A stretch of 37,267 bases of DNA from Ferrovibrio sp. GTDB taxonomy: Bacteria; Pseudomonadota; Alphaproteobacteria; Ferrovibrionales; Ferrovibrionaceae. Below, piece by piece: positions 1-37,267 of this stretch. Position numbers and translations under genes: made by a program. Where the stretch lies: the NCBI RefSeq assembly GCF_029255545.1, contig NZ_JANLJJ010000040.1:12623-49889 (forward strand), given 5' to 3'. Position 1 is the stretch's first letter; each line of letters starts with the position of its first letter. A model generated the notes under the pieces. That model had not been told where the DNA came from. It was given only the letters and a program-made list of their open reading frames with translations, and did no database searches.

Positions 1-60
1 GCCATGCTGATCGGCGTGGCGGCGCTGGTGACCTATTTCTTCAGTGCGATGGGGCACTAA
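1..60 (+). CDS. nuoL: NADH-quinone oxidoreductase subunit L, C-terminal end (partial)
   Basis: The first 60 bases read in frame as the end of a hydrophobic protein ([19 protein letters not shown]) and stop at TAA 58-60. Only this tail is inside the window. A final membrane helix directly before nuoM fits NuoL, the antiporter-like proton-pumping subunit of complex I, and nuoL-nuoM-nuoN is the usual order. The identification rests on position and hydrophobicity, since no diagnostic motif lies in these 19 residues. Confidence 0.75.
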
Positions 61-64
61 TCCG

Positions 65-1579
65 ATGTCGAGCATGCCCTTGCTGTCCATCGTCACCTTC
101 CTGCCGCTGGCCGGCGCCGCCTTCATCTTTCTGGCCCGCGGCCCGGAAGAAATCGTCGCCCGCAATGCCCGCGCGGTCGCGCTCTGGACCACGGCGATCA
201 CCTTCGCGGTGTCGCTGCTGATCTGGCTGAATTTCGATAATTCGACCGCCGCCTTCCAGTTCGTCGAGAAGACCGCCTGGGTTGGCGCCGGCATCAATTA
301 CCACATGGGCGTCGATGGCATCTCCATGCTGTTCGTCATCCTCACCACCTTCCTGATGCCGTTCTGCATCCTAGCCTCGTGGGAGGCCGTCGAGCACCGC
401 GTCAAGGAATACATGATCGCCTTCCTGGTCATGGAAACCCTGATGATCGGCGTGTTCTGCGCGCTGGACCTGGTGCTGTTCTACCTGTTCTTCGAAGCCG
501 GCCTGATCCCGATGTTCCTGATCATCGGCATCTGGGGCGGCAAACGCCGCATCTATGCCAGTTTCAAGTTCTTCCTCTACACGCTGCTCGGCTCGGTGCT
601 GATGCTGCTGGCAATCCTCTACATGTACTTCGTGGCCGGCACGACCGATATTCCGAGCCTGATGAAGACCGGGCTGTTCACGGGCCAGGCGCAGACCTGG
701 CTGTGGCTTGCCTTCTTCGCCTCGTTTGCCGTGAAGATGCCGATGTGGCCGGTGCATACCTGGCTGCCGGATGCCCACGTAGAGGCGCCGACCGCTGGTT
801 CGGTCATCCTGGCAGCCGTGCTGCTGAAGATGGGCGGCTACGGCTTCCTGCGCTTCTCGCTGCCGATGTTCCCGCTGGCCAGCGAGTATTTCGCGCCCTT
901 CGTCTTCGCGCTCTCGGTCATCGCCATCGTCTATGCCTCGCTGGTGGCGCTGGTGCAGGAAGACATGAAGAAGCTGATCGCCTATTCCTCGGTGGCCCAT
1001 ATGGGCTTCGTCACCATGGGCATCTTCACCTTCAATACCCAGGGCCTTGAGGGCGCCATCTTCCAGATGCTCAGCCACGGCATCGTGTCTGGCGCGCTGT
1101 TCCTCTGCGTCGGCGTGGTCTATGACCGTCTGCATACTCGCGAGATCGCGCGTTATGGCGGCCTAGTCAACATCATGCCGAAATACGCCTTTGTCTTCAT
1201 GCTGTTCACCATGGCCAATGTCGGCCTGCCGGGCACCGGCGGTTTCGTCGGCGAATTGCTCACCCTGGTCGGCGCCTTCCAGGCCAACACCTGGGTCGCG
1301 CTGATCGCCACCTCTGGCGTGATCCTTGCCGCTGCCTATGCGCTGTGGCTGTATCGCCGCGTGGTGTTCGGCGAACTGACCAAGGCCGACCTGAAGAGCA
1401 TGCTCGACCTCAGCCCGCGCGAGGTTGCAATCTTCGCCCCGCTGGTGGTGATGACCCTGTGGATGGGCATCTATCCGGCGCCTTTCTTCGACGTGATCGC
1501 CGCGTCTGCCAGGCACCTGCTTGAGCAGCATCAGACCGCGCTTGCCGCCGCCAAGGCGGTGGCGACCGCCGCCCGTTAA
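65..1579 (+). CDS. nuoM: NADH-quinone oxidoreductase subunit M
   Basis: NuoM is an antiporter-like membrane subunit of respiratory complex I and helps drive proton translocation during NADH oxidation by quinone. The 504-residue product has about 14 predicted membrane helices. The key Glu lies in [10 protein letters not shown] (Glu144), followed by the conserved Lys in [16 protein letters not shown] (Lys224) and the [12 protein letters not shown] segment, all hallmarks of the family. The ATG at 65 follows the nuoL stop by 4 bases. An in-frame GTG at 44 would overlap nuoL and add seven atypical residues, so 65 is preferred; ATG 74 is also possible. nuoN follows after 22 bases, consistent with one nuo operon. 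Length is typical for the family. Confidence 0.96.
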
Positions 1580-1601
1580 GCGGAAGATAGGAGTTCGACC
1601 C

Positions 1602-3050
1602 GTGACCGCTTCGACCATGCCCGTCCTGGCGCCGGCCTATCCGGAAATCTGGCTTGCCCTGGCCTCGATGGCGCTGCTGATTTTTGGCGTCTTCCGTGGC
1701 GATGGGTCGACCCGCCTGGTGGCCTGGCTGGCCATCGTCGTGCTGGCCATTACCGTGCTGCTGGTCGTGCTGCAACCAGACGCCACCGAGACCACCTTCG
1801 GCGGGATGTTCATCGCCGACGGCTTCGGCCGCTTCGCCAAGATACTGATCCTGCTTGGCTCGGCGTTCTCGATCGTCCTGTCGCTCGGCTATATCCGTTA
1901 CGAGCGGATGGAGCGTTTCGAGTATCCCGTGCTGATCCTGCTGGCCAGCACCGGCATGCTGATGATGGTCTCGGCCAACGACCTGATCGCGCTCTATCTT
2001 GGCCTCGAGCTGCAGTCGCTGTCGCTCTATGTCATGGCCGCCTTCAAGCGCGATTCTGGCCGCGCCACCGAAGCCGGGCTCAAGTATTTCGTGCTCGGCG
2101 CGCTGTCGTCCGGCATGCTGCTTTATGGCTGCTCGATGATCTATGGCTTCGCCGGCTCGACCAGCTTTCCGCTGATTGCCCAGGCATTGACCGGCGGCGG
2201 CTCGGCTTCCATCGGCCTGGTGGTCGGCATCGTCTTCCTCTGCGCCGGCCTGGCCTTCAAGGTCTCTGCCGTGCCGTTCCATATGTGGACGCCCGACGTC
2301 TATGAAGGCTCGCCCACGCCGGTGACGGCCTTCTTCGCCGTGGCGCCCAAGGTGGCGGCCATGGCCCTGTTCGTGCGTGCGCTGCTCAGCCCGTTCGGCG
2401 AGATCGCCCATGACTGGCAGCAGATCGTCATCGTGATCAGCGCGCTCAGCATGCTGCTGGGCGCCTTTGCCGCCATCGCCCAGAGCAACATCAAGCGCCT
2501 GATGGCCTATTCCTCGATCGGCCATGTTGGTTATGCCCTGATCGGCCTGGCTGCCGGCACCGAGGAAGGCGTGCGCGGCATCCTGATCTATCTGGCGATC
2601 TATCTGGCCATGAATGTCGGCACCTTCGCCATCATCCTGTCCATGCGCCAGAAGGACCGCATGGTTGAGGGCGTGCAGGATCTCGCCGGCCTGGCCAAGA
2701 CCCATCCGGGCATGGCGCTGCTGCTGGCCGCCTTCATGTTCTCGCTGGCAGGCGTGCCGCCGCTGGCCGGCTTCTTCGGCAAGTTCTACATCTTCATGGC
2801 CGCCATCAACGCCCAGCTTTATGTGCTGGCGGTGCTGGGCGTGCTCAGCTCGGTGGTCGGCGCCTATTACTATCTGCGCGTCGTCAAGCTGATGTATTTC
2901 GACGAGGCGGCCGAGCCGCTGGCCAAGCCGGTGCGCGGCGAACTGGGCGCGGTGATGACCGTCACCGGCCTGTTCACCATCCTGTTCTTCGTCATGCCAG
3001 GCCCGCTGCTGGCGGCGGCGCAGACCGCCGCCAAGTCGCTGTTTCCCTGA
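1602..3050 (+). CDS. nuoN: NADH-quinone oxidoreductase subunit N
   Basis: NuoN is the third antiporter-like subunit of complex I. The 482-residue product has many membrane helices. It carries the family motif around [18 protein letters not shown], the core segment [20 protein letters not shown], and the later segment [18 protein letters not shown]. The GTG start at 1602 is chosen because AGGAG at 1589-1593 sits 8 bases upstream. ATG 1617 is an alternative, and longer in-frame starts would run back into nuoM. The gene closes the nuo operon here, with birA following directly. Confidence 0.95.
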
Positions 3051-3080
3051 TTGCAGCCGTTTGATCGCCTGGACACCCAA

Positions 3081-3830
3081 GTGAAGTGGGATCTCCAGGC
3101 GTTCGACGTCCTCGACAGCACCAACGAGGAAATCCGCCGTCGGGCCGAAACCGGCGTGGCGGAGGGCCTTGCGGTGCTGGCTCGGCAGCAGACCGCCGGT
3201 CGTGGCCGCCGTGGCCGCGCCTGGGAATCGCCGGTTGGCAATCTCTACCTCTCGCTGCTGCTGCGCCCCCAGCTGGGCGGAAAGCCGGCGAGCCCGGCGC
3301 AGGCGGCCACGCTGTCGTTCCTCACCGTCGTCGCGCTGGCCGAGGCGGTGGAACTGGCCGCGCCGCAACTTGGGCCCGCCATCACCTGCAAATGGCCGAA
3401 CGACCTGCTGGTCGGCGGCGCCAAGATCGCCGGCATCCTGCTGGAATCACGGACCCGGCCAGACGGCAATCTTGACTGGGTGACGGTTGGCATTGGCGTC
3501 AATCTGGCGCATTACCCCGAGCAGACCCCGTATCCAGCCACGGCTTTGGCCGCTCATGGCGTCAGCGTTGCGCCCGAGGATTTCGCGCCCTGGCTGCTGG
3601 CCCGCTATGGCTACTGGTATGGCCGCTGGCAGGCCGGGGGGTTCGCGCCTGTGCGCGAGGCCTGGCTGAAGAAGGCCCAGGGGCTGGGCAAGCCGGTGGT
3701 CGTGCGATTGCCGGATCGTGAGCTGCACGGCCGTTTCGCCGCGCTGGATGACAGCGGCGCGTTGTTGCTGGAAATGCCGGACGGCCGCATGCAGACTGTG
3801 ACCGCCGGCGACGTGTTCCCGGCCGGCTGA
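3081..3830 (+). CDS. birA: Biotin--[acetyl-CoA-carboxylase] ligase
   Basis: This enzyme activates biotin with ATP and attaches it to the carboxyl carrier protein of acetyl-CoA carboxylase and related enzymes in the cytoplasm. The product has the ligase core only: DSTNEE near the start, the biotinyl-AMP loop GRGRRGR (residues 40-46), KWPND (from Lys104) followed by GGAKIAGILLES, and a small C-terminal SH3-like domain. There is no N-terminal DNA-binding domain, so it is a monofunctional ligase without the repressor role of E. coli BirA. The start is uncertain. GTG 3081 gives 249 residues; TTG 3051, directly after the nuoN stop, gives 259. Neither has a clear ribosome binding site. birA downstream of nuoN is common in alphaproteobacteria. 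Confidence 0.93.
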   Translation: MKWDLQAFDVLDSTNEEIRRRAETGVAEGLAVLARQQTAGRGRRGRAWESPVGNLYLSLLLRPQLGGKPASPAQAATLSFLTVVALAEAVELAAPQLGPAITCKWPNDLLVGGAKIAGILLESRTRPDGNLDWVTVGIGVNLAHYPEQTPYPATALAAHGVSVAPEDFAPWLLARYGYWYGRWQAGGFAPVREAWLKKAQGLGKPVVVRLPDRELHGRFAALDDSGALLLEMPDGRMQTVTAGDVFPAG

Positions 3831-3842
3831 AAGGACGACCTC

Positions 3843-4607
3843 ATGCTGCTGGCCATCAATGCCAACAACACCAATACCAAGTTCGGCGTCATCGATGGCG
3901 ACCGGATCGTCGGGGAATGGCGCCAGCATACCGCGGCGACGCGGACAGGTGACGAGCATGCGGTCTGGCTGTTCCAGCTGATGCAGATCGAGGGCATCGA
4001 TCCGAAATCGATCACGGCGGCGATCATCGGCAGCGTGGTGCCGCAGGCCACCTTCAACCTGCGCCGGCTCTGCACCCGCTATTTCAACACCGAGCCGCTG
4101 GTGCTGGGCGAACCCAGCGTGAAATACGGCATCCAGATCAAGGGGCAGGGGGCGGGCGCCGACCGCATCTGCAACACCGTGGGCGCCGGCGTGCTGTTTC
4201 CGAAAACGCCGATGATCGTGGTCGATTTCGGCACCGCCACCACCTTCGACGTGGTGGACGAGGAGGGCAGTTATTGCGGCGGCGTGATCGCGCCGGGCAT
4301 CAACCTGTCCATCGAGGCGCTGGTCAATGCCACGGCTTTGTTGCCGCGCATCGTGGTGGAAAAGCCGGCCCAGGTGATTGGCACCACGACGATTGCCTGC
4401 ATGCATTCCGGCGTCTTCTGGGGTTATGTCGGCCTGATCGAGGGCATCGTTGCCCGCATCCGTGAGGAATTCGGCCGGCCGATGAAGGTGATTTCCACCG
4501 GCGGCCTGGCCCCGGTGTTTGATGGGGCTACCGCCGTGATCGAGCAGATCGTACCGGATATCACCGTGCGCGGCCTGATCGAAATCCATCGGCGCAGCAC
4601 CAGATAA
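3843..4607 (+). CDS. coaX: Type III pantothenate kinase
   Basis: CoaX phosphorylates pantothenate, the first step of coenzyme A synthesis. The 254-residue protein has the ASKHA fold signatures: an N-terminal phosphate loop (INANNTNTKFGV), GADRICN with the expected catalytic Asp (Asp107), DFGTATTFDVV (Asp128), and the later GGVIAPGINLS and TGGLAPVF segments. AAGGA at 3831-3835 lies 7 bases before the ATG. The N-terminal loop departs from the family's DxGNT: Asn replaces Asp at position 6 and Asn replaces Gly at position 8. All other motifs are intact, so the gene is probably functional. It sits between birA and the RNase J gene. Confidence 0.94.
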   Translation: MLLAINANNTNTKFGVIDGDRIVGEWRQHTAATRTGDEHAVWLFQLMQIEGIDPKSITAAIIGSVVPQATFNLRRLCTRYFNTEPLVLGEPSVKYGIQIKGQGAGADRICNTVGAGVLFPKTPMIVVDFGTATTFDVVDEEGSYCGGVIAPGINLSIEALVNATALLPRIVVEKPAQVIGTTTIACMHSGVFWGYVGLIEGIVARIREEFGRPMKVISTGGLAPVFDGATAVIEQIVPDITVRGLIEIHRRSTR

Positions 4608-4612
4608 GATCG

Positions 4613-6277
4613 ATGTCGGAACGCCTCGACCGCAACAGCCTCTATTTCCTGCCGCTCGGCGGGGTGAACGAGATCGGCATGAACCTGAACCTCTACGGGT
4701 TCGGTGACCGGTGGCTGATGGTCGATCTCGGCACCAGCTTCGCCGACGAGGGCATGCCCGGCGTCGATCTGGTGCTGCCGGACGTAACCTGGATCGCCGG
4801 CCGGCGCGAACGGTTGCTGGGCATCGTGCTGACCCATGCCCATGAGGATCATCTGGGTGCCATCAGCCATGTCTGGCAGGAGCTGCGCTGCCCCGTCTGG
4901 GCGACGGGCTTTGCCGCATCCGTGCTGCGCAAGAAGCTGGAAGAGAAAGGCCTGGCCGACGAGGTGCCGGTGCATGTCTACAAGCCCGGCGAGCTGATCG
5001 AGCTGGGGCCGTTCAAGATACGCTCGATGAACATCACCCACTCCACGCCCGAGAGCCAGGCGCTGGCTATCGAGACGCCGGCCGGCGTGGTGCTGCATAC
5101 CGGCGACTGGAAACTCGATCCGCGCCCGGTACTGGGGCCGCAGAGCGAAGTGGAGGCGCTGCGGGCCTATGGCGATCGTGGCGTACTGGCGCTGGTCTGC
5201 GACAGCACCAACGTGTTCAACCGCGGCCATTCCGGCTCGGAAGGCGATGTGCGCGACAGCCTGATGCAGGTGCTGGCCGACAAACCCGGTCGCATCGCCG
5301 TCACCACCTTTTCGTCAAATCTCGCGCGGCTGGAGAGCCTGTTCGACGTGGCGAACCATCTCGGCCGCCATATCTGCCTGATTGGCCGTTCGCTGCATCG
5401 CTTCATCGGCGCGGCGCAGGAAAATGGCTACCTGAAGCACATCCCCAATCTGGTCGACGAACGCGAGGCCGGTTTCCTGCCGCGCGAGAAGATCATGTAT
5501 GTCTGTACCGGCTGCCAGGGCGAGCCGCGCGGCGCCATGGCGCGCATCGCCTTCAACAGCCATCCTCATGTGGTGCTGTCGCCCGGCGATACGGTGGCCT
5601 TTTCCTCCAAGATCATCCCCGGCAACGAGCGCACGCTGTTCCGCCTGCATAATGAGCTGGTGCGCAACGGGATCGAGGTGATCACCGAGAAGGATGCCTT
5701 CATCCATGTCTCGGGCCATCCCTCGCGCGACGAGCTGGCCGAGATGTATAGCCTGGCCCGGCCGCAGATCGCCGTGCCGGTGCATGGCGAGCCGCGCCAT
5801 CTGGTGGAGCATGCCCGCTTCGCCCAGAGCCTGCAGGTGCCGCACGGCATCGTGCCGCGCAACGGCGACCTGATCCGGCTGGCGCCCGGCGCGCCGGACG
5901 TGATCGAGCAGGTGCCCTCGGGCCGGCTGGCCATCGACGGCGACGAGCTGGTGCCGGTGCAGGGCGGGGCATTGCAGGTGCGCCGCAAGCTGGCCTTCAA
6001 CGGCGCGGCTTCCGTCAGCCTGGTGGTCGATGGCGAAGGGCGATTGCAGACCCGGCCGCATGTGAAGCTCTCGGGCGTCGTGAATGGCGATGCCGAGCTG
6101 ATCGGGGCCGAGATCGCCGCCGAGATCGCCGCCGCCATCGACCGGCTGAAGCCCGGGCCGCATCGCGACGATAACGGGCTGGAGCAGGCCGCCCACCGGG
6201 CCTTGCGCGCCTGCCTGCGCGGCCAGACCGGCCGCAAGCCGATCACCCAGGTGCACGTGATCCGCCTGGCCGACTGA
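4613..6277 (+). CDS. rnj: Ribonuclease J
   Basis: RNase J is a metallo-beta-lactamase/beta-CASP nuclease that degrades and matures RNA, with both endo- and 5'-3' exonuclease activity in the family. The 554-residue protein has the zinc-binding motif HAHEDH at residues 75-80, further ligand regions around NITHSTPES and HTGDWKLD, and the beta-CASP and C-terminal segments (STNVFNRGHSG, FIHVSGHPSRDELAEM, VPVHGEPRHL). It starts at ATG 4613, five bases after the coaX stop. No strong Shine-Dalgarno is visible, which suggests translational coupling with coaX. A coaX-rnj pair is common in alphaproteobacteria, where RNase J coexists with RNase E. Confidence 0.94.
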   Translation: MSERLDRNSLYFLPLGGVNEIGMNLNLYGFGDRWLMVDLGTSFADEGMPGVDLVLPDVTWIAGRRERLLGIVLTHAHEDHLGAISHVWQELRCPVWATGFAASVLRKKLEEKGLADEVPVHVYKPGELIELGPFKIRSMNITHSTPESQALAIETPAGVVLHTGDWKLDPRPVLGPQSEVEALRAYGDRGVLALVCDSTNVFNRGHSGSEGDVRDSLMQVLADKPGRIAVTTFSSNLARLESLFDVANHLGRHICLIGRSLHRFIGAAQENGYLKHIPNLVDEREAGFLPREKIMYVCTGCQGEPRGAMARIAFNSHPHVVLSPGDTVAFSSKIIPGNERTLFRLHNELVRNGIEVITEKDAFIHVSGHPSRDELAEMYSLARPQIAVPVHGEPRHLVEHARFAQSLQVPHGIVPRNGDLIRLAPGAPDVIEQVPSGRLAIDGDELVPVQGGALQVRRKLAFNGAASVSLVVDGEGRLQTRPHVKLSGVVNGDAELIGAEIAAEIAAAIDRLKPGPHRDDNGLEQAAHRALRACLRGQTGRKPITQVHVIRLAD

Positions 6278-6314
6278 TGGCCGGGTTTGGGGCGATCTGA
6301 CGCAGCGTCACGGC

Positions 6315-6343
6315 TTGCCCCCGGCACCGGCCGGCCCCATATT
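6315..6343 (+). promoter_or_regulatory. Candidate promoter upstream of mce
   Basis: TTGCCC (6315-6320), a 17-base spacer, and CATATT (6338-6343) lie in the 108-base gap between the RNase J gene and mce. The arrangement resembles an alphaproteobacterial housekeeping promoter (CTTG..., 17 bases, ...TAT.T) and would place a start site about 35-40 bases before the mce ATG. It is a pattern match only. Confidence 0.3.
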
Positions 6344-6385
6344 GCAGCGCAGAAAACGACCACAGACCGCAGGGAAACGACCGCC

Positions 6386-6790
6386 ATGATCGGCCGCCTC
6401 AACCATGTCGCCATCGCCGTGCCCAATCTTGCCGCCGCCGCGGCCACCTATGCCAATACGCTGGGCGCCAGGGTCTCGGACCCGGTGGACGAACCCGACC
6501 ATGGCGTGACGGTGGTGTTCGTCGAGCTGCCCAACACCAAGATCGAGCTGCTGCACCCGCTGGGCGACAACTCGCCGATCGCCAAATTCCTGGCCAACAA
6601 TCCCTCGGGCGGCATGCACCATGTCTGCTACGAGGTGGATGACATCATCGCCGCCCGTGACAAGCTGAAGGCCGATGGCGCCCGCGTGCTGGGCGATGGC
6701 GAGCCGAAGATCGGCGCCCATGGCAAGCCGGTGCTGTTCCTGCATCCAAAGGATTTCTGCGGCACCCTGGTCGAGATCGAGCAGATCTGA
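6386..6790 (+). CDS. mce: Methylmalonyl-CoA epimerase
   Basis: This VOC/glyoxalase-fold metalloenzyme interconverts the (2R) and (2S) forms of methylmalonyl-CoA, linking propionyl-CoA use to succinyl-CoA through the mutase. The 134-residue product shows the family pattern: LNHVAIAVPNL at the start with a metal-binding His, a central TKIELLHPLG, MHHVCYEVDDI, and LFLHPKDFCGTLVEIEQ with the terminal Glu ligand. ATG 6386 is chosen because homologues start at MIGRLNH and AGGGA at 6371-6375 is upstream. An in-frame extension to 6287 would add 33 non-conserved residues. It is followed within 8 bases by the DUF1467 gene. Confidence 0.92.
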   Translation: MIGRLNHVAIAVPNLAAAAATYANTLGARVSDPVDEPDHGVTVVFVELPNTKIELLHPLGDNSPIAKFLANNPSGGMHHVCYEVDDIIAARDKLKADGARVLGDGEPKIGAHGKPVLFLHPKDFCGTLVEIEQI

Positions 6791-6798
6791 GCCCCGCC

Positions 6799-7062
6799 AT
6801 GACCTGGTTCAACAATAGCATCGCCTTCGTCATCATCTACATGGTGGTGCTGTTCTGCGTGCTGCCGATCGGCGTGAAGACGCCGGATGAGGCGGGCGAG
6901 AGCAAACTGCCGGGGCAGGCCGATTCCGCGCCGGTGAATCCGCGGCTCGGTTTCAAGTTCCTGCTCACCTTCGGCATCAGCTGCGTGTTGTTCGGGCTGT
7001 ATTACCTGGTTGGCTATTACGACCTGCTGGGCCTGAACAGGTTCCTCGGCCGAGGGCTGTAG
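6799..7062 (+). CDS. DUF1467 family membrane protein
   Basis: A small protein of 87 residues with two membrane helices (about 7-25 and 52-72) separated by a polar stretch containing PIGVKTPDEAG. This matches the DUF1467 family, whose function is unknown and which in alphaproteobacteria often sits between mce and proS as here. The gene begins 8 bases after the mce stop and is probably co-transcribed with it. The identification rests on length, the two-helix layout, the GVKTPDE motif and the neighbours. Confidence 0.78.
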   Translation: MTWFNNSIAFVIIYMVVLFCVLPIGVKTPDEAGESKLPGQADSAPVNPRLGFKFLLTFGISCVLFGLYYLVGYYDLLGLNRFLGRGL

Positions 7063-7128
7063 CCAACGGGCGGTGACGCGCATTGGATAGGGCATACGCC
7101 GCTACTTCTGCGCGAAAACAGGCTGATT

Positions 7129-7152
7129 TGAAAAGAACGGTGAAAAGAACGG
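7129..7152 (+). repeat. Perfect 12-bp tandem duplication
   Basis: TGAAAAGAACGG occurs twice back to back (7129-7140 and 7141-7152) in a purine-rich, lower-GC stretch. It is followed by GGGAAGC, an A-run, and the Shine-Dalgarno of the small ORF at 7182. This lies in the 5' region of the two putative genes that follow. The repeat is read directly from the sequence; its role is unknown. Confidence 0.85.
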
Positions 7153-7181
7153 GGAAGCACAAAAAAGAAAGGAGCAAGGAC

Positions 7182-7307
7182 ATGCCTCGCTCCGTATCCC
7201 GTCTCGCGGGTAAGTTTAAGCCTCCCCAGACTTGGGCCGCCTGTTACCAAGCGGTTGCGTATTTTCTATACCGAATGATGAAACCTGTGTCACCCGAAAA
7301 GTTATAG
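7182..7307 (+). CDS. Possible small ORF, 41 residues, function unknown
   Basis: An ATG at 7182 is preceded by AAAGGAG (7168-7174) and AAGGA (7176-7180), the strongest Shine-Dalgarno sequence I noticed in the window. It opens a 41-codon frame ending in TAG 7305-7307. The product (MPRSVSRLAGKF... then a semi-hydrophobic TWAACYQAVAYFLYRMM) matches no family I recognise. Codon use (CCT, GTA, CTA, TTA) and GC content differ from neighbouring genes. It could be a leader peptide for the secreted protein 42 bases downstream, a small membrane-associated protein, or a chance frame in a regulatory leader. A longer frame from TTG 7083 is unlikely because it lacks a ribosome binding site. Confidence 0.4.
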   Translation: MPRSVSRLAGKFKPPQTWAACYQAVAYFLYRMMKPVSPEKL

Positions 7308-7349
7308 GTTCCTAACAAAATGGTAATAATGCGTCGTCAGGGTTGTGAG

Positions 7350-7907
7350 ATGCATCGCTCTGCGACCTCTGTAGTTCTACTCGGTCTGCTGGTGGCCCTG
7401 TCCTGGGCCTCTGCGGCCCAGGCACAGGGCGGCCAGAGCCCAGGACAGGGCCCGGGACAGGGCCTTGCCCAGAGCTCCAGGCCCGCCGACTCGGCGACCG
7501 AGCCTTTGCCGGTGGTGGTGACCCTGGATGCCGCAGAATGCCGGCGCCTGCTGGCGCGGCAGGGCAGCGTGACCATGCACCAGCCCGCCCCCGATGTGAC
7601 CTACCAGCCCGGCCGCGACGTGGATTCTCAGGGCCGGCCCATCGCGCCGGCCGATCTGCCAGGCAGCAATCCGTATCCCATGGACGGGCCGATCACGCTG
7701 GATCTGAAAATCCCGCTCTCGACCCTGCTGGGTGACCGCACGCCGCCGCGCGTGGGCAGTTCCGAGACCAATGTGGGCAAGGTGACCATCGATCCGAAGA
7801 CCGGCCGGCTCGCCTTCAACGGCCAGTCGCTGGAACCGAAGGGCGAGGATGCCCTGGCGGCGGCCTGCCGCGACTATCTGGCCAGGCAGAAGCCGCCCCG
7901 CCGGTGA
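7350..7907 (+). CDS. Secreted hypothetical protein
   Basis: Residues 1-25 from ATG 7350 form a signal peptide: a short basic start, a hydrophobic core [13 protein letters not shown], and a likely cut after AQA. The mature part (about 160 residues) opens with a Gly/Gln/Pro-rich linker containing [11 protein letters not shown]. It has a conserved-looking [15 protein letters not shown], a Pro-rich middle, and a tail with [17 protein letters not shown] and [10 protein letters not shown], with one Cys in each half that could form a disulfide. I do not recognise the family. ATG 7350 is preferred because AGGG (7339-7342) is 7 bases upstream; ATG 7320 and ATG 7329 are in frame but lack good sites. 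Likely periplasmic. Confidence 0.72.
7394..7452 (+). repeat. Perfect 15-bp inverted repeat within a coding region
   Basis: GGCCCTGTCCTGGGC (7394-7408) and GCCCAGGACAGGGCC (7438-7452) are exact reverse complements separated by 29 bases, inside the signal-peptide and linker codons of the secreted protein. The right arm is also the first unit of a 12-bp tandem repeat (7441-7452 and 7453-7464, 11 of 12 identical). In RNA this would form a very stable hairpin soon after the start codon. Confidence 0.85.
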
Positions 7908-8013
7908 GGGCCGCCATTCGTCGCCCCGCTCGGGTCCTTGCGACCCTGCCGCCACGGCCTTAAAAACGCCCCATTATCCCGCCATCTCCGTTTCCCATCA
8001 GGATCGTCACACC

Positions 8014-9342
8014 ATGCGGCTCAGCAGCTATTTCCTGCCCGTTCTCAAGGAAAACCCGAGCGAAGCGCAGATCGTCAGCCACCGGCTGATGCTGCGCGCC
8101 GGCATGGTCCGGCAGACCGCCGCCGGCATCTACAGCTGGCTGCCGCTGGGCCATCGCGTGCTGAAGAAGATCGAGCAGATCGTACGCGAGGAGCAGGATG
8201 CCGCCGGCGCACAAGAGTTGCTGATGCCGACCATCCAGTCGGCCGAGCTGTGGCAGAAAAGCGGTCGCTACGAGGATTACGGCAAGGAGATGCTGCGCAT
8301 CACCGACCGCCACGAGCGGCCGATGCTCTACGGCCCGACCAACGAGGAAATGCTGACCGACATCGTCGCGTCGGAATGGAAGAGCTATCGCGACCTGCCG
8401 AAGATCCTCTATCACATCCAGTGGAAATTCCGTGACGAGGTGCGTCCGCGTTTCGGCGTGATGCGCGGCCGCGAATTCCTGATGAAGGATGCCTATTCCT
8501 TCGATCTCGACCAGGCCGGTGCGCGGCGTTCCTATAACCGCATGTTCGTGGCCTATCTGCGCACCTTCGCCCGGCTGGGCCTGAAGGCGATCCCGATGCA
8601 GGCCGATACCGGCCCGATCGGCGGCGATCTCAGCCATGAATTCATCGTGCTGGCCGAAACCGGCGAAAGCGGCGTGTTCTGCGACAAGGCCCTGATCGAG
8701 CGCGACGTGCTGAGCGAGAAGGTCGACTACAGTTCCGACCTGCAGCCCATCGTGGATTCCTGGACCGCGCCGTATGCGGCCACCGAGGAAAAGCATGACG
8801 CGGCACGTTTCGAGGCCCTGCCCAAGGATCGCCAGGTGGCCGCGCGTGGTATCGAAGTGGGGCACATTTTCTATTTCGGCACCAAGTATTCCAAGCCGAT
8901 GGGCGCGGTGGTGCAGGGGCCGGGCGGCGAGAGCATCACGCTTGAGATGGGCTCCTACGGCATCGGCGTGTCGCGCCTGGTCGGCGGCATCATCGAGGCC
9001 AGCCATGACGAGAACGGCATCATCTGGCCGTTCAGTGTCGCGCCGTTCCATGTCGGCCTGATCAACCTCAAGGTTGGCGATGCCGAATGCGACAAGGCAG
9101 CCGAGGCGCTGTATACCAAGCTGAAGGCGGCCGGCTTCGACGTGCTTTATGACGACCGCGACGAGCGCGCCGGCGCCAAGTTCGCCACCATGGACCTGAT
9201 CGGCCTGCCGTATCAGGTCACCGTCGGTCCGCGCGGCGTCAAGGCCGGCGTGGTGGAAGTGAAAAACCGCGCCACGGGCGAGAAGGAAGAGATCACGCCC
9301 GAGGCCGTGATGAACAAGCTCGCCGCCCTGCGCAACGCGTAA
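8014..9342 (+). CDS. proS: Proline--tRNA ligase, short alphaproteobacterial type
   Basis: ProRS charges tRNA-Pro with proline in the cytoplasm. The 442-residue protein has class II synthetase motifs: the start [15 protein letters not shown] with [23 protein letters not shown], motif 2 around [20 protein letters not shown], motif 3 in [13 protein letters not shown], and a C-terminal anticodon-binding domain ([14 protein letters not shown]). At 442 residues it lacks the roughly 180-residue editing insertion found in E. coli ProRS, as is usual for alphaproteobacterial and mitochondrial enzymes. ATG 8014 is chosen from homology; AGGA at 8000-8003 is 10 bases upstream. Longer frames back to 7849 overlap the preceding gene. 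The lol genes follow. Confidence 0.95.
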
Positions 9343-9370
9343 CCAGCCCCGGAAACGATCAAGGATCACC

Positions 9371-10624
9371 ATGCCCTTCTTTTCCCGGTTCGAGTGGATG
9401 CTGGCGCTGCGTTACCTGCGTGCCCGCCGGCAGGAGGGCTTCATCTCGGTGATCGCGATTTTCAGTTTCCTCGGCATCATGCTGGGGGTGGCCACCCTGA
9501 TCATCGTGATGAGCGTGATGAACGGCTTCCGCGCCGAACTGCTGGGTCGCATCCTCGGCCTGAACGGCCATCTCACCATCCAGCTTGAGGCGCGCAACAG
9601 CCTGCCGGACTACGAATTCGTCACCGAAGCCGTCTCCAGGATGCCCGGCGTGGTGCTGGCCAATCCGATGATCGAAGGGCAGGTGATGGCCACCGCCAAC
9701 AACGCCGCCGCCGGCGTGATGGTGCGTGGCGTGCGGCAGGCCGACCTGATGCAGGAAAGCGCCATCGCCAAGGGCATCCGCCAGGGTAACCTGAGGGATT
9801 TCCAGGGCGACGACGCGGTGGCCATCGGCCATCGCCTGGCGCGCAAGCTGGGCCTGAGGCTGGGCGACCAGATCACCCTGATCTCGCCGCAGAACAACAC
9901 CACGCCATTCGGCAGCGTGCCGCGGCTGGTGCGCTATCGCGTGGCGGCGATCTTCGATGTCGGCATGTTCGAATACGATTCCGGTTTCGTCTATGTGCCT
10001 TTCGAGGCGGCGCAGACCTATTTCCGTCTGCCCAACGCGGCCAGCGCGGTGGAAGTGCGGCTGGAAGACCCGCAGCAGGCGCGCCAGGCGGCGCGGCAGA
10101 TCATCCAGCGCCTGGGGCCGCAATACCGCATCTACGACTGGCAGCAGGCCAACGCGCATTTCGTCAATGCGCTGGAGGTCGAACGCAACGTGATGTTCCT
10201 GATCCTGACGCTGATCATCGTGGTGGCGGCCTTCAACATCATTTCCAGCATGATCATGCTGGTGAAGGACAAGGGCCGCGACATCGCCATCCTGCGCACC
10301 ATGGGCACCTCACGCGGCTCGATCATGCGCGTCTTCGTCATCGCCGGCGCCAGCATCGGCGTGCTGGGAACCGCCAGCGGTTTTGGCCTTGGGCTGGCGT
10401 TTTCGCTCAACATCGAAAGCATCCGTCAGCTGTTGCAGAATCTCACGGGCACCGAGCTGTTCTCGGCCGAGATCTATTTCCTCTCCAAGCTGCCGGCCAA
10501 GGTCGATTCCACCGAAGTGCTCTATGTCGTGCTGATGGGGCTGGCGCTGACCCTGCTGGCCACGCTCTATCCGAGCTGGCGCGCCGCCCGCCTCGATCCG
10601 GTGGAGGCGCTGCGGTATGAATAG
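9371..10624 (+). CDS. Lipoprotein-releasing ABC transporter permease (LolC/LolE/LolF type)
   Basis: This inner-membrane permease pulls mature lipoproteins from the membrane so that LolA can carry them to the outer membrane. The 417-residue protein has one N-terminal helix (about 26-48, with SVIAIFSFLGIMLGVATLIIV), a large periplasmic MacB-PCD-like domain, and three C-terminal helices ending in the FtsX-type segment TLYPSWRAARLDPVEALRYE. Only one permease gene lies next to lolD, so the transporter is probably the LolDF form with a permease homodimer; the LolC/LolE name cannot be settled from sequence alone. AAGGA at 9360-9364 precedes the ATG by 6 bases. The 3' end overlaps the lolD start. Confidence 0.92.
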   Translation: MPFFSRFEWMLALRYLRARRQEGFISVIAIFSFLGIMLGVATLIIVMSVMNGFRAELLGRILGLNGHLTIQLEARNSLPDYEFVTEAVSRMPGVVLANPMIEGQVMATANNAAAGVMVRGVRQADLMQESAIAKGIRQGNLRDFQGDDAVAIGHRLARKLGLRLGDQITLISPQNNTTPFGSVPRLVRYRVAAIFDVGMFEYDSGFVYVPFEAAQTYFRLPNAASAVEVRLEDPQQARQAARQIIQRLGPQYRIYDWQQANAHFVNALEVERNVMFLILTLIIVVAAFNIISSMIMLVKDKGRDIAILRTMGTSRGSIMRVFVIAGASIGVLGTASGFGLGLAFSLNIESIRQLLQNLTGTELFSAEIYFLSKLPAKVDSTEVLYVVLMGLALTLLATLYPSWRAARLDPVEALRYE

Positions 10625-11309
10625 GGGCGGCATGAGTAACGTGCTTGAGCTGCAGGATATCCGCCGCACCTTCAGCCAGGGCGGCGAGACGGTCGAGGTG
10701 CTGCGCGGCGTTGACCTGAGCGTGAAGGGCGGCGAGATCGTTGCCCTGCTGGGTCCATCGGGTTCGGGCAAATCGACTTTGCTGCATATCGCCGGCCTGC
10801 TGGAACAGCCCTCGTCGGGCCGCATCGTGATCGGCGGCCAGGATTGCAGCCGCATGAATGACGCCGAGCGCACGCTCACCCGCCGGCTGCGCATCGGTTT
10901 CGTCTACCAGTATCACCACCTGCTGCCGGAATTCTCGGCGCTGGAAAACGCCGCCATGCCTTTGCGCGTGCGCGGCGAGGGGGCTGGCGCGGCGGAAGCG
11001 AAAGCCGCCGTTCTGCTGACCCATCTCGGCCTTGCCCATCGGCTGAAGCATCGCCCGGCACGGCTGTCCGGCGGTGAGCAGCAGCGCGTGGCGATTGCCC
11101 GCGCCGTGGTCGGCAAGCCCGATCTGCTGCTGGCCGACGAGCCGACCGGCAACCTGGATGAAAAGACCGCCGAAACGGTCTTCGCCGAACTGACCGACTT
11201 GGCGCGCAACAACGGCATCGGCGCGCTGATCGCCACCCATAACCTGGAGCTGGCCAGGCGCATGGACCGTGTCGTGACCCTGCATGAGGGGCGGCTGCGC
11301 GCGGCCTGA
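10617..11309 (+). CDS. lolD: Lipoprotein-releasing ABC transporter ATP-binding protein
   Basis: LolD is the ATPase that powers lipoprotein release by the adjacent permease. The 230-residue product has the Walker A motif GPSGSGKS (residues 46-53), a Q-loop region at YQYHHLLPEFSALEN, the ABC signature LSGGEQQRVAIARA, Walker B DLLLADEPTGNLD, and the switch His in ATHN. The start is ambiguous. ATG 10617 overlaps the permease stop and has GGAGG at 10603-10607, 9 bases upstream. ATG 10632 (MSNVLELQ) has AGGGG 4 bases upstream and matches where homologues often begin. Translational coupling with the permease is likely either way. This is the last gene of the first + strand block. Confidence 0.94.
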   Translation: MNRGGMSNVLELQDIRRTFSQGGETVEVLRGVDLSVKGGEIVALLGPSGSGKSTLLHIAGLLEQPSSGRIVIGGQDCSRMNDAERTLTRRLRIGFVYQYHHLLPEFSALENAAMPLRVRGEGAGAAEAKAAVLLTHLGLAHRLKHRPARLSGGEQQRVAIARAVVGKPDLLLADEPTGNLDEKTAETVFAELTDLARNNGIGALIATHNLELARRMDRVVTLHEGRLRAA

Positions 11310-11323
11310 CCTAATGTCCCGTT

Positions 11324-11358
11324 GTGCCGGTCCGGCCTGAGGCTCAGTCAGCCGGCAC
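11324..11358. repeat. Inverted repeat between convergent genes, possible weak bidirectional terminator
   Basis: GTGCCGG (11324-11330) and CCGGCAC (11352-11358) are exact inverted repeats flanking 21 bases. They lie between lolD (+ strand, ends 11309) and the EamA transporter (- strand, ends 11344). The position suits a shared terminator, but the loop is long and no T-run follows on either strand. Confidence 0.3.
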
Positions 11359-12258
11359 GGCCACCGGTTTCGGCTTTGCCGGCATGGTCATGGCCACCAC
11401 GCCGATAAACACGCAGACTAAGCCGATCCAGGCCGTGGAGCCGAGGCTTTCGCCCAGGAACAGCACGCCGATACCCACGCCGATCGGCACGCGCAGGTAA
11501 GCCTGCGCCGTGGTGCCGACCGAACCCAGGGTGTGGATCAGCCGGAAATAGATGGCAAAGGCCAATGCGGTGGAAAACACCGACAGGCCGAGCAGGGCGA
11601 GGATCGAACTGGTCGACGGGGCCAGCGTCCATGGCTGGTCGATCACGATGCCGGCCGGGATCAGCAGCGCCGTGCCGCACAGCATCGAGCCGGCCGCCGG
11701 CACCAGCGGATCCAGGCCCTTGAAGTTGCGCCCGAAGATCGCCGCGCCGGCATAGCTGATGGTGGCGGCGATAATGGCCAGCTGCGACACCAGTTCGCGG
11801 CCCAGGCCGTTCAGGGCCTGCAGGCCGACGATCAGGCAGATGCCGGCCATGCCGGCGAGCACGCCGAACAGCTTGCGCGCGGTGGTCGGCTCGTGCCGCG
11901 TGATCGCCACCGTCAGCAGGAAGGCGAAGATCGGCGTGGTCGAATTCAGGATCGCCGCCAGCCCAGCATCGACGCTGTATTCCGCCCAGGCAATGAGGGT
12001 GAAGGGTACCACGCTGTTGAGGCAGGCCTGGAACAGGAAGCGTTTCCAGGTGGCGCCATCGCGTGGCAGGCGGATGCCGCGCATCCGCAGGATGGCCAGC
12101 AGCAGCAGCCCGGCGATCAGGGTGCGCGCGGCGATCAGCGTCACCGGCGGGATGGTGGCAATGCCCAGCTTGATGAAGGTGTAGGACGCGCCCCATAGCG
12201 TGGCCAGCATGGCCAGCAGGGCGTATTCGACGGCGGGATTGAAGCGGGGTTCTGACAT
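11344..12258 (-). CDS. EamA/DMT-family transporter
   Basis: A 304-residue inner-membrane protein with about ten predicted helices arranged as two EamA repeats (about residues 12-142 and 158-292). Family features include LLAMLATLWGASYTFIKLGI at the start, the hinge LNSTTPIFAFLLT ending the first repeat, and GTTAQAYLRVPIGVGIGVLFLGE in the second. Such transporters export or exchange amino acids, nucleobases or other metabolites; the substrate here cannot be predicted. The gene is convergent with lolD and lies downstream of the GNAT gene on the same strand with a 92-base gap. The start at 12258 (MSEPRFNP) gives a normal family length. Confidence 0.9.
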   Translation of the reverse strand: MSEPRFNPAVEYALLAMLATLWGASYTFIKLGIATIPPVTLIAARTLIAGLLLLAILRMRGIRLPRDGATWKRFLFQACLNSVVPFTLIAWAEYSVDAGLAAILNSTTPIFAFLLTVAITRHEPTTARKLFGVLAGMAGICLIVGLQALNGLGRELVSQLAIIAATISYAGAAIFGRNFKGLDPLVPAAGSMLCGTALLIPAGIVIDQPWTLAPSTSSILALLGLSVFSTALAFAIYFRLIHTLGSVGTTAQAYLRVPIGVGIGVLFLGESLGSTAWIGLVCVFIGVVAMTMPAKPKPVAVPAD

Positions 12259-12350
12259 GCGACTTTCAAAACTGGGGCGGGCGATGGATCACCCTGCCAT
12301 GCCTGGAACGGTCTGTCGCCGGGCGATGCTACGGCCGCGGCCGAAGGATG

Positions 12351-12884
12351 CTAACGTCGCCGCCGCGCCCGCCAGTCTTCGCGGCTCTGGCCCCACAACT
12401 CGGTATCGATATCGATCGGCGCGGGCAGGCGGTCCCTGCGCAGCCAGCGTGAGCCCAGGCGCCGGGCCACATTCTGTGAATTGATGTTCTCGGGCACGAT
12501 GCAGTGGATCACGTCATCCCAGCCCAGATGATAGAAGGCCCAGTCGATCGCCGCCGTGGCGCCTTCGGTGGCGTAACCCTTGCCCCAGGTTTCGCGCACC
12601 AGCGCCCAGCCGACCTCGCGGCCGGGCCAGCCGGCCGGATACCAGGGACCAAGCCGGCCGATCCAGCGGCCGCTCGCTTTTTCGATCACCGAAAACATCG
12701 CAAAGCCGTCGATGGCCCAGGCACCGGCCATGACGCAGAGGCTGCGCCAGGCCATCGGGCGCTCCTGCGCGCCACCCAGATGGCGCTGTGCCTCGGCGTC
12801 GGCCATGAAGGCGGCCCAGGCATCAAGGTCGGCGGCCACGGGCGGGCGCAGGATCAGGCGTTCGGTTTCGAGCATGACAGTCAT
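12351..12884 (-). CDS. GNAT family N-acetyltransferase
   Basis: The 177-residue product has the RimJ/RimL-like (Acetyltransf_3) layout: LETERLILRPPVAADLDAWAAFM at the start, the acetyl-CoA-binding segment VGWALVRETWGKGYATEG, and the C-terminal NINSQNVARRLGSRW. These enzymes acetylate amino groups of proteins or small molecules with acetyl-CoA; the substrate is unknown. Three ATGs lie close together (12896, 12884, 12875), plus a TTG at 12926. ATG 12884 (MTVMLETERL) fits homologues and has CAGG a few bases upstream. The gene diverges from the lipoprotein gene at 13011 and belongs to an accessory patch between the lol and dnaE regions. Confidence 0.88.
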   Translation of the reverse strand: MTVMLETERLILRPPVAADLDAWAAFMADAEAQRHLGGAQERPMAWRSLCVMAGAWAIDGFAMFSVIEKASGRWIGRLGPWYPAGWPGREVGWALVRETWGKGYATEGATAAIDWAFYHLGWDDVIHCIVPENINSQNVARRLGSRWLRRDRLPAPIDIDTELWGQSREDWRARRRR

Positions 12885-12953
12885 GGGCGCCTGCATAGGG
12901 GATGCGATCGGTCGGTGCAAAATCAAAATATGCCGCGCGATCCTTATACGGTC

Positions 12954-12984
12954 TTGACCACATACCCAGGTGAGGCCCTAATCT
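12954..12984 (+). promoter_or_regulatory. Candidate promoter of the DUF4136-like lipoprotein gene
   Basis: TTGACC (12954-12959) and TAATCT (12979-12984) are separated by 19 bases (18 if CTAATC is taken), 26 bases before the ATG at 13011. The -35 element is close to consensus and the spacing is slightly long. The site lies in the divergent gap between the GNAT and lipoprotein genes. Confidence 0.4.
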
Positions 12985-13010
12985 GAATCAAAAGCTGCAG
13001 GGGAAAGCAG

Positions 13011-13685
13011 ATGAAGAGAGCTGGAGTGCGGTTTACGCTATTATGCGTGATGGCTTTGGGCCTTGCGGCCTGCGTCAACAGTGTCAGAACCGATGTCAGT
13101 CGTTTCACCACCACGTTGCCCAGCGATCTCGGCGGCAAGACTTTTGCCTTCGTCGAACTCGACAGCCAGCGCGGCAGCGCCGAATACGCCCAGCATGCCG
13201 CCGCCATCGCCGGCCATCTGGAACGCCAGGGCCTGACGCGCACCACCGACCTGCGCAGGGCCGATTACGCCGTCAGTTTCATCTACGGCCAGTCCTCGGG
13301 CCAGACCAAGAGCGAGACGTTCCCGGTCTGGGGCCAGACCGGCGGCGGCACCAGCTACAGCAGCGGCACGGTGAATGCCTATGGGGCGGGCGGCAGCGGC
13401 TTTGGCAACTACTCGTCCACCACCTATACGCCGCCAACCTATGGCGTGGTTGGCAGCCAGACGATCAGCAGCACGGAATACACGCGCTACATCAACATCC
13501 AGATCTATGACTGGCAGGCCTCGGTGAAGACCGACAAACTGACCGGCCTGTGGGAAGCCAATGCCACCAGCACCGGCTCCTCCAGCAGCTTTGCCGCCGT
13601 GTCGGGCTGCATGATCCAGGCGATTTTCCAGGATTTCCGCAAATCCGGCAGCGAGAAGATCACCCTGCCGACGCAGACCTGCTAG
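13011..13685 (+). CDS. DUF4136-like lipoprotein
   Basis: A 224-residue predicted lipoprotein. Residues 1-20 are a signal peptide and the lipobox LAAC places the lipidated Cys at 21. The following region (TLPSDLGGKTFAFVELDSQRG, then EYAQHAAAIAGHLERQGL and RRADYAVSFIYG) and the tail (INIQIYDWQ, LWEANATSTG, MIQAIFQDF) match the general pattern of DUF4136 proteins, whose function is not established. Residues about 108-160 form a Gly/Ser/Thr/Tyr-rich low-complexity stretch inside this pattern. AGGGGA at 12999-13004 lies 6 bases before the ATG. It stands alone on the + strand, with a long intergenic region after it. Confidence 0.8.
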   Translation: MKRAGVRFTLLCVMALGLAACVNSVRTDVSRFTTTLPSDLGGKTFAFVELDSQRGSAEYAQHAAAIAGHLERQGLTRTTDLRRADYAVSFIYGQSSGQTKSETFPVWGQTGGGTSYSSGTVNAYGAGGSGFGNYSSTTYTPPTYGVVGSQTISSTEYTRYINIQIYDWQASVKTDKLTGLWEANATSTGSSSSFAAVSGCMIQAIFQDFRKSGSEKITLPTQTC

Positions 13686-13719
13686 GGCCCCCCCATTACC
13701 GGTGGGCTCGGGATTTTTG

Positions 13720-13766
13720 TCGGCAAAGCCGCCGGAACGGGAGCAATATCGGCAAATCCGACGGAA
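13720..13766 (+). repeat. 18-bp imperfect direct repeat, 29-bp period
   Basis: TCGGCAAAGCCGCCGGAA (13720-13737) and TCGGCAAATCCGACGGAA (13749-13766) match at 16 of 18 positions. They lie just after the lipoprotein gene and at the upstream end of the dnaE intergenic region. Function unknown. Confidence 0.75.
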
Positions 13767-13780
13767 AACATGCCAAATGA

Positions 13781-13803
13781 TATCAACGATATCAGTGCTA
13801 TCA
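13781..13803 (+). repeat. Three TATCA motifs at exact 9-bp spacing
   Basis: TATCA begins at 13781, 13790 and 13799; the first two sit within GATATC palindromes (13779-13784, 13788-13793). ATGATA (13777-13782) and TATCAT (13799-13804) form an inverted pair around the array. The spacing is close to one DNA turn, as seen in small iteron or operator arrays. This is an observation only. Confidence 0.6.
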
Positions 13804-13881
13804 TTCCTGCGCCGGCTGCTGTGGAATACCAAATCTGCCTTACCAGGATTAGATCTTTCCGGTTCGTTCGCCTAGGACTTG

Positions 13882-14043
13882 GATTCGTCCGCAGCCGTTC
13901 TCCGGGTTACCTCGACGTTCCGGCACTTATCCACAAGATATTGGGAATCAACACGAATCCGCCATACTTCGCGTGGGATTCGGATTCCTTGCGTTCTGGT
14001 TTCCGGCGCCTAGGTCGCGTATCGTAAAACGCGAACGGGAATC
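13882..14043. promoter_or_regulatory. Cluster of six GANTC (CcrM-type methylation) sites
   Basis: GATTC or GAATC occurs at 13882-13886, 13945-13949, 13955-13959, 13977-13981, 13983-13987 and 14039-14043. GANTC is the target of the cell-cycle methyltransferase CcrM in alphaproteobacteria, and such sites cluster in promoters controlled by CcrM and GcrA. Scanning the first 3.5 kb of the window by eye, I found only three, so six in 162 bp is a marked enrichment. Whether this organism has CcrM cannot be seen from the window. Confidence 0.6.
13927..13935 (+). promoter_or_regulatory. Consensus DnaA box (TTATCCACA)
   Basis: A perfect match to the strongest DnaA-binding nonamer, 120 bases before the dnaE start and inside the GANTC cluster. 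Only one clear box is present, so an origin is unlikely; DnaA-dependent control of dnaE transcription is a possible role. A given 9-mer is expected by chance about once in 100 kb or more when both strands are counted, so coincidence cannot be excluded. Confidence 0.45.
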
Positions 14044-14054
14044 GAAAATCCGCC

Positions 14055-17000
14055 ATGAGCTTTGCCGACTTCGTCCATCTGCGCGTCCATACCGCCTATT
14101 CGCTCACCGAAGGGGCGATCAGGCTGCCCAAACTGGCTGAGCTGTGCGTCAAGCTGCGCATGCCGGCGGTTGCGATCACCGATACCAACAACCTGTTCGG
14201 CGCGCTGGAAGGCTCCAAGGAACTGGCCGGCAAGGGCATCCAGCCGATCATCGGCTGCCAGATCAGCCTGAGCCGCGCCGACCAGGCCCAGGGCGGCTTT
14301 GGCAAGGCGCTGAAAAAGCCCGATCCGGACCGCATCGTGCTGCTGGCCCAGAATGCCGCCGGCTATGCCAACCTGATGCAGCTTTCCACCAAGGCCTATC
14401 TGGAGTCGCCGCCGGGCGAGGCGGCGCAGGTCGGCTGGGCCGATCTGGAAGCATACAGCGCCGGCCTGATCTGCCTGAGCGGCGGCCCAAGCGGCCCGGT
14501 CACGCGGCTCTTGTCGGAAGGCCAGAACGATGCGGCGCGCCAGCAGCTCGAGACGCTGAAGCGCATCTTTCCCGGCCGGCTTTATGTCGAGTTGCAGCGC
14601 CATGGCTGGGCCATCGAGGCCAAGACTGAGCCGGGGCTGCTGGAACTGGCCTATGCGCTTGACCTGCCGCTGGTGGCCACCAACGACTGCTATTTTCCCG
14701 ACGAGAGCATGTACGAGGCGCATGACGCGCTGCTCTGCATCGCCGAGGGCACCTATGTGGGCGAGCAGAACCGCCGCCGCGTCACCCCCGATCACCGCTT
14801 CAAGTCGGCCGAGGAAATGCGCGTGCTGTTCGCCGATCTGCCCGAGGCGGTCGACAACACGCTGGTGATCGCGAAGCGCTGCGCGATCAAGGCCGAGGAG
14901 CGCAAGCCGATCCTGCCCAGTTTCGGCGACGGGAAAGGGGAGTCGGAAGCCGATACCCTGCGCCGCATGGCGCGTGAAGGCCTGGAAACGCGCCTAGCCC
15001 AGATCGGCGTGAGCGGCGAAGCCGCCAAAGCCTATTACGACCGTCTCGAATTCGAATGCGAGACGATCATCAACATGAAATTCCCCGGCTACTTCCTGAT
15101 CGTGGCCGATTTCATCCAGTGGGCCAAGCGCAATGGCGTGGCGGTCGGGCCGGGTCGCGGTTCGGGCGCCGGTTCGGTGGTCGCCTGGGCGCTTACCATC
15201 ACCGATCTGGATCCGCTGCGCTTCGGTCTGCTGTTCGAACGCTTCCTCAATCCGGAACGCGTATCGATGCCCGACTTCGATATCGACTTCTGCCAGGAGC
15301 GCCGCGAAAAGGTGATCGACTACGTGCAGCAGAAATATGGCGCTGCCAACGTTGCCCAGATCATCACCTTCGGCAAGCTGCAGGCCCGCGCAGCCCTGCG
15401 CGACGTTGGCCGCGTGCTGCAACTGCCTCTCGGCCAGGTCGACCGCATCTGCAAGCTGGTGCCAAATAATCCCGCCAATCCGGTAACCCTGGCCCAGGCG
15501 ATCAAGGAAGAGGTGCGCCTGCGCGAGGAGCGCGACCGCGACGAAGCGGTCGGCCGCATGATGGATATCGCGCTGAAGCTGGAAGGACTGTACCGCAACG
15601 CCTCGACCCATGCCGCCGGCGTGGTGATCGGCGACCGGCCGCTGGTCGAGCTGGTGCCGCTGTACCGCGATCCGCATGCCAGCATGCCGGCCACGCAGTT
15701 CTCGATGAAATACGCCGAGGCCGCCGGGCTGGTGAAATTCGACTTCCTCGGCCTCAAGACGCTCGACGTGCTGGAGAAGGCCGTCGAGTTGATCCGCCGG
15801 AAGGGCGTGCAGATCGATCTGGCCGGCATCCCGCTGGCCGACCAGCCTACCTTCGAGCTTTTGGGACGCGGTGACACGGTGGGCGTGTTCCAGCTCGAAA
15901 GTTCGGGCATGCGCGACATGCTGCGCAACATGAAGCCCGACGCCTTCGAGGATATCATCGCCCTGGTCGCGCTCTATCGCCCGGGCCCGATGGAGAATAT
16001 CCCGAGCTATATCGCCCGCAAGCACGGCAAGGAAAAGCCCGATTACCTGCATGACTGGCTCAAGCCGGTGCTGGAGGAAACCTACGGCGTCATCATCTAC
16101 CAGGAACAGGTGATGGAAATCGCCAAGGTGCTGGCCGGCTATTCGCTCGGCGAGGCCGACCTGCTGCGCCGCGCCATGGGCAAGAAGATCAAGGCCGAGA
16201 TGGATGCGCAGAAGGAGCGCTTCGTCACTGGCGCGAAGGAGAAGGGCGTCGATCCGGACCGCGCCGCCTTCATCTTCGAGCTGGTGGAGAAATTCGCCGG
16301 CTACGGCTTCAACAAGAGTCACGCCGCGGCATACGCGCTGGTCGCCTGGCAGACCGCCTACCTGAAGGCCAATTATCCGGTCGAGTTCATCGCCGCCTCG
16401 ATGACGCTGGATATTTCCAACACCGACAAGCTGAACGTGTTCCGCCAGGAATGCGCCCGCCAGGCCATTACCCTGCTGCCGCCGGACGTAAACCGTTCCG
16501 AGGTCGAGTTCGCGGTGGAATACGACAAGGCCGAGAAGGGCGCGATCCGCTACGGGCTGGCCGCAGTGCGCAATGTCGGCGCTGCGCCGATGGGCCAGAT
16601 CGTCGAGACGCGGCAGGCCGGCGGCCCCTTCAAATCGCTGTTTGATTTTGCCGGAAGGGTTGATCCATCGGCGCTGAACAAGCGCATGCTGGAAAACATC
16701 GCCAAGGCCGGCGCGTTTGACGGGCTGGAGAAAAGCCGCGCGAAAGTGCTGGCCGGACTGGAAACCCTGATCCGCTATGCCAACGCCAAGGCCGAGGAGC
16801 GCGCCTCCAACCAGGTATCCCTGTTCGGTGGCGGCAAGACGGAAGAAAGCCTGCCCAAGCTGCCCGAAGGCGAGGTCTGGACGCCGATGGAACAGCTTGC
16901 CAGGGAATTCGAGGCGATCGGCTTCTACCTTTCGGCCCATCCGCTCGATGCCTATCAGGTCACGCTCAATCGCGTTGGCGTGAAGCGTTATGCCGACATG

Positions 17001-17525
17001 CTCAAGCTGCTGCATTCCGGCGACCAGGTGTTCAAGGTGGCCGGCACGGTGATCTCGAAACAGGAGCGCACCTCGCAGAAGACCGGCAACCGCTTCGCGT
17101 TTGTCCAGTGTTCTGATGCGTCTGGCATGTTCGAGGTGATGCTGTTCTCGGAGGTGCTGGCGCAGTATCGCGACCTGCTGGAAGCCGGCGCGAATATCGT
17201 CTGGACGCTCACCGCGCGCGCCGATGGCGAGCAGCCGCGCTTAAGCGCCCAGAAAGCCGAGAAGCTGGACGACGTGGCGGCCCGCGCCGCCGCCGGCATC
17301 CGCATCATGGTTGAGAACGACAGGCCCTTCGCCCAGATCAAAGGCCTGCTCGACAAGGCCGGGCGCGGCAAGGGCCAGGTATTGCTGGGCCTGAAACTGG
17401 AAGAGGCCGGCCTGTCGGGCGGCGTGGAGGCCGATATCAAGCTGCCCAGCGGCTATGCCATCAACCCGACCATCCGTCACCAGATCCGCGTGCTGCCGGG
17501 CGTGGTGGAGGTTTATGATATTTGA
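14055..17525 (+). CDS. dnaE: DNA polymerase III subunit alpha
   Basis: DnaE is the catalytic subunit of the replicative DNA polymerase. The 1156-residue protein has an N-terminal PHP domain (FVHLRVHTAYSLTEG, AITDTNNLFGA), the polymerase palm with PDFDIDF at residues 406-412 supplying Asp407 and Asp409, and the third catalytic Asp at 563 in KFDFLGLKTL. GRGSGAGS, YQEQVMEIA, GYGFNKSHAAAYA and a C-terminal OB-fold region (VAGTVISKQERTSQKTGNRFAFVQ) complete the family pattern. An in-frame TAA at 14025-14027 rules out a longer start. No good Shine-Dalgarno precedes ATG 14055. It is the DnaE1 type used for chromosome replication, and pepN follows after 9 bases. Confidence 0.96.
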   Translation: MSFADFVHLRVHTAYSLTEGAIRLPKLAELCVKLRMPAVAITDTNNLFGALEGSKELAGKGIQPIIGCQISLSRADQAQGGFGKALKKPDPDRIVLLAQNAAGYANLMQLSTKAYLESPPGEAAQVGWADLEAYSAGLICLSGGPSGPVTRLLSEGQNDAARQQLETLKRIFPGRLYVELQRHGWAIEAKTEPGLLELAYALDLPLVATNDCYFPDESMYEAHDALLCIAEGTYVGEQNRRRVTPDHRFKSAEEMRVLFADLPEAVDNTLVIAKRCAIKAEERKPILPSFGDGKGESEADTLRRMAREGLETRLAQIGVSGEAAKAYYDRLEFECETIINMKFPGYFLIVADFIQWAKRNGVAVGPGRGSGAGSVVAWALTITDLDPLRFGLLFERFLNPERVSMPDFDIDFCQERREKVIDYVQQKYGAANVAQIITFGKLQARAALRDVGRVLQLPLGQVDRICKLVPNNPANPVTLAQAIKEEVRLREERDRDEAVGRMMDIALKLEGLYRNASTHAAGVVIGDRPLVELVPLYRDPHASMPATQFSMKYAEAAGLVKFDFLGLKTLDVLEKAVELIRRKGVQIDLAGIPLADQPTFELLGRGDTVGVFQLESSGMRDMLRNMKPDAFEDIIALVALYRPGPMENIPSYIARKHGKEKPDYLHDWLKPVLEETYGVIIYQEQVMEIAKVLAGYSLGEADLLRRAMGKKIKAEMDAQKERFVTGAKEKGVDPDRAAFIFELVEKFAGYGFNKSHAAAYALVAWQTAYLKANYPVEFIAASMTLDISNTDKLNVFRQECARQAITLLPPDVNRSEVEFAVEYDKAEKGAIRYGLAAVRNVGAAPMGQIVETRQAGGPFKSLFDFAGRVDPSALNKRMLENIAKAGAFDGLEKSRAKVLAGLETLIRYANAKAEERASNQVSLFGGGKTEESLPKLPEGEVWTPMEQLAREFEAIGFYLSAHPLDAYQVTLNRVGVKRYADMLKLLHSGDQVFKVAGTVISKQERTSQKTGNRFAFVQCSDASGMFEVMLFSEVLAQYRDLLEAGANIVWTLTARADGEQPRLSAQKAEKLDDVAARAAAGIRIMVENDRPFAQIKGLLDKAGRGKGQVLLGLKLEEAGLSGGVEADIKLPSGYAINPTIRHQIRVLPGVVEVYDI

Positions 17526-17534
17526 GAGCGTTGC

Positions 17535-20165
17535 ATGAATCAGATTCAGCCCCAGGCCATTCATCGCAAGGATTACCGCGCCCCGGATTACCGGATCGAG
17601 AGCGTCGAACTGGAATTCGACCTGGTGTCCGATGCCACGGTGGTGAAATCAAAGCTGGCCGTCATGGCCGTCAATCCGGGCCTGCCGCTGGTGCTGGATG
17701 GCGAAGACCTCAAATTATTGTCAGTCAGACTCGATGGTCGCACGCTGGGGCCGAACGATTACAGGTTGGCCGAGCGCGCGCTGACCATCCTAAGCCCGCC
17801 GGCGCGCTTCACGCTGGAGATCGAGACGCAGGTCAACCCGAAGGGCAACACGCATCTCTCAGGCCTGTACCAGTCGAGCGGCAATTTCTGCACCCAATGT
17901 GAGGCCGAGGGTTTCCGCCGCATCACCTATTTCCTCGATCGGCCCGATGCGATGTCGGTCTACCGCGTCACCATGCGGGCCGACCGCAGAAGCTGCCCCG
18001 TGCTGCTGTCGAACGGCAACCTCGTGGAGGAGGGCGCGCTGCCCGATGGCCGGCATTATGCCGTCTGGCACGACCCGTTCCCCAAGCCCTGCTATCTCTT
18101 CGCCCTGGTGGCCGGCGACCTGGCCTGCAACGAGGATACGTTCACCACGCAGAGCGGTCGTCCGGTGAAACTGCGCATCTTCACCGAGCATGGCAAGGAA
18201 TCGCGCAGCGCCTATGCCATGGATGCGCTGAAACGCTCCATGCGCTGGGACGAGACCCGATTCGGACTGGAATACGACCTTGATCTCTTCAACATCGTCG
18301 CCGTCAGCGATTTCAACATGGGCGCGATGGAGAACAAGAGCCTGAATGTCTTCAACGACCGCTATATCCTGGCCGACCCAGAGACGGCGACAGATGGCGA
18401 TTTCGCCGCCATCGAGGCCGTGGTGGCGCATGAGTATTTCCATAACTGGACGGGCAACCGCATCACCTGCCGCGACTGGTTCCAGCTCAGCCTGAAGGAA
18501 GGCCTCACCGTTTTCCGCGACCAGGAATTCTCTTCCGACATGCGTTCGCGCCCGGTCAAGCGTATCCAGGATGTGCGCAACCTGCGCGCCCGCCAGTTCC
18601 CCGAGGATGCCGGGCCGCTGGCGCATCCGATCCGGCCGGACAGCTACATCGCCATCGACAATTTCTATACCGCGACGGTCTACGAGAAGGGCTCGGAAGT
18701 CATCCGCATGATGCATGTCCTGCTCGGCGAGGAGGGTTTCCAGAAGGGCATGAAGCTCTATGTCGGGCGTCATGATGGCGAGGCGGCCACCTGCGAACAG
18801 TTCGTGGCTGCCATGGCCGACGCCAATGGCGCCGACCTGGGGCAGTTCAGGCTGTGGTATTCCCAGGCCGGCACGCCGGAACTGCAGGTCGAAGGCCGTT
18901 ACGACGCGCAGAGCGGCGATTACGAACTGACCGTCGCCCAGCATTGCCCGCCGACGCCGGGCCAGCCGGTGAAGCAGCCGATGCATATCCCGCTCCATGT
19001 CGGCCTGCTGGATGCGCAGGGGCAGGATATTCCGCTGCGGCTGGAAGGCGAGGCGGCGGCGCCAAAAAACGGCGGCCGCGTGCTGTCGGTGACGGCGCCA
19101 CGACAGAGTTTCCGCTTCAGGGGCATCCCCGAGCCACGTGCGCTGTCGCTCAATCGCGGTTTCTCCGCGCCGGTGAATATCAAGGCCAGCCAGAGCGGTG
19201 AGGAACGCGCTTTCCTGATGGCGCATGACGCGGATGCCTTCGCGCGCTGGGAAGCCGGCCAGCAATATGCCACCGATCTGCTGCTGCAGCGCGTGGCCGA
19301 TCCGTCTCAGGCTTTTGATCCGGCTTTCGTCGCGGCCATCGGCCAGATCCTGCGCGATACCAGCCTGGAGCCGGCCTTTGCCGCCGAGGCGATCACGCTG
19401 CCCAGCGAGGATTACATCGCCGACCATATGGCGGTGATCGATGTTGAGGCTATTCATAAAGCCCGCCGCGTTCTGCGCCGGCAGATCGTGGAGACCCATC
19501 GTGAGCTGTTGCTGGCGACCTATGACGGCAACCGCGTGCCCGGGGCCTACAGTCCCGATGCCGGCCCGGCCGGCAAACGTGCGCTGCGGAATGCCGCCTT
19601 GTCGTATCTCTCCGAACTGGCCACGGACGAGCGCGGCATCCTCGACCGCATCGCCGGGCAGTATCGCGATGCCGACAACATGACCGATCGCATGGCCGCC
19701 TTGCGCCTGCTGGTCGATCTGGACGTGCCTGAGCGCCAGGCGGCGCTGGATGATTTCCATGATCGTTTCCGCGACGATACGCTGGTGCTCGACAAATGGC
19801 TGGCGCTGCAGGCGATCTCGGCCCTGCCGGATACATTGGGGAAGGTGAGGGCGCTGCTGAAACATCCCGCCTTCTCGATGCAGAAACCCAACAAGGTGCG
19901 CGCCCTGATTGGCAGCTTTACGGCGAACGCCCTGCGCTATCATGCCGCCAATGGCGCGGGTTATGCCTTCCATGCCGACCGCATTCTGGAGCTCGATCCG
20001 ATCAATCCGCAGGTGGCGGCCCGCCTGCTGGCCCCGCTGGGCCGCTGGCGCCGGGTCGATGCCGCGCGGCAGGTGAAGATGAAGGGCGAACTGCGGCGGA
20101 TTCTGGCCGCGCCGAAGCTGTCACGCGAGACCTACGAGATCGCCTCGAAATCCCTGGCGGAATGA
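17535..20165 (+). CDS. pepN: Aminopeptidase N (M1 family)
   Basis: PepN removes N-terminal amino acids from peptides in the cytoplasm, using one zinc ion. The 876-residue protein shows the substrate-binding GAMEN motif at residues 263-267 and the zinc motif HEYFH at 299-303, with the third ligand Glu322 in SLKEGLTVFRD, the standard HEXXH-x18-E pattern. The N-terminal beta domain (YRIESVELEFDLVSD) and the helical C-terminal domain (KHPAFSMQKPNKVRALIGSF) match the E. coli-type PepN subfamily, as does the length. It starts 9 bases after the dnaE stop, so the two may be co-transcribed. Confidence 0.95.
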   Translation: MNQIQPQAIHRKDYRAPDYRIESVELEFDLVSDATVVKSKLAVMAVNPGLPLVLDGEDLKLLSVRLDGRTLGPNDYRLAERALTILSPPARFTLEIETQVNPKGNTHLSGLYQSSGNFCTQCEAEGFRRITYFLDRPDAMSVYRVTMRADRRSCPVLLSNGNLVEEGALPDGRHYAVWHDPFPKPCYLFALVAGDLACNEDTFTTQSGRPVKLRIFTEHGKESRSAYAMDALKRSMRWDETRFGLEYDLDLFNIVAVSDFNMGAMENKSLNVFNDRYILADPETATDGDFAAIEAVVAHEYFHNWTGNRITCRDWFQLSLKEGLTVFRDQEFSSDMRSRPVKRIQDVRNLRARQFPEDAGPLAHPIRPDSYIAIDNFYTATVYEKGSEVIRMMHVLLGEEGFQKGMKLYVGRHDGEAATCEQFVAAMADANGADLGQFRLWYSQAGTPELQVEGRYDAQSGDYELTVAQHCPPTPGQPVKQPMHIPLHVGLLDAQGQDIPLRLEGEAAAPKNGGRVLSVTAPRQSFRFRGIPEPRALSLNRGFSAPVNIKASQSGEERAFLMAHDADAFARWEAGQQYATDLLLQRVADPSQAFDPAFVAAIGQILRDTSLEPAFAAEAITLPSEDYIADHMAVIDVEAIHKARRVLRRQIVETHRELLLATYDGNRVPGAYSPDAGPAGKRALRNAALSYLSELATDERGILDRIAGQYRDADNMTDRMAALRLLVDLDVPERQAALDDFHDRFRDDTLVLDKWLALQAISALPDTLGKVRALLKHPAFSMQKPNKVRALIGSFTANALRYHAANGAGYAFHADRILELDPINPQVAARLLAPLGRWRRVDAARQVKMKGELRRILAAPKLSRETYEIASKSLAE

Positions 20166-20218
20166 GGCCGCAAAAGCCGGATAGCGACAGCTAACCCTGA
20201 GGAGTTAAGCCGGTCGGC

Positions 20219-21469
20219 ATGACCTTCATACCCGCCGACCCCGCCTTCCGCCGCTTGTGGTTTGCCAATCTTGCCGCCAATGGCGCCGAGCAGCTTGGCC
20301 TGGCCGCCATCCCGCTGATGGCCGCGCTGGCGCTGGGCGCCACGGCCGAACAGATGGGGGGCCTCAGCGCATTGCAGACCCTGCCATACCTGCTGCTGTC
20401 GCTGGTCGCCGGCATCTGGGCCGATCGCCTGCCGCGCCACCTCCTGATGGCCGGGGCCGAGGCGGTCCGTGCGCTGCTGCTGCTCACTCTGCCGCTGCTG
20501 ATCATGGCCGGCTGGTTTGGCTTTGCCGGGCTGGCTGTGCTGGGTTTCGCGCTGTCGGCGGCGACCGTGCTGTTCAATGTGGCGGCCCAGGCCTATCTGC
20601 CGGCGCTGGTCGGCCGCGAAGGGCTGGCCGGCGCCAATGCGCGACTGGAATTCGCCCGTGCGGCCGCCGTCTTCCTGGGGCCCGGCATTGCCGGCGCGGT
20701 GGCGGGCTGGACTTCGCCGGCCGCGGCCCTGGCGGTGTCGGGCCTGACCTCAGCCCTGGCGGCCTGGCTGCTGCTGGCGCCGATGATGCGTCGCGACGTG
20801 CCGCAGGCGCAGCAGGCCCTGCCGCTCGGGCAGGCGCTGGCGGAGGGTTTCTCGCTGGTCTGGCGGCATGCCCTGCTGCGCGCCATCGCCGGCTGCGCTA
20901 TGGCGTGGAATTTCAGCTGGTTTGTGCTGATGGCCGTGCTGGTGCTGTTTGCCATCAACGAGCTTGGCTTGGCCCCGGCACAGATCGGCATGGCGCTGGG
21001 CGCGCAGGGGTTTGGCATGCTGCTGGCAGCCCTGGCGCTGCCGCTGATCCATGGCCGGCTGCGGCTAGGTATGATGATCCTGCTCGGGCCGGCGATGTCG
21101 GCCGTGGCGGCGCTGGTGATCGGCATGGCGACGCTGCAATCGGGATCGCCGGCCTTTGCATCGCTCTGCGCCGGCTTTTTCCTGTTCGGCTTCGGGCCGA
21201 TGCTTTGGACCATCGGCCAGACCAGCCTGCGGCAGGCCATCGTGCCGGCGCGGCTGATCGGCCGGGTCAGCGCGATCCAGCAGGTGGCGACGTTAGGGAT
21301 GCGGCCGGTTGGCGCGCTGGTCGGCGGCTGGGTCGGCGGCAGTTACGGATTAGCGGCGGCGATCTGGCTGGCCGTCTTTGGCTATGGCATTCAGCTGGCC
21401 GTCATCCTGCTTTCGCCGATGCCGTATCTGAGTGAACTGCCGGAGGCGATGGGCGAGGAGCCGGCCTAG
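20219..21469 (+). CDS. MFS transporter
   Basis: A 416-residue protein with about 12 predicted membrane helices and the major facilitator pattern: an opening FRRLWFANLAANGAEQLGLAAIPLMA, the loop GIWADRLPRH between helices 2 and 3, and ARLEFARAAAVFLGPGIAGAVAG in helix 5. The layout resembles EntS-like exporters (MFS_3), which export siderophores or drugs, but the substrate is not predictable. GAGGAG at 20199-20204 lies 14 bases before ATG 20219, rather far. The stop TAG overlaps the stop codon of the convergent pentapeptide-repeat gene within the palindrome CTAG (21466-21469). Confidence 0.9.
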   Translation: MTFIPADPAFRRLWFANLAANGAEQLGLAAIPLMAALALGATAEQMGGLSALQTLPYLLLSLVAGIWADRLPRHLLMAGAEAVRALLLLTLPLLIMAGWFGFAGLAVLGFALSAATVLFNVAAQAYLPALVGREGLAGANARLEFARAAAVFLGPGIAGAVAGWTSPAAALAVSGLTSALAAWLLLAPMMRRDVPQAQQALPLGQALAEGFSLVWRHALLRAIAGCAMAWNFSWFVLMAVLVLFAINELGLAPAQIGMALGAQGFGMLLAALALPLIHGRLRLGMMILLGPAMSAVAALVIGMATLQSGSPAFASLCAGFFLFGFGPMLWTIGQTSLRQAIVPARLIGRVSAIQQVATLGMRPVGALVGGWVGGSYGLAAAIWLAVFGYGIQLAVILLSPMPYLSELPEAMGEEPA

Positions 21470-22788
21470 CCCGGCAGCTTGTAGCCGATGGCGCCCCGCA
21501 GGTCGGCGCCTTCCAGGTCGGCGCCGCGCAGATCAGCATTGGTCAGGTCGGCGTCAAGGAAAGAGCAGCCGCGCAGGTTGGTGCTGCGCAGGTCGGCCAG
21601 GGTGAGGATCGAGCGGTTGAAGCTGGCGCCTTCCAGATCGGCGCCCTGGAATTTCGCCTGGGTCAGGTTGCATTCCTGCAGGCTGGCCGCCTGGCGGCGA
21701 TGCTTGGCGCCGGCAATGCTGACTGGCGACATCTTGGCACCGCGGAAATCGGCATTGGTCATAATGGCGCGGTCGAATTTGGCACCCTGCAGATTGCAGG
21801 TGGCGAAATTGGCATTCAGCATCATGGCACCGCGCAGGTCCGACAGCACAAAACGCGAGCCGGAGAAATCGGTGTTGCGTAGGATGGCGTAGGAGAAATC
21901 GCCGGCCGAGAAGTTGATCTGGGTAAGCTTGAGGTCGGACAGGTCGTAGCGGCTGAAATCCACGCGCATGCCCTGTTTGCCCAGGGTCTCGATCCAGGTG
22001 ATATGCTCACGCACGATGAACTGCAGCGAGCGGTCGAGGCTGTCAAGGCTGCGCGGCATGATCGCCTTTGTGACATCGGCATCGCGCAGGTCGATCGGGC
22101 GGAAATAGGCCGCGGTGAGGTCCGCACCGTCAAAATTCGTCTCGTTGAGCACCGCGCCGGCCAGCACCGAGCCATGCAGCACGCAATGCGACAGGTTCGA
22201 TCCGGTGAGATCGGCGCCGGTGAACAGGCAGCCGGCGAGGTTGGAACCCGACAGGTCGGCGCCATTCAGCTTGGCATTGGAGAAATTGCAGTTGCTCAGA
22301 TCAGTGTTGCGGCCAACCACCTTGCCCAGCTTGGCTGAAGTCAGGTTGGCGCCGGCCATTTTGGCATTGTCGATCGAGGTGGCGCGTTTCAGCACCGCGA
22401 TCAGGTTGCCGTCCTCGTCGGGGCGCAGCAACACGCCATCGCGGATATCGGCATTGGTGAGATTGGCGCTTTCCAGGTTGGCGTTACGCAGGTTGACGCC
22501 GCGCAGGTCCGCCTTGGTCAGGTCGGCGCGGCGGAAATCGGCACCCTGCAGGTCGGCGGCGAAGAAGGAGGATCCCGCCAGCATGGCATGGCTGAAATCG
22601 GCATAGCTCATCTTGCTGCCGACGAAATCGGCCGAGGTCAGTTCCTTGCCGCTGAAGTCGACGCGCGAGGCGTCACGGAAATGCAGCACCATGCGTTTGC
22701 CGCCGCGCACACCGCGCACGTAATTGGCGTGCGATTCGAACAGTTCGTCGACTTCGTACTGGGCAATGACCTTGACGGGGTTGTTCAT
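21466..22788 (-). CDS. Pentapeptide-repeat protein (twin 1 of 2)
   Basis: A 440-residue protein built mostly of A(D/N)LxG-type pentapeptides, which fold into a right-handed quadrilateral beta-helix. It starts with a leader (about residues 14-45: ELFESH...RGVRGGKR...FRDAS). A first repeat block (about 45-120) is broken by LLRPDEDGNLI (120-130), and repeats resume at about 140-240. A second leader-like segment at 258-284 (REHITWIETLGKQGMRVDFS) begins a second block running to the C-terminus, with a short break at 353-370. It aligns without gaps to the next gene (22854-24176). There is no signal peptide or membrane helix, so it is probably cytoplasmic. Function unknown: the class includes gyrase-protecting proteins, but these are much larger than Qnr. 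Confidence 0.9.
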   Translation of the reverse strand: MNNPVKVIAQYEVDELFESHANYVRGVRGGKRMVLHFRDASRVDFSGKELTSADFVGSKMSYADFSHAMLAGSSFFAADLQGADFRRADLTKADLRGVNLRNANLESANLTNADIRDGVLLRPDEDGNLIAVLKRATSIDNAKMAGANLTSAKLGKVVGRNTDLSNCNFSNAKLNGADLSGSNLAGCLFTGADLTGSNLSHCVLHGSVLAGAVLNETNFDGADLTAAYFRPIDLRDADVTKAIMPRSLDSLDRSLQFIVREHITWIETLGKQGMRVDFSRYDLSDLKLTQINFSAGDFSYAILRNTDFSGSRFVLSDLRGAMMLNANFATCNLQGAKFDRAIMTNADFRGAKMSPVSIAGAKHRRQAASLQECNLTQAKFQGADLEGASFNRSILTLADLRSTNLRGCSFLDADLTNADLRGADLEGADLRGAIGYKLPG

Positions 22789-22853
22789 ACGGGCAGTTTT
22801 ATCCGGATTATGCCGCGTAGCCTAGCACACGCGGCCGCGGTCGCAATAATGTC

Positions 22854-24176
22854 TCACGACAGGTTCACGCCGGTTGCGCCGGTAAAATCGGCACCGCTGA
22901 CCTCGGCGTCGCGCAGGTCGGCTCCAGTCAGGTCGGCACCGCGGAAATTCGCGCCCCTCAGGTTGGCGTCGCGCAGATCGGCATGCATCAGGATGCTGCG
23001 GGTGAGGTTGGCCCCTTCCAGGTCGCAGGCGCTCAGGTTGGATTGGCTCAGGTTGGCGTTTTCCAGATTGGCATGCCAGCGTTTGCCCTGGAGCGAGGAG
23101 ATTGGCATGGGGCAGAGCTTGGCGCCCCGGAAGTTGCTGCCGATCAGGTTGGCGCCCGCGAATTTCACCCCGCGCAGGTCGGCGCCGGCGAATTGCGCGT
23201 TCAGCAGCATGGCATCCGAGAAGTCGCACATGGTGAGGCTGGCGCCGCCAAAATCGGCTTCCACCAGGGTGGATTGCACGAACAGGGCGGCCGAGAGGTC
23301 GATCTGCGCGAGCCTGACACCCGACATGTCGATGCGGCTGAAGTCGGCGCGCCGGCCCTTGGCGCCCAGGGAGTCAGCCCAGGCCAGATGCTCGCGCAGG
23401 ATGATCTGCAATGGCTTGTCCAGGTCGGCAACCATCTTGGGCAGCATGGCGCCGCTCATGCGGGCATCGCGCATTTCGCCGGTGCGGAAGAAGGCGCCGG
23501 CCAGATCGGCGCCTTCGAACCGCGTGCCGTTCAGCATCGCCCCGGCCAGCACGGCTCCGGACAGCGTGCATCCGCTCATGTTCGTGTTGGTCAGGTCGGC
23601 ACCGACGAAAATCGCTCCGCGCAGGTCGGAGTTCGACAGATCGGCATCGACCAGCTTGGCATTGGCCAGATTGGCATGCGACAGGTCGGCCTGCTGGCTC
23701 ATGATGCGGCCGAGTTTGGCGCCGACCAGCTTGGAATGGGTCATCTGCGCTTTTTCGGTCACCGCGCCGCCGACGGCGATCGGCACCAGATTGCCGTCTT
23801 CGTCAGGCTTGAGCAGGCGGCCGTCGCGCAGGTCGGCGCCCGACAGGTCGGCGAATTCCAGGATGGCACCACGCAGGATGGCGCCGCGCAGGTCGGCGCG
23901 GGTAAGGTCGGCAGAGGACAGATCGGCGGTTTCCATCACCGCGCCATAGAAGTTCGCCCGGGACAGATTGGCGAACTTGAAAACGGTGCCCCGGAAGCTG
24001 CCGCCTACCATGCTGACTTCGCGCAAGTCGCGGTTGGCGAAATTCAGGCCGGATGCGTCGCGAAATTGCAGATTCAGGCGGATGCCGCCCCGCATGCCAC
24101 GGGCAAAGCGCTCATGGCTCGCCAGCAAGGGGTCGAGGTCTTTCTGCTGGATCGCCGCGCCGGACATGCCGGGCAT
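22854..24176 (-). CDS. Pentapeptide-repeat protein (twin 2 of 2)
   Basis: Also 440 residues and the upstream member of the pair, 65 bases before twin 1 on the same strand. The organisation is identical with a one-residue offset: leader at about 15-46 ([15 protein letters not shown]), repeats, [11 protein letters not shown] (121-131), repeats, second leader at 259-285 ([21 protein letters not shown]), and a final repeat block with a break at 354-371. A hand count gives about 200 identities in 429 aligned positions with no gap, so this is a tandem duplication that has diverged without insertions or deletions. Probably cytoplasmic, function unknown. The start at 24176 gives [11 protein letters not shown] 24167 (MSGAA) is an alternative. 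The 280-base gap upstream is shared with divergent rpsB. Confidence 0.9.
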
Positions 24177-24296
24177 AACATCATGCCGCCGCGCCGGACG
24201 CCAGTATCTGATTGTCAGAACACGGAAAAATCATTTGGTTAACGGTCCGGAACGGCCAGCCTGCCGGCCATGCGGGAGGGCTTCGGGCCATGCCGC

Positions 24297-24325
24297 TTGC
24301 GCTTGGCCAGCGAACCGGGTAAAAG
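24297..24325 (+). promoter_or_regulatory. Candidate rpsB promoter
   Basis: TTGCGC (24297-24302), a 17-base spacer, and TAAAAG (24320-24325) lie in the 280-base gap between the divergent pentapeptide gene and rpsB. A start near 24332 would leave a leader of about 125 bases, in line with the long leaders known for rpsB in other bacteria. The elements match consensus only partly. Confidence 0.3.
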
Positions 24326-24358
24326 CGCGGCGCTTAAACCCACACGCAGGCTTGCGCA

Positions 24359-24383
24359 GCTACGGGGGAGACATCCTTGTAGC
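24359..24383 (+). promoter_or_regulatory. Hairpin in the rpsB 5' leader, possible S2 autoregulatory element
   Basis: GCTACGGGG (24359-24367) can pair with CCTTGTAGC (24375-24383), giving a 9-bp stem with two G-U pairs and a 7-base loop, about 75 bases before the rpsB start. In E. coli, S2 represses its own mRNA through leader structure; a similar role here is inferred from position only. Confidence 0.3.
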
Positions 24384-24456
24384 CGCGTTCCGGTGTCCGA
24401 GTTCCGCAAGGGACAAAGACGACGTCTGCGGCGGCCCAACCGGAAAAGGACAGAGG

Positions 24457-25251
24457 ATGACCCTGCCAACCTTTACTATGCGTCAGCTGATTGAAGCTGG
24501 CGTCCATTTCGGCCACCAGACCCATCGGTGGAACCCGAAGATGAAGTCGTATCTCTTCGGAGAACGCAACAATATCCACATCATTGACCTGCAGCAGAGC
24601 GTGCCGTTGCTGCATCGTGCCCTGCAGGCCGTGCGCGACACGGTCGCCGGCGGTGGCCGCGTGCTGTTCGTTGGCACCAAGCGCCAGGCTTCTGAGGCGA
24701 TTGCCGAGGCTGCCGCCAAATGCGGCCAGTTCTACGTGAACCATCGCTGGCTCGGCGGCATGCTGACCAACTGGAAGACCATCTCCCAGTCGATCAAGCG
24801 CCTCAAGGAGCTGGAAGAACTGCTGGGCGCCGAGCAGAACACGGCCGGCCTGACCAAGAAGGAAGTGCTCAACCTGACCCGTGAGCGCGAGAAGCTTGAT
24901 CGCGCGCTTGGCGGCATCAAAGACATGGGCGGTCTGCCGGACATCATGATCGTGATCGACACGGTGAAGGAAGACATCGCCATCGCCGAGGCCCGCACGC
25001 TGAACATCCCGGTGGTCGCCATCCTGGATTCCAACTCGGATCCACAGGGCATCACCTATCCGGTGCCAGGCAACGATGACGCGCTGCGCGCCATCAACCT
25101 GTATTGCGACCTGTTCTCGCTGGCCGTCCTAGGCGGCATCGAAGAGCAGTTGTCGGCCAGCGGCGCTGATCTGGGCGCGGCCGAGGAAATGCCGGCCGAG
25201 GTGATCCCGCAGGCGGGCGCCGAGGGTGGCGAAGCCGCGGCCCAGGCTTAA
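24457..25251 (+). CDS. rpsB: 30S ribosomal protein S2
   Basis: S2 is a structural protein of the small ribosomal subunit. The 264-residue product shows the family signatures [33 protein letters not shown] (split here only by reading), [23 protein letters not shown], and [24 protein letters not shown], with a variable Ala/Glu-rich tail. ATG 24457 is chosen because AAGGA at 24446-24450 is 6 bases upstream and homologues start here; in-frame extension to 23968 would run into the divergent gene. It heads the rpsB-tsf-pyrH-frr cluster. Confidence 0.97.
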
Positions 25252-25269
25252 GACCTGATGCATTCGGTC

Positions 25270-25302
25270 GCGGCGCCCCTGTCGTTTCCGACGGGGCGCC
25301 GC
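25270..25302 (+). terminator. rpsB-tsf intergenic hairpin (attenuator or partial terminator)
   Basis: GCGGCGCCCC (25270-25279) pairs exactly with GGGGCGCCGC (25293-25302). After a single bulged T, GTCG (25281-25284) pairs with CGAC (25289-25292) around a TTTC loop, giving a 14-bp stem. No T-run follows, so it may act as a processing site or a partial attenuator that sets the S2 to EF-Ts ratio rather than a full terminator. Confidence 0.6.
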
Positions 25303-25362
25303 AGCCGTTTCCGTGACATGGCCGTGACAACACGGTCGAACACTTAAAACTGAGAGGACGAC

Positions 25363-26286
25363 ATGGCTGAGATCACTGCGGCCCTGGTGAAGGACCTGCG
25401 CGAGAAAACCGGCGCGGGCATGATGGACTGCAAAAAGGCGCTGGGCGAGACCAACGGCGATCTGGATGCCGCCATCGACTGGCTGCGCAAGAAGGGCCTG
25501 TCGGCCGCGGCCAAAAAAGCCGGCCGCGTTGCCGCCGAGGGCCTGGTCGCTGTGGCGATCAAGGACAACAAGGGCGCTATCGTCGAGGTGAATGCCGAGA
25601 CCGACTTCGTTGCCCGTAATCCGCAGTTCCAGACGCTGGCCAGCGGTATCGCCACAGTGGCGCTGAGTGCGGGCGACGATCTGGCGGTGCTGGAAGCCGC
25701 GGCTTTCCCGGGCACCGGCCGCAGTGTGAAGGATGAAGTGACGCAGGCGATCGCTACCATCGGCGAGAACATGACTCTGCGTCGCGCCAAAACCCTGGCT
25801 GTTGATGGCGGCATCGTGGTGGCGTATGTGCACAGCGCCTTGGCCGATGGTCTGGGCAAGCTGGGCGTTCTTGTCGGCCTGAAGTCGAGTGGCAAGCGCG
25901 AGGTGCTGGAGCAGATCGGCAAGCAGCTGGCGATGCATATTGCCGCGGCCAATCCGCAGTCGCTGAGCCCGAAAGATCTCGACCAGAGCCTGGTCGAGCG
26001 TGAGCGCACCGTGCTGAGTGAGCAGGCCGCCGCCTCGGGCAAGCCGGCCGATATCATCGCCAAGATGGTCGAGGGCCGGATCCGCAAGTTCTACCAGGAA
26101 GTCGTGCTGCTGGAGCAGACCTTCGTGATCGACGGCGAGACCCAGGTGGGCAAGGCGGTTGAGAAGGCCGCCAAGGATGCTGGTGCGCCGATCGAGGTGA
26201 CCGGCTTCGTCCGCTTCCAGCTGGGCGAGGGCATCGAGAAGAAGGCCGACGATTTCGCGGCCGAAGTCGCCAAGATGGCCGGTTGA
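25363..26286 (+). CDS. tsf: Elongation factor Ts
   Basis: EF-Ts recycles EF-Tu by exchanging GDP for GTP during translation. The 307-residue protein opens with the conserved UBA-like domain ([24 protein letters not shown], then WLRKKGL), followed by the core with [11 protein letters not shown], which contacts EF-Tu. The C-terminal [14 protein letters not shown] is typical of the longer, two-repeat EF-Ts. A GAGAGGA stretch just upstream of ATG 25363 serves as the ribosome binding site. The gene is 111 bases after rpsB, with a strong hairpin in the gap and a T-tailed terminator after it. Confidence 0.96.
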
Positions 26287-26312
26287 TTGCCAGACGGCAG
26301 ACAGGATCGGGC

Positions 26313-26334
26313 AGGGGGGCGAAAGCCCCCCTTT
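26313..26334 (+). terminator. Rho-independent terminator after tsf
   Basis: AGGGGGGC (26313-26320), the stable tetraloop GAAA, and GCCCCCCT (26325-26332), running into a short TTT, form a textbook hairpin 27 bases after the tsf stop. The T-tail is short, so some read-through into pyrH is possible. Confidence 0.75.
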
Positions 26335-26406
26335 CCATGTCCGGCCGGCCGTTCCGGGCCTGATTCGATCTGGCGCATCCCCAGGGGGCCGACCCGGTTC
26401 TGGCCT

Positions 26407-26445
26407 GGTCATCTGGCCCGATCGTCTGCCCCGGTCGTCTGGCAT
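26407..26445 (+). repeat. Three imperfect 13-bp tandem repeats
   Basis: GGTCATCTGGCCC (26407-26419), GATCGTCTGCCCC (26420-26432) and GGTCGTCTGGCAT (26433-26445) are contiguous with consensus G(G/A)TC(A/G)TCTG(G/C)C. A partial unit, GGTTCTGGCCT, lies just before them. The last copy overlaps the -35 region of the candidate pyrH promoter, so they could be an operator array. Confidence 0.65.
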
Positions 26446-26463
26446 GGGACGTCATGCTATAAG
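26435..26463 (+). promoter_or_regulatory. Candidate pyrH promoter with extended -10
   Basis: TGCTATAAG (26455-26463) is a good extended -10 element (TGnTATAAT-like). The -35 position 17 bases upstream, TCGTCT (26435-26440), is weak, which is common when the -10 is extended. It follows the tsf terminator and precedes the pyrH ATG by 77 bases. Confidence 0.45.
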
Positions 26464-26540
26464 TCCGCCACAGAATCGCCGCGCTTTTCCGTCATCTCTT
26501 GGCGCCGTTACGCCGAGGCATCCTCAGGGAACTGTCCCCC

Positions 26541-27257
26541 ATGGCCATGAAATACCGTCGTGTTCTGCTGAAATGCTCAGGAGAGGCCCTGATGGGGCCA
26601 ACGCCCTACGGCATTGATTTCGAAACCGTCGACCGCATCACTGCTGAGATCAAAGCCGTGCATGCGCTGGGTGCCGAGGTCAGTCTGGTCATCGGCGGCG
26701 GCAATATCTTCCGCGGCGTGGCCGGAGCGACCCAGGGCATGCAGCGGGCCTCTGCCGACTATATGGGCATGCTGGCCACGGTGATTAATGCGCTGGCCGT
26801 GCAGCATGCGCTGGAATCGCATGATGTGCCGACCCGCGTGATGTCGGCCATCCGCATGGATACGGTCTGTGAGCCCTATATTCGCCGCCGCGCCATCCGC
26901 CATCTGGAAAAGGGCCGGGTGGTGATCTTTGCCGCCGGCACCGGCAACCCGTTCTTCACCACTGATACGGCCGCTGCGCTGCGTGCGGCCGAGATGGGAT
27001 GCGATGCCCTGCTGAAGGGCACCCAGGTGGATGGTGTGTACAGTGACGATCCGAAGAAGAACAAGGCCGCGACGCGCTACGACACCCTGACCTACATGGA
27101 TGTGCTGCAGCGTGACCTGAAAGTCATGGATGCTTCCGCCGTCAGTCTGGCGCGAGAAAACCGCATTCCGATTCTGGTGTTTTCCTTGCACGAGGCAGGC
27201 GGCTTCGCCAAAGTGCTGGCCGGCACCGGACGCTGCACTGTGATCCAGGATCAGTAA
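26541..27257 (+). CDS. pyrH: UMP kinase
   Basis: PyrH converts UMP to UDP with ATP in pyrimidine nucleotide synthesis. The 238-residue protein belongs to the amino-acid-kinase family: [16 protein letters not shown] at the start, the phosphate loop [10 protein letters not shown], the [12 protein letters not shown] helix, [36 protein letters not shown], and [12 protein letters not shown] near the end. ATG 26541 is chosen because AGGGA at 26526-26530 lies 10 bases upstream and homologues begin here or at ATG 26547. It starts a new transcription segment after the tsf terminator, and frr follows. Confidence 0.96.
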
Positions 27258-27312
27258 GTTCGGGCCATAACAGCAAGATTTTGATTTAATTAAGAAAAAC
27301 GGGAGAAGGCAC

Positions 27313-27870
27313 GTGGCCGAACCGGATATCGACGACATTGAACGACGCATGAGCAAGGCGGTTGACGTACTGAAGCACGAATATGCCGGCCTGCGCACCG
27401 GGCGTGCCAGCATCAGCATGCTCGACCCAGTCCGTGTCGAGGTCTACGGCAGCATGATGCCGATCAACCAGATCGGCACCGTCAGTGTGCCGGAGCCGCG
27501 CATGATCAGCGTGCAGGTCTGGGACAAGAGCAACGTGAAAGCGATCGAGAAGGCGATTGCCGCCAGCGGTCTGGGGCTCAATCCGCAGGCCGACGGCCAA
27601 CTGATCCGCATCCCGATCCCCGAGCTGAACGAGCAGCGCCGCAAAGAACTGACCAAGGTGGCTGGCCAGTATGCCGAGCAGGCCAAGGTGGCAGTGCGTG
27701 GCGTGCGTCGCGACGGCATGGATACGCTGAAGAAGCTGGAGAAGGACGGCGATCTGGGCGAGGACGATGCCAAGATGTGGCACGATGAAATCCAGCGCCT
27801 GACCGACGACGCCACCAAGAAAATCGACGAAATGCTGGCGCAGAAGACCAAGGAGATCCTGCAGGTCTGA
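27313..27870 (+). CDS. frr: Ribosome recycling factor
   Basis: RRF, with EF-G, splits ribosomes after translation ends. The 185-residue product matches family length and motifs: [77 protein letters not shown], and a C-terminal helical domain (ARVRRDGMD-like segment, [17 protein letters not shown]). The GTG start at 27313 has GGAG at 27302-27305, 7 bases upstream. An AT-rich stretch with TTAATTAA (27286-27293) sits in the 55-base pyrH-frr gap and may help initiation. uppS starts 2 bases after the frr stop. Confidence 0.96.
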
Positions 27871-27872
27871 TC

Positions 27873-28610
27873 ATGTCGCAGCCGGTTGCATCCCAGGCTT
27901 TGGCCCCGCCACCGCCGCGCCACGTCGCCATCATCATGGATGGCAATGGGCGCTGGGCGAAGGCGCGTGGCCTGCCGCGGAATCTGGGGCATCGCCAGGG
28001 TGTCGATGCCGTGCGCGAGGTGGTGCGCAACTGTCGCAAGCTGGGGATCGAGTATCTCACGCTTTATGCGTTCTCCTCCGAGAACTGGAAGCGACCGGAA
28101 ACAGAAGTCGCCGGCCTGATGGAATTGCTGCGCCTGTACATCCGGCGCGAGCTTGAGGAGTTGCGGCGCAACGGCGTGCGCATTCGCATCATTGGCGACC
28201 GCGCCAAACTGGCGCCGGATATCGTGGCGCTGATCGACGATGCGGAAACAAAAACACGCGACAACCGGGCCCTGACCCTGATCATTGCATTGAGCTATGG
28301 CGGGCAGGACGAGATCGTTGCCGCCTGTCGTCGCATCGCCGAGCAGGTTGCCGTCGGCAAGCTTGCGCCCGAACAGATCACGGCAGATGTGCTGGCCGCC
28401 CATCTGCAGACCGTAGGGATTCCAGATCCCGATCTGGTCATCCGCACCAGCGGCGAACAGCGGCTGTCGAACTTCCTGCTCTGGCAGACCGCCTACAGCG
28501 AGCTGATTTTTATCGACAAGCTATGGCCGGATTTCGCCGCCGAAGATCTGGCGGCGGCGGTCGGCGAATTCCAGCGGCGTGAACGACGTTATGGCGGAAG
28601 CGGTGAGTGA
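27873..28610 (+). CDS. uppS: Isoprenyl transferase (undecaprenyl diphosphate synthase)
   Basis: UppS makes the C55 lipid carrier used for peptidoglycan and O-antigen by adding isopentenyl units to farnesyl diphosphate. The 245-residue protein has the cis-prenyltransferase signatures: [14 protein letters not shown] with catalytic Asp23, [14 protein letters not shown], the [15 protein letters not shown] segment, and the C-terminal [19 protein letters not shown] and [14 protein letters not shown]. It begins 2 bases after frr, and its end overlaps cdsA, so translation is probably coupled through this run. Confidence 0.96.
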
Positions 28611-29319
28611 GCGCGACCCGGTGACCGCAAAGCCCGTCCTGGGCGGCAGCGGGCTGATCAAGCGCGTCATTTCTGCAGCCGTGCTGCTGCCATTGGCCGT
28701 GGCAGCGGCCTGGTTCGGCGATGTCGCCTTCATCCTGCTCGTCGCCCTGGCCGGCATCCTGATGCTGTGGGAATGGCGCCGCCTGCCCGGGCTTTCAGCC
28801 GATAAGGGCTGGTCCAGCAATCCGCTGCTATGGAGCCTTGTCGGCCTGCTGTATATCGGTTTGCCCTGTCTGGCCCTGATCTGGCTGCGTGAGCAGCCCG
28901 GCCATGGCCGGCATATCGTCTTCTGGCTGTTCTGCGTGGTCTGGGCGACCGATACCGGGGCCTATTTCGCCGGCCGCAGCATCGGCGGGCCCAAACTGAT
29001 TCCCAGTATCAGCCCGAACAAGACCTGGGCGGGATTACTGGGCGGCATGGTCTGCGCAGCCCTTGTCGGCAGCCTGGTCGCGGCCATCAACCTGGTACTG
29101 CCGGCTTTCGCACTGGCCGGTTTTGCCGGTCTGGTTGCCGTCGTGTCGCAGGCCGGTGATTTCACGGAATCCGGTATCAAGCGCAGTTTCGGCGTGAAAG
29201 ACGCCAGCCAGATCATTCCCGGTCATGGCGGCGTTCTGGACCGCCTCGACGGCCTGCTGTTCGCGGCGCCGTTCGTGGCCGCCTGCGACCTGCTCTGGGG
29301 TTACGCCATATGGTCATGA
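28591..29319 (+). CDS. cdsA: Phosphatidate cytidylyltransferase
   Basis: CdsA makes CDP-diacylglycerol from phosphatidic acid and CTP in the inner membrane, feeding all phospholipid synthesis. The 242-residue protein has about six membrane helices. It carries the family signature near the C-terminus, [20 protein letters not shown] followed by GVLDRLD, plus [10 protein letters not shown] and [11 protein letters not shown] 28591 overlaps uppS by 20 bases; GTG 28579 and GTG 28603 are in-frame alternatives, and none has a clear Shine-Dalgarno. The stop overlaps the start of dxr. Confidence 0.94.
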
Positions 29320-30536
29320 TCCCGTCTGCCGCTTCGCCACGGCGCGTCACCATTCTTGGTTCCACCGGTTCGGTGGGCCGGTCCACGGTCGACCTGCTGA
29401 GCCGAGAGCCAGAGCGGTTTCCGGTGGAGGCTCTGACGGCGCAAACCAATATCGCTCTGCTGGCCGAGCAGGCCCTGATGCTGAAGGCGCGGCTGGCCGT
29501 AGTGGGCGATGAAGCCCTGTTGCCGGAATTGCGCCAGCGTCTGGCCGGCAGCGGCATCGAGACGGCGGCGGGCAGCAAGGCCATCGTGGAGGCCGCTGCC
29601 CGACCGGCCGATTGGGTCATGGCTGCCATTGTCGGGGCGGCGGGGCTGGAACCGACCCTGGCTGCGGTGCGGCGGGGCGCTATCGTGGCGCTGGCCAACA
29701 AGGAAAGCCTGGTTTGCGCGGGCGCCCTGGTCATGCGCGAGGCGGCTTTGCATGGCGCCACGATCCTGCCGGTCGATTCTGAGCATAACGCCATCTTTCA
29801 GGTTTTCGATTTCGACGCGCCCGAAAGCGTCGACCGTGTGATTCTGACGGCTTCCGGGGGCCCGTTCCGTACCCTCAGCCTGGGGGAAATGCGCGAGGCG
29901 ACGCCGGCCCAGGCCATCGCCCATCCGGTCTGGAGCATGGGTGCGAAGATCTCGGTCGATTCCGCCACCTTGATGAACAAGGGGTTGGAACTGATTGAGG
30001 CCAGCTTCCTGTTCCCGGTGCCGGAGCCGCGGATCGAGGTGTTGATTCACCCGCAATCGGTGATCCACAGCCTGGTTTCTTATGTTGATGGCTCGGTGCT
30101 GGCCCAGCTAGGCAGCCCGGACATGCGCACGCCGATTGCCGTCGCCCTGGCCTGGCCGGCCCGCATGGCTACCCCGGCCGGCCGGCTGGACCTGGCCGCT
30201 ATTGCCAAACTCACCTTTGAAGTGCCTGATTCTGCTAGGTTTCCTGCCCTAAACCTGGCCCGACAGGCCTTGCAAACAGGGGGCGCCGCACCTACTATTC
30301 TTAATGCGGCCAATGAAATCGCGGTTGATGCCTTCCTGAATGGTCGGATCGGCTTCCTCGACATCACGCGGATTGTCGAGCAGACCCTGACCCGGCTGCC
30401 CGGCGGGGCGCTGGGGGATTTGGACGCAGTGCGCCAGGCCGATCAGGCGGCCCGGCATTATGCCACCCGCCTGATCGATCCGACGGATGATGACCGGGTC
30501 GTGCGGGTGCAAACGAGAGGACGGAGCCGGCCTTAA
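29310..30536 (+). CDS. dxr: 1-deoxy-D-xylulose-5-phosphate reductoisomerase
   Basis: Dxr carries out the second step of the MEP isoprenoid pathway, turning DXP into MEP with NADPH. The 408-residue protein has the nucleotide loop [11 protein letters not shown], the [12 protein letters not shown] segment, the metal and substrate motif [11 protein letters not shown], and [19 protein letters not shown] followed by [13 protein letters not shown] 29310 overlaps the cdsA stop by 10 bases; ATG 29316 forms the tight ATGA overlap instead. CTGGGG at 29295-29300 may serve as the ribosome binding site. Its product feeds the isoprenyl diphosphates used by UppS, encoded two genes upstream. Confidence 0.96.
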
Positions 30537-30557
30537 GCCGCCGGCGATCGAGGAACC

Positions 30558-31694
30558 ATGGATTTCATCGTCAGTCTTGCCGGATACATCATTCCTTTCG
30601 TCGTTGTCCTGACCATCATCGTCTTTGTCCACGAACTGGGGCATTACTGGGTGGCGCGCCGCTGCGGCGTTCGCGTGGAGGTTTTCTCCATTGGCTTCGG
30701 CCCCGAACTGTATGGCTGGAATGACAAGCATGACACGCGCTGGAAGATCAGCGCGGTCCCGCTCGGCGGGTATGTGAAGTTCTTCGGGGATGCGGATGCC
30801 GCATCCAGTGCCGATAACGGCGCGGTTGCGGCGATGACCGCAAGCGAGCGCAAGGTCTCGTTTCATCATCAGCGTCTGCGCAATCGCATGGCCATCGTCG
30901 CCGCCGGGCCGGTGGCGAATTTCATTTTTGCCATTTTCATCTATGCCGCCCTGTTCAGCCTGATCGGCCAGCCTTTTACCCCGCCGGTGGTGGGCGATGT
31001 GGTGCCGGGCAGCGCCGCCGAGGCGGCCGGGCTGCGCCCTGGCGACCGAATCCTGAGCGCCGATGGCACCAGCATCCAGCGGTTCGAGGAATTGCGCTCC
31101 TATGTCGCCCTGCGGGCCGAGACGCCGATCGCGCTGAACGTCTTGCGCGATGGCAGCGAGATGCCCCTGACGGTTGTCCCGTCGCGGGTCGATGTGGCGG
31201 ATGGCATGGGCGGCACCCAGCGCGTTGGACAGATCGGCATCCGCACCACTGGCATCGATTTCGTGCGCCACGACCCCGCCACGGCCATGGTGCAGGCGGT
31301 GCGCGAGACCTGGCAGGTGGTGGCCAATACCTTTACCTATCTTGGCCGCATCATCGAGGGGCGCGAATCCGGTGATCAGCTCAGCGGGCCGCTTGGTATC
31401 GCCAAGATGTCGGGGGATGTGGCGAAAAATAGCTGGCTTGGGCTGGTTTCGCTCATGGCCACGCTGTCGGTTGCCATTGGCCTGATCAATCTGTTCCCGG
31501 TGCCGATGCTCGATGGCGGCCATCTTCTGTTCTATGGGATCGAGGCCATTCGCGGCCGTCCGCTGGGCGAACGGGCGCAGGAATACGGTTTCCGCATTGG
31601 CTTCGCCCTGGTCATGTCGCTATTCCTCTTCGCCACGTGGAACGACTTGAACCGCCTGCCAATTCTCAATTTCCTCACTGGGCTTTTCTCGTGA
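30558..31694 (+). CDS. rseP: Site-2 metalloprotease RseP
   Basis: RseP is an inner-membrane zinc protease that cuts transmembrane segments of anti-sigma factors in envelope stress signalling and also clears leftover signal peptides. The 378-residue protein has the zinc motif HELGH (residues 25-29) in the first helix, then GGYVKFFGD, a single clear PDZ domain (about 140-215, with GSAAEAAGLRPGDRILSADG), and the third ligand region NLFPVPMLDGGHL. E. coli RseP has two PDZ domains; only one is clear here. GAGGA at 30550-30554 precedes ATG 30558. bamA follows, as is common. Confidence 0.94.
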   Translation: MDFIVSLAGYIIPFVVVLTIIVFVHELGHYWVARRCGVRVEVFSIGFGPELYGWNDKHDTRWKISAVPLGGYVKFFGDADAASSADNGAVAAMTASERKVSFHHQRLRNRMAIVAAGPVANFIFAIFIYAALFSLIGQPFTPPVVGDVVPGSAAEAAGLRPGDRILSADGTSIQRFEELRSYVALRAETPIALNVLRDGSEMPLTVVPSRVDVADGMGGTQRVGQIGIRTTGIDFVRHDPATAMVQAVRETWQVVANTFTYLGRIIEGRESGDQLSGPLGIAKMSGDVAKNSWLGLVSLMATLSVAIGLINLFPVPMLDGGHLLFYGIEAIRGRPLGERAQEYGFRIGFALVMSLFLFATWNDLNRLPILNFLTGLFS

Positions 31695-31743
31695 ATCCGG
31701 CTAAGTGAGGGGGGCTCGATTGGCTAAGGGGATTGTGGCGGAT

Positions 31744-34050
31744 ATGGTCCGAAGCGAAACGCTGCGCAGGCTGCGCCGGATGGGGCTGGCGCCGCTTGTT
31801 GCCTTGCTGGTGCTGGTTGGTGGCCTGTTCTGTTCCGGCATTGCGGTGGCCCAGAGCGGGCCTCAGATCCGCGATATCGTGATCGAGGGCAACCAGCGGA
31901 TCGAGATATCCACGATCCAGAATTACCTGACCTTGCAGCCGGGTTCCGCCTATTCCAGCGCCGAGGCCGACAAGTCGCTGAAAGCGCTATTCGCGACCGG
32001 TCTGTTCGCCGATGTCAATCTGCGCCTGCAGGGCAGCAGTCTGGTTGTTCGCGTGACCGAAAACCCGGTCATCAACCGCATCCTGTTCGAAGGCAACCGC
32101 CGGGTGCAGGCTGACCAGCTGCGCACCGAGCTGCAACTCAAGACCCGGCAGGTCTACACTCGGGCCAAGGTGCAGGCCGACACCCAGCGCATCCAGCAGA
32201 TTTATCGCCGTACTGGCCGATTTGCCGCCACGGTTGAGCCCAAAGTGATCCAGTTGCCGCAGAACCGTGTCGACCTGGTGTTCGAGATCAGCGAAGGACC
32301 GCTGACCGGTGTCAGCCGCATCCGCTTTATCGGCAACAGGCATTACAGCGATTCCCGCCTGCGTGAGGAGATCCAGACCAAGGAAACAGCCTGGTATCGC
32401 TTCCTCTCGTCGGATGACAGCTATGACCCAGATCGCCTGACCTTCGATCGCGAGAAGTTGCGCAAGTTCTACCTCAGCAAGGGCTATGCCGATTTTTCGG
32501 TGATCAATGCCGTGGCCGAGCTGCTGCCCGACCGCGAGAAATTCATCATCACCTTCACGGTGGACGAGGGAGAGCGATATCGCTTCGGCGACATGGATGT
32601 CGTCAGCGAGATCAAGGGCGTCGAAGGCGCCCAGCTGAAGGAATTCATCGCCACCCCGAAGGGGGAAATCTACAACGCCGACCTGGTCGAGAAGACCGTG
32701 CAGGCGATGACCACCGAACTGGGGCGGTTTGGCTATGCCTTTGTCGATGTGCGCCCGGATATCAACAAGAATCGCGAGAAGCGCATCATCGATGTGACCT
32801 ACCGCATCGGAGAGAGCCCGCGGGTTTTCGTCGAGCGGATCGATATCGTTGGCAACGTCCGCACGCTGGACAAGGTGATCCGCCGCGAGTTCCGCCTGGC
32901 GGAAGGCGATGCCTTCAATTCCGCCAAGCTGCGGCGCACCCGCACGCGCCTGCGTGGCCTCAATTTCTTCGACAAGGTCGAAATCACCGAGGACAGGGGC
33001 AGCGCGCCGGACAAAGTGGTGCTGACTGCCGAAGTGACCGAGAAATCGACTGGCGAACTTTCCTTCGGTGTCGGTTACTCAACCTCGGAAAGCGTGCTCG
33101 GCGATATCAGCATCCGTGAGCGCAACCTGCTTGGTCGCGGCCAGGATCTGCGCCTGGGCTTCAGCCTGTCGACCCGTCGCCAGCAGCTCGATCTCGGATT
33201 TACCGAGCCGTATTTCCTGGATCGCGAACTTGCGGCCGGCATCGACATGCAGCGTCGGCGCACCGACTATTCGCGCCGCAGCAGCCTGGATCAGACCACC
33301 ACCTCGATATCGCCTCGTCTGTCCTATCCGATCACCGAGAACCTGTCGCAGCAGGTTTACTACCGTCTCCGGCATGACGAGATTACCGATGTGAATGACA
33401 GTGCGTCGCGGTTCATCCAGGCGCAGGAAGGCGGCTATGTCACATCATCGGTCGGCCATGTGCTGACTTATGACCGCCGGGATGACCGTATCGACCCGAC
33501 CACCGGCTATGTGCTGCGATTGTCGCAGGAAGGCGCGGGTCTTGGTGGCACCGAGTATTATTTCAAGAACGTGGTCAGCGGGATGAAATACTTCCCGGTT
33601 TCCGAGGATGTGGTGTTCAGTGTTGGCGCCGAAGCAGGTATTATTACGGCCTTGCAGGATGACGTGCGGCTGCCTAACCGCTTCTTTATCGGCGGCGACA
33701 CCTTCCGCGGCTTCCGCACCGGCGGTATCGGCCCGCGCGACACCGCGACCAACGACGCTCTTGGTGGCGAACGGTACTACAAGGCAGAAACTGACTTGGT
33801 GTTTCCGATCGGCCTGCCGAATGAATTCGGCATCAAGGGACGCCTCTTCAGCGAAGCCGGCTCGCTGTGGGAAACCAGTGACAGCGGCACCGGGGTCGTC
33901 GACGACAACAGCCTGCGCATTTCGGCCGGCACAGGTATCCAGTGGAAATCACCCCTGGGCCTGATCCGCGTCGATTTCGGCATTCCGATCCTGAAGGAAG
34001 ATTACGACAGGAAAGAACTCGTCCGAATCAATTTCGGTTCCCGTTTCTAG
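31744..34050 (+). CDS. bamA: Outer membrane protein assembly factor BamA
   Basis: BamA is the core of the machinery that folds beta-barrel proteins into the outer membrane. From ATG 31744 the product has 768 residues: a signal peptide (about 1-36, likely cut after AVA), five POTRA domains (first QIRDIVIEGNQRIE, last RVFVERIDIVGNVRTLDKVIRREF), and a C-terminal 16-strand barrel with GGDTFRGFRTGGIGPRD, the conserved RGF loop. It ends in an aromatic residue (SRF), typical of outer-membrane barrels. The start is uncertain: GTG 31705 and TTG 31720 (behind GAGGGGGG at 31707-31714) would only lengthen the basic N-terminus of the signal peptide. Confidence 0.95.
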   Translation: MVRSETLRRLRRMGLAPLVALLVLVGGLFCSGIAVAQSGPQIRDIVIEGNQRIEISTIQNYLTLQPGSAYSSAEADKSLKALFATGLFADVNLRLQGSSLVVRVTENPVINRILFEGNRRVQADQLRTELQLKTRQVYTRAKVQADTQRIQQIYRRTGRFAATVEPKVIQLPQNRVDLVFEISEGPLTGVSRIRFIGNRHYSDSRLREEIQTKETAWYRFLSSDDSYDPDRLTFDREKLRKFYLSKGYADFSVINAVAELLPDREKFIITFTVDEGERYRFGDMDVVSEIKGVEGAQLKEFIATPKGEIYNADLVEKTVQAMTTELGRFGYAFVDVRPDINKNREKRIIDVTYRIGESPRVFVERIDIVGNVRTLDKVIRREFRLAEGDAFNSAKLRRTRTRLRGLNFFDKVEITEDRGSAPDKVVLTAEVTEKSTGELSFGVGYSTSESVLGDISIRERNLLGRGQDLRLGFSLSTRRQQLDLGFTEPYFLDRELAAGIDMQRRRTDYSRRSSLDQTTTSISPRLSYPITENLSQQVYYRLRHDEITDVNDSASRFIQAQEGGYVTSSVGHVLTYDRRDDRIDPTTGYVLRLSQEGAGLGGTEYYFKNVVSGMKYFPVSEDVVFSVGAEAGIITALQDDVRLPNRFFIGGDTFRGFRTGGIGPRDTATNDALGGERYYKAETDLVFPIGLPNEFGIKGRLFSEAGSLWETSDSGTGVVDDNSLRISAGTGIQWKSPLGLIRVDFGIPILKEDYDRKELVRINFGSRF

Positions 34051-34065
34051 CAAGGTTTGAGAGTT

Positions 34066-34638
34066 ATGCACCCGATGTCTAAATTTCTCATCGCCCTGGC
34101 GGCGCTGCTCTGCGCGGCGCTGCCTGGCCTCGCCATGGCCCAGGCCGCTGGCAAGGTTCCGCCGGCGGTTATTGCCGTCATCGACAGCCAGCGGATCAAC
34201 CGCGAGGCTGCCGCCCTGAAGAATGCCCGCCAGCAGCTGGAGCAGTATCGTTTCAACTTCCAGTCCGAGATTGCCAAGGAAGAGGAGAAGCTGCGCGCCG
34301 AAGAGCAGGAGATCGCGCGTCAGCGTTCTGTGCTTGCGCCGGAGGCTTTCGAGCAGCGTCGGCAGGCTTTCCAGGGTAAGGTGATCGAGCTGCAGAAGCG
34401 CATTCAGGAGCGTTCCCAGTCGCTGGAGAAGATGCTGAACAGCGTGCGAGAACAGGTTACCCTGCAGGTCATCGAAATCCTGAAAGGCCTGTCGCAGGAA
34501 CGCGGTTTCAATATGGTGCTTGACCGCGCCCAGGTGCAGATTTTCATCGGCGACAACATCGAGATCACCGCCGAGGTTCTGAAGCGCCTCGACCAGCGCC
34601 TGCCTGCGGTCAAGGTGGCTCTTCCCGCCGGGAAATAG
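34066..34638 (+). CDS. OmpH/Skp family periplasmic chaperone
   Basis: Skp-type chaperones hold unfolded outer-membrane proteins in the periplasm and hand them to BamA. The 190-residue product has a signal peptide (1-25, cut after AMA), a short beta segment ([15 protein letters not shown]), a long charged coiled-coil region (about 55-140, with [17 protein letters not shown]), and a closing beta segment ([13 protein letters not shown]). ATG 34066 is preferred, with AAGG at 34052-34055 ten bases upstream; ATG 34075 and TTG 34057 are alternatives. Its place between bamA and lpxD is the usual one. Confidence 0.92.
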
Positions 34639-34640
34639 GA

Positions 34641-35672
34641 ATGGCTGATCCGCGCTTTTTCGAGCGGGCCGGGCCTTTCACTCTGGGCGAACTGGCCGCG
34701 CGGTGCGGCGCCAAGCTGGCTGATTCCGCACAGGCGGAACGTGTGGTCAGCGATGTGGCCCCGCTGGATCAGGCCGGGCCGGAGCAGCTGGCTTTTCTCG
34801 ACAACCCGAAATACGCGGACAGTTTTGCGGCAACCCGGGCAGGCGCCTGCATCCTGCATGAGAAGCATGCCAGCCTGGCTCCTGCCGGTGTGGTTCTGCT
34901 GCTGTCGCCTAAACCCTATCATTGTTATGCACGGGCGGCGCAGGCGTTTTATCCGTTGCCGCGTCCGGCCGCGGGGATTCATTCATCTGCCATCATCGAT
35001 CCTGCGGCAAGGCTGGGGGCGGGCATTGCCGTTGCTCCGGGAGTCGTGATTGAGCCGGGTGCCGAGATCGGACAGGGTAGCGTAATTGGCGCCGGCAGTG
35101 TCGTCGGTCGCAATGTGGTCCTGGGCGCCGAGTGCCGCGTCGGTGCCAATGTGACGCTGACGCATTGTCTGATCGGTGATCGCGTCACGTTGCATCCCGG
35201 TGTGCGGATCGGCCAGGATGGCTTTGGTTTCGCCCCGGATCCGACCGGTCATGTGAAGGTACCCCAGTTGGGGAGGGTGGTGGTCGGCGACGACTGCGAG
35301 ATCGGTGCCAACAGTACGATCGACCGAGGGGCCGGTCCGGATACGGTGATCGGTCCCGGCTGTTGGATTGATAACCTGGTTCAGATCGGGCACAACGTGA
35401 CCCTCGGGCGCGGCTGCATCATAGTGGCCCAGGCCGGCATAGCAGGCTCGACCCAGCTTGGTGATTTTGTCGTCCTGGCGGCGCAGAGCGGCATTGCCGG
35501 CCACCTCAAGATCGGCACTGGCGCGCGGATCGGGGCGAAATCGGGTGTCATGACCGATATCCCCGCCGGGGACAGCTATTTCGGCATCCCGGCAACCAAG
35601 GTGAAGGAATATTTCCGTCAGGTGGCCATATTGCGGCGCCTGGCGCAGAAGAAGGGTGGGCAGAATGAGTGA
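34641..35672 (+). CDS. lpxD: UDP-3-O-acylglucosamine N-acyltransferase
   Basis: LpxD adds the second acyl chain in lipid A synthesis, using acyl-ACP. The 343-residue protein has an N-terminal uridine-binding domain ([24 protein letters not shown]) followed by a left-handed beta-helix of hexapeptide repeats (about 112-310). The catalytic His is His251 in NLVQIGHNV, and a short C-terminal helical part contains [22 protein letters not shown] 34641 follows the ompH stop by 2 bases. The end overlaps fabZ by 8 bases, indicating translational coupling. Confidence 0.96.
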
Positions 35673-36135
35673 GAGCCAGACGGGCGCCAGCGTCGGAACC
35701 GTCGACATCCTGCGGATCATGGAGATGATTCCGCATCGCTATCCGATGCTGCTGATCGACCGCGTGGTGGACATGCATGCTGGCCAGAGAGCCGTCGGCA
35801 TCAAGAACGTGACGATCAACGAGCCGCAATTCACTGGCCATTTTCCCAGCCAGCCGGTGATGCCGGGTGTGATGATCGTCGAGAGCATGGCGCAGACCGC
35901 AGCCGTTCTGGTCGTCTATACCCTGGGCAAGGAGTCGGAAGGCAAGCTGGTCTATTTCATGACCATCGACGAGGCGCGCTTCCGCAAACCGGTAACGCCG
36001 GGCGACCAGATGCATATCCATGTCAGCGCCATCAAGCAGCGTGGACCGGTGTGGAAATTCGAGGGCAAGGCCATGGTGGACGACAAATTGGCCGCCGAGG
36101 CGATCTTCTCCGCGATGATTCTCGACAAGAAGTAG
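35665..36135 (+). CDS. fabZ: 3-hydroxyacyl-ACP dehydratase FabZ
   Basis: FabZ removes water from 3-hydroxyacyl-ACP in fatty-acid elongation. The same 3-hydroxyacyl-ACP pool supplies LpxA and LpxD, which explains its place here. The 156-residue hot-dog-fold protein has [16 protein letters not shown], and the catalytic pair His59 and Glu73 in [20 protein letters not shown] at the standard 14-residue spacing. ATG 35665 lies inside the end of lpxD, with AGGG (35653-35656) 8 bases upstream; GTG 35656 is an alternative. lpxA starts 4 bases after its stop. Confidence 0.96.
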
Positions 36136-36139
36136 TTCC

Positions 36140-36946
36140 ATGTCGCAGATTCATCCGACGGCCATCATCGAGAGCGGCGCCAAACTGGGTGCCGACATAC
36201 GTATCGGGCCTTATTGCCAGGTCGGCGCCAATGTCGAACTCGGCGATGGTGTGGAGTTGGTCAGCCACGCAGTTGTTGCCGGTTTCACCAGCATTGGCAG
36301 CGGCACGAGGATATTCCCCTTCGCCTCGGTCGGCCATCCGCCGCAGGATCTGAAATACAAGGGTGAGCCGTCGCGGCTGATCGTCGGTCGTAACAACGTT
36401 ATCCGCGAAGGTGTGACGATGAATCCCGGCACTGAGGGCGGCGGCATGCTCACCAAGGTGGGCGACAATTGCCTGTTCATGACCGGCGCGCATATCGCGC
36501 ATGATTGCCTGCTCGGCGACAATATCATCATGGCTAACAACGCCACCCTGGCCGGCCATATCGAGGTAGGCGATTTTGCCTTCGTCGGTGGCCTGGCGGC
36601 GGTGCACCAGTTCTGCCGCATCGGCAGGCATGCCATGATTGGCGGCATGTCGGGCGTCGAACAGGATGTGATCCCGTTCGGGATGGTGATTGGCAATCGG
36701 GCACATTTGTCGGGCTTGAATCTGGTTGGCCTCAAGCGCCGCGGTTTCGATCGTGACGAAATTCACAAACTGCGTTCCGCCTATCGCATGCTGTTCGCCG
36801 ATGAGGGGACGCTGGCCGAGCGTATGGAAGACGTCGCTCAGCTTTTCCCCAATGTCGGCCTGGTGCAGGACGTTGTTGATTTCATCCGCAACGCCTCCGG
36901 CCGAGGCGTCTGCCAGCCGCTGCCGGATGGCGCCAAGACCGCCTAA
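36140..36946 (+). CDS. lpxA: UDP-N-acetylglucosamine O-acyltransferase
   Basis: LpxA adds the first 3-hydroxyacyl chain to UDP-GlcNAc, the first step of lipid A synthesis. The 268-residue protein is a left-handed beta-helix of hexapeptide repeats (IHPTAIIESGAKLGADIRIG onward) with the catalytic region AHIAHDC (His118 and His121), FVGGLAAVHQFCRIGRHAMIGG, and a C-terminal helical domain (LNLVGLKRRGFDRDEIHKLR). It follows fabZ by 4 bases, and its last codons overlap the lpxI start, continuing the coupled lipid A operon. Confidence 0.96.
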   Translation: MSQIHPTAIIESGAKLGADIRIGPYCQVGANVELGDGVELVSHAVVAGFTSIGSGTRIFPFASVGHPPQDLKYKGEPSRLIVGRNNVIREGVTMNPGTEGGGMLTKVGDNCLFMTGAHIAHDCLLGDNIIMANNATLAGHIEVGDFAFVGGLAAVHQFCRIGRHAMIGGMSGVEQDVIPFGMVIGNRAHLSGLNLVGLKRRGFDRDEIHKLRSAYRMLFADEGTLAERMEDVAQLFPNVGLVQDVVDFIRNASGRGVCQPLPDGAKTA

Positions 36947-37267
36947 GCTCGGGATCATCGCCGGCGGCGGGCAGATTCCCGCGCTGATCCGCGATGCCTG
37001 CCACGTTGAAGGTCGGCCGCTCTTCATCGCGGCCCTGAACGGGTTCTGCGACCCGTCCAGCGTAGTTGGCGCCGAGCATGCTTGGTTCGACCTGCCGCAG
37101 GTCGGTCGCCTGCTCAAGGCGTTGAAGTCTGCCGGCGTGGAGGAGGTCTGCCTCTGCGGCCGCGTCGCCAAACCGGATTTTACAGCCCTGAAGCCGGATT
37201 GGCGTGGCGCATTGCTCCTGCCCAAACTGATCAAGGCTGCGCTGGTCGGCGACGATGCCGTGTTGCG
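36927..37267 (+). CDS. lpxI: UDP-2,3-diacylglucosamine pyrophosphatase LpxI, N-terminal part (cut by window end)
   Basis: An open frame from ATG 36927 runs off the window edge and encodes at least 113 residues: PKLGIIAGGGQIPALIRDAC, then FIAALNGFCDP, AEHAWFDLPQVGRLLKALKSAGVEEVCLCGRVAKPDF and PDWRGALLLPKLIKA. This is the N-terminal domain of LpxI (formerly DUF1009). It splits UDP-2,3-diacylglucosamine to make lipid X and replaces LpxH in most alphaproteobacteria. The start overlaps the end of lpxA by 20 bases, as expected in the lpxD-fabZ-lpxA-lpxI order. The C-terminal catalytic domain lies outside the window. Confidence 0.9.
   Translation, partial: MAPRPPKLGIIAGGGQIPALIRDACHVEGRPLFIAALNGFCDPSSVVGAEHAWFDLPQVGRLLKALKSAGVEEVCLCGRVAKPDFTALKPDWRGALLLPKLIKAALVGDDAVL

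Follow-up and report, generated by a model that had tools for sequence, protein, structure and literature searches.

The roughly 190 bp before dnaE in a Ferrovibrio genome probably form an S-phase promoter region under the control of CcrM and GcrA and of DnaA. A dense, conserved set of GANTC sites, together with a DnaA box, suggests that production of the replicative polymerase is tied to chromosome replication.

Layout and density of the GANTC sites before dnaE

The window (the whole stretch of DNA that was analysed, 37,267 nucleotides) carries dnaE, the gene for the 1156-aa alpha subunit of DNA polymerase III, on the forward strand at 14055..17525. This ORF matched NF004226 (1497 bits) and TIGR00594, confirming the identity that the initial annotation had given to the gene after the cluster. 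A gap of 369 bp separates dnaE from its upstream neighbor on the same strand, which encodes a DUF4136 protein (13011..13685; PF13590), and holds six GANTC sites, all within 162 bp, as had been counted. Listed without strand, these are core site 1 (GATTC, 13882..13886), just downstream of a distal putative promoter; GAATC at 13945..13949, 9 bp from the DnaA box; GAATC at 13955..13959, in an alignment column where the window's own genome (G000) alone has the site; core site 2 (GATTC, 13977..13981), just upstream of a proximal putative promoter; GATTC at 13983..13987, whose first base lies 6 bp beyond that of core site 2; and core site 3 (GAATC, 14039..14043), separated from the start codon of dnaE by 11 bp. 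The DnaA box lies among them at 13927..13935 on the forward strand, where the perfect box previously reported is indeed an exact match to the consensus TTATCCACA, followed by AGA.

We take the -10-like elements before dnaE to belong to sigma-73-type promoters, judging from the consensus for that class. The distal putative promoter, proposed from conservation, has its element CCTAGGAC at 13871..13878 on the forward strand (CCTAAATC in G003 and G009), and CCTAAATC, CCTAGGAC or a similar word precedes core site 1 in several genomes of the genus. The proximal putative promoter (13989..14016, forward strand) would consist of TTGCGTT at 13989-13995 and CCTAGGTC at 14009-14016, and all ten genomes of the genus have the word SCTAGG beginning 32 bp past the first base of core site 2. 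A scan for E. coli-type promoters called nothing at the proximal putative promoter, and no match to the CtrA motif TTAA-N7-TTAA with one mismatch or fewer was found in 13686-14060. Outside the conserved block, at 13777-13804, the words ATGATA and TATCAT make up a self-complementary, promoter-like pair on both strands, the sole call of the E. coli-type scan.

The cluster stands in a GANTC-poor window, with 61 sites vs. a shuffle mean of 154 (sd 11); the three sites counted earlier by eye in 1-3500 are at 2052, 3225, and 3444. For the genome as a whole we sampled 40 stretches, 724,211 bp or ~18% in total, taking a first 20 from contigs chosen for DnaA boxes and a second 20 by contig number; at 1.645 GANTC/kb, this sample resembles the window in its low rate. 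The cluster proved to be the densest in this ~18% sample, in keeping with the initial annotation, which had presented it as unusual: no second 162-bp stretch with six GANTC occurred in the 724 kb of this genome that were sampled, the densest other one having five (once), and four being found at 12 starting sites. When the sample plus the window was split by a rough codon-usage gene model, density was 1.46 GANTC/kb in coding DNA, 2.62 in intergenic DNA and 16.3 in the dnaE gap. Only two other of 360 intergenic segments (≥50 bp) held at least six GANTC, and these span 1336 and 3238 bp. At the intergenic rate, the Poisson probability of at least six GANTC in 162 bp is 6e-6, uncorrected for the choice of place.

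Conservation of the GANTC sites and the DnaA box

We aligned the dnaE upstream regions of ten genomes of the genus (own included) and of G010, from another genus of the same family. The pairs G003/G009 and G004/G008 are nearly identical here and each pair counts once, giving fewer independent cases than ten. A block of ~190 bp is conserved, and we assign it to dnaE because upstream of it the relatives show no clear alignment. All ten genus genomes have four to six GANTC in the block (6, 6, 6, 6, 6, 4, 4, 5, 5, and 6). Core sites 1 and 2 are present in 11/11 aligned genomes, with T or G as the middle base of site 1 and T throughout at site 2, whilst core site 3 is present in 9/11 (missing from G007 and G010) with A, C, or G. 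At core sites 1 and 3 the GA and TC are invariant and only the middle base changes, the pattern expected under selection on a CcrM site, and what is constrained in the block seems to be recognition by CcrM. The non-core sites are clade-specific, turning over while the total number is held; the site at 13983 is shared by five of the ten genus genomes and G010. When 12 palindromic five-letter words were counted in the blocks of the ten genomes, GANTC occurred 54 times and the runner-up 12 times.

In G010, the 200 bp before dnaE hold seven GANTC and the 400 bp before it 11. This region (L018) contains a module, CGTTCGCCYAAATCGNGGATTCGGACTCTCT, in two near-copies with two GANTC each, and three further GANTC at 9-bp spacing. 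Elsewhere in the family, the 400 bp before dnaE held no GANTC in G011 or G012 and two in G013, in a comparison that left out G015 (5 bp upstream), G014, G016, and G017.

The exact box TTATCCACA was found before dnaE in five of the ten genus genomes (G000, G001, G002, G005, and G006), the same five that share the site at 13945. This is set against GANTC sites kept in 10/10, and favors a reading in which the GANTC sites work through CcrM and GcrA while the DnaA box is incidental or titrates DnaA and does not regulate dnaE. The occurrence of the box elsewhere points the same way: the genome has it 21 times (11 for the reversed word), several of them within long ORFs. Such boxes do, however, recur at dnaE in distant lineages (5/96 loci, and 3/30 loci of the composite described below). 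Furthermore, G003, G004, G008, and G009 have an inverted two-mismatch word ~15 bp further on in the alignment which shares ten letters, TCCACAAGAT, with the exact box. These inverted words are weak evidence, as 22% of the shuffles of one such block also yield a DnaA word with two mismatches or fewer, and the G007 block has no DnaA box, exact or two-mismatch inverted. Taking both sides together, we think it rather unlikely that the box plays no regulatory part at dnaE. As for the earlier proposal that dnaE expression is tied to replication timing through both systems, its CcrM part is well supported at the level of sequence and its DnaA part moderately, with the box in half of the genus genomes.

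The GANTC words might instead belong to binding sites for a different regulator, LexA of the SOS response being one candidate (GTTC-N7-GTTC in Alphaproteobacteria). Overlap between LexA sites and GANTC comes easily, as passages of PMC7987155 warn, and both conserved GTTC/GAAC words in the block and two LexA-like words with one mismatch in 13686-14060 could be read in this way. An exact LexA box is, however, absent from the same interval. By eye, one near-match falls where the alignment is not conserved and the other has a further mismatch in the second clade, and the variation of the middle base at two core sites suits GANTC better than a longer fixed word. This makes another regulator's sites improbable, and a LexA promoter was rejected as a candidate, its exact box being absent and the two one-mismatch words unconserved by eye across the alignment.

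Chance, composition or shared ancestry would account for the cluster if AT-richer intergenic DNA carried GANTC words that had yet to diverge. Intergenic DNA does have 1.8-fold more GANTC than coding DNA, and close relatives share much of the block. We therefore compared the counts with a substitution null, in which the observed substitutions from G000 were placed at random positions. For the four near members of the genus the null expects 2.4–3.6 GANTC and six were observed (P 0.01–0.07), a weak test in which retention alone was not significant for three of the four (P 0.05–0.07; 0.01 for the fourth). In the five distant members, by contrast, the null expects 1.2–1.3 and 4, 4, 5, 5, and 6 were observed (P 0.024 to <0.0002). 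The sites singled out in the initial annotation are kept in relatives, above the substitution null in the distant ones. In addition, new GANTC stand elsewhere in the block, and words of the same make-up are rare. This explanation is already disfavored and we rate it as very improbable. It is hardly credible that the block serves chiefly as a structured mRNA leader or a riboswitch of dnaE: conservation does extend to the dnaE start codon, but Rfam matched nothing in 13600-14100 up to E 0.1, and no site resembling a terminator was found.

GANTC and DnaA boxes in other Alphaproteobacteria

In 79 other alphaproteobacterial dnaE upstream regions of 250 bp (the usable ones of 80, L049 being too short), four GANTC were found in one, three in seven, two in 11, one in 30, and none in 30. 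GANTC before dnaE is common in Alphaproteobacteria; a dense cluster is not. Across 96 loci outside the genus and G010 (100 minus four that were too short), the last 250 bp held 91 GANTC and the preceding 250 bp 38. Two control words of the same make-up rise near dnaE too, to a lesser degree (80 vs. 52 and 73 vs. 38), so part of the GANTC excess is due to composition. The exact DnaA box occurred in 5/96 of these regions (-250 to -1); the 285 windows taken further upstream at the same loci had none (0/96, 0/95, and 0/94).

The 21 exact boxes of the window's own genome have among their neighbors uvrC, an M23 peptidase gene, dnaE, gcrA, and dsbA (by dciA and smc). Four of these boxes run on into AAGA, namely those at dsbA-smc, dnaE, gcrA, and a site before an Mpo1-like gene; at least two GANTC lie within 60 bp of 4/4 of these vs. 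4/17 of the others, a grouping made post hoc. The M23 peptidase gene, which has a DUF5930 stretch, is preceded by two inverted exact boxes with starts 12 bp apart (C49, L172 13982-14002). In the genus, this promoter has the double exact box in 6/10 genomes, one box in 2/10 and none in 2/10. It was rejected as a further case, having four GANTC in the own genome and two or none in relatives.

At gcrA and dsbA-smc in the own genome, a GANTC stands 1 bp from the DnaA box. The gcrA box is exact in 7/7 genus genomes compared (of ten), with an abutting GANTC in six of the seven, and dsbA-smc has box and abutting GANTC in 10/10. Because the mechanical ORF of dsbA begins within the box in the own genome, its true start is probably downstream. 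Before gcrA in G007 (L196, G007:C15), six GANTC spaced 11, 11, 11, 11, and 9 bp apart make up a helically phased array, the last of them 1 bp from an exact DnaA box. Genome-wide, in the first sample plus the window, there was no clear GANTC excess at 10–12 bp.

This composite (pattern GAWTCYTGTGGATAA) gave 32 occurrences in 26 of 385 alphaproteobacterial genomes. Read backwards it gave none among the 385, and a scrambled control, with AGWCT for GANTC, gave four in three genomes. For 30 of the 32 sites the locus was examined: nine lie before uvrC, five before dsbA-smc, four before gcrA, and three before dnaE (G033, G197, and G368, from two families), making 21/30. The focal genus contributes seven of the 30, and outside it 14/23 are at these four genes. 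A neighbor scan of the remaining nine, which left out L312 and L315, placed one by a URO-D (hemE-like) gene and one by plasmid repA. The uvrC composites are from other genera (L313, L314, L317, L318, L326, L327, L328, L335, and L336); the focal genome's uvrC has two exact DnaA boxes upstream instead. The composite by the URO-D gene (L333, G128) lies between that gene and a kinase/pyrophosphorylase gene. In Caulobacter the origin adjoins hemE, and the L333 composite may mark an origin.

Tentatively, these loci could belong to a small DnaA-CcrM regulon shared among Alphaproteobacteria and recognizable by GANTC, 1 bp, and TGTGGATAA, in which DnaA would act according to local methylation and therefore to the passage of the fork. 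As targets it would have gcrA, uvrC, smc (via dsbA), and, in certain lineages, dnaE. The window's own dnaE falls outside the definition of the composite (GANTC 1 bp from TGTGGATAA), its nearest GANTC being 9 bp from the box, and would be a relaxed version with extra GANTC. Alternatively, the underlying signal could be a DnaA box in an extended form, TTATCCACARGA, with a tail that frequently completes a GANTC; such a box, if it ends in RGA, would account for some of the enrichment. Speaking against CcrM at the composite, G033 has no GcrA match, and its RAMA match is partial and below the cut-off.

Proposed regulation of dnaE and comparison with Caulobacter

The initial annotation had invoked CcrM and GcrA, and genes for both were found in the genome, along with a dnaA gene. 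The CcrM-type methyltransferase (L128 577-1809) has N6_N4_Mtase and RAMA domains and scores 634 bits on NF050803, under the 830-bit cut-off of that model of Caulobacter CcrM. RAMA was detected in 9/10 genus genomes, being absent from the 72%-complete G009, and GcrA (PF07750) in the own genome and 9/9 others. The extended GcrA motif YGAKTCK, described for Caulobacterales in passages of PMC7987155, fits none of the six dnaE sites and gives 0–3 matches per 250 bp in the dnaE upstream regions of relatives. Derived as it is from another order, this misfit lowers the chance that GcrA binds at dnaE and does not exclude it. Flanking the GANTC sites of the genus block, G stands before 41/55 and after 40/55.

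The position of dnaE on the chromosome comes from one sister genome, G006, which is a single contig, the own genome being in 116 contigs. GC skew in G006 flips at 1.38–1.42 and 3.40–3.44 Mb, and the landmarks are hemE at 1.307 Mb, parB at 1.338 Mb, and dnaE at 3.605 Mb. The distance between the origin and dnaE amounts to 92–97% of the half-chromosome, and ccrM and gcrA map to 1.747 and 0.024 Mb, respectively.

From these features of the sequence we infer the methylation, binding, and promoters of the dnaE region, as well as the direction and timing of its regulation. Under this preferred reading, in which CcrM/GcrA and DnaA both act, dnaE would probably be served by two sigma-73-type promoters with the DnaA box between them and GANTC at both. 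CcrM would methylate the GANTC sites, and GcrA with RNA polymerase would activate dnaE from the methylated sites once GcrA had accumulated. DnaA would add a direct input at replication start, and probably drives gcrA too in the genus, given that the gcrA promoter has a conserved box. With dnaE near the terminus, full methylation of its sites would persist for most of S phase and give way to hemimethylation only at fork arrival, which would allow polymerase synthesis while replication is under way and reduce it as replication ends.

If this is true, the dose of the replicative polymerase would be set, outside Caulobacterales, by the methylation clock that times Caulobacter division. The purpose of methylation marks at terminus-near promoters is called unclear in passages of PMC3667746, and a dnaE near the terminus would make it testable what they do at the last-replicated promoters. 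The GANTC-DnaA-box composite would provide a simple sequence handle for joint DnaA/CcrM promoters across Alphaproteobacteria.

The kind of control is already known, and the dnaE cluster is a well-supported candidate for a new, unusually dense and well-conserved example of it. According to passages of PMC3973325, Alphaproteobacteria with CcrM avoid GANTC overall and have an intergenic excess. Like the CcrM/GcrA promoters of Caulobacter (mipZ, podJ, and ctrA P1, among others), the dnaE region combines GANTC at a putative promoter of a cell-cycle gene with a genome encoding CcrM and GcrA. Several of the known Caulobacter promoters are also far from the origin, as described in parts of PMC3667746, and the GANTC-bearing Caulobacter probes given there have one to three sites, in contrast to the four to six of the dnaE block. 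Unlike in those promoters, the gene here is dnaE, the sites are mostly GGANTCG and not YGAKTCK, and the case is known from sequence; the nearest named relatives of this dnaE are at most 62% identical, and none belongs to Caulobacterales. For DnaA, passages of PMC8203912 and PMC3193534 assign gcrA, ftsZ, mipZ, and hdaA to the Caulobacter regulon, with predicted boxes at dnaQ and dnaB, which PMC8203912 lists as predicted DnaA targets. The boxes found here before a replisome gene and before gcrA resemble this regulon; those passages do not name dnaE as a target, and the box here sits among GANTC sites. The passages on dnaE in PMC2217572 concern a dnaE-ts mutant. The closest likeness in regulator and target class is the GcrA control of DNA polymerase III genes in Caulobacter reported in passages of PMC2877005, which give no architecture for a dnaE promoter.
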